Below, one piece after another: positions 1 through 35,207 of a stretch of 35,207 nucleotides of DNA. The position numbers and the translations under genes were made by a program. The DNA is from an uncultured Chloroflexota bacterium (lineage in GTDB: Bacteria; Chloroflexota; Anaerolineae; Anaerolineales; Villigracilaceae): the NCBI GenBank assembly GCA_903914955.1, contig CAIWRB010000334.1, positions 1 through 35,207 of the forward strand, given 5' to 3'. The first letter of the stretch is position 1, and each line of letters starts with the position of its first letter. The notes beneath the pieces were generated by a model. The model saw nothing but the letters and a program-made list of their open reading frames with translations. It did no database searches and had not been told where the DNA came from.

Positions 1-203
1 TCAGTCAACAAGCGATTGAGGCTGCTCTGATTGCGGCTCTCGTTCACGAAGAGGCGGTTGATGCCTTCAATGGTTTTATTCTCTGAAACAATCAATCCGC
101 TCACGTAGCGTTGAAATTCAACGAAAGCTGGTTCAGAAATAACATCTTCAAAGAAAGGCGCATAGTGTTGTACCAACTTAGGAAATTCCACCAAGGGTAA
201 CAT
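1..203 (-). CDS. DDE-type transposase, N-terminal part (runs off the left edge)
   Basis: An open frame without stops reads leftward from an ATG at 203 to the window edge, giving 67 residues beginning MLPLVEFPKLVQHYAPFFED. A strong ribosome site (GGAGG, six bases before the ATG) supports the start. The opening, with an acidic/aromatic stretch followed by a Leu-Ile-Val segment and an Asn-Arg-Leu-Phe region, resembles the N-terminus of IS701/IS4-like DDE transposases common in Chloroflexota and Cyanobacteria. The catalytic DDE core lies outside the window, so the family call rests on N-terminal resemblance only. If correct, one end of an insertion sequence lies between about 210 and 310. The far end is not visible and terminal repeats cannot be verified. 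Confidence 0.6.
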   Translation of the reverse strand, partial: MLPLVEFPKLVQHYAPFFEDVISEPAFVEFQRYVSGLIVSENKTIEGINRLFVNESRNQSSLNRLLT

Positions 204-360
204 CTTGTACCTCCAGAATCTGGATTTTCTAAATTGTACAACTTCTTCTCCCACTTTTTGCCTGGTTGTTAGAGTATTTGGTTGTTAAGGTGCTGCAAAA
301 GTCGAGTTATTAACGCAGGTATAATAAAGAACATTTCCCAACTAGAATCAGAGGCAAAGT

Positions 361-588
361 ATGAGTATCTCAACGTACGAAGGCGTCGTAAAAAAAGGAA
401 AAATCCATTTGCAGACAGGAATCAAACTTCCTGAAAATGCAAAGGTATATGTGATTGTCGCCGATATTGACGTGAAACTCGGCGATAAGAAGCCCGTTCA
501 GATATTGTCGCCGCGCTTGACAAACCGAAAACAGGCAGCGCGCCTTAAGTTGACTGTCACCGAGGAAAAGCCCAATGTCAGAATATGA
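361..588 (+). CDS. small antitoxin-like protein (DUF104/AF2212-like)
   Basis: A 75-residue protein with a GAGG ribosome site seven bases upstream. The first 35 residues follow the pattern Tyr-Glu-Gly-Val-Val ... Gly-Lys-Ile ... Leu-Pro-Glu ... Val-Tyr-Val-Ile-Val. This is the small beta-hairpin pattern of the DUF104/AF2212 family, often annotated as putative antitoxin. The C-terminal 40 residues are basic and not recognisable. It overlaps the retropepsin-like gene by 14 bases, so the two are very likely translationally coupled. The pairing of a small DNA-binding-like protein with a hydrolase resembles a two-gene module, but a toxin-antitoxin function is only inferred. It lies just downstream of the transposase end, in a mobile-looking region. 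Confidence 0.55.
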   Translation: MSISTYEGVVKKGKIHLQTGIKLPENAKVYVIVADIDVKLGDKKPVQILSPRLTNRKQAARLKLTVTEEKPNVRI

Positions 589-954
589 CGCTGAAAATTT
601 TGATCCGCCTGCGCCTGTCGCCTTTGTGGTTCTCCGTAACCCCGCGACAGGCGTTGTCTTGCCCGATGTGCCCATGTTGATTGACACAGGCGCGGATGCC
701 ACCTTGTTGCCAGCCAGTGCGGTGAAGAAAATCGGCGTGGAAATTGAAGCGGACTCTGATTTTGAAGTGCAAGTGTTCGACGGCGAAACCAAACGCCTGC
801 AGTTAGCGAAATTGGAACTATTCTTTCTCGATAAAAAATTTGCGGGGAATACCTGCTGATTGACCGTCCCATTGGGATTTTAGGCAGGAACATTTTGAAC
901 AACCTTCGCCTTGTGTTTGACGGTGTACGCGGAAAGTGGGATGAGCAAAAATAA
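575..954 (+). CDS. retropepsin-like (clan AA) aspartic protease, frameshifted
   Basis: The first frame (575-859) encodes an N-terminal half with the aspartic protease signature Leu-Ile-Asp-Thr-Gly-Ala-Asp-Ala-Thr-Leu-Leu (around residues 35-45), including the catalytic Asp in DTGA. It then ends abruptly at a TGA. The next frame, readable from about 841 to a TAA at 952-954, continues with EYLLIDRPIGILGRNILNNL. The Ile-Leu-Gly-Arg-Asn stretch is the second retropepsin hallmark. Together they make a normal-length domain of about 125 residues, so one base is missing at or near the A6 run 833-838. Whether this is a real pseudogene, a sequencing error in a homopolymer, or frameshifting cannot be decided here. 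The family acts as a dimer, one Asp per subunit. Confidence 0.75.
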
Positions 955-1104
955 TGGCGCGAGGAAATGAGTTAAGTCAGTGCCCAAGCGAGGCTGGGTA
1001 TCGTTGAGGGAGACCCACAAGGGGGTGATATTACAGTCCGCTACGGGGGAGGAATTGTCCGCGTTGTTACCGTCCGTGCTGGATAGAGCTATCAAGGGAG
1101 AACT

Positions 1105-2220
1105 ATGAGTGAATACCAATATTACGAATGGCAAACAATTGACCGTCCCTTGACTGCGTCTGAACAACGCGAAGTAGACGGGCTTTCCAGCCACATGGAT
1201 ACAGTCACGTCCACACAGGCAGTCGTGACCTACTCGTGGGGAGATTTCAAGCATGACCCCGAAAAAATATTACTAAAATTCTTCGATGCGTTCTTGTATG
1301 ACTCAAACTTTGGCGTGCGGCGGCTAATGTTCCGTTTGCCCAAAGATCTTATGGATGTTTCATCCATCCAGCCATATTTTTTTGAAGATAAGATCATGCT
1401 TGAAGAACATGGTAAATACTTCGTTCTCGAGATTCAGCTCAGCGAAGATTCAGATTTTTTTGAATGGGTCGAATCAGATAGCGTACTTGGTCAACTCACG
1501 CCCCTGCGTGATCAACTTTTGCAAGGCGATACGCGGATGCTATATCTCGCCTGGCTCAAAGTTATTTCAATGGATGATCCCGAAGAAGTGGAAGAGGAAT
1601 TCGAACCACCTGTGCCAACAGGATTGAAAAAACTGAATGCCAGCCTGCAAGCGTTTGCAGAATTCTTTGAAATAGACTCGCACCTTATCACTGCCGCAGC
1701 TGCTGCCAGCAAAAACGCGGTATCTTCTCCCGAGCCAGATCTCGAATCTGCGATTGCAAAATTGACTCGCGCAGAAAGCGACGCCCACCTGCTTCAAATT
1801 GTTCGCGGCGAATCTGGCGCAGTCTTGTCTTTGAAAAAACACCTTAGTCAATTGAGCGGAGGAAAACCGCCTTCGCAATTCCAGTCAACGCGTACTGCTA
1901 ATGAATTGTTCGAACAAGCCGAGAAAATCGAAATGGCAGCGAATCGCAAAGCGCAGAAGGAAGCCGAACACAAGAGGATTCAGAGATTGGAAAAACTCGC
2001 ACAAGAAGAAGAAACCCATTGGGCATACGTAGAAAAACTTCTTGAGCAGAAACGCGGCACAACCTATGACGAGGCTACAAACCTCCTGGTTGAATTGCGC
2101 GATATGTCGGAATTCAAGCAAAGAAAAAACAAGTTTATCGAACGTTTCAAATATATTCGGGAAAAGTACGGCAAGAGCACAGCGCTTTTAGAACGCTTTC
2201 GCCACGCTGGTTTATTGTAA
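1105..2220 (+). CDS. conserved hypothetical protein with C-terminal coiled coil
   Basis: A 371-residue protein with a good AAGGGAG ribosome site before the ATG. The N-terminal 180 residues open with MSEYQYYEWQ followed by a Tyr-Ser-Trp-Gly-Asp-Phe segment, a pattern I recognise from a widespread family of uncharacterised soluble proteins in Actinobacteria and Chloroflexota. Residues 150-180 are strongly acidic (Glu-rich). Residues about 260-320 are rich in Lys, Glu, Gln and Ala and are predicted to form a coiled coil. There is no signal peptide, membrane segment or metal motif. The gene stands alone, with 150 bases upstream and 169 downstream before the next genes. I assign no function. Confidence 0.8.
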   Translation: MSEYQYYEWQTIDRPLTASEQREVDGLSSHMDTVTSTQAVVTYSWGDFKHDPEKILLKFFDAFLYDSNFGVRRLMFRLPKDLMDVSSIQPYFFEDKIMLEEHGKYFVLEIQLSEDSDFFEWVESDSVLGQLTPLRDQLLQGDTRMLYLAWLKVISMDDPEEVEEEFEPPVPTGLKKLNASLQAFAEFFEIDSHLITAAAAASKNAVSSPEPDLESAIAKLTRAESDAHLLQIVRGESGAVLSLKKHLSQLSGGKPPSQFQSTRTANELFEQAEKIEMAANRKAQKEAEHKRIQRLEKLAQEEETHWAYVEKLLEQKRGTTYDEATNLLVELRDMSEFKQRKNKFIERFKYIREKYGKSTALLERFRHAGLL

Positions 2221-2259
2221 TGTTTGCACCTTTGGACTCTGCTGCCGTCCGTGTTTGTC

Positions 2260-2277
2260 CTGAGCCTTGTCGAAGGG
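2260..2277. repeat. interspersed palindromic motif, copy 1
   Basis: The sequence CCTGAGCCTTGTCGAAGG lies between two genes, flanked by short complementary bases (GT...GC). It matches the very common intergenic motif built on TGAGC-TTGTCGAAGG found in many bacterial genomes. A diverged relative occurs at 13918-13936 in this window. It is noncoding. Confidence 0.5.
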
Positions 2278-2315
2278 CCGGACAAGGCGTTTAAGGGAGA
2301 GTTGTGAAAAGGATT

Positions 2316-2365
2316 GATAGGTTTCCGCGACACCTTTCCCACCTCGCGTCACGATAAAACCTATC
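2316..2365. repeat. inverted repeat upstream of the nucleotidyltransferase unit
   Basis: GATAGGTTT at 2316-2324 and AAACCTATC at 2357-2365 are perfect 9-base inverted arms with a 32-base loop, ending 24 bases before the next start codon. It could be an operator or leader stem-loop for the two-gene unit. No terminator T-run follows it. Confidence 0.35.
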
Positions 2366-2389
2366 CGGCCTGGAGTAGAATTACAAACC

Positions 2390-2644
2390 ATGAGCGTATT
2401 ATCTTCCGATACTCACCCCAAAATGGAAGCCCTGCAAATCCAATTATGGCGACAGGCAAGTCCCACGCGTAAAATGCACATGCTGGCGCAGCTCAACTCC
2501 TCGGCGCACACGTTGGCATTGATGGGTCTGCGCTCAAGGTATCCACAAGCGAATGAAGCCGAACTACGCCGCAGGCTGGCAGGTTTATTATTGGGCGAAG
2601 AATTGGCGCGCAAGGTATACGGAGAATTGAGCCATGCAAAATGA
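2390..2644 (+). CDS. small hypothetical protein paired with nucleotidyltransferase
   Basis: An 84-residue, mostly helical protein (MSVLSSDTHPKMEALQIQLW...). It overlaps the following gene by 11 bases, so the two are read as one unit. It contains Trp-Arg-Gln-Ala-Ser-Pro and Leu-Arg-Arg-Arg-Leu-Ala helices and an Arg-Tyr-Pro segment. Proteins of this size, pairing with a downstream nucleotidyltransferase-fold protein, are frequent in Cyanobacteria and Chloroflexota and are usually annotated as hypothetical. The ribosome site is weak. The role is unknown; a toxin-antitoxin-like relation with its partner is possible but not shown. Confidence 0.65.
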   Translation: MSVLSSDTHPKMEALQIQLWRQASPTRKMHMLAQLNSSAHTLALMGLRSRYPQANEAELRRRLAGLLLGEELARKVYGELSHAK

Positions 2645-3209
2645 ACCCATTGAAGTCACACTGAAAGTGACGGGCATTCTTGAAAAACTTGGAGTTCCGT
2701 ATGTCATTGGCGGTTCGCTTGCCAGCACACTTTACGGCATGGTACGTACCACACAGGATTCGGACATCATCACTGAAATGCGCCCAGAACATATCCAGCC
2801 ATTTGTCTTGTCTTTGCAAAACGAATTTTTCATTGACAAAGAAATGATTGCCGATTCCATTCAACACAACTCCAGTTTTAACATCATCCATCGCGAAACC
2901 ATATTCAAAGTGGACATTTTTGTCCCGCGACCTAGTCTCTTCCAGCGTTCTCAACTTGCGCGCGCCCAAAGACAAACCTTTGAACTTGAAACAGAGATTG
3001 GTGCAAACTTTGCCAGCCCTGAAGACACCATTCTTTCCAAACTTGAATGGTATCGCTTGGGCGGCGAAGTCTCAGATCGGCAATGGCGCGATACCCTCGG
3101 CGTATTAAAAACAAGAGCCGGTGAACTCGATCTTGGCTATTTGAAAAAATGGGCAGCGGATCTCAAAGTTACCGACCTGCTCGAACGCGCCCTGAAGGAA
3201 TCCACATAA
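2634..3209 (+). CDS. nucleotidyltransferase-fold protein (AbiEii/MNT-like)
   Basis: A 191-residue protein. Residues 20-45 read Pro-Tyr-Val-Ile-Gly-Gly-Ser-Leu-Ala-Ser then Arg-Thr-Thr-Gln-Asp-Ser-Asp-Ile. This is the Gly-Gly/Ser helix followed by the Asp-x-Asp metal site of the polymerase-beta nucleotidyltransferase fold. A third acidic strand, Phe-Lys-Val-Asp-Ile-Phe-Val, follows at about residue 90. The C-terminal half (Pro-Glu-Asp-Thr-Ile-Leu-Ser-Lys-Leu-Glu-Trp) matches AbiEii/DUF6036-type proteins. All three acidic positions are present, so it may be catalytically active. It is coupled by overlap to the small gene before it. The target is unknown; relatives act as toxins or in phage defence, but some are housekeeping or of unknown role. 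Confidence 0.75.
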   Translation: MQNEPIEVTLKVTGILEKLGVPYVIGGSLASTLYGMVRTTQDSDIITEMRPEHIQPFVLSLQNEFFIDKEMIADSIQHNSSFNIIHRETIFKVDIFVPRPSLFQRSQLARAQRQTFELETEIGANFASPEDTILSKLEWYRLGGEVSDRQWRDTLGVLKTRAGELDLGYLKKWAADLKVTDLLERALKEST

Positions 3210-3451
3210 CGTAATCCCACAATTACGACCTCACGTCAAATCAATTTTTTGTGCAGCTCCTCTCCAGGATTGGGTTTGCTCATGTATTTTTTTGACTAAC
3301 TGAGGTGAGCATCTTTTTTTCATTTCTTGTCCGAAATCGGGGGTGTAGCATAGCGCTACATCCCCCGAGTAATGAGTTTCGTAACCTGTTCCGAAAAAAT
3401 ATCGAAAATAAGCCAGTAAATCTTGTTTTGCCAGGGTAGTTTACCCTTCGG
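3210..3451. other. noncoding stretch with a GC-rich hairpin
   Basis: I see no convincing gene here. It contains a strong stem-loop with left arm GGGGGTGTAGC at 3339-3349, a five-base loop, and right arm GCTACATCCCC at 3355-3365 with one G-T pair. It lacks a following T-run on either strand, so it is not a standard terminator and may be a small repetitive element. A weaker hairpin (AGGGTA at 3433-3438 with TACCCT at 3442-3447) sits just downstream of the small Cys-rich gene. Confidence 0.5.
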
Positions 3452-3568
3452 CTACTGATCGCACTCTTCACAAATTCCATTATCACAATCAGGATCGGAT
3501 CGTGGACCATGTAAACTTGGGTGCTTCATGCAAGACTTACAAGGTTTGATTTTTTCATCGTTACACAT
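3452..3568 (-). CDS. 38-residue Cys-rich protein with two CxxC knuckles
   Basis: A short frame from ATG at 3568 to TAG at 3454-3452 is preceded by a near-perfect ribosome site (GGAGGTGAT at 3579-3587, about ten bases upstream). The protein, starting MCNDEKIKPCKSC, has cysteines at positions 2, 10, 13, 28, 33 and 36. These form CxxC at 10-13 and CxxC at 33-36, typical of a treble-clef or zinc-ribbon mini-domain, with two His (16, 20) nearby. It is acidic and has no membrane segment. I know no named family. The RBS quality and the cysteine spacing are the evidence for a real gene. It may bind zinc or iron. Confidence 0.55.
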   Translation of the reverse strand: MCNDEKIKPCKSCMKHPSLHGPRSDPDCDNGICEECDQ

Positions 3569-3665
3569 CCTTTTATCACCTCCATTCTGTTATAAATTTT
3601 TGCCGCCGCATCATTGACTATGCTCATCACAAAGTTATTCGATGATCGGTTATTTGGTTGGTAAT

Positions 3666-3751
3666 GTACTAGTAATATGACATTATAAGTACCGTCTAAA
3701 AAATAAGCCCTTTCGGGCGCTCTTGTACTTATAAAGTGACGTTATCAGTAT
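3666..3751. repeat. imperfect inverted repeat (27-base arms) around a terminator hairpin
   Basis: Left arm 3666-3692 and right arm 3725-3751 are complementary at 20 of 27 positions, with a perfect 10-base core (TTATAAGTAC at 3683-3692, GTACTTATAA at 3725-3734). Between them lies GCCC-TTTC-GGGC at 3707-3718. The whole could extrude as a cruciform. It may be an operator, the end of a mobile element, or a recombination site used with the neighbouring excisionase-like protein. This is inference from symmetry only. Confidence 0.45.
3696..3718 (-). terminator. Rho-independent terminator (distal)
   Basis: Read on the minus strand: GCCC-GAAA-GGGC followed by TTATTTTTT. This is a compact stem with a stable GAAA tetraloop and a T-rich tail, placed about 70 bases downstream of the excisionase-like gene. 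It acts as a backup to the first terminator. Confidence 0.6.
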
Positions 3752-3757
3752 AAGACT

Positions 3758-3793
3758 AATAAAAGCATTCGTCAAGTGACAAATGCTTTTATT
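3758..3793 (-). terminator. hairpin terminator overlapping the excisionase stop codon
   Basis: AATAAAAGCATT (3758-3769) and AATGCTTTTATT (3782-3793) form a perfect 12-base stem with a 12-base loop. It has A-rich and T-rich flanks, so it could act in both directions. On the minus strand it begins inside the stop codon of the excisionase-like gene. Confidence 0.6.
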
Positions 3794-4040
3794 TTAGATT
3801 TCGCCTGGGGTCGTTCTTACTCATTCCTTTTGTTTTTTCCAGGTATTCTGAAACTGCCTTTTTAGGTATGAGAATGGATCGCCCGAATCGTGTGCTTTCA
3901 AGTTTTTTCTTGAACACCATTTGACGGACAGACTCAACTGTAAAGCCTAATTTATTTGCGGCTTCTTCTGTTGTCATGAATTCTGCGAGATCAGGCATAG
4001 CGTCATTCTTTTTGTTTTTAGTAAAAACGGCAGGCAGCAT
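3789..4040 (-). CDS. excisionase-family HTH DNA-binding protein
   Basis: An 83-residue protein. Residues about 20-70 match the excisionase/MerR-like helix-turn-helix (HTH_17): Phe-Met-Thr-Thr-Glu-Glu-Ala-Ala-Asn-Lys-Leu-Gly, then Val-Glu-Ser-Val-Arg-Gln-Met-Val and Arg-Phe-Gly-Arg-Ser-Ile-Leu-Ile-Pro-Lys. I place the start at ATG 4040 because AAGGAG sits six bases before it. A GTG at 4046 lies inside that ribosome site and is unlikely to be used. The C-terminus is basic. The gene lies 51 bases from the 3' end of tRNA-Glu, a favourite site for integrative elements, but no integrase is visible. It could be the remnant of such an element or a stand-alone regulator. Confidence 0.75.
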   Translation of the reverse strand: MLPAVFTKNKKNDAMPDLAEFMTTEEAANKLGFTVESVRQMVFKKKLESTRFGRSILIPKKAVSEYLEKTKGMSKNDPRRNLK

Positions 4041-4090
4041 GTTCACTCCTTCAAAGAGATTGTCAATGCTTTACCTGCCGTATGTGAGAG

Positions 4091-4163
4091 TGCCCCCACG
4101 GGGATTCGAACCCCGGTCGTGGCCTTGAAAGGGCCGCGTCCTAGGCCTCTAGACGATGGGGGC
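4091..4163 (-). tRNA. tRNA-Glu (UUC)
   Basis: The minus strand folds as a 73-base cloverleaf. The acceptor is GCCCCCA paired with TGGGGGC, the D-arm region is GTCTAGAGGCCTAGGAC as in known tRNA-Glu, the anticodon loop is CTTTCAA with anticodon TTC, and the T-arm is CGGGG-TTCGAAT-CCCCG. The anticodon stem has one C-A mismatch at its base. The CCA end is not encoded. A T-run on the plus strand follows the 5' end and is not a terminator for this gene. Confidence 0.95.
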
Positions 4164-4215
4164 TTTTTTTGAGCGGGCGAATTTTATCATCCCCCTTTAT
4201 GTCAGTCAAGCGATT

Positions 4216-4770
4216 TCAGCTCTGAGTTTCAGGTTTTACCCGTTGATTAAGCAAAGCCATGAGGTCGATCTGTCTACGATTGATCAGCATGCCTGCGCCT
4301 TCAATGCGTAAATTCGGGATTAGGATTCCCGTCAGCGTGGCGTTAAAAATTGGCAGGAATTCACGCGTACCTTCGGTAATAAGTGAAACAAAATCAAATC
4401 GTCCCGGTAGTTCCATGATCCCTTCTATTTCAAACATTTGAGTTGTAATACGAATCGGATATTCAATTACATTTGAAAACCCGCCACGAACAAGCGCCTG
4501 TGGACCGAGATCCTCACGACGCGCCATGCAGACAGCATAGACGTGTTTCTTCATCATGCGCACAAGTTCAAAATGATCTACAAGTTTTGTAGGCATATGT
4601 AATCGCGCCAGACGCGCATCATTTACATCGATAGCTGAATGTGTTGGATCATTTAACATCCCCATGGCGCCATGGCTTGTGACCATGATCTTTCCAACGG
4701 CTCTATATCCGGATGTTAAAATATCAGCGGGTAGAAAACGATACGTGCGGGGGGATGTATCCATCGACAT
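4216..4770 (-). CDS. conserved hypothetical protein
   Basis: A 184-residue soluble protein with AGAGGA seven bases before the ATG. It has no signal peptide, membrane span or cysteine motif that I recognise. The middle part is rich in hydrophobic beta segments (Arg-Ile-Thr-Thr-Gln-Met-Phe-Glu-Ile-Glu-Gly and Ile-Leu-Ile-Pro-Asn-Leu-Arg-Ile-Glu-Gly). A segment Asn-Asp-Pro-Thr-His-Ser-Ala-Ile-Asp-Val-Asn-Asp-Ala-Arg-Leu looks conserved in character. It is followed on the same strand by tRNA-Glu and preceded, 18 bases away, by the zinc-finger gene, so it is probably co-transcribed with the latter. Its function is unknown. Confidence 0.75.
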   Translation of the reverse strand: MSMDTSPRTYRFLPADILTSGYRAVGKIMVTSHGAMGMLNDPTHSAIDVNDARLARLHMPTKLVDHFELVRMMKKHVYAVCMARREDLGPQALVRGGFSNVIEYPIRITTQMFEIEGIMELPGRFDFVSLITEGTREFLPIFNATLTGILIPNLRIEGAGMLINRRQIDLMALLNQRVKPETQS

Positions 4771-4788
4771 GGGGGAATCCTCTTTTAG

Positions 4789-5088
4789 CTAAGAATCATG
4801 AATAGGACGGGGCACGCCTGTTTGAGGTCGGGGACGAGGCGGGGTGCGTCGTTGATTTCTAGTAGGTTTGCCGGCATTCGGATCCAGGATCATGTTGAGC
4901 CACAGAATCGCCTTCTCATCATATTCACGTCTGCCGCAAAGGTCGCAAATCCAGGCAGGGAAATGAGGAACCGTGATCAGTTCATCGCCAAGCCAGGTGA
5001 AATATGTAAGGCGGCGTGGCCGCATAATACCTGCGTGACATTCATTGCATGGAAGTGATTGCAGAGGAATATTATCAGGTTCACTCAT
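4789..5088 (-). CDS. YgiT-type zinc-finger protein
   Basis: A 99-residue protein with CNEC at residues 14-17 and CDLC at about 48-51, separated by a Tyr-Phe-Thr-Trp-Leu-Gly ... Val-Pro-His-Phe-Pro-Ala-Trp-Ile strand pair. This is the layout of the YgiT/MqsA N-terminal zinc-binding domain, including the ValPro...Ala-x-x-Cys-x-x-Cys-Gly signature. The C-terminal 25 residues are an Arg/Pro-rich tail rather than the MqsA DNA-binding HTH, so this is a short stand-alone version and no toxin gene is next to it. It starts nine bases after the signal peptidase gene on the same strand and is likely co-transcribed. Confidence 0.75.
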   Translation of the reverse strand: MSEPDNIPLQSLPCNECHAGIMRPRRLTYFTWLGDELITVPHFPAWICDLCGRREYDEKAILWLNMILDPNAGKPTRNQRRTPPRPRPQTGVPRPIHDS

Positions 5089-5097
5089 CTCAATTCC

Positions 5098-5721
5098 TTA
5101 TTGCGAGATAATTAATTGAGGATGCTGAATCACATCCCACAAAGGCGGCGGCCAATAAATGAGTACTGCTTTGCCAACTACCATTTTGGCAGGCAAAAGA
5201 CCCCAATCTTTTGAGTCATTTGAATTATTACGATTATCGCCCAGAACAAAAAGTTGATCTGTTAAAACATCCCACTCACCCGAATAAGCCGGCGTATCGG
5301 CAATATAAGGCTCAACCACCGTTTGCCCATTTATTTTTAAAGTGCCAGCCTGCATACTTACGTGATCCCCGGGCAAACCGATCACACGCTTGATTAATTC
5401 CTCTTCAGGATTGATCGGGAAGTGAAACACTATAATGTCACCACGCTGTGTTTTCCCAAAAAGATAGCTCATTTTACTAACAAGCACAAATTCGCCATCC
5501 TCAAGAGTTGGACGCATACTGAAACCATCCACCCGGACCCGGGCTGACATTGCGTTGATCGCTAAAAATAAAATAACAGCCAGAATCAGGGTTTCAAAAA
5601 TATCAAGGGCAAAACGGCCCCAGTGTATCTTTTCCTCTCCAACGACTTCTTCCCCATTAGCCTGCCCAACAACCAAAGGCTCTTGAAATTCAGCTTGTTC
5701 TTCATGTTGTAAATTTTCCAA
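5098..5721 (-). CDS. lepB: signal peptidase I
   Basis: Membrane-bound serine protease that removes signal peptides from exported proteins. Counting from the ATG at 5733, a membrane segment lies at residues 43-62. The catalytic Ser is in Gly-Phe-Ser-Met-Arg-Pro-Thr-Leu (Ser72) and the catalytic Lys is in Leu-Ile-Lys-Arg-Val-Ile-Gly-Leu-Pro-Gly-Asp (Lys115). The C-terminal Gly-Asp-Asn-Arg-Asn-Asn-Ser-Asn-Asp-Ser box is intact. At about 207-211 residues it has typical length. I prefer the TTG at 5721 as start, because the ATG at 5733 is itself part of the ribosome site (ATGGAGGTG) and GGAGG lies at proper distance from the TTG. If the ATG is used, the protein gains four residues. Confidence 0.95.
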   Translation of the reverse strand: MENLQHEEQAEFQEPLVVGQANGEEVVGEEKIHWGRFALDIFETLILAVILFLAINAMSARVRVDGFSMRPTLEDGEFVLVSKMSYLFGKTQRGDIIVFHFPINPEEELIKRVIGLPGDHVSMQAGTLKINGQTVVEPYIADTPAYSGEWDVLTDQLFVLGDNRNNSNDSKDWGLLPAKMVVGKAVLIYWPPPLWDVIQHPQLIISQ

Positions 5722-5744
5722 ACACACCTCCATAACTTTTCAAA

Positions 5745-5767
5745 ATTATACCTTTGTTTTTTCGAAG
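5745..5767 (-). promoter_or_regulatory. probable promoter of the signal peptidase gene (-10 TATAAT)
   Basis: On the minus strand a perfect TATAAT (5750-5745) lies about 25 bases before the start region of lepB. The -35 is weak (AGTGAA, 17 bases upstream). The transcript would start around 5738, giving a very short leader. Confidence 0.5.
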
Positions 5768-5778
5768 TTCACTGGCAC

Positions 5779-6498
5779 TTATGTCTTACCCCAGGCAAAA
5801 TAAGTAGGAATCTGTAAGGTACGTTGTCCATGCCTACGCGCTATTTCGTCAATATCTTTCATTTTCTGGATTTCCTCACCAGGAATACTCCCACCCAAAT
5901 CGGCTTGTATCACTGTCCATTCATTTTCCCAATCTTCAGAAGTGCGGATGACTGCCTGGCTTTGAATGGGACCTGTTTCTACAATATGTATCCCAGCTTG
6001 AAAGAAAGTCTCTGCGAGTTGTGCGCCAAAAGACGGGTTTGCTCCCTGCCGCGTTAATGACGTTGTTTGCCATTTTCCAAGAGTTTTAAGCGCCTCTGGC
6101 TCATCCACACGTTGACTATAATCCGGTTCAGCGAGAGCCAGTACAGCATGACTCACACGCGCCATTTCATGAACAACTTGCAATGGATCATTCACCCAAA
6201 GCAAAAGAAAATGACAATATGCAATATCAAAATATTTATCCGGATATGGCAGATGATGCCCATCGCCGCGCGCTAGTAAAACTACAGGCGCGTTGATTTT
6301 GCATTCAGCGAGCGCGGCAGGGTCAAGGTCAAGACCATGCAGCGCGGAAGGTGTATTTAGCTCGCGCAAGATCGCGCCAGTGCCGCATCCAACTTCAAGA
6401 ATACGCTTTGCCTTTGTCAATCCCGCCTGTTCAAATAGATAGATTCTTAATTCGCGAGTCCACGCGGCTTGCTGAAGATAACGCGAATGCCAGTTCAT
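5779..6498 (-). CDS. class I SAM-dependent methyltransferase
   Basis: A 239-residue protein with the Rossmann SAM-binding motif I, Ile-Leu-Glu-Val-Gly-Cys-Gly-Thr-Gly, at residues 33-41. The acidic second strand (Gly-Leu-Asp-Leu-Asp-Pro) is near residue 55, then Ala-Arg-Gly-Asp-Gly-His-His-Leu-Pro-Tyr-Pro and Phe-Asp-Ile-Ala-Tyr-Cys-His-Phe. This is the Methyltransf_11/25 type that methylates small molecules. The substrate is unknown. It starts within the last four bases of the upstream phosphatase gene (ATGA overlap), showing translational coupling. Confidence 0.85.
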   Translation of the reverse strand: MNWHSRYLQQAAWTRELRIYLFEQAGLTKAKRILEVGCGTGAILRELNTPSALHGLDLDPAALAECKINAPVVLLARGDGHHLPYPDKYFDIAYCHFLLLWVNDPLQVVHEMARVSHAVLALAEPDYSQRVDEPEALKTLGKWQTTSLTRQGANPSFGAQLAETFFQAGIHIVETGPIQSQAVIRTSEDWENEWTVIQADLGGSIPGEEIQKMKDIDEIARRHGQRTLQIPTYFAWGKT

Positions 6499-7058
6499 CC
6501 TTCACAAAATTTCTGATTATTTTTATACAAGGTGTCAGGCGCTTCCCACCAATTAAGAATAAACTCGATTTGTTCCTTACTTTCCGGCGAATGCGGATAA
6601 TAAGAATTGGCGGGTCTGGTTTTAAATAACTTATCAACTTGCTTCACGGCTTGTTCATTCGTAGCGCCATGCCTCACAAGATAACAACCCACGACGATGC
6701 CCGTACGTCCAATTCCGCCCCAACAATGAACGTAAACACAACGTCCGTTATCAATGGCATCATCGATGGTGTTGAGAATAGACGTCATTATTTCGGTCGA
6801 AGGGATGCTGTGATCACGAACGGCAAATCGCTGATAGGACACGTTGATATGATAAATTTGCGCCTGTTCTATTAGCATGGATTCATAAGAAACAAGTTCA
6901 TGTGGTTGCGTAAGATCAATAAAGGTGTTAATTCCAGCTTCGAGAAACATATCCATGCGTTGACGCGTGGTTTCAGAACCATGACTGCCTGGATATTCTC
7001 CAGCCAGAAATTTGTTTTCTTCAACCCAATAGGATTCAATAATTGGAATTTGAGTCAT
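6495..7058 (-). CDS. dual-specificity / tyrosine phosphatase-like protein
   Basis: The active-site loop His-Cys-Trp-Gly-Gly-Ile-Gly-Arg-Thr-Gly matches the HCx5R(S/T) signature of cysteine-dependent phosphatases, so Cys is the nucleophile and Arg binds phosphate. An upstream Arg-Asp-His-Ser can supply the general acid. The N-terminal Tyr-Trp-Val ... Phe-Leu-Ala-Gly-Glu-Tyr-Pro-Gly motif is typical of the small bacterial DSP-like family. The open frame reaches an ATG at 7097 that would overlap the upstream lipoprotein gene by 22 bases. The ATG at 7058 gives a family-like N-terminus, and neither has a clear ribosome site. The gene is coupled by overlap to the methyltransferase. Confidence 0.8.
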   Translation of the reverse strand: MTQIPIIESYWVEENKFLAGEYPGSHGSETTRQRMDMFLEAGINTFIDLTQPHELVSYESMLIEQAQIYHINVSYQRFAVRDHSIPSTEIMTSILNTIDDAIDNGRCVYVHCWGGIGRTGIVVGCYLVRHGATNEQAVKQVDKLFKTRPANSYYPHSPESKEQIEFILNWWEAPDTLYKNNQKFCEG

Positions 7059-7075
7059 TTGAATAATAAGTTTAT

Positions 7076-8164
7076 TTATCCCGGGAAGACCACGCATAAA
7101 TTGCCGATGATCTTTGTACGCAAGTCAACGAGTTCAGGATAATTATAAAAGAAGAGTATTTTTTGTTCAGCAATCGTATCACCCACAGGTTTTTCGCCAA
7201 AGATAAAGAACGAGAAGGCTTCCGCAATATCTTCCGCGGGATGCGTGGCTGAGTAATCAGTTACAAACTGATCTTGATATTTGTAATAAAATTTGTCAAG
7301 CTGTTCGTAATAAATATCGTCATTTTCTTCGAGATCGATTTTGTTCCATTCACCATAAATATTTACCCAGAATTGATCGTAATATTGATTTATGTATGAG
7401 TCGCTGTTGGCACAACCCTCGCCGGGGAAGAAGTTGGAACAAGCGGATACTTCATTTAGATAAATGTCATTATTTTCAGGATCGTAAAAAATGGCTTCGC
7501 TTGGCGGTACTTGATCCGAGCCAAGTGTCAGCAAGTGGGCAAATTCGTGGACTAAGGTGTAGCTGAGGTAGTAATAATCCTGCGAATCGGCAATGTCCAC
7601 TTCCAATCCCCAGAGAGCTGGGTCGTCATTGGTTTGAGCGACAGCAGCGAGCACATTATCCCGTCCATCGGTCATAACGGAAAATTCTGCAAGACTCTTA
7701 CGGCTTTCGAGCGGAATGAGAGCCGCAAAATAACCCCATAGCTTTTGATGCGTGGCAGTATCATTCTGTTCATCCTGTAGATCAGACGGGACGCTCTCAA
7801 AGCTGGGGTTGTTGATCTCGTTACCTGAAATATAATAGGTCACAATGTAAGTGATGTTATCTTCGCTACGACTACCGAAATCCATGGTTTCAGCATCGCC
7901 CTCCACGATCATAGGTGAATTCGCTTCGATGATCCGATCTGTGATTACGGGACAAGAGGCAATTTCATCTGGTATCTCGGTTGGGATTACGGTTGGAATT
8001 ACAGTAGGAGCTTCTGCGGGAAGTTCTGTGACAAAGACTTGGGTAACTGCGGGAGGCTCAGGAACATCAGAAATAGCTGTTGCTGGTTTGCCCATCAAGG
8101 TGACACAGGCCAATGACGATAAGAGAATTATAAAAACAGCAAGGAGTATTTTTATACGCAGCAT
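7076..8164 (-). CDS. lipoprotein with HExxH metallopeptidase motif
   Basis: A start at ATG 8164 (AAGGA seven bases upstream) gives 362 residues beginning MLRIKILLAVFIILLSSLAC, a lipoprotein signal peptide ending in lipobox Ser-Leu-Ala-Cys. The longer open frame to 8278 would bury this signal and crosses a terminator, so it is rejected. A Thr/Pro/Val-rich linker follows (about 25-60), then a domain with Leu-Val-His-Glu-Phe-Ala-His, a zinc-protease-like HExxH motif. The distal part is rich in Asp, Glu, Tyr and Asn. It is probably anchored on the outside of the membrane. The specific family and substrate are unknown; the peptidase role is inferred from the motif. Confidence 0.75.
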   Translation of the reverse strand: MLRIKILLAVFIILLSSLACVTLMGKPATAISDVPEPPAVTQVFVTELPAEAPTVIPTVIPTEIPDEIASCPVITDRIIEANSPMIVEGDAETMDFGSRSEDNITYIVTYYISGNEINNPSFESVPSDLQDEQNDTATHQKLWGYFAALIPLESRKSLAEFSVMTDGRDNVLAAVAQTNDDPALWGLEVDIADSQDYYYLSYTLVHEFAHLLTLGSDQVPPSEAIFYDPENNDIYLNEVSACSNFFPGEGCANSDSYINQYYDQFWVNIYGEWNKIDLEENDDIYYEQLDKFYYKYQDQFVTDYSATHPAEDIAEAFSFFIFGEKPVGDTIAEQKILFFYNYPELVDLRTKIIGNLCVVFPG

Positions 8165-8210
8165 GATCCATCCTTTTAAAGACTTGGCAAGGATACCATA
8201 ACAACTGAAT

Positions 8211-8252
8211 AAAAAAAATATTCTGCCGGTTACTGGGCAGAATATTTTTTTT
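8211..8252. terminator. bidirectional Rho-independent terminator
   Basis: A perfect 17-base stem (8211-8227 with 8236-8252) and an eight-base loop, carrying an A8 run on one side and a T8 run on the other. It sits between the end of the radical SAM-like operon (stop codon at 8253-8255) and the start of the lipoprotein gene. It terminates the 8-14 kb operon on the minus strand. Confidence 0.9.
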
Positions 8253-9389
8253 CTACTTGAATATCTTTTCCCAATCATCCTTTAAGAAATTGCCGAGAAC
8301 TTTATCTGCTTCACCTTGTGCGGGAAGAACATCCCCGTCAGGCTCAACGTACATCCAGGTTTTGCCTGCGCCTGCAGGGACATCGTCATCCGCTGTTTCG
8401 ATCATTACAGGATTTGACGCGGAATACGGCACAGGCAGATCCCAGCGAATCGTCAGGCGTAGGGAATTTGCCACACTTTGCAATTCCAGCATTTCATCGA
8501 GCAAGTCATTACTTGAGGTGCTTAGGGAAATATTTTCGACAGCCAGATTCGCGAGCTTATGCAGGATGGTTTTGGCTTCATTCACGTTTCCATTATTGAG
8601 TGTGAAATGAACGGTTAGAAAGAGGTCTTGCGGGACGATGGTTTCAATCGCTTTCCATGAACGTGGTTCATCCGGCTGCAGGATAACCATGACATGATCC
8701 AGGCCTGTTTGCAGTAGAAGTTCAAGATAATCCTTGTCGGCGAGTTTCAAGCCATCGGTCAATAAGCCGCAGACTTGTCCATTTTTTTCGGCGTGAGCAA
8801 TGAGTTGTGGAAGATCTTCGCGTAAGGTCGCTTCGCCGCCAGTGAAAATGATGTGAGGAATTCCCGCCTGCCAGGCCTTGTCCATGATGATCTGCCATTC
8901 TTCGGTGCTGAGTTCGCGGTCAACCCGCTTGACAGGTGCGTAGTTAGCCTGAGCGTTGGCAGGAAGTTTGTAGGTGATGGCGCAGTCGAGCCGCAGCGTG
9001 GAATCTGTCGAATGAGGCTGGGCCCGCTCAAAGTTTAGGAAAGAGACGGGATCCAGATCAGGCGTGGAGATCAGGGTCTGGATCTGATCCGCGAAGTTTG
9101 AAAAATCTGCCAGCGCAGTTTTCATATCCACACGATAACGCGCGGAAATTTGTTTCGCGGCTTCTTCAGGCGCTGTGCCTTTGATGAAGTGAAAGGCGCA
9201 TTCGGCGGCGGTGGGGTTAAGCTGCATGACCGTGGACGCATTGAGGATAAGCAGACCCCTTCCATCCTTTTGAAGACGCAGGTGGAGGCGATAAGGTTTT
9301 TCATCTTCTGCGGCTTGCATGTGATACGTGCCAATCGGGAGCGCTTGCACTTTTGAAAAATGATCCGAAATGCGGTTGAGCAGGTTCAT
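8253..9389 (-). CDS. RRE (PqqD-like) plus radical SAM-fold pseudoenzyme lacking all cluster cysteines
   Basis: A 378-residue paralogue of the radical SAM enzyme at 10845-12200, aligning with it almost without gaps. Residues about 30-105 form the same PqqD/RRE-like peptide-binding domain. The barrel follows, with Pro-His-Ile-Ile-Phe-Thr-Gly-Gly-Glu-Ala-Thr-Leu-Arg near 175-190 nearly identical to the partner. The CxxxCxxC positions are Leu142, Ala146 and Asn149 (YKLPANAQANY replaces YRCNNDCAHCY). The SPASM part is cut short at Asp-Val-Leu-Pro-Ala-Gln, where the partner has Cys. Only three cysteines remain, none at a cluster position. The frame is intact, so it is likely a maintained non-catalytic partner rather than decay. 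It is the last gene of the operon and ends at a terminator. Confidence 0.85.
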   Translation of the reverse strand: MNLLNRISDHFSKVQALPIGTYHMQAAEDEKPYRLHLRLQKDGRGLLILNASTVMQLNPTAAECAFHFIKGTAPEEAAKQISARYRVDMKTALADFSNFADQIQTLISTPDLDPVSFLNFERAQPHSTDSTLRLDCAITYKLPANAQANYAPVKRVDRELSTEEWQIIMDKAWQAGIPHIIFTGGEATLREDLPQLIAHAEKNGQVCGLLTDGLKLADKDYLELLLQTGLDHVMVILQPDEPRSWKAIETIVPQDLFLTVHFTLNNGNVNEAKTILHKLANLAVENISLSTSSNDLLDEMLELQSVANSLRLTIRWDLPVPYSASNPVMIETADDDVPAGAGKTWMYVEPDGDVLPAQGEADKVLGNFLKDDWEKIFK

Positions 9390-9398
9390 AAAAATCTC

Positions 9399-10403
9399 CT
9401 ATTTTTTAATCAGACCCAGATCTACAAAGGTAAGGTAAATGTAGCCGATCAGCATGAGCGCCCAGGCCAGCATTTCGATCCTTGCCCAAACAGTTTCCAA
9501 CGAGAGCGAGAAATTATCCTTGATGGTTTGGACGATGCCTTCGAGATTATTGAGTTTATTCTTTAGATTCTCTTTCCAATCTTTAAGATAGAACTCGCTT
9601 TGGATGGCTTCGTAAAGTTTTGCAGTATACCAATCACCGATCAGGAGCAGGTTTTGCTCGGCGCGTTCAAAGTCAAGCATGACTTCGAGTTTGTGTTCCG
9701 CAATCTGGCGAATGACGCCTCTGGTTGGGCGTGGACGGCGTTTGTTTTCAAAGAAAGTGGCGCTGATCTTGTCGAGCATGGCGTCGATGGATTGGTCCAA
9801 CATGCGATAGCGTAGTAGTTGATAGTTGCCAATTTTCAGCAGGGCAATGTCGGATTGGTAATCTTCGTTGGGCGCGATGATGACTGCGCCTTCCCAATCG
9901 ACGAGAGTGAGTTCCGCTGCGGAGTAGCGCGTGCGTGATGCGAGAATCTCATTAAGTTCCTCTTTATCAAACACTTCACGTTGAGAGCGGATGAAATTTG
10001 CAAGATCGGTGGAGTTCTTTTCTATCCATTTATCGGGCGACGGTTTGGCTTGTTGTACCAGCAGAATAGTGTATTCTTCGAATAATCCATTTTGACGATA
10101 TTCGGCTGGGATGAATTTGCTTTCGAGGGCGTTTTGAATTTTAGCGCGTTCCTGCAGGACTGAGGCGGCAAATGGCTCTTTCAATTCAAAGCGACATTCG
10201 ACCATTTGCACACGTCCATCATAGCGCTGACGAATCACCAATACCGCGTGGCCTTCGATCAGCACGGTTTCTTCACCAAGCGTGACGAGGTCAATATCGA
10301 TCGGCTGAAAATAGGGCGCGTCTTTCAATCCCTTAAATGGTTCAGGGACTGGGGCTTTGCCATCGTCAGCATCGGGGAAGGCGATCAGGTAGCAGATTTC
10401 CAT
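9399..10403 (-). CDS. unknown protein with C-terminal membrane anchor
   Basis: A 334-residue protein with no signal peptide. Residues about 1-220 are a soluble mixed alpha/beta region. Residues about 255-300 form amphipathic helices (Phe-Tyr-Leu-Lys-Asp-Trp ... Asn-Lys-Leu-Asn-Asn-Leu-Glu-Gly-Ile). One membrane span near the end (Met-Leu-Ala-Trp-Ala-Leu-Met-Leu-Ile-Gly-Tyr-Ile-Tyr-Leu) precedes a short tail. The layout, with a cytoplasmic body, a helical stalk and a terminal membrane span, recalls RMD1/DUF155 or CorA-like proteins, but I cannot show homology. It lies nine bases upstream of the pseudo-radical SAM gene, so it is probably part of the same system and may hold it at the membrane. 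Confidence 0.65.
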   Translation of the reverse strand: MEICYLIAFPDADDGKAPVPEPFKGLKDAPYFQPIDIDLVTLGEETVLIEGHAVLVIRQRYDGRVQMVECRFELKEPFAASVLQERAKIQNALESKFIPAEYRQNGLFEEYTILLVQQAKPSPDKWIEKNSTDLANFIRSQREVFDKEELNEILASRTRYSAAELTLVDWEGAVIIAPNEDYQSDIALLKIGNYQLLRYRMLDQSIDAMLDKISATFFENKRRPRPTRGVIRQIAEHKLEVMLDFERAEQNLLLIGDWYTAKLYEAIQSEFYLKDWKENLKNKLNNLEGIVQTIKDNFSLSLETVWARIEMLAWALMLIGYIYLTFVDLGLIKK

Positions 10404-10456
10404 AATTCAGTAATCAGTTGTGGCCGAGTAGATTAAGAAGTAAAAGTGAAAAGTGT

Positions 10457-10798
10457 TTATGTGCGAATGAAGTGCGGCATTTCCAATGGGATTTCGAGGG
10501 AGAGTTCCACGAAACCTGCGTACAAACCCTCTTTATACCATGGTGATTGATAGACGATTTTCTTCACGCCGTTCTTTTCGATAGTGTAAACATTTTTAAT
10601 TTTCGCGGCCAACAGTCTTTCTGTTTTTTCGCGCGCGGAGTCAGGATGGCAAGCCAACATATTCGAGCCGATCAGTTTGTATCCGCCATCCTTCTCGAAT
10701 GTTTTGGCGGCTTTGTCATTCATTTCAAGGATGACTCCTTCTTCATCACAGACAGTGATTGCGGCGGGGAATTCTTTGATCCATGCATGTTCGTTCAT
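10457..10798 (-). CDS. stand-alone PAS domain protein
   Basis: 113 residues that make up one PAS domain: Ala-Ile-Thr-Val-Cys-Asp-Glu-Glu-Gly-Val-Ile-Leu-Glu-Met-Asn-Asp-Lys-Ala-Ala, then Leu-Ile-Gly-Ser-Asn-Met-Leu-Ala-Cys-His-Pro, and a C-terminal beta sheet (Tyr-Gln-Ser-Pro-Trp-Tyr-Lys ... Gly-Phe-Val-Glu-Leu-Ser). The Asn-x-x-x-Cys-His-Pro segment is typical of DUF438-associated and related heme- or redox-sensing PAS proteins. No output domain is attached, so it must act by binding another protein. It sits between the radical SAM gene and the membrane-anchored gene and may sense redox state or a ligand for this system. Confidence 0.8.
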   Translation of the reverse strand: MNEHAWIKEFPAAITVCDEEGVILEMNDKAAKTFEKDGGYKLIGSNMLACHPDSAREKTERLLAAKIKNVYTIEKNGVKKIVYQSPWYKEGLYAGFVELSLEIPLEMPHFIRT

Positions 10799-10844
10799 GA
10801 TAGCTCCATTTAAAATTCAAAAGTCAAAAGTCAACGGTCAACGG

Positions 10845-12200
10845 TTAACTTGTGACTTGCAAACCTTCAACTTGAAACTGTAACGGACATCCGCCGCCAC
10901 ATTCAGAAACAACAGGACAACCCTCGCACTTGGACGGGAGACCCTGGCGGTCGCGTAATTTTGTGGACAATTTATGATTCCAAATCGAATCCCATGAGTC
11001 AGTGAGCATGTTGCCAAGTGGTTGGTAATATGATTGGCACGGCAACACGTCACCATTTGATTCGATGCACATACTGTATAACGCGGCGGTACAACCCTTC
11101 ACACCAAGATTATTCGCGGTCGGGTCAAATTCACAATATTGAGTCGGCGTATACCAGATGAGCTTTTGTCCACGCTCAGCGGTCTTGCGTGTGGCAATGT
11201 CGAGGATGGGTTGCAATTCATTTTCGCGCAGGCCGGTGCCAACGGTCAAGCCATTGCCCGAATAGATCAAGGCATTCAAGCCGATGGTCGGCACACCGAT
11301 CTCCGCTAAGAAATCCAATGTCTCGGGAATCTTATAGAAATTATTTCGCAGCATCGTTGTGTTGGTCATTACATAAAGCTTACTGTTCAGCGCGTTCTTC
11401 AATCCCTGGATCGTTTGCTTGAACGCGCCTTTGGCTTGCATCATTTCATCGTGGATATTTTCATCCCAAGATTCAACTGTGACTTGAACATGATCAAGCC
11501 CCGCATCGACCAGAGTTTCCACATATTTTTCATCGGATAAACGACGGGCGTTCGTGTTCAGCCCTGTGATCTGGCCGTTGCTTTCTGCATGTCGGATCAA
11601 TTCTGGCAGATCGTTGCGCAAGGTCGCCTCTCCGCCAGTAAAGATGATGTGCGGAACACCGAGAGCCCAAAGCTGGTCCATGATCTTGAACCATTGATCA
11701 GTTGTGAGTTCTGGGAAATTCCGTTCACGGGCATTGTAGCAATGCGCGCAATCGTTATTGCAGCGATAGGTGACAGCCAAATCCATGCGATAAGGCGCGG
11801 AAGGACGCGCGCTAAACGGCATGATCGATTCAAGATCGAGCTCGTGGATGGGACAGGCGCCATCAGGGCGAAGAAGTTCAGAAAGCTGAAAGCGAAAGGC
11901 TGAAAGATCGGTGATTGCTTGAGAACTATTGACGCGATATTGTTTCGTGATCAAAGAGATGATTTCCTTTTCCTGCTTCTCTTCAAGAATCAGATAAGCC
12001 ATCAACGCGGCGGTTGGATTCAGGTGCATGATACGGTTTGCATTGACGATCAGCGTGCCAGTACCATCAGTATCGATCCGCAAATGGATGCGTGATTTTT
12101 CCTGCCCGGTCTCGCGCGTGAAGTGATAAAGGCCAGCCGATAGACCGCTGACCGTGGATGATAGTTGAAACACATTTTTTAGCGTGTCAAATAAAGTCAT
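10845..12200 (-). CDS. RRE-containing radical SAM/SPASM peptide-modifying enzyme
   Basis: About 451 residues. The N-terminal 110 form a PqqD-like RiPP recognition element. The radical SAM cluster motif CNNDCAHC is at about residues 148-155 and the SAM-binding Gly-Gly-Glu-Ala-Thr-Leu-Arg at about 190-196. A C-terminal SPASM domain carries cysteines in Gly-Cys-Thr-Ala, Ser-Met-Cys-Ile, Leu-Pro-Cys-Gln, and CEGCPVVSECGGGC, enough for two auxiliary 4Fe-4S clusters. RRE-SPASM enzymes modify ribosomally made peptides, typically at cysteine or nearby residues. The gene directly follows (23 bases) the membrane protein with a Cys-Ala repeat tail, the natural candidate substrate. Of two adjacent ATGs, the second (12200) has the better distance to GAGG; 12203 is the alternative. 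Confidence 0.92.
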   Translation of the reverse strand: MTLFDTLKNVFQLSSTVSGLSAGLYHFTRETGQEKSRIHLRIDTDGTGTLIVNANRIMHLNPTAALMAYLILEEKQEKEIISLITKQYRVNSSQAITDLSAFRFQLSELLRPDGACPIHELDLESIMPFSARPSAPYRMDLAVTYRCNNDCAHCYNARERNFPELTTDQWFKIMDQLWALGVPHIIFTGGEATLRNDLPELIRHAESNGQITGLNTNARRLSDEKYVETLVDAGLDHVQVTVESWDENIHDEMMQAKGAFKQTIQGLKNALNSKLYVMTNTTMLRNNFYKIPETLDFLAEIGVPTIGLNALIYSGNGLTVGTGLRENELQPILDIATRKTAERGQKLIWYTPTQYCEFDPTANNLGVKGCTAALYSMCIESNGDVLPCQSYYQPLGNMLTDSWDSIWNHKLSTKLRDRQGLPSKCEGCPVVSECGGGCPLQFQVEGLQVTS

Positions 12201-12225
12201 CATCTACCTCTAATCGGAAATCAAT

Positions 12226-13881
12226 TTATCTTCCGCCGCCAGCACAGGCGCAGGCGCAACCGGCACATGCACACGCGCACGCACATCCGCCGCCACTGCG
12301 GCCGCTGCCTCCACTTGAAGTTGACTTGGGCGGAGGATTGGTCACGCCCGTGATTTTTTCAGTGAATGTGTTGACGTTGCCAATAACTTTCGAAGAGAAA
12401 GTCTGCACACCTGTTACCATTGATGCTGCAAAGTCTGCACCGGGTAGCGCGGTTCTACCAGAAGAGGAGCCCGGCATGGTTGACGGAAGCCCGCCACCAG
12501 CCGAGGATTGATGCGGATGATAGCCCGGGTCAAATCTTCCCCACCACATCGGCATATAGACGGGTCCAACGCGCCGCGTGCGGTTATCGTAATCCTTATC
12601 GAGCATCGTCCATTCCAATGATTCATCAAATTTCTGACTTTTGACTTCGGGTGTGTCAGCGGCTTCAATTTGCTGCCACGCTTTTTCCATGATAGATTTG
12701 TAATAATCCAAAGTTTCCTTGCGGCTGAACCCGCGCATTTTTTCGGAGACAGATTTAACAAGTTTCACCATGGTTTCCTGCAGCGCGGCCTGACGTTCTT
12801 TCGCGTTGGCCACTTTGAAGACTCTTAGAAAATCCAATTCATATTCATGTAAACCATCCGACAAGATCGGAGCGGATTTAATCTCAAGGGGATCGCGCGT
12901 GATCACTTCAGCGGCATTCTTCTTGAGCGTGCCGAACAAGATCATGGTCATTACTTTATCAAGCGGTTCTTCCATTAAGATCGCGGCTTCAACGGCGGTA
13001 AGTCCACGTTTAATACCATGACCTTCAATTGAAACCTTGGGCGGCAAATATTGCATCTTGCGTCGTTTGCCTTGCACTGCGGCTATGATAGGCATGCCAA
13101 CAAACATGAACGCGAAGATGCCGCAAAAAAGTAAAGGGCCCAGGCTGCCAATGATTCCAGCGATCAGGCTCGCGAAGTCAAAAGGAGGCGCGGTGACTAT
13201 GGCAGTTTCTGGTATATAGGATTTAGGAAATGAGGCGCCGAACGTATATTGCGTGGAACCACTGGCTGATGAATTGTTCCAGAGGTAGGTGACGCGTCCC
13301 TGAGCGTCGATGCCTGTTTGCGGTTCTGACGGAAATCCTGACGGGGCAGAGTGCCAGCGCGGTTCACTCGGCTGAACACCCGGAGGCATGTGATAAACAA
13401 CCGTTAGATCAGTGTTTCCATTTACAAATTGGGAACCAAACCAGTTCGGAGAGAAGACGGCGCTGGCGTAAGCCTGATCATTGTCATCTGGATATATAAC
13501 TCCTTCCACTTTGCCGACGATAACATGAACAGTTCCGCTTTGACCGGGCTGAATGGCAAACGATCCCATATCAACAGAGAAGCCTGAACCGCCTTCGCCT
13601 TGAAAATCGGAGGAAATCGAAAGCGAGTTACCGTTCATGTCTGCTGACGTGCCCGAAAATTGACCGTTGGGAACGCCGACATCCACGAAATCAACGACAT
13701 GTCCGCTGGATGAATTTGTGAATGTGAGTTGATAATCCAGCGCCAGTGTGCCGTCTGCATTCCAAAATACATTCACGATCTCTTTATCTAGGCTGAATGA
13801 ATAGGATTGAGCCCCAACAGGGATGACAATGCCCAAAGCTAGAATGAGTACAAAGGCAATGATTAGTAATCTTCGTTTCAT
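12226..13881 (-). CDS. DUF2207-like membrane protein with C-terminal Cys-Ala repeat tail
   Basis: A start at ATG 13881 is chosen for its AAGGAG site; the frame opens further to 13905 without one. The 551-residue protein has a signal peptide (MKRRLLIIAFVLILALGIV), an extracytoplasmic beta-rich domain (about 25-220), and a membrane span near 235-267. A cytoplasmic region follows, beginning Tyr-Leu-Pro-Pro-Lys as in DUF2207 proteins, then a Gly/Ser/Pro-rich linker. The end is GGGCACACACAGCACACAGGGR, with seven cysteines alternating with alanine (12229-12294). Synonymous codons vary along the repeat (TGT/TGC, GCG/GCA/GCC/GCT), so it is kept at protein level. By topology the tail faces the cytoplasm, where the adjacent RRE-radical SAM enzyme could modify it. 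Confidence 0.85.
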   Translation of the reverse strand: MKRRLLIIAFVLILALGIVIPVGAQSYSFSLDKEIVNVFWNADGTLALDYQLTFTNSSSGHVVDFVDVGVPNGQFSGTSADMNGNSLSISSDFQGEGGSGFSVDMGSFAIQPGQSGTVHVIVGKVEGVIYPDDNDQAYASAVFSPNWFGSQFVNGNTDLTVVYHMPPGVQPSEPRWHSAPSGFPSEPQTGIDAQGRVTYLWNNSSASGSTQYTFGASFPKSYIPETAIVTAPPFDFASLIAGIIGSLGPLLFCGIFAFMFVGMPIIAAVQGKRRKMQYLPPKVSIEGHGIKRGLTAVEAAILMEEPLDKVMTMILFGTLKKNAAEVITRDPLEIKSAPILSDGLHEYELDFLRVFKVANAKERQAALQETMVKLVKSVSEKMRGFSRKETLDYYKSIMEKAWQQIEAADTPEVKSQKFDESLEWTMLDKDYDNRTRRVGPVYMPMWWGRFDPGYHPHQSSAGGGLPSTMPGSSSGRTALPGADFAASMVTGVQTFSSKVIGNVNTFTEKITGVTNPPPKSTSSGGSGRSGGGCACACACAGCACACAGGGR

Positions 13882-13917
13882 AAGGTGTCTCCTTATAATT
13901 CTCAAATCGTCAACTTG

Positions 13918-13936
13918 TACTGAGCTTGCCGAAGTA
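13918..13936. repeat. interspersed palindromic motif, copy 2
   Basis: GTACTGAGCTTGCCGAAGT with matching ends (GTACT...AGTAT) is a diverged relative of the motif at 2260-2277. It lies in the gap between the zinc-ribbon gene and the DUF2207-like gene. The outer bases differ from copy 1 but still pair, as expected if a hairpin is what is kept. Confidence 0.45.
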
Positions 13937-13941
13937 TCGTT

Positions 13942-14340
13942 CTACCACTTCGGTTCTTCGGTGAGTTGATAAATGGTATGGCAATATGGACAGTTGACCA
14001 TCGGTGCGCCATTGGCAAGTGTGATGTCTTTTGCGCTCAATGTGCCCCCGCAGGATTTGCATTTCACTTGTTCGATCTTTGTTTCGCCAGGCAGGTCCAC
14101 TTTCATAGTGACTTGCTGAATCACTTCGGTCTTTGTCCCGCGCATGGCGGCAATGACCATGCCCGCACCGCCGGCAAAAAATAAAATGCCCACGCATCCG
14201 AAGCCGAGTCCAAAACTCAGCCATGAGGAACTTCCCTGCGATGATGTGGAGCCAACGACACTCAATGCTCCATAGCCAACGAGACACAGGCCGATCAAAA
14301 ATAATATACCTGCGCCAATATAAAGAACTGTTTTATTCAT
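13942..14340 (-). CDS. two-span membrane protein with C-terminal zinc ribbon
   Basis: A 132-residue protein with a GAGGAG site before the ATG. Two hydrophobic segments (about 6-28 and 44-66) are joined by a Ser/Gly loop. The cytoplasmic end has CKSCGG at about 94-99 and CPYC at about 118-121, a zinc ribbon. It is the first gene of the operon that contains the Cys-Ala-tailed protein and the radical SAM enzymes, 60 bases upstream of the former. It could serve as a membrane partner or assembly factor. No specific family is recognised. Confidence 0.75.
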   Translation of the reverse strand: MNKTVLYIGAGILFLIGLCLVGYGALSVVGSTSSQGSSSWLSFGLGFGCVGILFFAGGAGMVIAAMRGTKTEVIQQVTMKVDLPGETKIEQVKCKSCGGTLSAKDITLANGAPMVNCPYCHTIYQLTEEPKW

Positions 14341-14557
14341 ATCTAATTCTCCTCAGCTACTATACGCCAAGTTTAGCATTTTCGTCTCTTTCGGGCAATT
14401 GACATTTGTCCTGATATTTTTACCAATATGGTGGGATTTGAAACAGCAAACATAGCATGTCCCCTGTTTATTTCGGCTTGGACTTATACTTGAGAAGGAT
14501 ATGAAATAAAACTTCAGCTTTGCACTTCCCCTCCTGGCAGCCATCCTGATCTCGGCG

Positions 14558-15274
14558 TTGACAATCACTGTTTTTCTTATGTTGACTCCAAATACCTGGG
14601 AAAGCTGGAAACCTGCCACTTGTTTGAAGACAGGTTGTTTCTGCGAAGCCTCCGATACGCAAAGTCCCATCCGACAGGCGGCGAATACTTATTCATCGCT
14701 GGCATTTGTATTCAGCGGTGTGTTCATCTTTGCTTATGCACGCAAGAGGAATCGCTTATCAGTTGGGTATTCATTTCTTATGGGACTCTCCAGCATAATC
14801 GTTGGAGTTGGGAGCGCGTTCTATCATGCCTCGCTGACGTTCATCGGGCAATTCTTCGATGTATTCGGGATGTTCCTGCTGGCGGTTTTCGCAATGGTCT
14901 ACGCATGGGAGCGGATCTACAAATTTCAACCTTGCACAACACTTACCCTGTATTTAATTCTCAATATATTTCTTAGCTGGCTGCAGATCGCCATCCCCGA
15001 TACGCGCCGATATGCCTTCGCGATCGTGCTGGTTATTGCATTGCTATTTGAATATTATTTCCGAGTAAAGAATAAACCGCAAATTGATGTGCGATTATTA
15101 AGCGTGGGCGTTGGCCTGCTGGCAGGCGCATATATAATATGGATGTTGGATAACACCCGCATAATTTGTTTTGAGAACAGCCTCTTACAAGGTCATGCCA
15201 TCTGGCATCTTCTCGGCGCAGTATCGACATGGTTTTTATATCGTTATTACGCGAGTGAAATAGCGACAATATAA
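14558..15274 (+). CDS. alkaline ceramidase (aPHC/CREST) family membrane protein
   Basis: The protein has about seven hydrophobic segments. Family marks are Cys-Phe-Cys-Glu and Asn-Thr-Tyr-Ser-Ser-Leu-Ala-Phe-Val near the N-terminus, Gly-Ser-Ala-Phe-Tyr-His-Ala-Ser-Leu-Thr with Phe-Asp-Val-Phe-Gly-Met in the middle, and His-Ala-Ile-Trp-His-Leu-Leu-Gly near the end. These supply the Ser, Asp and three His of the zinc-dependent hydrolase site. Members hydrolyse ceramides or related lipids; the bacterial substrate is unknown. The best start (AGAAGGAT then ATG at 14501) is in the same frame but meets TAA at its third codon (14507-14509). The reading after it (AsnPheSerPheAlaLeuProLeuLeu...) continues a first membrane helix. 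The listed TTG start is therefore provisional; ATG 14579 is another option. Confidence 0.8.
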   Translation: MTITVFLMLTPNTWESWKPATCLKTGCFCEASDTQSPIRQAANTYSSLAFVFSGVFIFAYARKRNRLSVGYSFLMGLSSIIVGVGSAFYHASLTFIGQFFDVFGMFLLAVFAMVYAWERIYKFQPCTTLTLYLILNIFLSWLQIAIPDTRRYAFAIVLVIALLFEYYFRVKNKPQIDVRLLSVGVGLLAGAYIIWMLDNTRIICFENSLLQGHAIWHLLGAVSTWFLYRYYASEIATI

Positions 15275-15327
15275 AATTTACTGTAACAAAATAAGCGCGG
15301 GTAAGCACCTGCTCTTTTTTTGTTTTG

Positions 15328-16317
15328 CTACTTCTCCCAACTCGGCTTTGCACCAGTCATTTCAAAGGCATCTTTCTTCGCATCGTAACGCATAAGTGGC
15401 TGCAGAATATAGCGTCCATTCTCCAATCCCTTCAACTCAACCAACTGTACAATCTTGCGATTTCCGCTGGGGAGGCGCTCTTGATAAGCAATCAACCGCA
15501 ATCCCGAAATAATGACCTGCCGGATATCCTCCATTCCAAGCCCAAAATTTGCCATCAGGCACATGGTTTCCAAACGAGTCAGGGCGTTCTCGGCACTATT
15601 GGCATGGATAACCGTGAGCCCGCTGTAGCCTGTGCTGAAAAGCTGCATGGCACGCATTGCCTCGACGCTTTCCAGTTCGCCGACCACCAACCAGTCAGGC
15701 CGCATCTTGGATGCGGCAGTGAGCAGGTCGTTCATAGAAATGTTTGGAGTTCTTTGTGCTTCGAGCAGAACCGCTCGTGGATGTGTAAATTGATATTGAT
15801 GAGTCTCTTCTGCAACCACGATCCTTTCATCGGGCGGGATCAACTCAATGACACGATTGGCGACCGTCGTCTTACCACTTCCCGTCCCGCCAGCGATGAG
15901 AATTCCAACATGGGCGTTGATCGCGCTTTGGAATAAATCGCGCACTTCAAGTGTGACTGCCTTGTACTCAAACAACTTGTCCCATGATAGTTGGTTCAGC
16001 ATCCACTTGCGAAAAATAACGCAGTGCCCGTTGATGGCGGTCGGCGAAAGAACGGTGATCATACGGCTATTATCAGGCAAACGGACTTCGTATATGGTCT
16101 TGCCTTCTTCCATCTCAACACCTGCAAGTTTGAGGGCTTCCTTAATGAGAGCTTTTACTTCATCGCTGGTTTTGAAGCGCAAACCCGTATCTTCAATTTT
16201 GCCGCGTTTCTCAACTGTTATTCTTTCGGTACCATCGATCATTACTTCCATCACCTGAAGGTCGTCCAAAAATGGTTGAACCAATGCAAGTGCTGTTTGT
16301 TTCTTTTTTGTGGACAT
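15328..16317 (-). CDS. CpaF/TadA-type secretion ATPase, solitary
   Basis: A 329-residue protein with AAAGGAG before the ATG. The N-terminal domain has Tyr-Glu-Val-Arg-Leu-Pro-Asp-Asn-Ser-Arg-Met and Phe-Arg-Lys-Trp typical of CpaF/VirB11-like ATPases. Walker A is Gly-Gly-Thr-Gly-Ser-Gly-Lys-Thr-Thr at 143-151. An Asp/Glu box (Val-Val-Ala-Glu-Glu-Thr) and a Walker B-like strand (Asp-Trp-Leu-Val-Val-Gly-Glu-Leu) follow, then His-Ala-Asn-Ser-Ala-Glu-Asn-Ala. Such ATPases power Flp/Tad pili or type II/IV secretion. No pilin, TadB/C platform or secretin gene is nearby, so it works with parts encoded elsewhere or has another role. Confidence 0.88.
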   Translation of the reverse strand: MSTKKKQTALALVQPFLDDLQVMEVMIDGTERITVEKRGKIEDTGLRFKTSDEVKALIKEALKLAGVEMEEGKTIYEVRLPDNSRMITVLSPTAINGHCVIFRKWMLNQLSWDKLFEYKAVTLEVRDLFQSAINAHVGILIAGGTGSGKTTVANRVIELIPPDERIVVAEETHQYQFTHPRAVLLEAQRTPNISMNDLLTAASKMRPDWLVVGELESVEAMRAMQLFSTGYSGLTVIHANSAENALTRLETMCLMANFGLGMEDIRQVIISGLRLIAYQERLPSGNRKIVQLVELKGLENGRYILQPLMRYDAKKDAFEMTGAKPSWEK

Positions 16318-16399
16318 GATAATTCTCCTTTCTGAATAATTCCCATCTTACAATGATTTTTATGTTTCCACATCGGCTATTACCACAGGTGGTTGATAG

Positions 16400-16455
16400 G
16401 TCATTGCGAGAGCATTAGCCCGACACTTGCGCTGCATGCCAGTGCAGTGAGCAAT
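16400..16455. repeat. 56-base interspersed repeat, copy A
   Basis: It runs from GTCATTGCGAG to GTGAGCAAT and is closely related to 29586-29641. Shared blocks are GTCATTGCGAG, ACACTTGCG and TGAGCAAT, and the lengths are identical. The ends are partly complementary (ATTGC / GCAAT), so a long hairpin can form. It lies directly after the LuxR-type gene. Confidence 0.7.
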
Positions 16456-16457
16456 CC

Positions 16458-16901
16458 CTAGACTGCTTCGCCGGGCAAAGTTCTCCTCGCGGCGACATGG
16501 ATCCATCCATTCTTCAAAGCAAGAGCAACTGCCTCGGTGCGGGAGTTGGTTGTCGTTTTATGGAAAATTGAATTGATGTGGAATTGAACCGTTCTATCGC
16601 TGATCCCGAGACGATAAGCGATCTCTTTGTTGGTTAGTCCTCCTGCGGCGAGAGTCAAGACTTCATGTTCACGCGGCGAGAAGGGCTGTTCGGATATTAT
16701 TTGCGGTTGCAAAGATTCTTCCAAACTCACGGCTTCGCTTTGCGCCTGTTTTGCAAGAAGGGTCAACGCCGCGACTGCCGCGCGCGCTGCATAGTTATTC
16801 GCTGGCAACGCGCGTTCGTAGGCTTGCGCCTGCTCCACTAACTGGGCAAGTGCAATCTGCAAACTGGCCAGAGGTTCGTTTGAGTTCGGCATTGATTCCA
16901 T
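16458..16901 (-). CDS. LuxR-family (GerE-type) transcriptional regulator
   Basis: A 147-residue protein. Residues about 75-135 are a LuxR/GerE helix-turn-helix: Phe-Ser-Pro-Arg-Glu-His-Glu-Val-Leu-Thr-Leu-Ala-Ala-Gly-Gly-Leu-Thr-Asn-Lys-Glu-Ile-Ala, then Leu-Gly-Ile-Ser-Asp-Arg-Thr-Val-Gln-Phe-His-Ile-Asn. The N-terminal 70 residues are an Ala/Gln/Leu-rich helical region, not a recognisable receiver or autoinducer domain. It lies upstream of the CpaF gene, on the same strand and 140 bases away. A perfect 7-base inverted repeat just before its start may be an operator. Confidence 0.88.
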   Translation of the reverse strand: MESMPNSNEPLASLQIALAQLVEQAQAYERALPANNYAARAAVAALTLLAKQAQSEAVSLEESLQPQIISEQPFSPREHEVLTLAAGGLTNKEIAYRLGISDRTVQFHINSIFHKTTTNSRTEAVALALKNGWIHVAARRTLPGEAV

Positions 16902-16906
16902 TTTAC

Positions 16907-16933
16907 AACAGGACAGATAATTTGAATCCTGTT
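16907..16933. promoter_or_regulatory. inverted repeat before the LuxR-type gene (possible operator)
   Basis: AACAGGA (16907-16913) and TCCTGTT (16927-16933) form perfect seven-base arms separated by 13 bases, six bases upstream of the LuxR-type start codon. Arms spaced by roughly a helical turn suit a dimeric HTH regulator, and autoregulation is conceivable. Confidence 0.35.
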
Positions 16934-17060
16934 AATTACCACAGGAGATATGGTTGGCTTTATACTTGAGGAAGGCTAAAATTAACCGCAAAGGACGCAA
17001 AGATCTAAAGGAGTTTTCTTAGCGATCTCAGCGTGCTTAGCAGTGCAAAAAAGGAATAAC

Positions 17061-18755
17061 ATGACCCTCCAAACCCAATACAACAAATGGAAAGAATCCA
17101 CGCTCAAGAAGTCTTTGGAAAAATTCAAGGAGAGGAAAGAGCGATTCGAGACTTCAGCAGGCGTCGAGATGCCGCGCGTGGCATTACCGACGGGTGGTCT
17201 CGATACGCCCCGCGACGAGCATGCGGGGCTACTCGACCACCAAGAATCCTATTTAGATAAATTAGGCTTCCCTGGCGAATATCCATATACGCGCGGAGTC
17301 CAGCCGACGATGTATCGTTCGCGGTTTTGGACTATGCGTCAGTATGCGGGGTTTTCCACAGCGGAGGAATCCAATAAGCGCTATCGCTATTTGTTGGCGC
17401 AGGGCCAAACGGGGCTGAGTGTCGCTTTCGACCTCCCCACTCAAATTGGGTATGATGCCGATGATCCGATCGCGCAGGGCGAGGTGGGCAAGGTGGGCGT
17501 GTCGATCTCATCCATTCACGACATGCTTCAGTTGTACGATCAGATCCCGCTCGATAAGGTTTCGACCTCGATGACCATCAACGCCCCGGCGGGTGTTTTG
17601 CTGGCGATGTATATAGCGGTGGCGAAGCGTCAAGGCGCGGACATGCGCCAACTGCGCGGCACGATCCAGAATGACATTCTCAAGGAGTATGTGGCGCGCG
17701 GCACGTATATTTTCCCGCCCACTCCTTCGATGCGGCTGATCACCGATATATTTTCATTTTGTGCGAAGGAAGTTCCATATTGGAACACGATCTCGATCTC
17801 AGGCTATCACATCCGCGAAGCAGGCTCCACTGCCGTGCAGGAAGTGGCCCTAACGCTGGCGAATGGAATCGCGTATGTCGAAGCGGCGCTCGCGGCTGGC
17901 TTAAATATCGATGATTTCGCGGGGCAGCTTTCATTCTTCTTCAACGCGCACAACAACCTGCTCGAAGAGGTCGCCAAGTTCCGCGCTGCGCGCCGCATGT
18001 GGGCACGGATCATGCGCGAACGTTTTAAAGCGCAGAAGCCAGCCAGTTGGCAGATGCGTTTCCACACCCAGACCGCAGGCTCCACGCTCACCGCACAGCA
18101 GCCCGAAAATAATGTGGTGCGTGTGACTCTTCAGGCTCTTTCCGCTGTGCTCGGCGGCACGCAGAGTCTGCACACCAACAGCATGGACGAAGCCCTGTGG
18201 CTGCCGACCGAGAAATCGGTCCGCGTTGCCTTGCGCACACAGCAGATCATCGCCTACGAATCGGGCGTGGCTGATTCGGTGGATCCGCTGGCGGGTTCGT
18301 ATCTGATCGAACATCTGACCGATGAGATCGAAAAAGGCGCGCTCGAGTACATCGCCAAAATTGACGAGATGGGCGGCGCGCTGCAATCCATTGAACGCGG
18401 TTACATGCAGAACGAAATCCAAAACGCCGCCTACGCCGCGCAGCAGGAGATCGAACGCAAAGAGCAGATCGTGGTGGGCGTCAATCAATTTCAAGTGGAT
18501 GAAGTGCTCACGCTGGAACGTTTGCAGGTTGACCCTTCCATTGAGTTGGGACAGAAGGAAAAGTTGAAAGCGCTTCGGGAGAGTAGGAATCAGGAATTAG
18601 TTGATCAGTTATTAGGGAAAATAGTGGATGCGGCGAAAGGCACAGAGAATCTAATGCCGCTGTTTATTGAGTGCGTGGAGAATGACATCACACTCGGTGA
18701 GATCTGCAATACGCTGAGAGGTGTATGGGGCGAGTACGTGGCGCAGGGGTTTTAA
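17061..18755 (+). CDS. methylmalonyl-CoA mutase, catalytic (large) subunit without B12 domain
   Basis: 564 residues. The TIM-barrel domain is complete: Gly-Val-Gln-Pro-Thr-Met-Tyr, [15 protein letters not shown], [10 protein letters not shown], [11 protein letters not shown], and [11 protein letters not shown]. The Tyr of RQYAGF and the Arg of VARGTY correspond to Tyr89 and Arg207 of the P. shermanii enzyme. These residues mark methylmalonyl-CoA mutase, since isobutyryl-CoA mutase has Phe and Gln. The cobalamin-binding domain (DxHxxG) is absent, so a separate small subunit is needed and is not in the window. The ATG at 17061 is chosen for its AAGGA site. The role is interconversion of succinyl-CoA and methylmalonyl-CoA. 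Confidence 0.95.
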
Positions 18756-18832
18756 GTAGATTACAAACAAATAAAGAATAATATTGCGGGTGTGGTCCGC
18801 GCGATTGAGATTAAGCTGAAAGACATCAGGAC

Positions 18833-18861
18833 TTGACTTAGTCCACTGGTTAGTCTAAAAT
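18833..18861 (+). promoter_or_regulatory. sigma-70 type promoter of the phd/vapC unit
   Basis: TTGACT (18833-18838), a 17-base spacer, then TAAAAT (18856-18861), 17 bases before the antitoxin start. The spacer region carries the direct repeat TTAGTC-N6-TTAGTC (18838-18855), a likely binding site for the antitoxin, which usually represses its own operon. Confidence 0.7.
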
Positions 18862-18878
18862 GCGTTCAGAGGTGCAAA

Positions 18879-19100
18879 ATGACAATATTCAATGTTCACG
18901 ACGCGAAAACCCACTTTTCCAAACTTCTTGAGCTTGTGATAAACGGTGAAGAAGTAGTCATTGCCAAGGCGGGTAAACCTGTTGCGCGCATATTACCTTT
19001 TGTAGCGCAAGATTTATCTCCACGCTTTCCAGGAATTGACAAAGGCAAGGTACTCATCATGCCTGATTTCGACGCGCCTCTTCCTGAGTTTAACCTATGA
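18879..19100 (+). CDS. Phd/YefM-family antitoxin
   Basis: A 73-residue protein with GAGG seven bases upstream. The N-terminal Phe-Asn-Val-His-Asp-Ala-Lys-Thr-His-Phe-Ser-Lys-Leu-Leu and Gly-Glu-Glu-Val-Val-Ile-Ala-Lys-Ala-Gly-Lys-Pro-Val-Ala are the standard Phd/YefM DNA-binding fold. The C-terminal 30 residues form the toxin-wrapping tail. The gene overlaps vapC by four bases (ATGA), the usual arrangement, so antitoxin and toxin are made together and the complex represses the promoter just upstream. Confidence 0.92.
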   Translation: MTIFNVHDAKTHFSKLLELVINGEEVVIAKAGKPVARILPFVAQDLSPRFPGIDKGKVLIMPDFDAPLPEFNL

Positions 19101-19483
19101 GAGTATTGCTGGATACACACACCTTTCTTTGGTGGAACATGGAAGACCCGCAATTATCAGCCCATGCCAGAGAAATAATTGCCAACGGGGAAAATGAAGT
19201 TTTTGTCTCCGCCGCCAGTGTTTGGGAAATTTCTATAAAAGCCGCCAAAGGAAAATTGGTTTTACCAGAGCCGCCCGCCCAATATATTGCAAATCGCATG
19301 GGATTGTATCGTTTTCAGCCTTTGCTTATCCAAATCAGCCACGCCGCTCGTGTATATGACTTGCCACATCATCATGATGACCCGTTTGACAGGATGTTGA
19401 TCGCACAAAGTCAAACCGAGTCAATGCCATTGCTTTCTGTAGATGCAGAGATTTGTAAGTATGAAGTTGAAGTGATCTGGTAA
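19097..19483 (+). CDS. vapC: PIN-domain toxin, VapC type
   Basis: A 128-residue PIN-domain ribonuclease. Acidic metal-binding residues are Asp6 (Val-Leu-Leu-Asp-Thr-His-Thr-Phe-Leu-Trp), Glu44 (Ser-Val-Trp-Glu-Ile-Ser-Ile-Lys) and the Asp cluster around 94-98 (His-Asp-Asp-Pro-Phe-Asp-Arg). The WEI(S/A)IK motif and length place it in the COG3744 group that pairs with Phd/YefM antitoxins. It would cleave RNA (for VapC often tRNA) when the antitoxin is lost. The frame and active-site residues are intact. Confidence 0.93.
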   Translation: MRVLLDTHTFLWWNMEDPQLSAHAREIIANGENEVFVSAASVWEISIKAAKGKLVLPEPPAQYIANRMGLYRFQPLLIQISHAARVYDLPHHHDDPFDRMLIAQSQTESMPLLSVDAEICKYEVEVIW

Positions 19484-19544
19484 TCCGCTTTTGGAATGGT
19501 CAAGTGGGGAATGGTATATCCCAATTTGAGGATGTGATGACCGT

Positions 19545-20453
19545 CTAAAGTTTCGGAAGCAAATAATCGTATGCGCTTAGCGCGGCCTTCGCTCCTTCAC
19601 CGACGGCGACCAACACCTGCTCGGCATAACTATTGGTTACGTCTCCCGCCGCAAACAAACCGGGGACATTGGTACGGCAGGCGTTGTCTATGACGATGCG
19701 TCCCTGTTTATCCAGAAGGGCAAAGTCAATAACCATACTGTTATTTGGCATGAGAGCTTTTTCCACGAACATACCGTCGGCCGTATATTCACTGATAGTG
19801 CCGTCCTTATCCTTAAGGATAAGTTTGCGGGCATATTCATCTCCCTGTACTTCGACGATCTCGCAGCCCTTCACGATCTTAACATTTTGAGCCTGCTGAA
19901 GTTTATGCCCAAGCGGAGAATCCAGGTTTTTATCGTCGGTACAGATCATGATCACTTCTTTGGCAACAGTGGCGAGCTCACCGACAGAACGAAGCGCAAG
20001 ATCTGCATCGCCGATCACCATCACGGTCTTGTCAATGAAGAGCGGAGCGTAGGAAAGAGCGGAATAGCACAGCCCTTTCATTGTATATTCCTTTTCACCG
20101 GGAACGTTCATGCGCACCTGAAGAGTGCCAGTGGCAAGGATCACCGCTTTGGATTCCAACACTGCGCCGCCTTTGGTTGTAACGACAAAATGTTCATCCT
20201 TCTTTTCGACTTTTTCAACCGCTTCAATATGACGGGCAAAGTCGAGATACTCCAACTCGGTACGGAATTTATTGACAACTTCCAAACCTTTGATGACCTG
20301 GTGATAATCCTCAACCCACGGCAAAGCAAGATGATAGTTGGTCTTGCCGCCCAGGTCTTTGGAGATCAGCAAGATATTCAATCGTTTGCGAATGGCATAA
20401 ATAGCAGCCGTCAGACCGGCGGGGCCGCCGCCAATAATGATCAGATCGTACAT
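19545..20453 (-). CDS. thioredoxin reductase-fold FAD/NAD(P) oxidoreductase without CxxC
   Basis: A 302-residue flavoprotein. The FAD-binding Ile-Ile-Gly-Gly-Gly-Pro-Ala-Gly-Leu-Thr-Ala-Ala is at 6-17, a degenerate pyridine-nucleotide motif (Val-Ile-Gly-Asp-Ala-Asp-Leu-Ala) near 145-152, and C-terminal Gly-Leu-Phe-Ala-Ala-Gly-Asp-Val-Thr near 263-271. In thioredoxin reductase a Cys-Ala-x-Cys would stand after Lys-Gly; here it reads Gly-Leu-Cys-Tyr-Ser-Ala-Leu-Ser-Tyr, so the redox disulfide is missing. It may be a ferredoxin/flavodoxin-NAD(P) reductase-like enzyme or another electron carrier. It starts 20 bases after malic enzyme and is probably the last gene of the Wood-Ljungdahl operon. Confidence 0.85.
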   Translation of the reverse strand: MYDLIIIGGGPAGLTAAIYAIRKRLNILLISKDLGGKTNYHLALPWVEDYHQVIKGLEVVNKFRTELEYLDFARHIEAVEKVEKKDEHFVVTTKGGAVLESKAVILATGTLQVRMNVPGEKEYTMKGLCYSALSYAPLFIDKTVMVIGDADLALRSVGELATVAKEVIMICTDDKNLDSPLGHKLQQAQNVKIVKGCEIVEVQGDEYARKLILKDKDGTISEYTADGMFVEKALMPNNSMVIDFALLDKQGRIVIDNACRTNVPGLFAAGDVTNSYAEQVLVAVGEGAKAALSAYDYLLPKL

Positions 20454-20473
20454 GAAGTTCTCCTTTCCTATTA

Positions 20474-21859
20474 TTAATGAGCAGGCTGAGCCGACGCCAA
20501 ATCAACGCGATGTTCATCTTCATCTGCCGGCGGCTCGGCGATGAAGTGTTCTTCCATCATCATCTCCGTCAGATCACGCGAACGCTTTATAATGCGCTTG
20601 GCATTTTCAAATTCCTCATCATATGTCATTTGGATGCGAGCCAGTCCCTGTTCCTGTGCTTTCATGGCAACCGCAGCGGCTTCACGCGGGAAAACCTCCC
20701 AATCATCCATATTCGGTAGAAGATGATCGGCAGCCAGTTTATCCCCTACATGGTTTGCCAATGCCTCGGCCGCAGCAAAACACATCTCATCAGTGATCGT
20801 GCGTGCGCGAACATCAAGCGTGCCGCGGAAGATACCAGGAAAACCCAGTGAGTTGTTAACTTGATTTGGGAAATCAGAACGACCGGTAGCGACAACTGCC
20901 GCGCCAGCTTCTTTCGCCTCCCAGGGCCAGATCTCAGGGATAGGATTTGCACATGCAAAGATGATCGGATCCTTAGCCATTGTCTTGATCCATTCGGGCA
21001 GGACCACGCCGGGACCAGATTGGGAAAAACAAATGGCTACATCCGCGCCTTTGAGTGCCTCCTTGATGCTCCCTTCACGCGCATCTTCATTCGTGATGTT
21101 GCAATATTTCCAAGCATCCTTGAACTCGGCTTTACGCATCTCGTAATCTTTGCGGTTCTTACCAAGGATACCGTTGATATCCACCATATAACATTTGGCA
21201 GGGTCAACCCCCCATTTGAAAATAAGACGAGAGCAGGCAATATTGGATGCGCCAGCACCGATGAATGCAATCTTCACATCTTCCTTCTTTTTGCCCACAA
21301 CTTTCAATGCATTCATCAACCCTGACAATGTCACAGTAGCTGTCCCCTGCTGGTCATCATGCCACATGGGGATCTCTGCTTTTTCGCGCAAAGTTTCCAG
21401 GATGTAAAAACATTTCGGCTGTGAAATATCCTCGAGATTGACACCACCCAAACCGGGTTGGAGCATCAGCGCTGTATTAATAATGGCGGCGGGATCCTTG
21501 GTATCGAGCATGATCGGAAAACCATCCACACCTCCCAAATATTTGTACAAAAGGGATTTACCCTCCATAACCGGCAGACCCGCCTTGGGTCCAATATCGC
21601 CCAAGCCGAGAACGCGCGTCCCATCACTGATGACGGCAACCGTGTTCCATTTGTTGGTATATTCGTAGACAAGTTCAGGGTTGGCTTGGATCGCTTTGCA
21701 GGGTGCAGCTACACCGGGCGTATACCATATCGCAAAATCATTGAAGCTGTGAACTGTGCATTTCACCGCAGTTTCGATCTTCCCCCGATAGAATGGATGC
21801 AATCTCATGGCATCCGCAGAAGGCTTTTTTGCTTTCGCAAGCAGCTCTTCAGTATTCAT
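20474..21859 (-). CDS. NAD(P)-dependent malic enzyme
   Basis: A 461-residue enzyme with GAGGAGG before the ATG. Motifs are Trp-Tyr-Thr-Pro-Gly-Val-Ala-Ala, Ser-Asp-Gly-Thr-Arg-Val-Leu-Gly-Leu-Gly-Asp-Ile-Gly, Pro-Met-Trp-His-Asp-Asp-Gln-Gln-Gly-Thr-Ala (metal and malate site) and the nucleotide-binding Phe-Ile-Gly-Ala-Gly-Ala-Ser-Asn. It decarboxylates malate to pyruvate with NAD(P)H formation. It is the short bacterial form without a phosphotransacetylase domain, though with a slightly extended C-terminus. Placement 21 bases after the HdrC-like gene puts it in the acetyl-CoA pathway operon, where it could supply reductant or move carbon between C3 and C4 pools. Confidence 0.95.
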   Translation of the reverse strand: MNTEELLAKAKKPSADAMRLHPFYRGKIETAVKCTVHSFNDFAIWYTPGVAAPCKAIQANPELVYEYTNKWNTVAVISDGTRVLGLGDIGPKAGLPVMEGKSLLYKYLGGVDGFPIMLDTKDPAAIINTALMLQPGLGGVNLEDISQPKCFYILETLREKAEIPMWHDDQQGTATVTLSGLMNALKVVGKKKEDVKIAFIGAGASNIACSRLIFKWGVDPAKCYMVDINGILGKNRKDYEMRKAEFKDAWKYCNITNEDAREGSIKEALKGADVAICFSQSGPGVVLPEWIKTMAKDPIIFACANPIPEIWPWEAKEAGAAVVATGRSDFPNQVNNSLGFPGIFRGTLDVRARTITDEMCFAAAEALANHVGDKLAADHLLPNMDDWEVFPREAAAVAMKAQEQGLARIQMTYDEEFENAKRIIKRSRDLTEMMMEEHFIAEPPADEDEHRVDLASAQPAH

Positions 21860-21880
21860 AACTTCCTCCTCTTTACAACT

Positions 21881-22159
21881 TTATTTTCCTGCCTGACGTG
21901 TTGATTCCTCACGAAGAGCAGTCATCACCGCATGCAGATCAAGCCCGTGTTTACAGGCGCCGCGAGATGCCTCTAAAACAGAATCAGACCAGAGTGTGCG
22001 AGACTGAAGCGCTTCTTCATCATTTAGCAAAATGAGCTGAACCAGACTCGCCAAGGGGATATCCATTTCATCATGGACATCGATATCACAGTCATTGCAG
22101 GCATGACAAACATAAACATCCTGACCGCTGTTTTTTTTTACGACACCATGCAATGACAT
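21881..22159 (-). CDS. HdrC-like protein with degenerate iron-sulfur motif
   Basis: A 92-residue protein starting two bases after the GNAT stop codon. It follows the layout of heterodisulfide reductase subunit C: Val-Cys-His-Ala-Cys-Asn-Asp-Cys-Asp-Ile-Asp (first cluster motif, with Asp where Cys-Pro is expected), then Leu-Ala-Ser-Leu-Val-Gln-Leu-Ile-Leu-Leu-Asn-Asp-Glu-Glu-Ala-Leu-Gln-Ser-Arg-Thr-Leu-Trp. The second motif is reduced to Ser-Asp-Ser-Val-Leu-Glu-Ala-Ser-Arg-Gly-Ala-Cys-Lys-His-Gly-Leu-Asp-Leu. The final Val-Met-Thr-Ala-Leu-Arg also matches. At most one cluster can form. It may be an electron-transfer or docking partner of the methylene-THF reductase two genes upstream. Confidence 0.6.
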   Translation of the reverse strand: MSLHGVVKKNSGQDVYVCHACNDCDIDVHDEMDIPLASLVQLILLNDEEALQSRTLWSDSVLEASRGACKHGLDLHAVMTALREESTRQAGK

Positions 22160-22161
22160 GA

Positions 22162-22728
22162 TTAGAATTCATCCGTTTTTGCGTGCAGTGACAAGGTCAT
22201 GAGAACCACATCGCGCGAGTCGCCATCGGGGAATAGGAAGTAATCATCGAGGGTGGCCTGTGATTTGAAACCCAACATTTCGAATGCTTTGACAACCTTG
22301 GTCTGCTCAGCGATCACTTCCGCTTGCATGATGCTCAAACCCTGTTTGCGCGAAACATCGATCAGAGCTTTGATCATCTTCATACCCAGACCTCGTTTGC
22401 GAAAATCCTTCGCAAGGAAGAGGCGAACTTCGCCGATATGACGCTTGGGACCTTCGAAAAAATGGAGCGAGACACTGCCTACTACATGATCTTTTACGAA
22501 AGCGAGGATCGGCAGCACCTTGCTGTAATCCAAATTCTCACACCAGCTATGGATGAGCGTGGGATCTTTAACATTGTGACGAAAGAAGTGCATATCGTCA
22601 TTACTGACAGCGGAATAAAATTCTAAGAGATGTTTTTCATCCTCCGAATTTATGGGGCGCAACAAAACATACGCGCCATCTTTTAGCGTGACCATTTCGC
22701 GAAAGTTCTTGATTTGTTCAGGAAGCAT
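22162..22728 (-). CDS. GNAT-family N-acetyltransferase
   Basis: A 188-residue protein with GGGAGG before the ATG. The fold is recognisable from Tyr-Val-Leu-Leu-Arg-Pro-Ile-Asn-Ser-Glu-Asp, Val-Val-Gly-Ser-Val-Ser-Leu, and the acetyl-CoA loop in Phe-Arg-Lys-Arg-Gly-Leu-Gly-Met-Lys-Met near residues 109-118, then Ala-Phe-Glu-Met-Leu-Gly-Phe-Lys. The substrate is unknown. Being embedded between metVF and the HdrC-like gene in an acetyl-CoA-producing operon, it may acetylate a pathway protein (inference). Confidence 0.88.
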   Translation of the reverse strand: MLPEQIKNFREMVTLKDGAYVLLRPINSEDEKHLLEFYSAVSNDDMHFFRHNVKDPTLIHSWCENLDYSKVLPILAFVKDHVVGSVSLHFFEGPKRHIGEVRLFLAKDFRKRGLGMKMIKALIDVSRKQGLSIMQAEVIAEQTKVVKAFEMLGFKSQATLDDYFLFPDGDSRDVVLMTLSLHAKTDEF

Positions 22729-22758
22729 ATTCCCTCCCGGGATGTAGAACTTAATTCT

Positions 22759-24246
22759 TTATGCGATGACTTTCTGCGCGTCTGGGACAATCGATCCCGT
22801 TTTCAAAAGATTCGCTTCGGTGACGATGCGCGGGACGATCTCCTCCCAGCCAACAGGCATGATATGCAGGCCATGAATGCCCTGTTTGCCTCTGATCTTC
22901 TCAATGATCTCAAGCGCGATCTTCACTCCTTCCTCCTGCGCGCCCTGCGGACCGCCTTTTTCATTGGCATCATCCATGCGTTTGAGGATCGGTTCCGGCA
23001 CATAAACGCCCGGCACCTGGGTCATGTAATGCGCCATCTTGGCGCTCTTGAGCGGCGTGATGCCGATCATGATGAAGACCTTATCCAATATGTTGCGCTT
23101 CGCAATTTCATTGAGCCAGATCTCCATGCGATCGGGATCGTAAACAAGATTAGTCTGGAAGAACTGTGCACCTGCATTAACCTTTTTCTCTTCACGCAAG
23201 GCCTGGAATTTCGGGTCGGATGCGAAAGGAGATGCCGCCGCGCCGAGGAAGAACTTCGGCGGAAATTTGATCTCGCGTCCGTCGAGATAGTGACCTTCAT
23301 CGCGCATACGCCGCAGGATCCAGATCATCTGGATGGCATCCATATCGTTGATATCCATGCGTCCGCGCGGCTGAGGCGCAAGGACGGGGCTGTCACCTGT
23401 GACGCACAAAACATTACGCACTCCCATTGCGGTCGCGCCGATAATCTCGCCTTGCAAGCTGGCTCGTGTGCGGTCACGCGCAGCGATTTGCATTACAGGC
23501 TCCGCTCCATTTTCAAGGGCGAATTTACTGCATGCCCAAGAAGTCATGCGTGGGGTGGCGGAAGCATTATCGGTGAAGTTGATGGCCGTCACATAGGGCT
23601 TGACGAGATTAATGTTCTCGATCAATTTCTTCGTGGACATGCTCAACGGAGGAGCGATCTCGCAGGCGACGACAAATTCTCCAGCTTTGAGTCCTCTCTC
23701 TAACGCTGAGACAGGTTCGGTGTAGGCGGGAGCGTGGTATTTGTCATCTCCCTGCCACCACTCAGGCTGACGTACCGTGCGGAAGATCAGCTCCCAGGTT
23801 TTATATCGATTCTCGCCCTGGTCAAACATGAGACTCTTCATCACTTTGCCAGTACCATTTTTTTTCACGCACGCGGCGACGTCTGTCCACGTTTCTTCGC
23901 CGACCTTTTCCCAATCTAACGGCGGAAGGACTTCAAGGAGTTTTTCCTCCCGTCCCATTTTAAATGAACGCTCGTAAATTTTGTACCAGATGCAGGGACG
24001 GGTTTTATCCACATAACAATATTCGGGTGTAGAACCGCCGCACGGGCCGTTGCGTAATCCTTTGGGACATTCCATCGGGCAGATGAACGCAGTTTCCTGT
24101 AGCAGGCAGTTGCCACACATGCGACAACCGAAGAGCGGTCCCTTGATCATGTACTCGAAATCTTCCATCAGTTTGTGGCTGAGGGGTTCATTTTTAAATG
24201 GTGAGTAGGCTGGCTGCCAGCGTCTACCGGGTGTAAATATGGGCAT
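22759..24246 (-). CDS. metF: methylenetetrahydrofolate reductase with fused MetV-type zinc/Fe-S domain
   Basis: A start at ATG 24246 (AAAAAAGGAG seven bases before) gives 495 residues. Residues about 25-115 form a MetV-like (MTHFR C-terminal-type) domain: Cys-Arg-Met-Cys-Gly-Asn-Cys, Cys-Pro-Met-Glu-Cys-Pro-Lys-Gly-Leu-Arg-Asn-Gly-Pro-Cys-Gly-Gly, and later Cys-Tyr-Val-Asp ... Arg-Pro-Cys-Ile-Trp. The rest is the MetF barrel (Val-Val-Ala-Cys-Glu-Ile-Ala-Pro-Pro, Thr-Asp-Asn-Ala-Ser-Ala, Val-Thr-Gly-Asp-Ser-Pro). It reduces methylene-THF to methyl-THF, the last step of the methyl branch before AcsE. In acetogens such as Moorella these are two subunits; here they are one chain. Confidence 0.93.
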   Translation of the reverse strand: MPIFTPGRRWQPAYSPFKNEPLSHKLMEDFEYMIKGPLFGCRMCGNCLLQETAFICPMECPKGLRNGPCGGSTPEYCYVDKTRPCIWYKIYERSFKMGREEKLLEVLPPLDWEKVGEETWTDVAACVKKNGTGKVMKSLMFDQGENRYKTWELIFRTVRQPEWWQGDDKYHAPAYTEPVSALERGLKAGEFVVACEIAPPLSMSTKKLIENINLVKPYVTAINFTDNASATPRMTSWACSKFALENGAEPVMQIAARDRTRASLQGEIIGATAMGVRNVLCVTGDSPVLAPQPRGRMDINDMDAIQMIWILRRMRDEGHYLDGREIKFPPKFFLGAAASPFASDPKFQALREEKKVNAGAQFFQTNLVYDPDRMEIWLNEIAKRNILDKVFIMIGITPLKSAKMAHYMTQVPGVYVPEPILKRMDDANEKGGPQGAQEEGVKIALEIIEKIRGKQGIHGLHIMPVGWEEIVPRIVTEANLLKTGSIVPDAQKVIA

Positions 24247-24294
24247 GGATACTCCTTTTTTCCGAGCCCTCATGGGAGAGGGAAAGGGGTGAAG

Positions 24295-25218
24295 TTAATT
24301 CAACAAATACGAATCCGCGTAAATCACTTTGTTCAACAGGATCTGAGTCGTTTTCCAAATTGCAGATTGCTCAGGGTCAGACATGTTGAAGTCTTCCGAT
24401 TGTGGCTCTTCGCCAGTCGCAATTCGGTCTGCAATCTTATTGTAGACACTGGCAAGCGAATTGCTAGTGTCTTTTGTCTCTATCCATCTGATGACGTCAT
24501 TCTGGTCTTTGTCAAACGGATTGGCGATCATCATCTGCAAGCCAACGCCCATCAACATGGCGAGATACACGCGATTAATGAGCGGGCGATTCTCATTGGG
24601 GACAGCATTAGAAACATTGCTCAACCCCACTGAAATTTGCGGCGCGGGATCCCAGGCGTATTGCAAAGTCCGCACTGTCTCGATGAGATGCGGGCAATAT
24701 TGCTGGCAGCCAGAAACTGTCAACACGAGCGGATCAATGATGAGATTCTCCATCCCGAAGTCAAGCTCCATCATGCGCGGGATCAACTGCTCGACCGCGA
24801 TGGTGACGCGCGCATCCGCCTCGATCGGGATTCCTTCCGGGCGCATGGTAAGGGCGATGACCTTCGCACCATATTTTTTCGCCAGCGCTGGCACTTTCTC
24901 CAAACGGTCCGGGTCAGCAGATGTTGAATTCAAGATCGGCTGAGCCTTCTTGATGGTCTTAAGCGCGGCTTCCATTCCGTCAATGTTGGTTGTGTCGATC
25001 GAGAGCGGCACATCCACAACGGTTTCAACTGTCTCGATGATCCACGGCCAGACTTCTGCAAAATCCTTTTTGCGCGGGCCGAGATTAATATCAACCGCCT
25101 TCGCACCTGCTTCCACCTGCTTCACTGCAAGATCTATAAAAAATTCGCGGTCTCTTGCGGCTAGTGCCTCTTTCACTTTTTCAGAGATGATGTGAATATT
25201 TTCGCCTATGATGTACAT
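24295..25218 (-). CDS. acsE: methyltetrahydrofolate:corrinoid iron-sulfur protein methyltransferase
   Basis: A 307-residue protein, full family length, with GAGGCG before the ATG. It has the pterin-binding barrel: Ile-Gly-Glu-Asn-Ile-His-Ile-Ile, Gly-Ala-Lys-Ala-Val-Asp-Ile-Asn-Leu-Gly, Leu-Ser-Ile-Asp-Thr-Thr-Asn, Ile-Leu-Asn-Ser-Thr-Ser-Ala and Val-Gly-Leu-Ser-Asn-Val-Ser-Asn. It transfers the methyl group of methyl-THF to the cobalt of AcsCD. It lies between metVF, which makes the donor, and the AcsV-like gene, which maintains the acceptor. Confidence 0.96.
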   Translation of the reverse strand: MYIIGENIHIISEKVKEALAARDREFFIDLAVKQVEAGAKAVDINLGPRKKDFAEVWPWIIETVETVVDVPLSIDTTNIDGMEAALKTIKKAQPILNSTSADPDRLEKVPALAKKYGAKVIALTMRPEGIPIEADARVTIAVEQLIPRMMELDFGMENLIIDPLVLTVSGCQQYCPHLIETVRTLQYAWDPAPQISVGLSNVSNAVPNENRPLINRVYLAMLMGVGLQMMIANPFDKDQNDVIRWIETKDTSNSLASVYNKIADRIATGEEPQSEDFNMSDPEQSAIWKTTQILLNKVIYADSYLLN

Positions 25219-25253
25219 AACGCCTCCGTTTCAAATTTACATATTCGAATGTT

Positions 25254-27173
25254 TTAACGTTCCAATGCAGAAGCTACGCTCGGAAATTTGCTCATATCCG
25301 TGTGCGGCAGAAATAATGCCGAAGTAAACGCTTCATAAAAACTATTATCTGCCGACAATTCAATATAGGTCATACGCTTTGCGATCTCCGTGATCTGATC
25401 ACGTTTGCGCCAGTCGAGCAGCGCGTAATATGCGCCGCGCACCGACGTATTGCCCAGAAAATCAAATTGCTCCCACGGCATGTCGGGCAACAATCCGATC
25501 TGCACGGCCTTTTCCACATTGATATATTTTCCGAACGAGCCGCCGATCAACACTTTTGAAACGCTCTCCAATGGAATGCCGACCGTATCGGCCAATACTG
25601 TAAAGCCCGCGTAGATGGCGGCTTTTGCGCGCAACAAGTTATCAACATCGACTCTGGATAGTACGATGTCTTCACCTGATTCGGATTCTGTGCCCCAAGC
25701 CACCACATACTCCCCACCGTGCGCTCCATCGCGGAGCCTCGAGCTGCTCTTCATTAAATTAACATTCCCAGCCTTATCAATGATCCCCGTTATAAAAGCT
25801 TCTGACAGCAGTGAGATCAAACCTGAACCGCAGATGCCTTTCGGCTTACCTCCGCCGATGACACGATAAGTCGGCTCAAACGTGTCACTGTTGACCCACA
25901 CTTCTTCGATCGCGCCCGTCGTTGCCCGCATACCGTTGACAACTCCAGCTCCTTCAAAAGCTGGGCCGGCAGAACAGGCGCAAGTAACGAGCCAATCGCG
26001 GTTACCAAGCACCGTCTCGCCGTTTGTGCCGACATCCAGAAAGAGAATTACATCTTCAGCTACATCCAACCCTGATGACAACACACCGGCGGTGATATCT
26101 GCTCCCACATAACTAGCCACGCCGGGCAGACAATCCACGCTGGCTTGCGAATGTATGTTTATTCCCACATCACCCGCCCTCATCAACGGCGGATGATTGA
26201 CTGCAGTGATGAAAGGCGAAAGTCGTATATTGGATGCGGGAATGCCGAGCAATAAATGGATCATTGTGCTGTTGCCTGCGATCGTAGCCTTGACCACATC
26301 CTCAGGTTTGGCTTTGACTCGCTTGCAGGCTGTCTCCAGCAATTCATTGATCGTATCCAGCACGCGTTGACGAAGTTCCTGCCCGCCACCGCTTTTGTTT
26401 GCATACATAATTCGGGAAATGACATCCTCGCCGCGCACGATCTGTCCATTGTATTCTGCGACTTGCGCTCTCACTTGTCCGCTCACCAGATCTACCAGCC
26501 AGACTGAAACCGTGGTTGTGCCGATGTCGATCGCGCAGCCCCAGAGCGGTGAATACTCGTCAACATGATGCGGCTGCAGCGAGATCAAACGCACTGGCTG
26601 TTCCAAATCTTCAAGCGGATATTCAAGTACAGCAGTGACATTCCATTCACCAACGCGTAAGACATTACCAATTGTTTGAAGCAGACCAAGTGAGACATTT
26701 ACTTTGTTGATATTCGCTTGTAGTCGCAACGCGGTCTGCAAACGCGACCAATCATCTGTCTGGTCATCCATGCTGGGCGGGGTCAATTCCAAATGAATTC
26801 GCCGAACTGTTTGATCGGAAGGATATTCATATCCTTCCGGGACAGTGACTTCAGCAACGACGCGGTCAGTTGTCAGCCGCCGTTCAATTTTTTCCTGTGG
26901 TGGAACATAGATTGAAACATCACCTTCGACCACAGATTGACAGGCAAGCGCAAAACCCTGCCCTACATCCCCGGGAGAAAGTCGCAGCGTGCTTCTGCGA
27001 CGGACGTTTCCATCTGTCACCTGAACCGCGCAACGCCCGCAACGTCCCTGCCCGCCGCATGGCTGACCAATATCCAGGCCTGCCAGTTGCGCAGCATCAG
27101 AGAGCATGGTGTTGGTGGGGACGGTAACCGTTATCGGCTTATCGTCGAAGGTGAAAGTGATTGTGTGTTGCAT
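25254..27173 (-). CDS. acsV: corrinoid protein reductive activator (ferredoxin plus ASKHA domains)
   Basis: 639 residues. The N-terminal 2Fe-2S ferredoxin domain has Cys39, Cys45, Cys48 and Cys78. A middle domain follows, then an ASKHA ATPase part beginning Cys-Ala-Ile-Asp-Ile-Gly-Thr-Thr-Thr-Val-Ser (phosphate-1 loop), with Leu-Phe-Leu-Asp-Val-Gly-Thr-Asn-Gly-Glu and Ile-Gly-Gly-Ser-Phe-Gly. This matches DUF4445/RACo proteins, which use ATP to return inactive Co(II) in the corrinoid iron-sulfur protein to active Co(I). It lies next to acsC and acsE, as expected. No clear ribosome site stands before the ATG, so the start is less certain. Confidence 0.93.
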   Translation of the reverse strand: MQHTITFTFDDKPITVTVPTNTMLSDAAQLAGLDIGQPCGGQGRCGRCAVQVTDGNVRRRSTLRLSPGDVGQGFALACQSVVEGDVSIYVPPQEKIERRLTTDRVVAEVTVPEGYEYPSDQTVRRIHLELTPPSMDDQTDDWSRLQTALRLQANINKVNVSLGLLQTIGNVLRVGEWNVTAVLEYPLEDLEQPVRLISLQPHHVDEYSPLWGCAIDIGTTTVSVWLVDLVSGQVRAQVAEYNGQIVRGEDVISRIMYANKSGGGQELRQRVLDTINELLETACKRVKAKPEDVVKATIAGNSTMIHLLLGIPASNIRLSPFITAVNHPPLMRAGDVGINIHSQASVDCLPGVASYVGADITAGVLSSGLDVAEDVILFLDVGTNGETVLGNRDWLVTCACSAGPAFEGAGVVNGMRATTGAIEEVWVNSDTFEPTYRVIGGGKPKGICGSGLISLLSEAFITGIIDKAGNVNLMKSSSRLRDGAHGGEYVVAWGTESESGEDIVLSRVDVDNLLRAKAAIYAGFTVLADTVGIPLESVSKVLIGGSFGKYINVEKAVQIGLLPDMPWEQFDFLGNTSVRGAYYALLDWRKRDQITEIAKRMTYIELSADNSFYEAFTSALFLPHTDMSKFPSVASALER

Positions 27174-27241
27174 TAGGTTTGCAAAGTGGCGTTTTTGAAA
27201 GTTCTAACTTTATAACGCGCCAACTTATGAACGTGTAAACA

Positions 27242-28555
27242 TCAATTAAGCGCCTGTTTCATAAACGCAGGCAGATCGACTGCCTCGCGCGGTCCAACGC
27301 GGATCTCCCAATCGGGGAGTTCTTCTTCGAGTTCACCGGAAAGAACAGCGACGTGACCGGGCAGGACAATCCGCTTTTTGCTGACTTTGCTGGCTACGTC
27401 AAAAGTTTTGATTGCCTTCGCGATTCGTTCCGCATCAAATTTACCGGCGGCCCACGCGGTTAATACAGACATACCTTCAGCGTCTGTGACAACCAGCCAG
27501 GCGGGCAATCCACTTCCTTCAACTTCATTTGCAACAGAGAAGTAAGTGATGCTGAAATTGGTTGTGACCAGCACCGGGCTTTCGGGATTCGGTGAGTTGA
27601 TCTCGTAAATACCCGGTTGAACCTGAATCGGTTTCTGTGGATCAGTGTAAATATTTTCGCGCAGAACAAGCAATGGATAAAGCAATTCAGGTTTGAATTC
27701 GCTCAACACAACAAAGCCTGCATATTTTGCAATTGCCTGCGCCGCGGCAACACCTTCATCTTTTGCATCACAAGGGAATGCAATGACAGGATAACCAAGC
27801 GCGCGCAAATTGGATTTGATCGCAAGCTTGCGGACTTGCGTAGAGCGCGCCAGCCATTCGCCCATATTCCTGCCGCCGAGGTCAAGCACCATGTCTTCGA
27901 CACCTTTGGCTTGAATATTTTTGGTCAAGTCTGCTAACCCATCGAGCGAATCTGATTTGACGACGAGCGCGGCTTTGTACTTTTTCGCAAGATCCGCTAA
28001 AGGTTCATAATTAGATGCGTCTGCAGCGTAGATCAATGCTGATTCGCCGGCTAGCAGGCTTAGGCTTGAGTCAAGAAGTGCCGAATCTTTCGTCATCAAT
28101 ATAAGCGGACGTTTGCTCACAGTCCGAATTGTTTTGACGGCGGCTGTTAAATCGCCATCCGCTTCGATGGCGAAACCGTCGATTGAAAAATCCATGCCCA
28201 CATAATTAACTTTATATGCGTCGGCTGCCGTAACTTTTTTTGCAAGGTCTGGGTCGGAGGCTTTGACTCGAATGAACAAGCCAGTTTTATTGTAAAAAGA
28301 TTTTTCATGACGGAACATCACCACTTCATTGCCCGCTTTGACTTCGCTACCAGCCTTTAGTGTAATGAGGCGGATCGGCGGTGCGGCGGACTCTGCCAGC
28401 TGCTTTTTGGATGCATCGCTGACATAAGGGCAGGCCGAGAGTTCAACCTGCTTGGCGGCGAGTTTCATCGCAAAGGCAAGGCAGGTGGGAAAACCACATT
28501 CTTTGCAGTTGGTCTGTGGAAGTAGTTTGTAGATCTGGATTCCAGCGAGTGCCAT
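27242..28555 (-). CDS. acsC: corrinoid iron-sulfur protein, large subunit
   Basis: A 437-residue protein with AAGGAG before the ATG. The N-terminal 4Fe-4S module has Cys17, Cys20, Cys25 and Cys42 (Cys-Lys-Glu-Cys-Gly-Phe-Pro-Thr-Cys). A barrel follows, and the C-terminal cobalamin-binding region (Ser-Val-Leu-Thr-Ala-Trp-Ala-Ala-Gly-Lys-Phe and Leu-Pro-Gly-His-Val-Ala-Val-Leu-Ser-Gly-Glu-Leu-Glu) is present. With AcsD it carries the methyl group from AcsE to the A-cluster of AcsB. The iron-sulfur cluster passes electrons for cobalt reactivation. Confidence 0.97.
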   Translation of the reverse strand: MALAGIQIYKLLPQTNCKECGFPTCLAFAMKLAAKQVELSACPYVSDASKKQLAESAAPPIRLITLKAGSEVKAGNEVVMFRHEKSFYNKTGLFIRVKASDPDLAKKVTAADAYKVNYVGMDFSIDGFAIEADGDLTAAVKTIRTVSKRPLILMTKDSALLDSSLSLLAGESALIYAADASNYEPLADLAKKYKAALVVKSDSLDGLADLTKNIQAKGVEDMVLDLGGRNMGEWLARSTQVRKLAIKSNLRALGYPVIAFPCDAKDEGVAAAQAIAKYAGFVVLSEFKPELLYPLLVLRENIYTDPQKPIQVQPGIYEINSPNPESPVLVTTNFSITYFSVANEVEGSGLPAWLVVTDAEGMSVLTAWAAGKFDAERIAKAIKTFDVASKVSKKRIVLPGHVAVLSGELEEELPDWEIRVGPREAVDLPAFMKQALN

Positions 28556-28618
28556 ATATTCTCCTTACGTTGTCAGGTTTGCAAGTTCAAACTTTCCAAC
28601 CTGTGAATTTGTAAACTT

Positions 28619-29563
28619 TTAAACAGTGACGAGTTCTTCGATCGCGCCTTTGACCCGCTTCACCGATTCAGGATGCCTCAACACCACAATATCCGCGCCT
28701 GATTCAACCAACGCGATCGCGGTGAGTGTTTCCCAGTTAATGGCGCGTGCTTTCCAATCGCCCCAACCTTCCGGCACGCCTTCGCCAATTTTGGATTCTT
28801 TCGTCTTCCACGTTTCATAACCCGGCGTGACGATCATCGGCAGTTGAGTCATCGCGTCGCCCTGCAACGCGGCTAACCGCAAACGCTCCATTACAGAATA
28901 TCCATACTCAATTCCATAACCGAGCGCGCCGGTAGTCGGATCCATTAGAATGCGTTCTTTGGGCATGCCCATATCGCTGATAAGGATATTCAATTGCTTC
29001 GACAAGTTCACATCCATAGGCGTGCGCGCCTGTACAAGATGTCCATTCGCCATTGCAGTCGCGACAATGGTGCGATAGTTTTTGTCTTCGCAAATGCCAA
29101 GCACGATCTTCTCGCCATTGGTAGCCTCTGAAACAGGCACCAGCAACTCATTATCTTTTTCCACCTGACCCGGCCCCCAGACGATGAGCGGGAGCCCAGT
29201 CGCGCTTAATACGGATTTGACTACCCGAACTGCGTCTTCAGGTGAATCAGCCAGCGTCAAAGCGACGACTATGATGTCTGCTCCTGCTTCGTCGGCCTTT
29301 TTCGCCCATTGTGCGGGTTCCGCCATCGTCTCGCCCCAGGCTTCTACCAGCAACGGAGACCAGTCATCAGGCTTGCGTGACTTGATCTCGATCGCAATCA
29401 CAGGCTTGTTTGGCATAGGCGCTTCGTAATGCAAATAGGGCATAGATGCTTGTCCGCCAACGCTGATGGACTTTGTGCGTGTACCACCCTCTGCGCTCGT
29501 CGCGCCGATGGTGACGATCTTGATACTGCCAGGCCATTTGTCTTTTGGAATTTCGATTGGCAT
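28619..29563 (-). CDS. acsD: corrinoid iron-sulfur protein, small subunit
   Basis: A 314-residue barrel protein with AAGGAG ten bases before the ATG. It opens MPIEIPKDKW and has Thr-Ile-Gly-Ala-Thr-Ser-Ala-Glu-Gly-Gly-Thr-Arg, Val-Ala-Leu-Thr-Leu-Ala-Asp-Ser-Pro, Met-Asp-Pro-Thr-Thr-Gly-Ala-Leu-Gly-Tyr-Gly-Ile-Glu-Tyr and Arg-Ala-Ile-Asn-Trp-Glu-Thr, typical of AcsD. It pairs with AcsC around the corrinoid. It has full length and is 63 bases upstream of acsC. Confidence 0.97.
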   Translation of the reverse strand: MPIEIPKDKWPGSIKIVTIGATSAEGGTRTKSISVGGQASMPYLHYEAPMPNKPVIAIEIKSRKPDDWSPLLVEAWGETMAEPAQWAKKADEAGADIIVVALTLADSPEDAVRVVKSVLSATGLPLIVWGPGQVEKDNELLVPVSEATNGEKIVLGICEDKNYRTIVATAMANGHLVQARTPMDVNLSKQLNILISDMGMPKERILMDPTTGALGYGIEYGYSVMERLRLAALQGDAMTQLPMIVTPGYETWKTKESKIGEGVPEGWGDWKARAINWETLTAIALVESGADIVVLRHPESVKRVKGAIEELVTV

Positions 29564-29585
29564 TTGTGTCTCCTTAGGTCTTTAT

Positions 29586-29641
29586 GTCATTGCGAGCGCA
29601 CTTCGCAACACTTGCGTCGCACGCTAGTACAGGTGAGCAAT
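29586..29641. repeat. 56-base interspersed repeat, copy B
   Basis: The same length, end sequences and central ACACTTGCG block as 16400-16455, with base changes and small compensating indels. It sits between acsD and the CBS gene, inside the Wood-Ljungdahl operon, so it would be part of the transcript and could fold there. Confidence 0.7.
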
Positions 29642-29645
29642 AACA

Positions 29646-30146
29646 CTAAATTAATCCTGCTCTTTTTCTGGCTTCATCTCTTCTTTCAATAAACTGCTCG
29701 ATCGGTGTTTTTCTTTCGGCCGCGAGACCGAGATCCTTCAAATCCTTTTCATCCTTCGCTGCCATGTGCCGCAAAATATGACGATAGGAAATAAAAGCCG
29801 CAGGATAGATAATTCCTGCGGAGTTGTGCAACATATATGCGATTCTGATGCCCTTATCTTTCATCATTTGTGCGGCAACGGTGAGGGAAATATCAGCGGG
29901 CAATTCGGGGATGCCTTCGCTCATGATGTCTTCGGCGGTCAGCATTTCATATCCTTCGCGCGCGTACGCCCAGATTAATTCATCCTCACTGACCACGCCA
30001 ATGCCGTGACCTTCCGCATCGAGCACACACATCGCCTCAACATTTTTCTCCAACAGGAATCGCGCAATGTCAACGATGGGAACATCCCATTTGCAGGTTG
30101 GCACTCCAACGGTCATTAGGTCGCGGACGAGTTTTGTTTCAGTCAT
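29646..30146 (-). CDS. CBS-domain pair protein
   Basis: A start at ATG 30146 (MTETKLVRDLMTVGVPTC) gives 166 residues. The open frame extends upstream to 30251, but that stretch overlaps the end of acsB and carries no family sequence. Two CBS motifs are visible: Val-Arg-Asp-Leu-Met-Thr ... Ala-Met-Cys-Val-Leu-Asp-Ala-Glu-Gly-His-Gly-Ile-Gly-Val-Val-Ser-Glu-Asp-Glu-Leu (first) and Ala-Glu-Asp-Ile-Met-Ser ... Gly-Ile-Arg-Ile-Ala-Tyr-Met-Leu (second). CBS pairs bind adenine nucleotides. Location between acsB and acsD suggests energy-dependent control of CODH/ACS. The C-terminal 35 residues are a charged helix. Confidence 0.88.
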   Translation of the reverse strand: MTETKLVRDLMTVGVPTCKWDVPIVDIARFLLEKNVEAMCVLDAEGHGIGVVSEDELIWAYAREGYEMLTAEDIMSEGIPELPADISLTVAAQMMKDKGIRIAYMLHNSAGIIYPAAFISYRHILRHMAAKDEKDLKDLGLAAERKTPIEQFIERRDEARKRAGLI

Positions 30147-30199
30147 TATTTTTAAGCTGAAAAGTTGGGACGCTGAAATGTTCCAACATGCCAACGATG

Positions 30200-32470
30200 T
30201 TAGAACATCGGCTCCATCGCCATGGCGGGATGATTGTGCGCTTCGAGCCATGCGAGTAAATCTTCAACCGTTGTCGCGCTGCTATCGTCGGCGATCTTGT
30301 CCATGAATTCAGGGTCGCCTTCACGTGTGCAGACAGCTTTGAATTCATCCGCCATGCTGGTCTTTAGCACAGATGACATCCAGACGATTCTCTTGAAACC
30401 ACCATCCGATGAAATGAATTTGGGACTGATGAGATAGAACTTGCCGACACCCATCACGCCCGGAGTTTGCAATCCGCCGCCAGCGATACCTGCAAGGGTC
30501 GAGAAAGTCATGCCTGCGGGAGTCATGGCTGTGTCTTCACGGCTAACGATCATCACACCATTGGCTTCGGGGATGAGCATCACGATACATTCGAAACATC
30601 CGCAAGCCGTCATCGGATTTTCCATGATGGAGTACATTGAGACTTCCTGCACCACACCATGCGAACCCATCGCTGCGTATTCGTTCGTGCCTTGCCAATA
30701 GCCTTTCTTGAAATCTACTAATTTTCCAAGTTTGATCGGTTGATTCGGTCCGGTGGGATTTATGCTAAACGAAGCTTTGCAATCCAGCCAGTTATACGCG
30801 CCGCACAAACCGAGTCGTTCGGGAGAGACCACGCAGACGTGATTCGGCGCGAACGATTGGCATAATGTGCAGGAATAAAATTCGTCCACTTTATCGTCCG
30901 TCAGATCGGCGAGCCGTTTATTGCGGAAGTCATACGCGGCGCGCGCCTTTTCCAACCATTCAGTATGCAAGGTTGGTTCGGTGATGATCGTGACCTGTAC
31001 CTTGTCCACGATCGCGCCGAAGTCTTCATGAAATCTTGCGTGCAAAATTTTGCCAAATGATTCAAGACTGAAGCCTTTATCTGCCGCGGCATTCGAGATG
31101 CGGATCCACGCGATATCACGTTGACCGACGTGTTGAATTCCGCTGGCGCCGTTGACGAAGTAATGAACTTGTCTTTCCAGTACAGGTTCGAAATCCTGTT
31201 GCATTTGTCTGCCAGCAACTTTGATGACAATACCCAGATCCATTGAACCTTGCGCGGGGATTTGCGAGAAATCGGGCCCGATGACTTCGATCTTGCCATC
31301 GGTGACTTCATCCAGTTTTGCCATGTGCAAAAATTCATACGCGCGCGAGTGCTTGCCGCCAAATTCAACGCGTAGATCAGTCTTGCGGACGACTTCACCT
31401 TCAAAAGCTGAGCCGTACGAAACGGGAACATCCACATTCGAAACTTTGACTTTGACGCCACGAATCTCAATACATTTCTGGACGAGCCTTTCGGCTTTTT
31501 CCAGATCATCCTTGCCGTCAATTGCATCAAACGGCATGGAGACAACATGCTCATAAGTTGTTACGCCGGTTGGTAAAATTTCGGGAATAACTGTATCCGC
31601 GATAACGGGGAATCCGAAGTTGATCGCGCCGGCCGCGGCGGCATATTTCAAATCGTCCACCTCACCAAGTGCAAGCACGAAAGCGAAGACACGCTCTTTG
31701 TTGTATAGCAAAATTTCGCGCGACATGCCAGGTTTCATTCCACCGAAAGTCAGTGCGGACCGAGTTGCAAATCCCAATGCATAAATTGCGGAAATGGTGT
31801 CTGTACCAAATGGAACGGTAAAAGTATTGTAGCCAAGTTCCACGCCTTCTTCCTGCAATTGATGAATGATGCTGCGTCCATTCACATTGCCTGAAAGGAA
31901 AGTGAGAATATTACGACGTTGTAACTCACGCACGATCTTGACAGCGACTGCATTTGATTTTGCACATCCGACAATGGCGGCAAAGCCAGGCATGCGTCCA
32001 TCCACCAATTGAATACCCCATGATCGCAGTTGAATATCGTCAATGGGACCATTCAAGTGACCATGTCCATTGGCGCCGCCGTAGTTCGTCCCTCCAGCGA
32101 GGGTAAAGCTTTCAGGCATCGGTTCAGGCTGAAGTCCATAGACGAAGCGGAGGGCTTCAATTGTTTCAGCCGCAAGCAAAGTCGCCATTCCTGAATCCAA
32201 GGTCTCGCCCAGATAGGGAGTCCAATGTCTGCCAGCGGGGACTGGATGAAGCAATCCGCGCGTATATTCCATGACAGATTTCAAGTCTCCAATTTTTTCA
32301 ATGGACTTGCCTGTCATACCGAGAATGGTCGGTAAAAAATATGCTGTGTTCGGAAATGAAACGGGCGTGTCTGCGCCTTTTTCTGCTATCGCTTTATTGA
32401 GCATGACGTCGGCTTCGGTGACGAGCGCATTAGCACCGCGAATTGCCCGTGTGGCTATATATTTTGACAT
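30200..32470 (-). CDS. acsB: acetyl-CoA synthase, CODH/ACS alpha subunit
   Basis: 756 residues, the length of bacterial AcsB with its N-terminal CODH-contact domain. The A-cluster ligands are intact: Cys-Thr-Leu-Cys-x8-Cys-x9-Cys for the 4Fe-4S cluster, and Ala-Cys-Gly-Cys-Phe-Glu-Cys for the Cys-Gly-Cys that bridges the two nickel atoms. AGGAG stands before the ATG. It joins CO from AcsA, methyl from AcsCD, and CoA into acetyl-CoA. An inverted repeat fills the 91-base gap to acsA. Confidence 0.98.
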   Translation of the reverse strand: MSKYIATRAIRGANALVTEADVMLNKAIAEKGADTPVSFPNTAYFLPTILGMTGKSIEKIGDLKSVMEYTRGLLHPVPAGRHWTPYLGETLDSGMATLLAAETIEALRFVYGLQPEPMPESFTLAGGTNYGGANGHGHLNGPIDDIQLRSWGIQLVDGRMPGFAAIVGCAKSNAVAVKIVRELQRRNILTFLSGNVNGRSIIHQLQEEGVELGYNTFTVPFGTDTISAIYALGFATRSALTFGGMKPGMSREILLYNKERVFAFVLALGEVDDLKYAAAAGAINFGFPVIADTVIPEILPTGVTTYEHVVSMPFDAIDGKDDLEKAERLVQKCIEIRGVKVKVSNVDVPVSYGSAFEGEVVRKTDLRVEFGGKHSRAYEFLHMAKLDEVTDGKIEVIGPDFSQIPAQGSMDLGIVIKVAGRQMQQDFEPVLERQVHYFVNGASGIQHVGQRDIAWIRISNAAADKGFSLESFGKILHARFHEDFGAIVDKVQVTIITEPTLHTEWLEKARAAYDFRNKRLADLTDDKVDEFYSCTLCQSFAPNHVCVVSPERLGLCGAYNWLDCKASFSINPTGPNQPIKLGKLVDFKKGYWQGTNEYAAMGSHGVVQEVSMYSIMENPMTACGCFECIVMLIPEANGVMIVSREDTAMTPAGMTFSTLAGIAGGGLQTPGVMGVGKFYLISPKFISSDGGFKRIVWMSSVLKTSMADEFKAVCTREGDPEFMDKIADDSSATTVEDLLAWLEAHNHPAMAMEPMF

Positions 32471-32471
32471 A

Positions 32472-32542
32472 TTAGTCTCCTAGTCTTTAGTCTGGTAGCC
32501 TGGTAGTCATTTTGCCTTTACGCGAATTGCGCAAGAGACTAA
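32472..32542. repeat. inverted repeat between acsA and acsB
   Basis: TTAGTCTC (32472-32479) and GAGACTAA (32535-32542) are perfect arms. Both flanks contain further short TAGTC / GACTA units. The arm nearest acsB includes its ribosome site, so folding could mask translation or protect the processed message. Function is inferred. Confidence 0.45.
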
Positions 32543-32561
32543 ACGACTAACGAGCAACTGA

Positions 32562-34574
32562 CTAAGCAACTACTCCATAAATTGCCTCGCGTCTTTGAGC
32601 CAGCGGTAGCGCTTCGAGTTCATTCATCTTCGCATCGCCTGATTTTCCAAATTTGTTCGGGTCGTATTCAGGCAAGCCAAGCGCGGCGCGTTTCTTATCA
32701 ATATGTTCCAGCGTCTTGCGGATCATCTCTGCGGGGTCGGGGATAAATTCCAATTTGCCGCCATACAATTTTTCCCAGCCTTCGCTTAGGTAATGAAGCA
32801 CTTCAGAACTATCGTTGACTCGCTCCATGCCGCTCACAGGCGATGAACCGCCGAAGATGACATATCCGCCCGAAGCCACAACATACGCCGCGATGGCAAG
32901 CGCTTTTTCGCTCATCCATTCGGGCGCGAGTCCGACTGCCGGAACCTGGTCAATGTCATCACCGAGTCCGCCGTCTTCAACCATTTGACTCAACACGGTC
33001 AGGATGCGGGTATTGTCTACGCACGAACCCATGTGGAGGACTGGAGGAATTCCAACCGTTTCGCAGATTTCGCGCAGACCGTTTCCGACTTCGCTCAAGC
33101 CTGCTTCGCCCAACATCAGTCCCAGCTTGGCTGACGAAATCGCGCCGCAGCCAGTTTGCACAACGAGCACGTCTTGCTTGAGCAGCTCTTTCACGACCAC
33201 ATTATGCAAATAATCCTGTGACGAGCGCGGATTGTTACATCCGACAATGGCCGCCACACCGCGAATACGCCCCGTCATGATGGCGTCATTCAACGGGCGG
33301 AAGGATGCGCGATAGGAACCTCCCAACATGTAGTTGATGTATTCATGCGAGAAACCGGGAATTAGATCTTCCTTGATTTGCGGAATACGTGTCTTGTTGT
33401 TGTCACGATTTTTGAAATTATCAACTGCAACTCGCAGGATTTGCTTTGCGATGGTGAGAGCATGGTGCTCGTCAAATTCAATATGAGTCGCGCCTTTGAT
33501 CTTGACCTTCGGTGAAGTAGTGATGATCGCTGTATGGAAATTTTGCGCCAAACCAACCAGCGCCTGCATGATGCACTGTACATCCACGACCATTGCTTCG
33601 ACAGCGCCTGTCAAAATGGCGAGTTCCTGATGCAGGAAGTTACCCGCCGCAGGGATGCCTTGTCTCATCAGGATTTCGTTCGCGGTACAACAAATGCCAG
33701 AAAGTTGAATTCCATTTGCTCCAGCGGCCTTGGCATACGCGATGATCTCAGGGTCCTGTGACGCGGCGACCAACATTTCGCTCATGGACGGTTCGTGTCC
33801 ATGCACCACGATATTGACCATATCTTCTTTAATAACACCGAGATTAGCCTGCCCCAAAATCGGCGCGGGTGTACCGAATAAAATATCTGAAATATCGGTG
33901 GCGATCATTGAGCCGCCCCAGCCATCTGATATTGCGGTGCGGATGGCGTGATTCAAAATGTGAGCGGGATCCTGGTCATCGCCGATGTGTGTGCGATGTA
34001 ACGCCTCGACCACTTCGCGATCCACGCCGCGCGGCCAGACATTTTGCTCGCGCCAGATCTGCTGTCTCTTTTTGGGAGCGCGGATGGCAGGGACAATCTC
34101 GCCGCGCTGCTGACCAAATTGAGAGATGTATAGATCGGCTAATTCGTTCGCGACATCTTCAGGTTTGCGTCCATCCACCTTGATGTTGTAATAACCAGCC
34201 ACCATTCGCAATTTCGCCACGTCACGGATGCTGTACCCTTGAGCCTCACCCATTGCTGTGGCTTTCAACAAGAAAGCCATATCTCGGCCGTGGTCGCTAT
34301 GCGCGGCGGAACCAGCTGCGATGGCGCGCGTTAAGTTGCGCGCCTGGATCGTGTCAATTGTGGCACCGCATACGCCTACATCACCGCTCTTGGTCAAACG
34401 GCACGGGCCCATTCCGCATTGCTTACAACACATCCCTGCGCCGCCGATATTGCACGCCACCATATTATCTGCGCGTGTAAAAGCGGTTCCGATACCCAGC
34501 TCCTCCGCACGGATCAACATTTGCTGCGCGGCGGGGTCAGTCGAATAATCTTTGATCTCACGTTTCTTTGGCAT
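32562..34574 (-). CDS. acsA: anaerobic carbon monoxide dehydrogenase, CODH/ACS beta subunit
   Basis: 670 residues with GGAGG before the ATG. N-terminal cluster cysteines are Cys41 and Cys49 (D-cluster, shared in the dimer) and Cys50, Cys53, Cys58, Cys69 (B-cluster). C-cluster (Ni-Fe-S) ligands are seen as His in Val-His-Gly-His-Glu-Pro, and Cys in Gly-Ile-Cys-Cys-Thr-Ala-Asn-Glu, Val-Gln-Cys-Ile-Met-Gln, Val-Gly-Cys-Asn-Asn, Thr-Gly-Cys-Gly-Ala and Met-Gly-Ser-Cys-Val-Asp-Asn. All are present, so it should be active. It reduces CO2 to CO for AcsB or oxidises CO. It is first of the core acs genes, preceded by the HMA-like gene. Confidence 0.98.
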   Translation of the reverse strand: MPKKREIKDYSTDPAAQQMLIRAEELGIGTAFTRADNMVACNIGGAGMCCKQCGMGPCRLTKSGDVGVCGATIDTIQARNLTRAIAAGSAAHSDHGRDMAFLLKATAMGEAQGYSIRDVAKLRMVAGYYNIKVDGRKPEDVANELADLYISQFGQQRGEIVPAIRAPKKRQQIWREQNVWPRGVDREVVEALHRTHIGDDQDPAHILNHAIRTAISDGWGGSMIATDISDILFGTPAPILGQANLGVIKEDMVNIVVHGHEPSMSEMLVAASQDPEIIAYAKAAGANGIQLSGICCTANEILMRQGIPAAGNFLHQELAILTGAVEAMVVDVQCIMQALVGLAQNFHTAIITTSPKVKIKGATHIEFDEHHALTIAKQILRVAVDNFKNRDNNKTRIPQIKEDLIPGFSHEYINYMLGGSYRASFRPLNDAIMTGRIRGVAAIVGCNNPRSSQDYLHNVVVKELLKQDVLVVQTGCGAISSAKLGLMLGEAGLSEVGNGLREICETVGIPPVLHMGSCVDNTRILTVLSQMVEDGGLGDDIDQVPAVGLAPEWMSEKALAIAAYVVASGGYVIFGGSSPVSGMERVNDSSEVLHYLSEGWEKLYGGKLEFIPDPAEMIRKTLEHIDKKRAALGLPEYDPNKFGKSGDAKMNELEALPLAQRREAIYGVVA

Positions 34575-34587
34575 GATTCACCTCCAT

Positions 34588-34974
34588 CTACTTGTCAATC
34601 AATTTGACAGCACCCAACCCCGGGCACGGCCAGAGCGGACGTCCGTTATAGTCCACACGCTGGGCGAAGGAAACCGTTCCTTTAATGGTTTCGTACACAG
34701 CGGTATGGCGGAAGAAATGATCCCCGCCAATCTTTTCAACCGCAATGCCTGTCTCGATCAGCATCGGCATCTCGCCAAGATATCCTGCCTCTTCAAGGCA
34801 CATGCTGATCTGTTCAACTTTAATCTTTGCGGGGTCGTATTTAACTTCGATGATCTGAAAGGCGCTGCTGGCATAGACTTCACTGACCCCCGTCAACTCG
34901 AGCAATATTCTCCTTACCTCGGAAACGTGATGATCTCCGAAAAGCACAGGAGTTTCGAACGTTTTAGTCTCCAT
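34588..34974 (-). CDS. HMA-like (ferredoxin-fold) protein lacking the CxxC metal site
   Basis: A 128-residue protein with GAGG before the ATG, first gene of the CODH/ACS operon and 13 bases upstream of acsA. Residues about 5-70 follow the heavy-metal-associated fold: Val-Leu-Phe-Gly-Asp-His-His-Val-Ser-Glu-Val-Arg-Arg-Ile-Leu-Leu-Glu-Leu-Thr-Gly-Val, then Val-Lys-Tyr-Asp-Pro-Ala-Lys-Ile and Leu-Glu-Glu-Ala-Gly-Tyr. The usual Cys-x-x-Cys is replaced by Gly-Asp-His-His. A second region (about 75-128) has Phe-Phe-Arg-His-Thr and a Trp-Pro-Cys-Pro-Gly-Leu-Gly. It may handle nickel for CODH or ACS; this is a guess from position and fold. Confidence 0.65.
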   Translation of the reverse strand: METKTFETPVLFGDHHVSEVRRILLELTGVSEVYASSAFQIIEVKYDPAKIKVEQISMCLEEAGYLGEMPMLIETGIAVEKIGGDHFFRHTAVYETIKGTVSFAQRVDYNGRPLWPCPGLGAVKLIDK

Positions 34975-35081
34975 GAATGCACCTCTTTTAAAAAGATGGA
35001 TGTGACTCTGAAGGAAGACAACGCTAAAACATAGACTCTTCCTAATGTAGCATTATTCTAGCATTCGGACTGGTCTTGAAG

Positions 35082-35113
35082 TTGTGAATTTTGTCATAAG
35101 AAAAGCTGACAAA
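35082..35113. promoter_or_regulatory. possible Rex-like or dyad operator between divergent transcripts
   Basis: TTGTGAA-TTTT-GTCATAA (35082-35099) agrees with the Rex (NADH-sensing repressor) consensus TTGTGAA-N4-TTCACAA at 12 of 14 fixed positions. It overlaps a perfect dyad TTTGTCA-N10-TGACAAA (35090-35113). It lies about 110 bases upstream of the CODH/ACS operon and just upstream of the plus-strand promoter at the right edge. Confidence 0.3.
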
Positions 35114-35134
35114 TGTACCTAACAAGGGTAAATT

Positions 35135-35165
35135 TTGAAGAATTCAAAAAATGGAAAGGTATAAT
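35135..35165 (+). promoter_or_regulatory. possible promoter for the rightmost gene
   Basis: A perfect TATAAT (35160-35165) is followed 18 bases later by an ATG. The best -35, TTGAAG (35135-35140), is at a wide 19-base spacing. The resulting leader would be only about ten bases. Confidence 0.4.
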
Positions 35166-35182
35166 CTGCCTGAGAATGAAAA

Positions 35183-35207
35183 ATGACTAACTTTGGACCT
35201 GGATGGA
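35183..35207 (+). CDS. start of an unidentified gene (runs off the right edge)
   Basis: An ATG at 35183 opens a frame reading Met-Thr-Asn-Phe-Gly-Pro-Gly-Trp to the window end. It is supported only by the -10 sequence just upstream; there is no clear ribosome site. Too short to identify. Confidence 0.3.

Follow-up and report, generated by a model that had tools for sequence, protein, structure and literature searches.

The window analysed here, a stretch of 35,207 nucleotides from an uncultured Chloroflexota bacterium, raises the question of why a gene for a large membrane protein that ends in a Cys-Ala repeat adjoins a gene for a radical SAM/SPASM enzyme that carries an RRE. The evidence set out below makes it likely that the two genes form a protein-modification system, in which the tail is modified in place on the membrane protein by the adjoining enzyme; that the tail is the substrate of this enzyme is highly probable. 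The relevant features, in minus-strand order, are the following:

13942-14340, minus strand: small membrane protein with CxxC pairs, zinc-ribbon-like; Pfam matches below cut-offs
12226-13881, minus strand: tail protein, the proposed substrate; 551 amino acids, ATG at 13881
12229-12294, minus strand: the tail, GGGCACACACAGCACACAGGGR, residues 530-551 of the tail protein
10845-12203, minus strand: radical SAM/SPASM enzyme with an N-terminal PqqD-like RRE, the proposed maturase
10457-10798, minus strand: PAS-like short protein; below cut-offs; 10 loci; outside the core
9399-10403, minus strand: membrane protein with no Pfam match, presumably resembling RMND1/DUF155; 14 loci; outside the core
8253-9389, minus strand: degenerate radical SAM homolog; PqqD above cut-off (RRE kept), CxxxCxxC lost
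7076-8278, minus strand: HExxH metallopeptidase-like protein with a lipoprotein-like start; below cut-offs; 9 loci; outside the core
6495-7097, minus strand: dual-specificity-phosphatase-like protein
5779-6498, minus strand: class I SAM methyltransferase

The tail protein comprises a signal peptide, a ribophorin-I/M1-like ectodomain (residues ~25-221), one membrane span (~248-271) and a cytosolic domain, followed by a Gly/Ser/Pro linker and then by the Cys-Ala tail. Translation of the open reading frame, which ends in ...SGGSGRSGGGCACACACAGCACACAGGGR, confirmed exactly the GGG-[Cys-Ala repeat]-GGGR end with seven cysteines that the earlier note had described: the seven cysteines, from residue 533 to residue 546, alternate with alanine, and one glycine follows the fourth Cys-Ala unit. 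Hydrophobic stretches are present at residues 1-29 and 234-271, and the second is followed by KRRK, which would place the tail on the inner side. This prediction comes from hydropathy and not from a dedicated topology program, and it agrees with the cytoplasmic tail that had been claimed from a signal peptide and one span. The label "DUF2207-like" was right in kind and weak by sequence, the window protein having no Pfam (PF09972 included) or NCBIfam match at E<=0.1; in two Clostridia relatives PF09972 scored 18.3 and 14.3 bits, short of its cut-off of 24.4. The best solved-structure matches of the ectodomain (25-221) are an oligosaccharyltransferase chain (Z 16.8, 183 residues), which we take to be Ost1/ribophorin I, and the N domains of M1 peptidases. 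Asgard carriers share the M1-like ectodomain, as judged by homology. The tail itself is left unpredicted by AlphaFold, with a pLDDT under 50 at residues 520-545.

Conservation is stricter in the tail than in the folded domains: among 36 aligned bacterial and archaeal proteins with a mean column identity of 28%, 14 columns are invariant, namely Y278, P444 and 12 columns in the tail. Furthermore, 82 tails with identical last 17 residues (a set in which some loci represent the same genome twice) go back to 74 distinct DNA sequences, in which every position uses at least two synonymous codons. Thus the tail is kept as protein, and the synonymous codon drift bears out what had been proposed from the codons of this one repeat; recent DNA slippage is ruled out, because the codons are saturated with synonymous change. 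Chance low complexity is ruled out as well, since the (CA)3GG codon pattern matched 30 of 400 Chloroflexota genomes and the same pattern reversed matched none. Two of these 30 matches (G507 and G310) are due to chance, as is a second match in the window's own genome (G000:C180, L001), which lies in no matching long ORF.

Among 151 related genomes, 99 contain the tail protein, and most full-length matches align to the last residue, even at ~42% identity. At 39 of the 40 loci L039-L078 the family ORF bears the Cys tail, the remaining one (L076) being cut by a contig end. Conversely, a tail-less N-terminal HMM recognises 143 of the 153 CACACAGGG ORFs across all loci collected (duplicates included), and the ten ORFs outside the HMM are seven edge or frameshift fragments and three chance cases (L115, L139, L209). 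Outside this membrane-protein type the tail is thus almost absent.

The gene for the enzyme indeed adjoins that for the tail protein; it starts 22 bases past the stop codon of the tail gene, not 23 as the earlier note had it. The assignment as an RRE-radical SAM-SPASM enzyme holds: Radical_SAM (PF04055, E 1.8e-28, with CxxxCxxC at C148, C152 and C155), SPASM (PF13186) and the RRE-type PqqD (PF05402, 25.8 bits, cut-off 23.4) all exceed their Pfam cut-offs in the window enzyme. PqqD was not matched in the archaeal and Clostridia enzymes scanned, and no NCBIfam equivalog reached its cut-off among the best 25 matches per enzyme scanned. Cysteines 148/152/155 as well as C371, C389 and C439 are present in all 51 aligned enzymes, and C426/C429/C435 occur in 31 of the 51 and are absent from the 20 Clostridia-type rows, so that the family probably includes members with two and members with one auxiliary cluster; the window enzyme has no cysteine beyond C439. 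A model of the enzyme (mean pLDDT 88.9) matches SkfB best (Z 27.7, 340 residues, 3.5 A, from 37), followed by SuiB (Z 27.6, 371 residues, from 26), in both cases with the RRE included, and the catalytic part alone matches 5why (Z 25.7, 287 residues), a PDB entry whose title refers to thioether formation in sactipeptides. A role in antiphage defence was considered and rejected, PADLOC reporting nothing beyond generic matches to viperin-like radical SAM proteins and a single weak match to JAB.

If the substrate were a separate small precursor peptide, its gene might be expected near the enzyme. When ORFs of at least 20 amino acids were listed, no plausible one was found in the 22-base and 46-base gaps that flank the enzyme gene, and a small precursor is ruled out for these gaps. 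This result and the linkage counts given next point to the membrane protein's own tail as the candidate substrate, rather than to a small precursor.

The earlier note had named many tails without a nearby RRE-radical SAM gene as evidence that would speak against its proposal; instead, the enzyme was found with the tail nearly throughout. When named genomes were scanned for (CA)3GG, the matches listed comprised at least 118 stretches, of which 87 carry 88 tail ORFs and 31 carry none. The carriers among these listed matches belong to Bacillota (32 loci), Chloroflexota (20), Heimdallarchaeota, Thermoplasmatota, Thermoproteota, Bathyarchaeota, Fermentibacterota, Planctomycetota, Armatimonadota and Aminicenantes, together with single loci of several other groups. 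For 72 of the 88 listed tails an enzyme-HMM match lies inside the stretch, with the enzyme ORF on the same strand in 71 and overlapping or at most 48 bases away in 68; CxxxCxxC is present in 61 of these 72 enzymes, nine being truncated where the stretch ends and two (L095, L177) being degenerate. Most of the 16 listed tails with no enzyme in the stretch lie at its edge, and in 14 of the genomes the enzyme was found elsewhere (E 1e-108 or better); in the two tail genomes L182 and L200 no enzyme was found at E<=1e-30, and these could be incomplete MAGs.

Genome-wide counts gave the same picture. Among the 151 relatives, 97 contain both proteins, 2 the tail protein only, 5 the enzyme only and 47 neither (Fisher 8.6e-31). 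The two genomes with only the tail protein (G086, G147) are 65% and 63% complete; of those with only the enzyme, three (G040, G125, G130) have it at a contig end, one (G082) has a degenerate copy only and one (G035) is unexplained. A homolog labelled as catalytic enzyme is present at 38 of the 40 loci L039-L078, the exceptions being L073, with a degenerate copy only, and L074, where the contig ends. In the 400 Chloroflexota genomes, all 28 true tails have the enzyme on the same contig within 0.7 kb (E 5e-138 or better), and the other genomes with an enzyme are G082, with its degenerate copy, and G275 and G509, with the CHSA tails described below. Lastly, 13 of 150 genomes from the family of a Lachnospiraceae carrier contain the enzyme and all 13 have a Cys tail, 10 with the exact pattern and three with variant tails (CASSCACASSCACACACASSGRAGCS), and the exact pattern was found in none of the 137 enzyme-less genomes of that family.

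It should be noted that the enzyme does not simply follow DUF2207 proteins. Pfam DUF2207 proteins are present in 40 of 201 Chloroflexota genomes, 36 of which lack the enzyme at E<=1e-60. No Cys repeat was found at 30 DUF2207 loci of Chloroflexota, where all ORFs picked have at most 2 cysteines in the last 60 residues; 22 of the 30 have a glycine-rich end, and the remaining 8 picks are in a wrong frame, are truncated or end differently. Therefore, the enzyme goes with the Cys tail, not with the DUF2207 type.

Two variations in the arrangement of proposed substrate and enzyme were observed. Tail proteins of Clostridia (e.g. L140:1581-2867) have no cytosolic domain, and their tail is followed by RAGCSxKDFY and ~20 further residues; this conserved segment of ~25 residues is possibly a recognition follower that replaces the missing upstream segment. 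At L105:3840-6477, L219:3114-5564 and L108:2001-6120, two or three tail-bearing proteins lie beside one enzyme gene, as would be expected if one enzyme serves several substrates.

A second tail alphabet exists. Tail proteins that end in ACHSACHSACHSACVHDACHSAC... occur in G275, in G509 and at a second G160 locus, and a protein search found relatives in 21 of 150 genomes of the class. A (CHSA)n tail is present at all 17 loci examined (14 new and the three initial ones), with the enzyme family adjacent at 16 and the contig ending at the remaining one (L277). The long (CHSA)n tails belong to membrane proteins of the same kind, located at L225:9090-10808, L226:4804-6645, L233:4049-5794 and L269-L282. 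In a tree built from 126 enzymes, those that go with CHSA tails fall into a single group, and the tail labels change 8 times, with 6 as the least possible number, a mean of 55.4 after shuffling and none of 200 shuffles as low, on what is a quick tree with two long branches (L105_844, L157_1123), nine labels set by hand and two rows uncounted. This clustering of labels partly reflects taxonomy. Different enzyme clades go with different tail alphabets, which counts in favour of the two-gene system, and the scope is wider than the earlier note assumed, with at least two tail alphabets and with archaea included.

At five loci (L067:3252-6057, L078:2666-5795, L166:2065-5194, L187:2807-5436, L234:5668-8264), which represent four or five genomes because L078 and L166 are probably from the same one, an active enzyme of the family lies beside a relative of the cytosolic half (the GIKRGLTPPEAA region) that has no Cys tail and ends in TTFYG, ATYFG or ATRSG. 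The enzyme family is therefore not strictly tied to cysteine, and the tail-less partners perhaps offer a different substrate residue. A cytosolic wing of this kind beside a related active enzyme would also be compatible with an enzyme that acts on some other substrate and uses the tail protein as a membrane anchor or docking platform. This is very unlikely, given that the gaps around the enzyme contain no small peptide gene, that only the tail protein and the enzyme are common to all groups of loci, and that the most invariant part of the protein is the tail and not a docking surface.

The other genes of the operon are less constant than these two. When the neighbours at 123 loci were clustered, the tail protein and the enzyme alone were common to all groups, the enzyme being present at 118 of the 123 loci, which were chosen for having both genes, so that counts of these shared genes are not independent evidence. 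The small zinc-ribbon-like CxxC protein lies upstream of the tail gene at 38 of the 123, and the methyltransferase blast cluster, which is a single-linkage cluster and may mix methyltransferases, is represented at 42, including 6 of the 7 "straight CA" archaeal loci. Degenerate copies that keep the RRE and lack CxxxCxxC were found at 38 collected loci and accompany the active enzyme in Anaerolineales; the degenerate homolog of the window is a probable non-catalytic partner.

The zinc-ribbon-like neighbours could be taken to mean that the tail remains unmodified and serves as a multi-thiol ligand for a metal or an Fe-S cluster, which the enzyme uses or fills, or that the enzyme acts on whatever is bound. 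The dense alternating cysteines, and the cysteine plus histidine of (CHSA)n, would suit metal binding. However, a mere ligand leaves two observations unexplained, the RRE-bearing maturase-type enzyme as a constant neighbour (within the limits of the preselected loci) and the joint change of tail alphabet and enzyme clade, and we regard it as unlikely.

Modification of the tail by the adjoining enzyme could proceed as follows. The signal peptide and the single span would leave the C-terminal tail in the cytosol, where the RRE-bearing enzyme would dock on the membrane protein and modify the Cys repeat in place. The RRE may bind a segment near the tail, that is, the conserved helical stretch at ~478-517 in Anaerolineales and perhaps the KDFY follower in Clostridia. 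Sulphur atoms of the cysteines might then be linked to backbone (alpha) carbons of neighbouring residues, which would yield several sactionine-type thioethers; this chemistry is the best guess at present, tentative but quite possibly right. It is suggested by the nearest solved enzymes, which form links of this kind, and by the range of residues next to the cysteines (Ala, His, Ser, Val and Asp), all of which could be accommodated if the bond goes to the backbone. The product would stay anchored as the tail of the membrane protein and would not be released as a peptide. The degenerate homolog that keeps its RRE could present the tail, and the methyltransferase, which is common to several archaeal loci, could act after the enzyme. 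As to function, one can imagine that the tail provides a receptor or scaffold facing the envelope with a rigid cytosolic part that has redox or metal activity, a guess that is rather unlikely to be correct.

Several points count against this candidate modification. No enzyme was found at E<=1e-30 in L182 and L200, the stretches L095 and L177 contain degenerate copies only, five loci have tail-less partners, AlphaFold leaves the tail unpredicted, and taxonomy accounts for part of the label clustering. The system has the appearance of a hitherto undescribed means by which a large protein is chemically altered at its end. On balance, we slightly favour the view that it represents a deeply conserved class of ribosomally encoded, protein-anchored, cross-linked Cys tails, made by one enzyme and one membrane-protein family, with at least two alphabets, in Chloroflexota, Clostridia, Asgard archaea, Thermoplasmatota, Bathyarchaeota and others, and that the modified tail serves generally as a cofactor-like device in the cytosol, as opposed to a natural product that is secreted. 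If this is true, radical SAM chemistry of the RiPP type would operate on the ends of large permanent membrane proteins in bacteria and in archaea, including Asgard archaea, and the modified product would be part of the cell's own machinery. It would also provide a function-independent handle on DUF2207-like proteins and a route to a new multi-cysteine modification, and the two tail alphabets with matching, swappable enzyme clades would be a ready test set. The tryptic peptide of the tail, SGGGCACACACAGCACACAGGGR, is short and has arginine at its end, so that the answer may already lie in proteome data available for carriers. Among the carriers that have been cultured are Ornatilinea apprima (L151) and Gemmiger formicilis (L152, where the stretch contains just a fragment of the tail).

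Among the CC-licensed PMC papers searched, no account of Cys-Ala tails with radical SAM enzymes was found, and the system has to be compared with related ones. It resembles SkfB, SuiB and CteB-type RRE radical SAM/SPASM RiPP maturases in the fold, including the RRE, and in the cluster motif; their substrates are small peptides, whereas the proposed substrate here is the tail of a membrane protein of 320-640 amino acids. The HxsABCD His-Xaa-Ser system of Haft and Basu (2011) reportedly combines a C-terminal repeat of short period with two radical SAM proteins, and it is similar to the present system in both respects. The repeat and the enzymes are different, Hxs models stay far below their cut-offs in the window (HxsC 76.9 bits, cut-off 267.9), and to our knowledge the HxsABCD system includes no DUF2207-like membrane protein.

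TvgA/TvgB, a TVGG-repeat peptide and a radical SAM enzyme with valine cyclopropylglycine chemistry, share with the present system a regular repeat, one radical SAM enzyme and the proposal of many modifications; they differ in that the substrate is a peptide, that cyclopropylglycine is formed from valine and that the repeat is cysteine-free (PMC9062424). DUF2207 proteins (PF09972) such as SMU.243 of S. mutans have an extracellular N-terminal domain, a span and a cytosolic Gly/Ser-rich C-terminal part (PMC10457818). The window protein shares this architecture of extracellular domain, span and cytosolic C-terminal part, but unlike ordinary DUF2207 proteins, most of whose genomes have no enzyme, it carries a Cys tail.

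Closest among published proposals is that of PMC12452194, in which some TIGR04222 membrane proteins with a Cys-rich C-terminus are putative substrates of MNIO enzymes. By extension, the tail might be modified by another oxidative enzyme such as MNIO, with the radical SAM enzyme being incidental, and two CHSA relatives indeed match TIGR04222 weakly in the cytosolic region (22.8 and 16.2 bits, E 6e-5 and 6e-3, cut-off 43); the window protein has no TIGR04222 match at E<=0.1. Nevertheless, this is extremely improbable: the MNIO family is present in 10 of the 151 relatives, lying in the tail-bearing ones on another contig or, in G139, ~38 kb away, and MNIO (PF05114) was not found in the window's genome, for which it is rejected as the tail enzyme. 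G139 also contains an 878-aa ORF (L221:6442-9078) with a DUF2207-like part and an end that by eye looks of the formylglycine-enzyme type, and an MNIO family match lies ~4 kb from it on the same contig. The two-gene system proposed here and the TIGR04222-MNIO system have in common a large membrane protein with an extracytoplasmic part, a low-complexity Cys-rich C-terminus and a linked oxidative RiPP-type enzyme (PMC12452194). Measured against that account, the present system differs in its enzyme, which is radical SAM/SPASM and not MNIO; in its tails, which consist of regular (CA)n or (CHSA)n repeats with hardly any variation, unlike the TIGR04222 ends; in their predicted location, cytosolic and not periplasmic; in its linkage, which is nearly strict, whereas a third of TIGR04222 genomes are without the enzyme; and in its carriers, which include archaea (PMC12452194).
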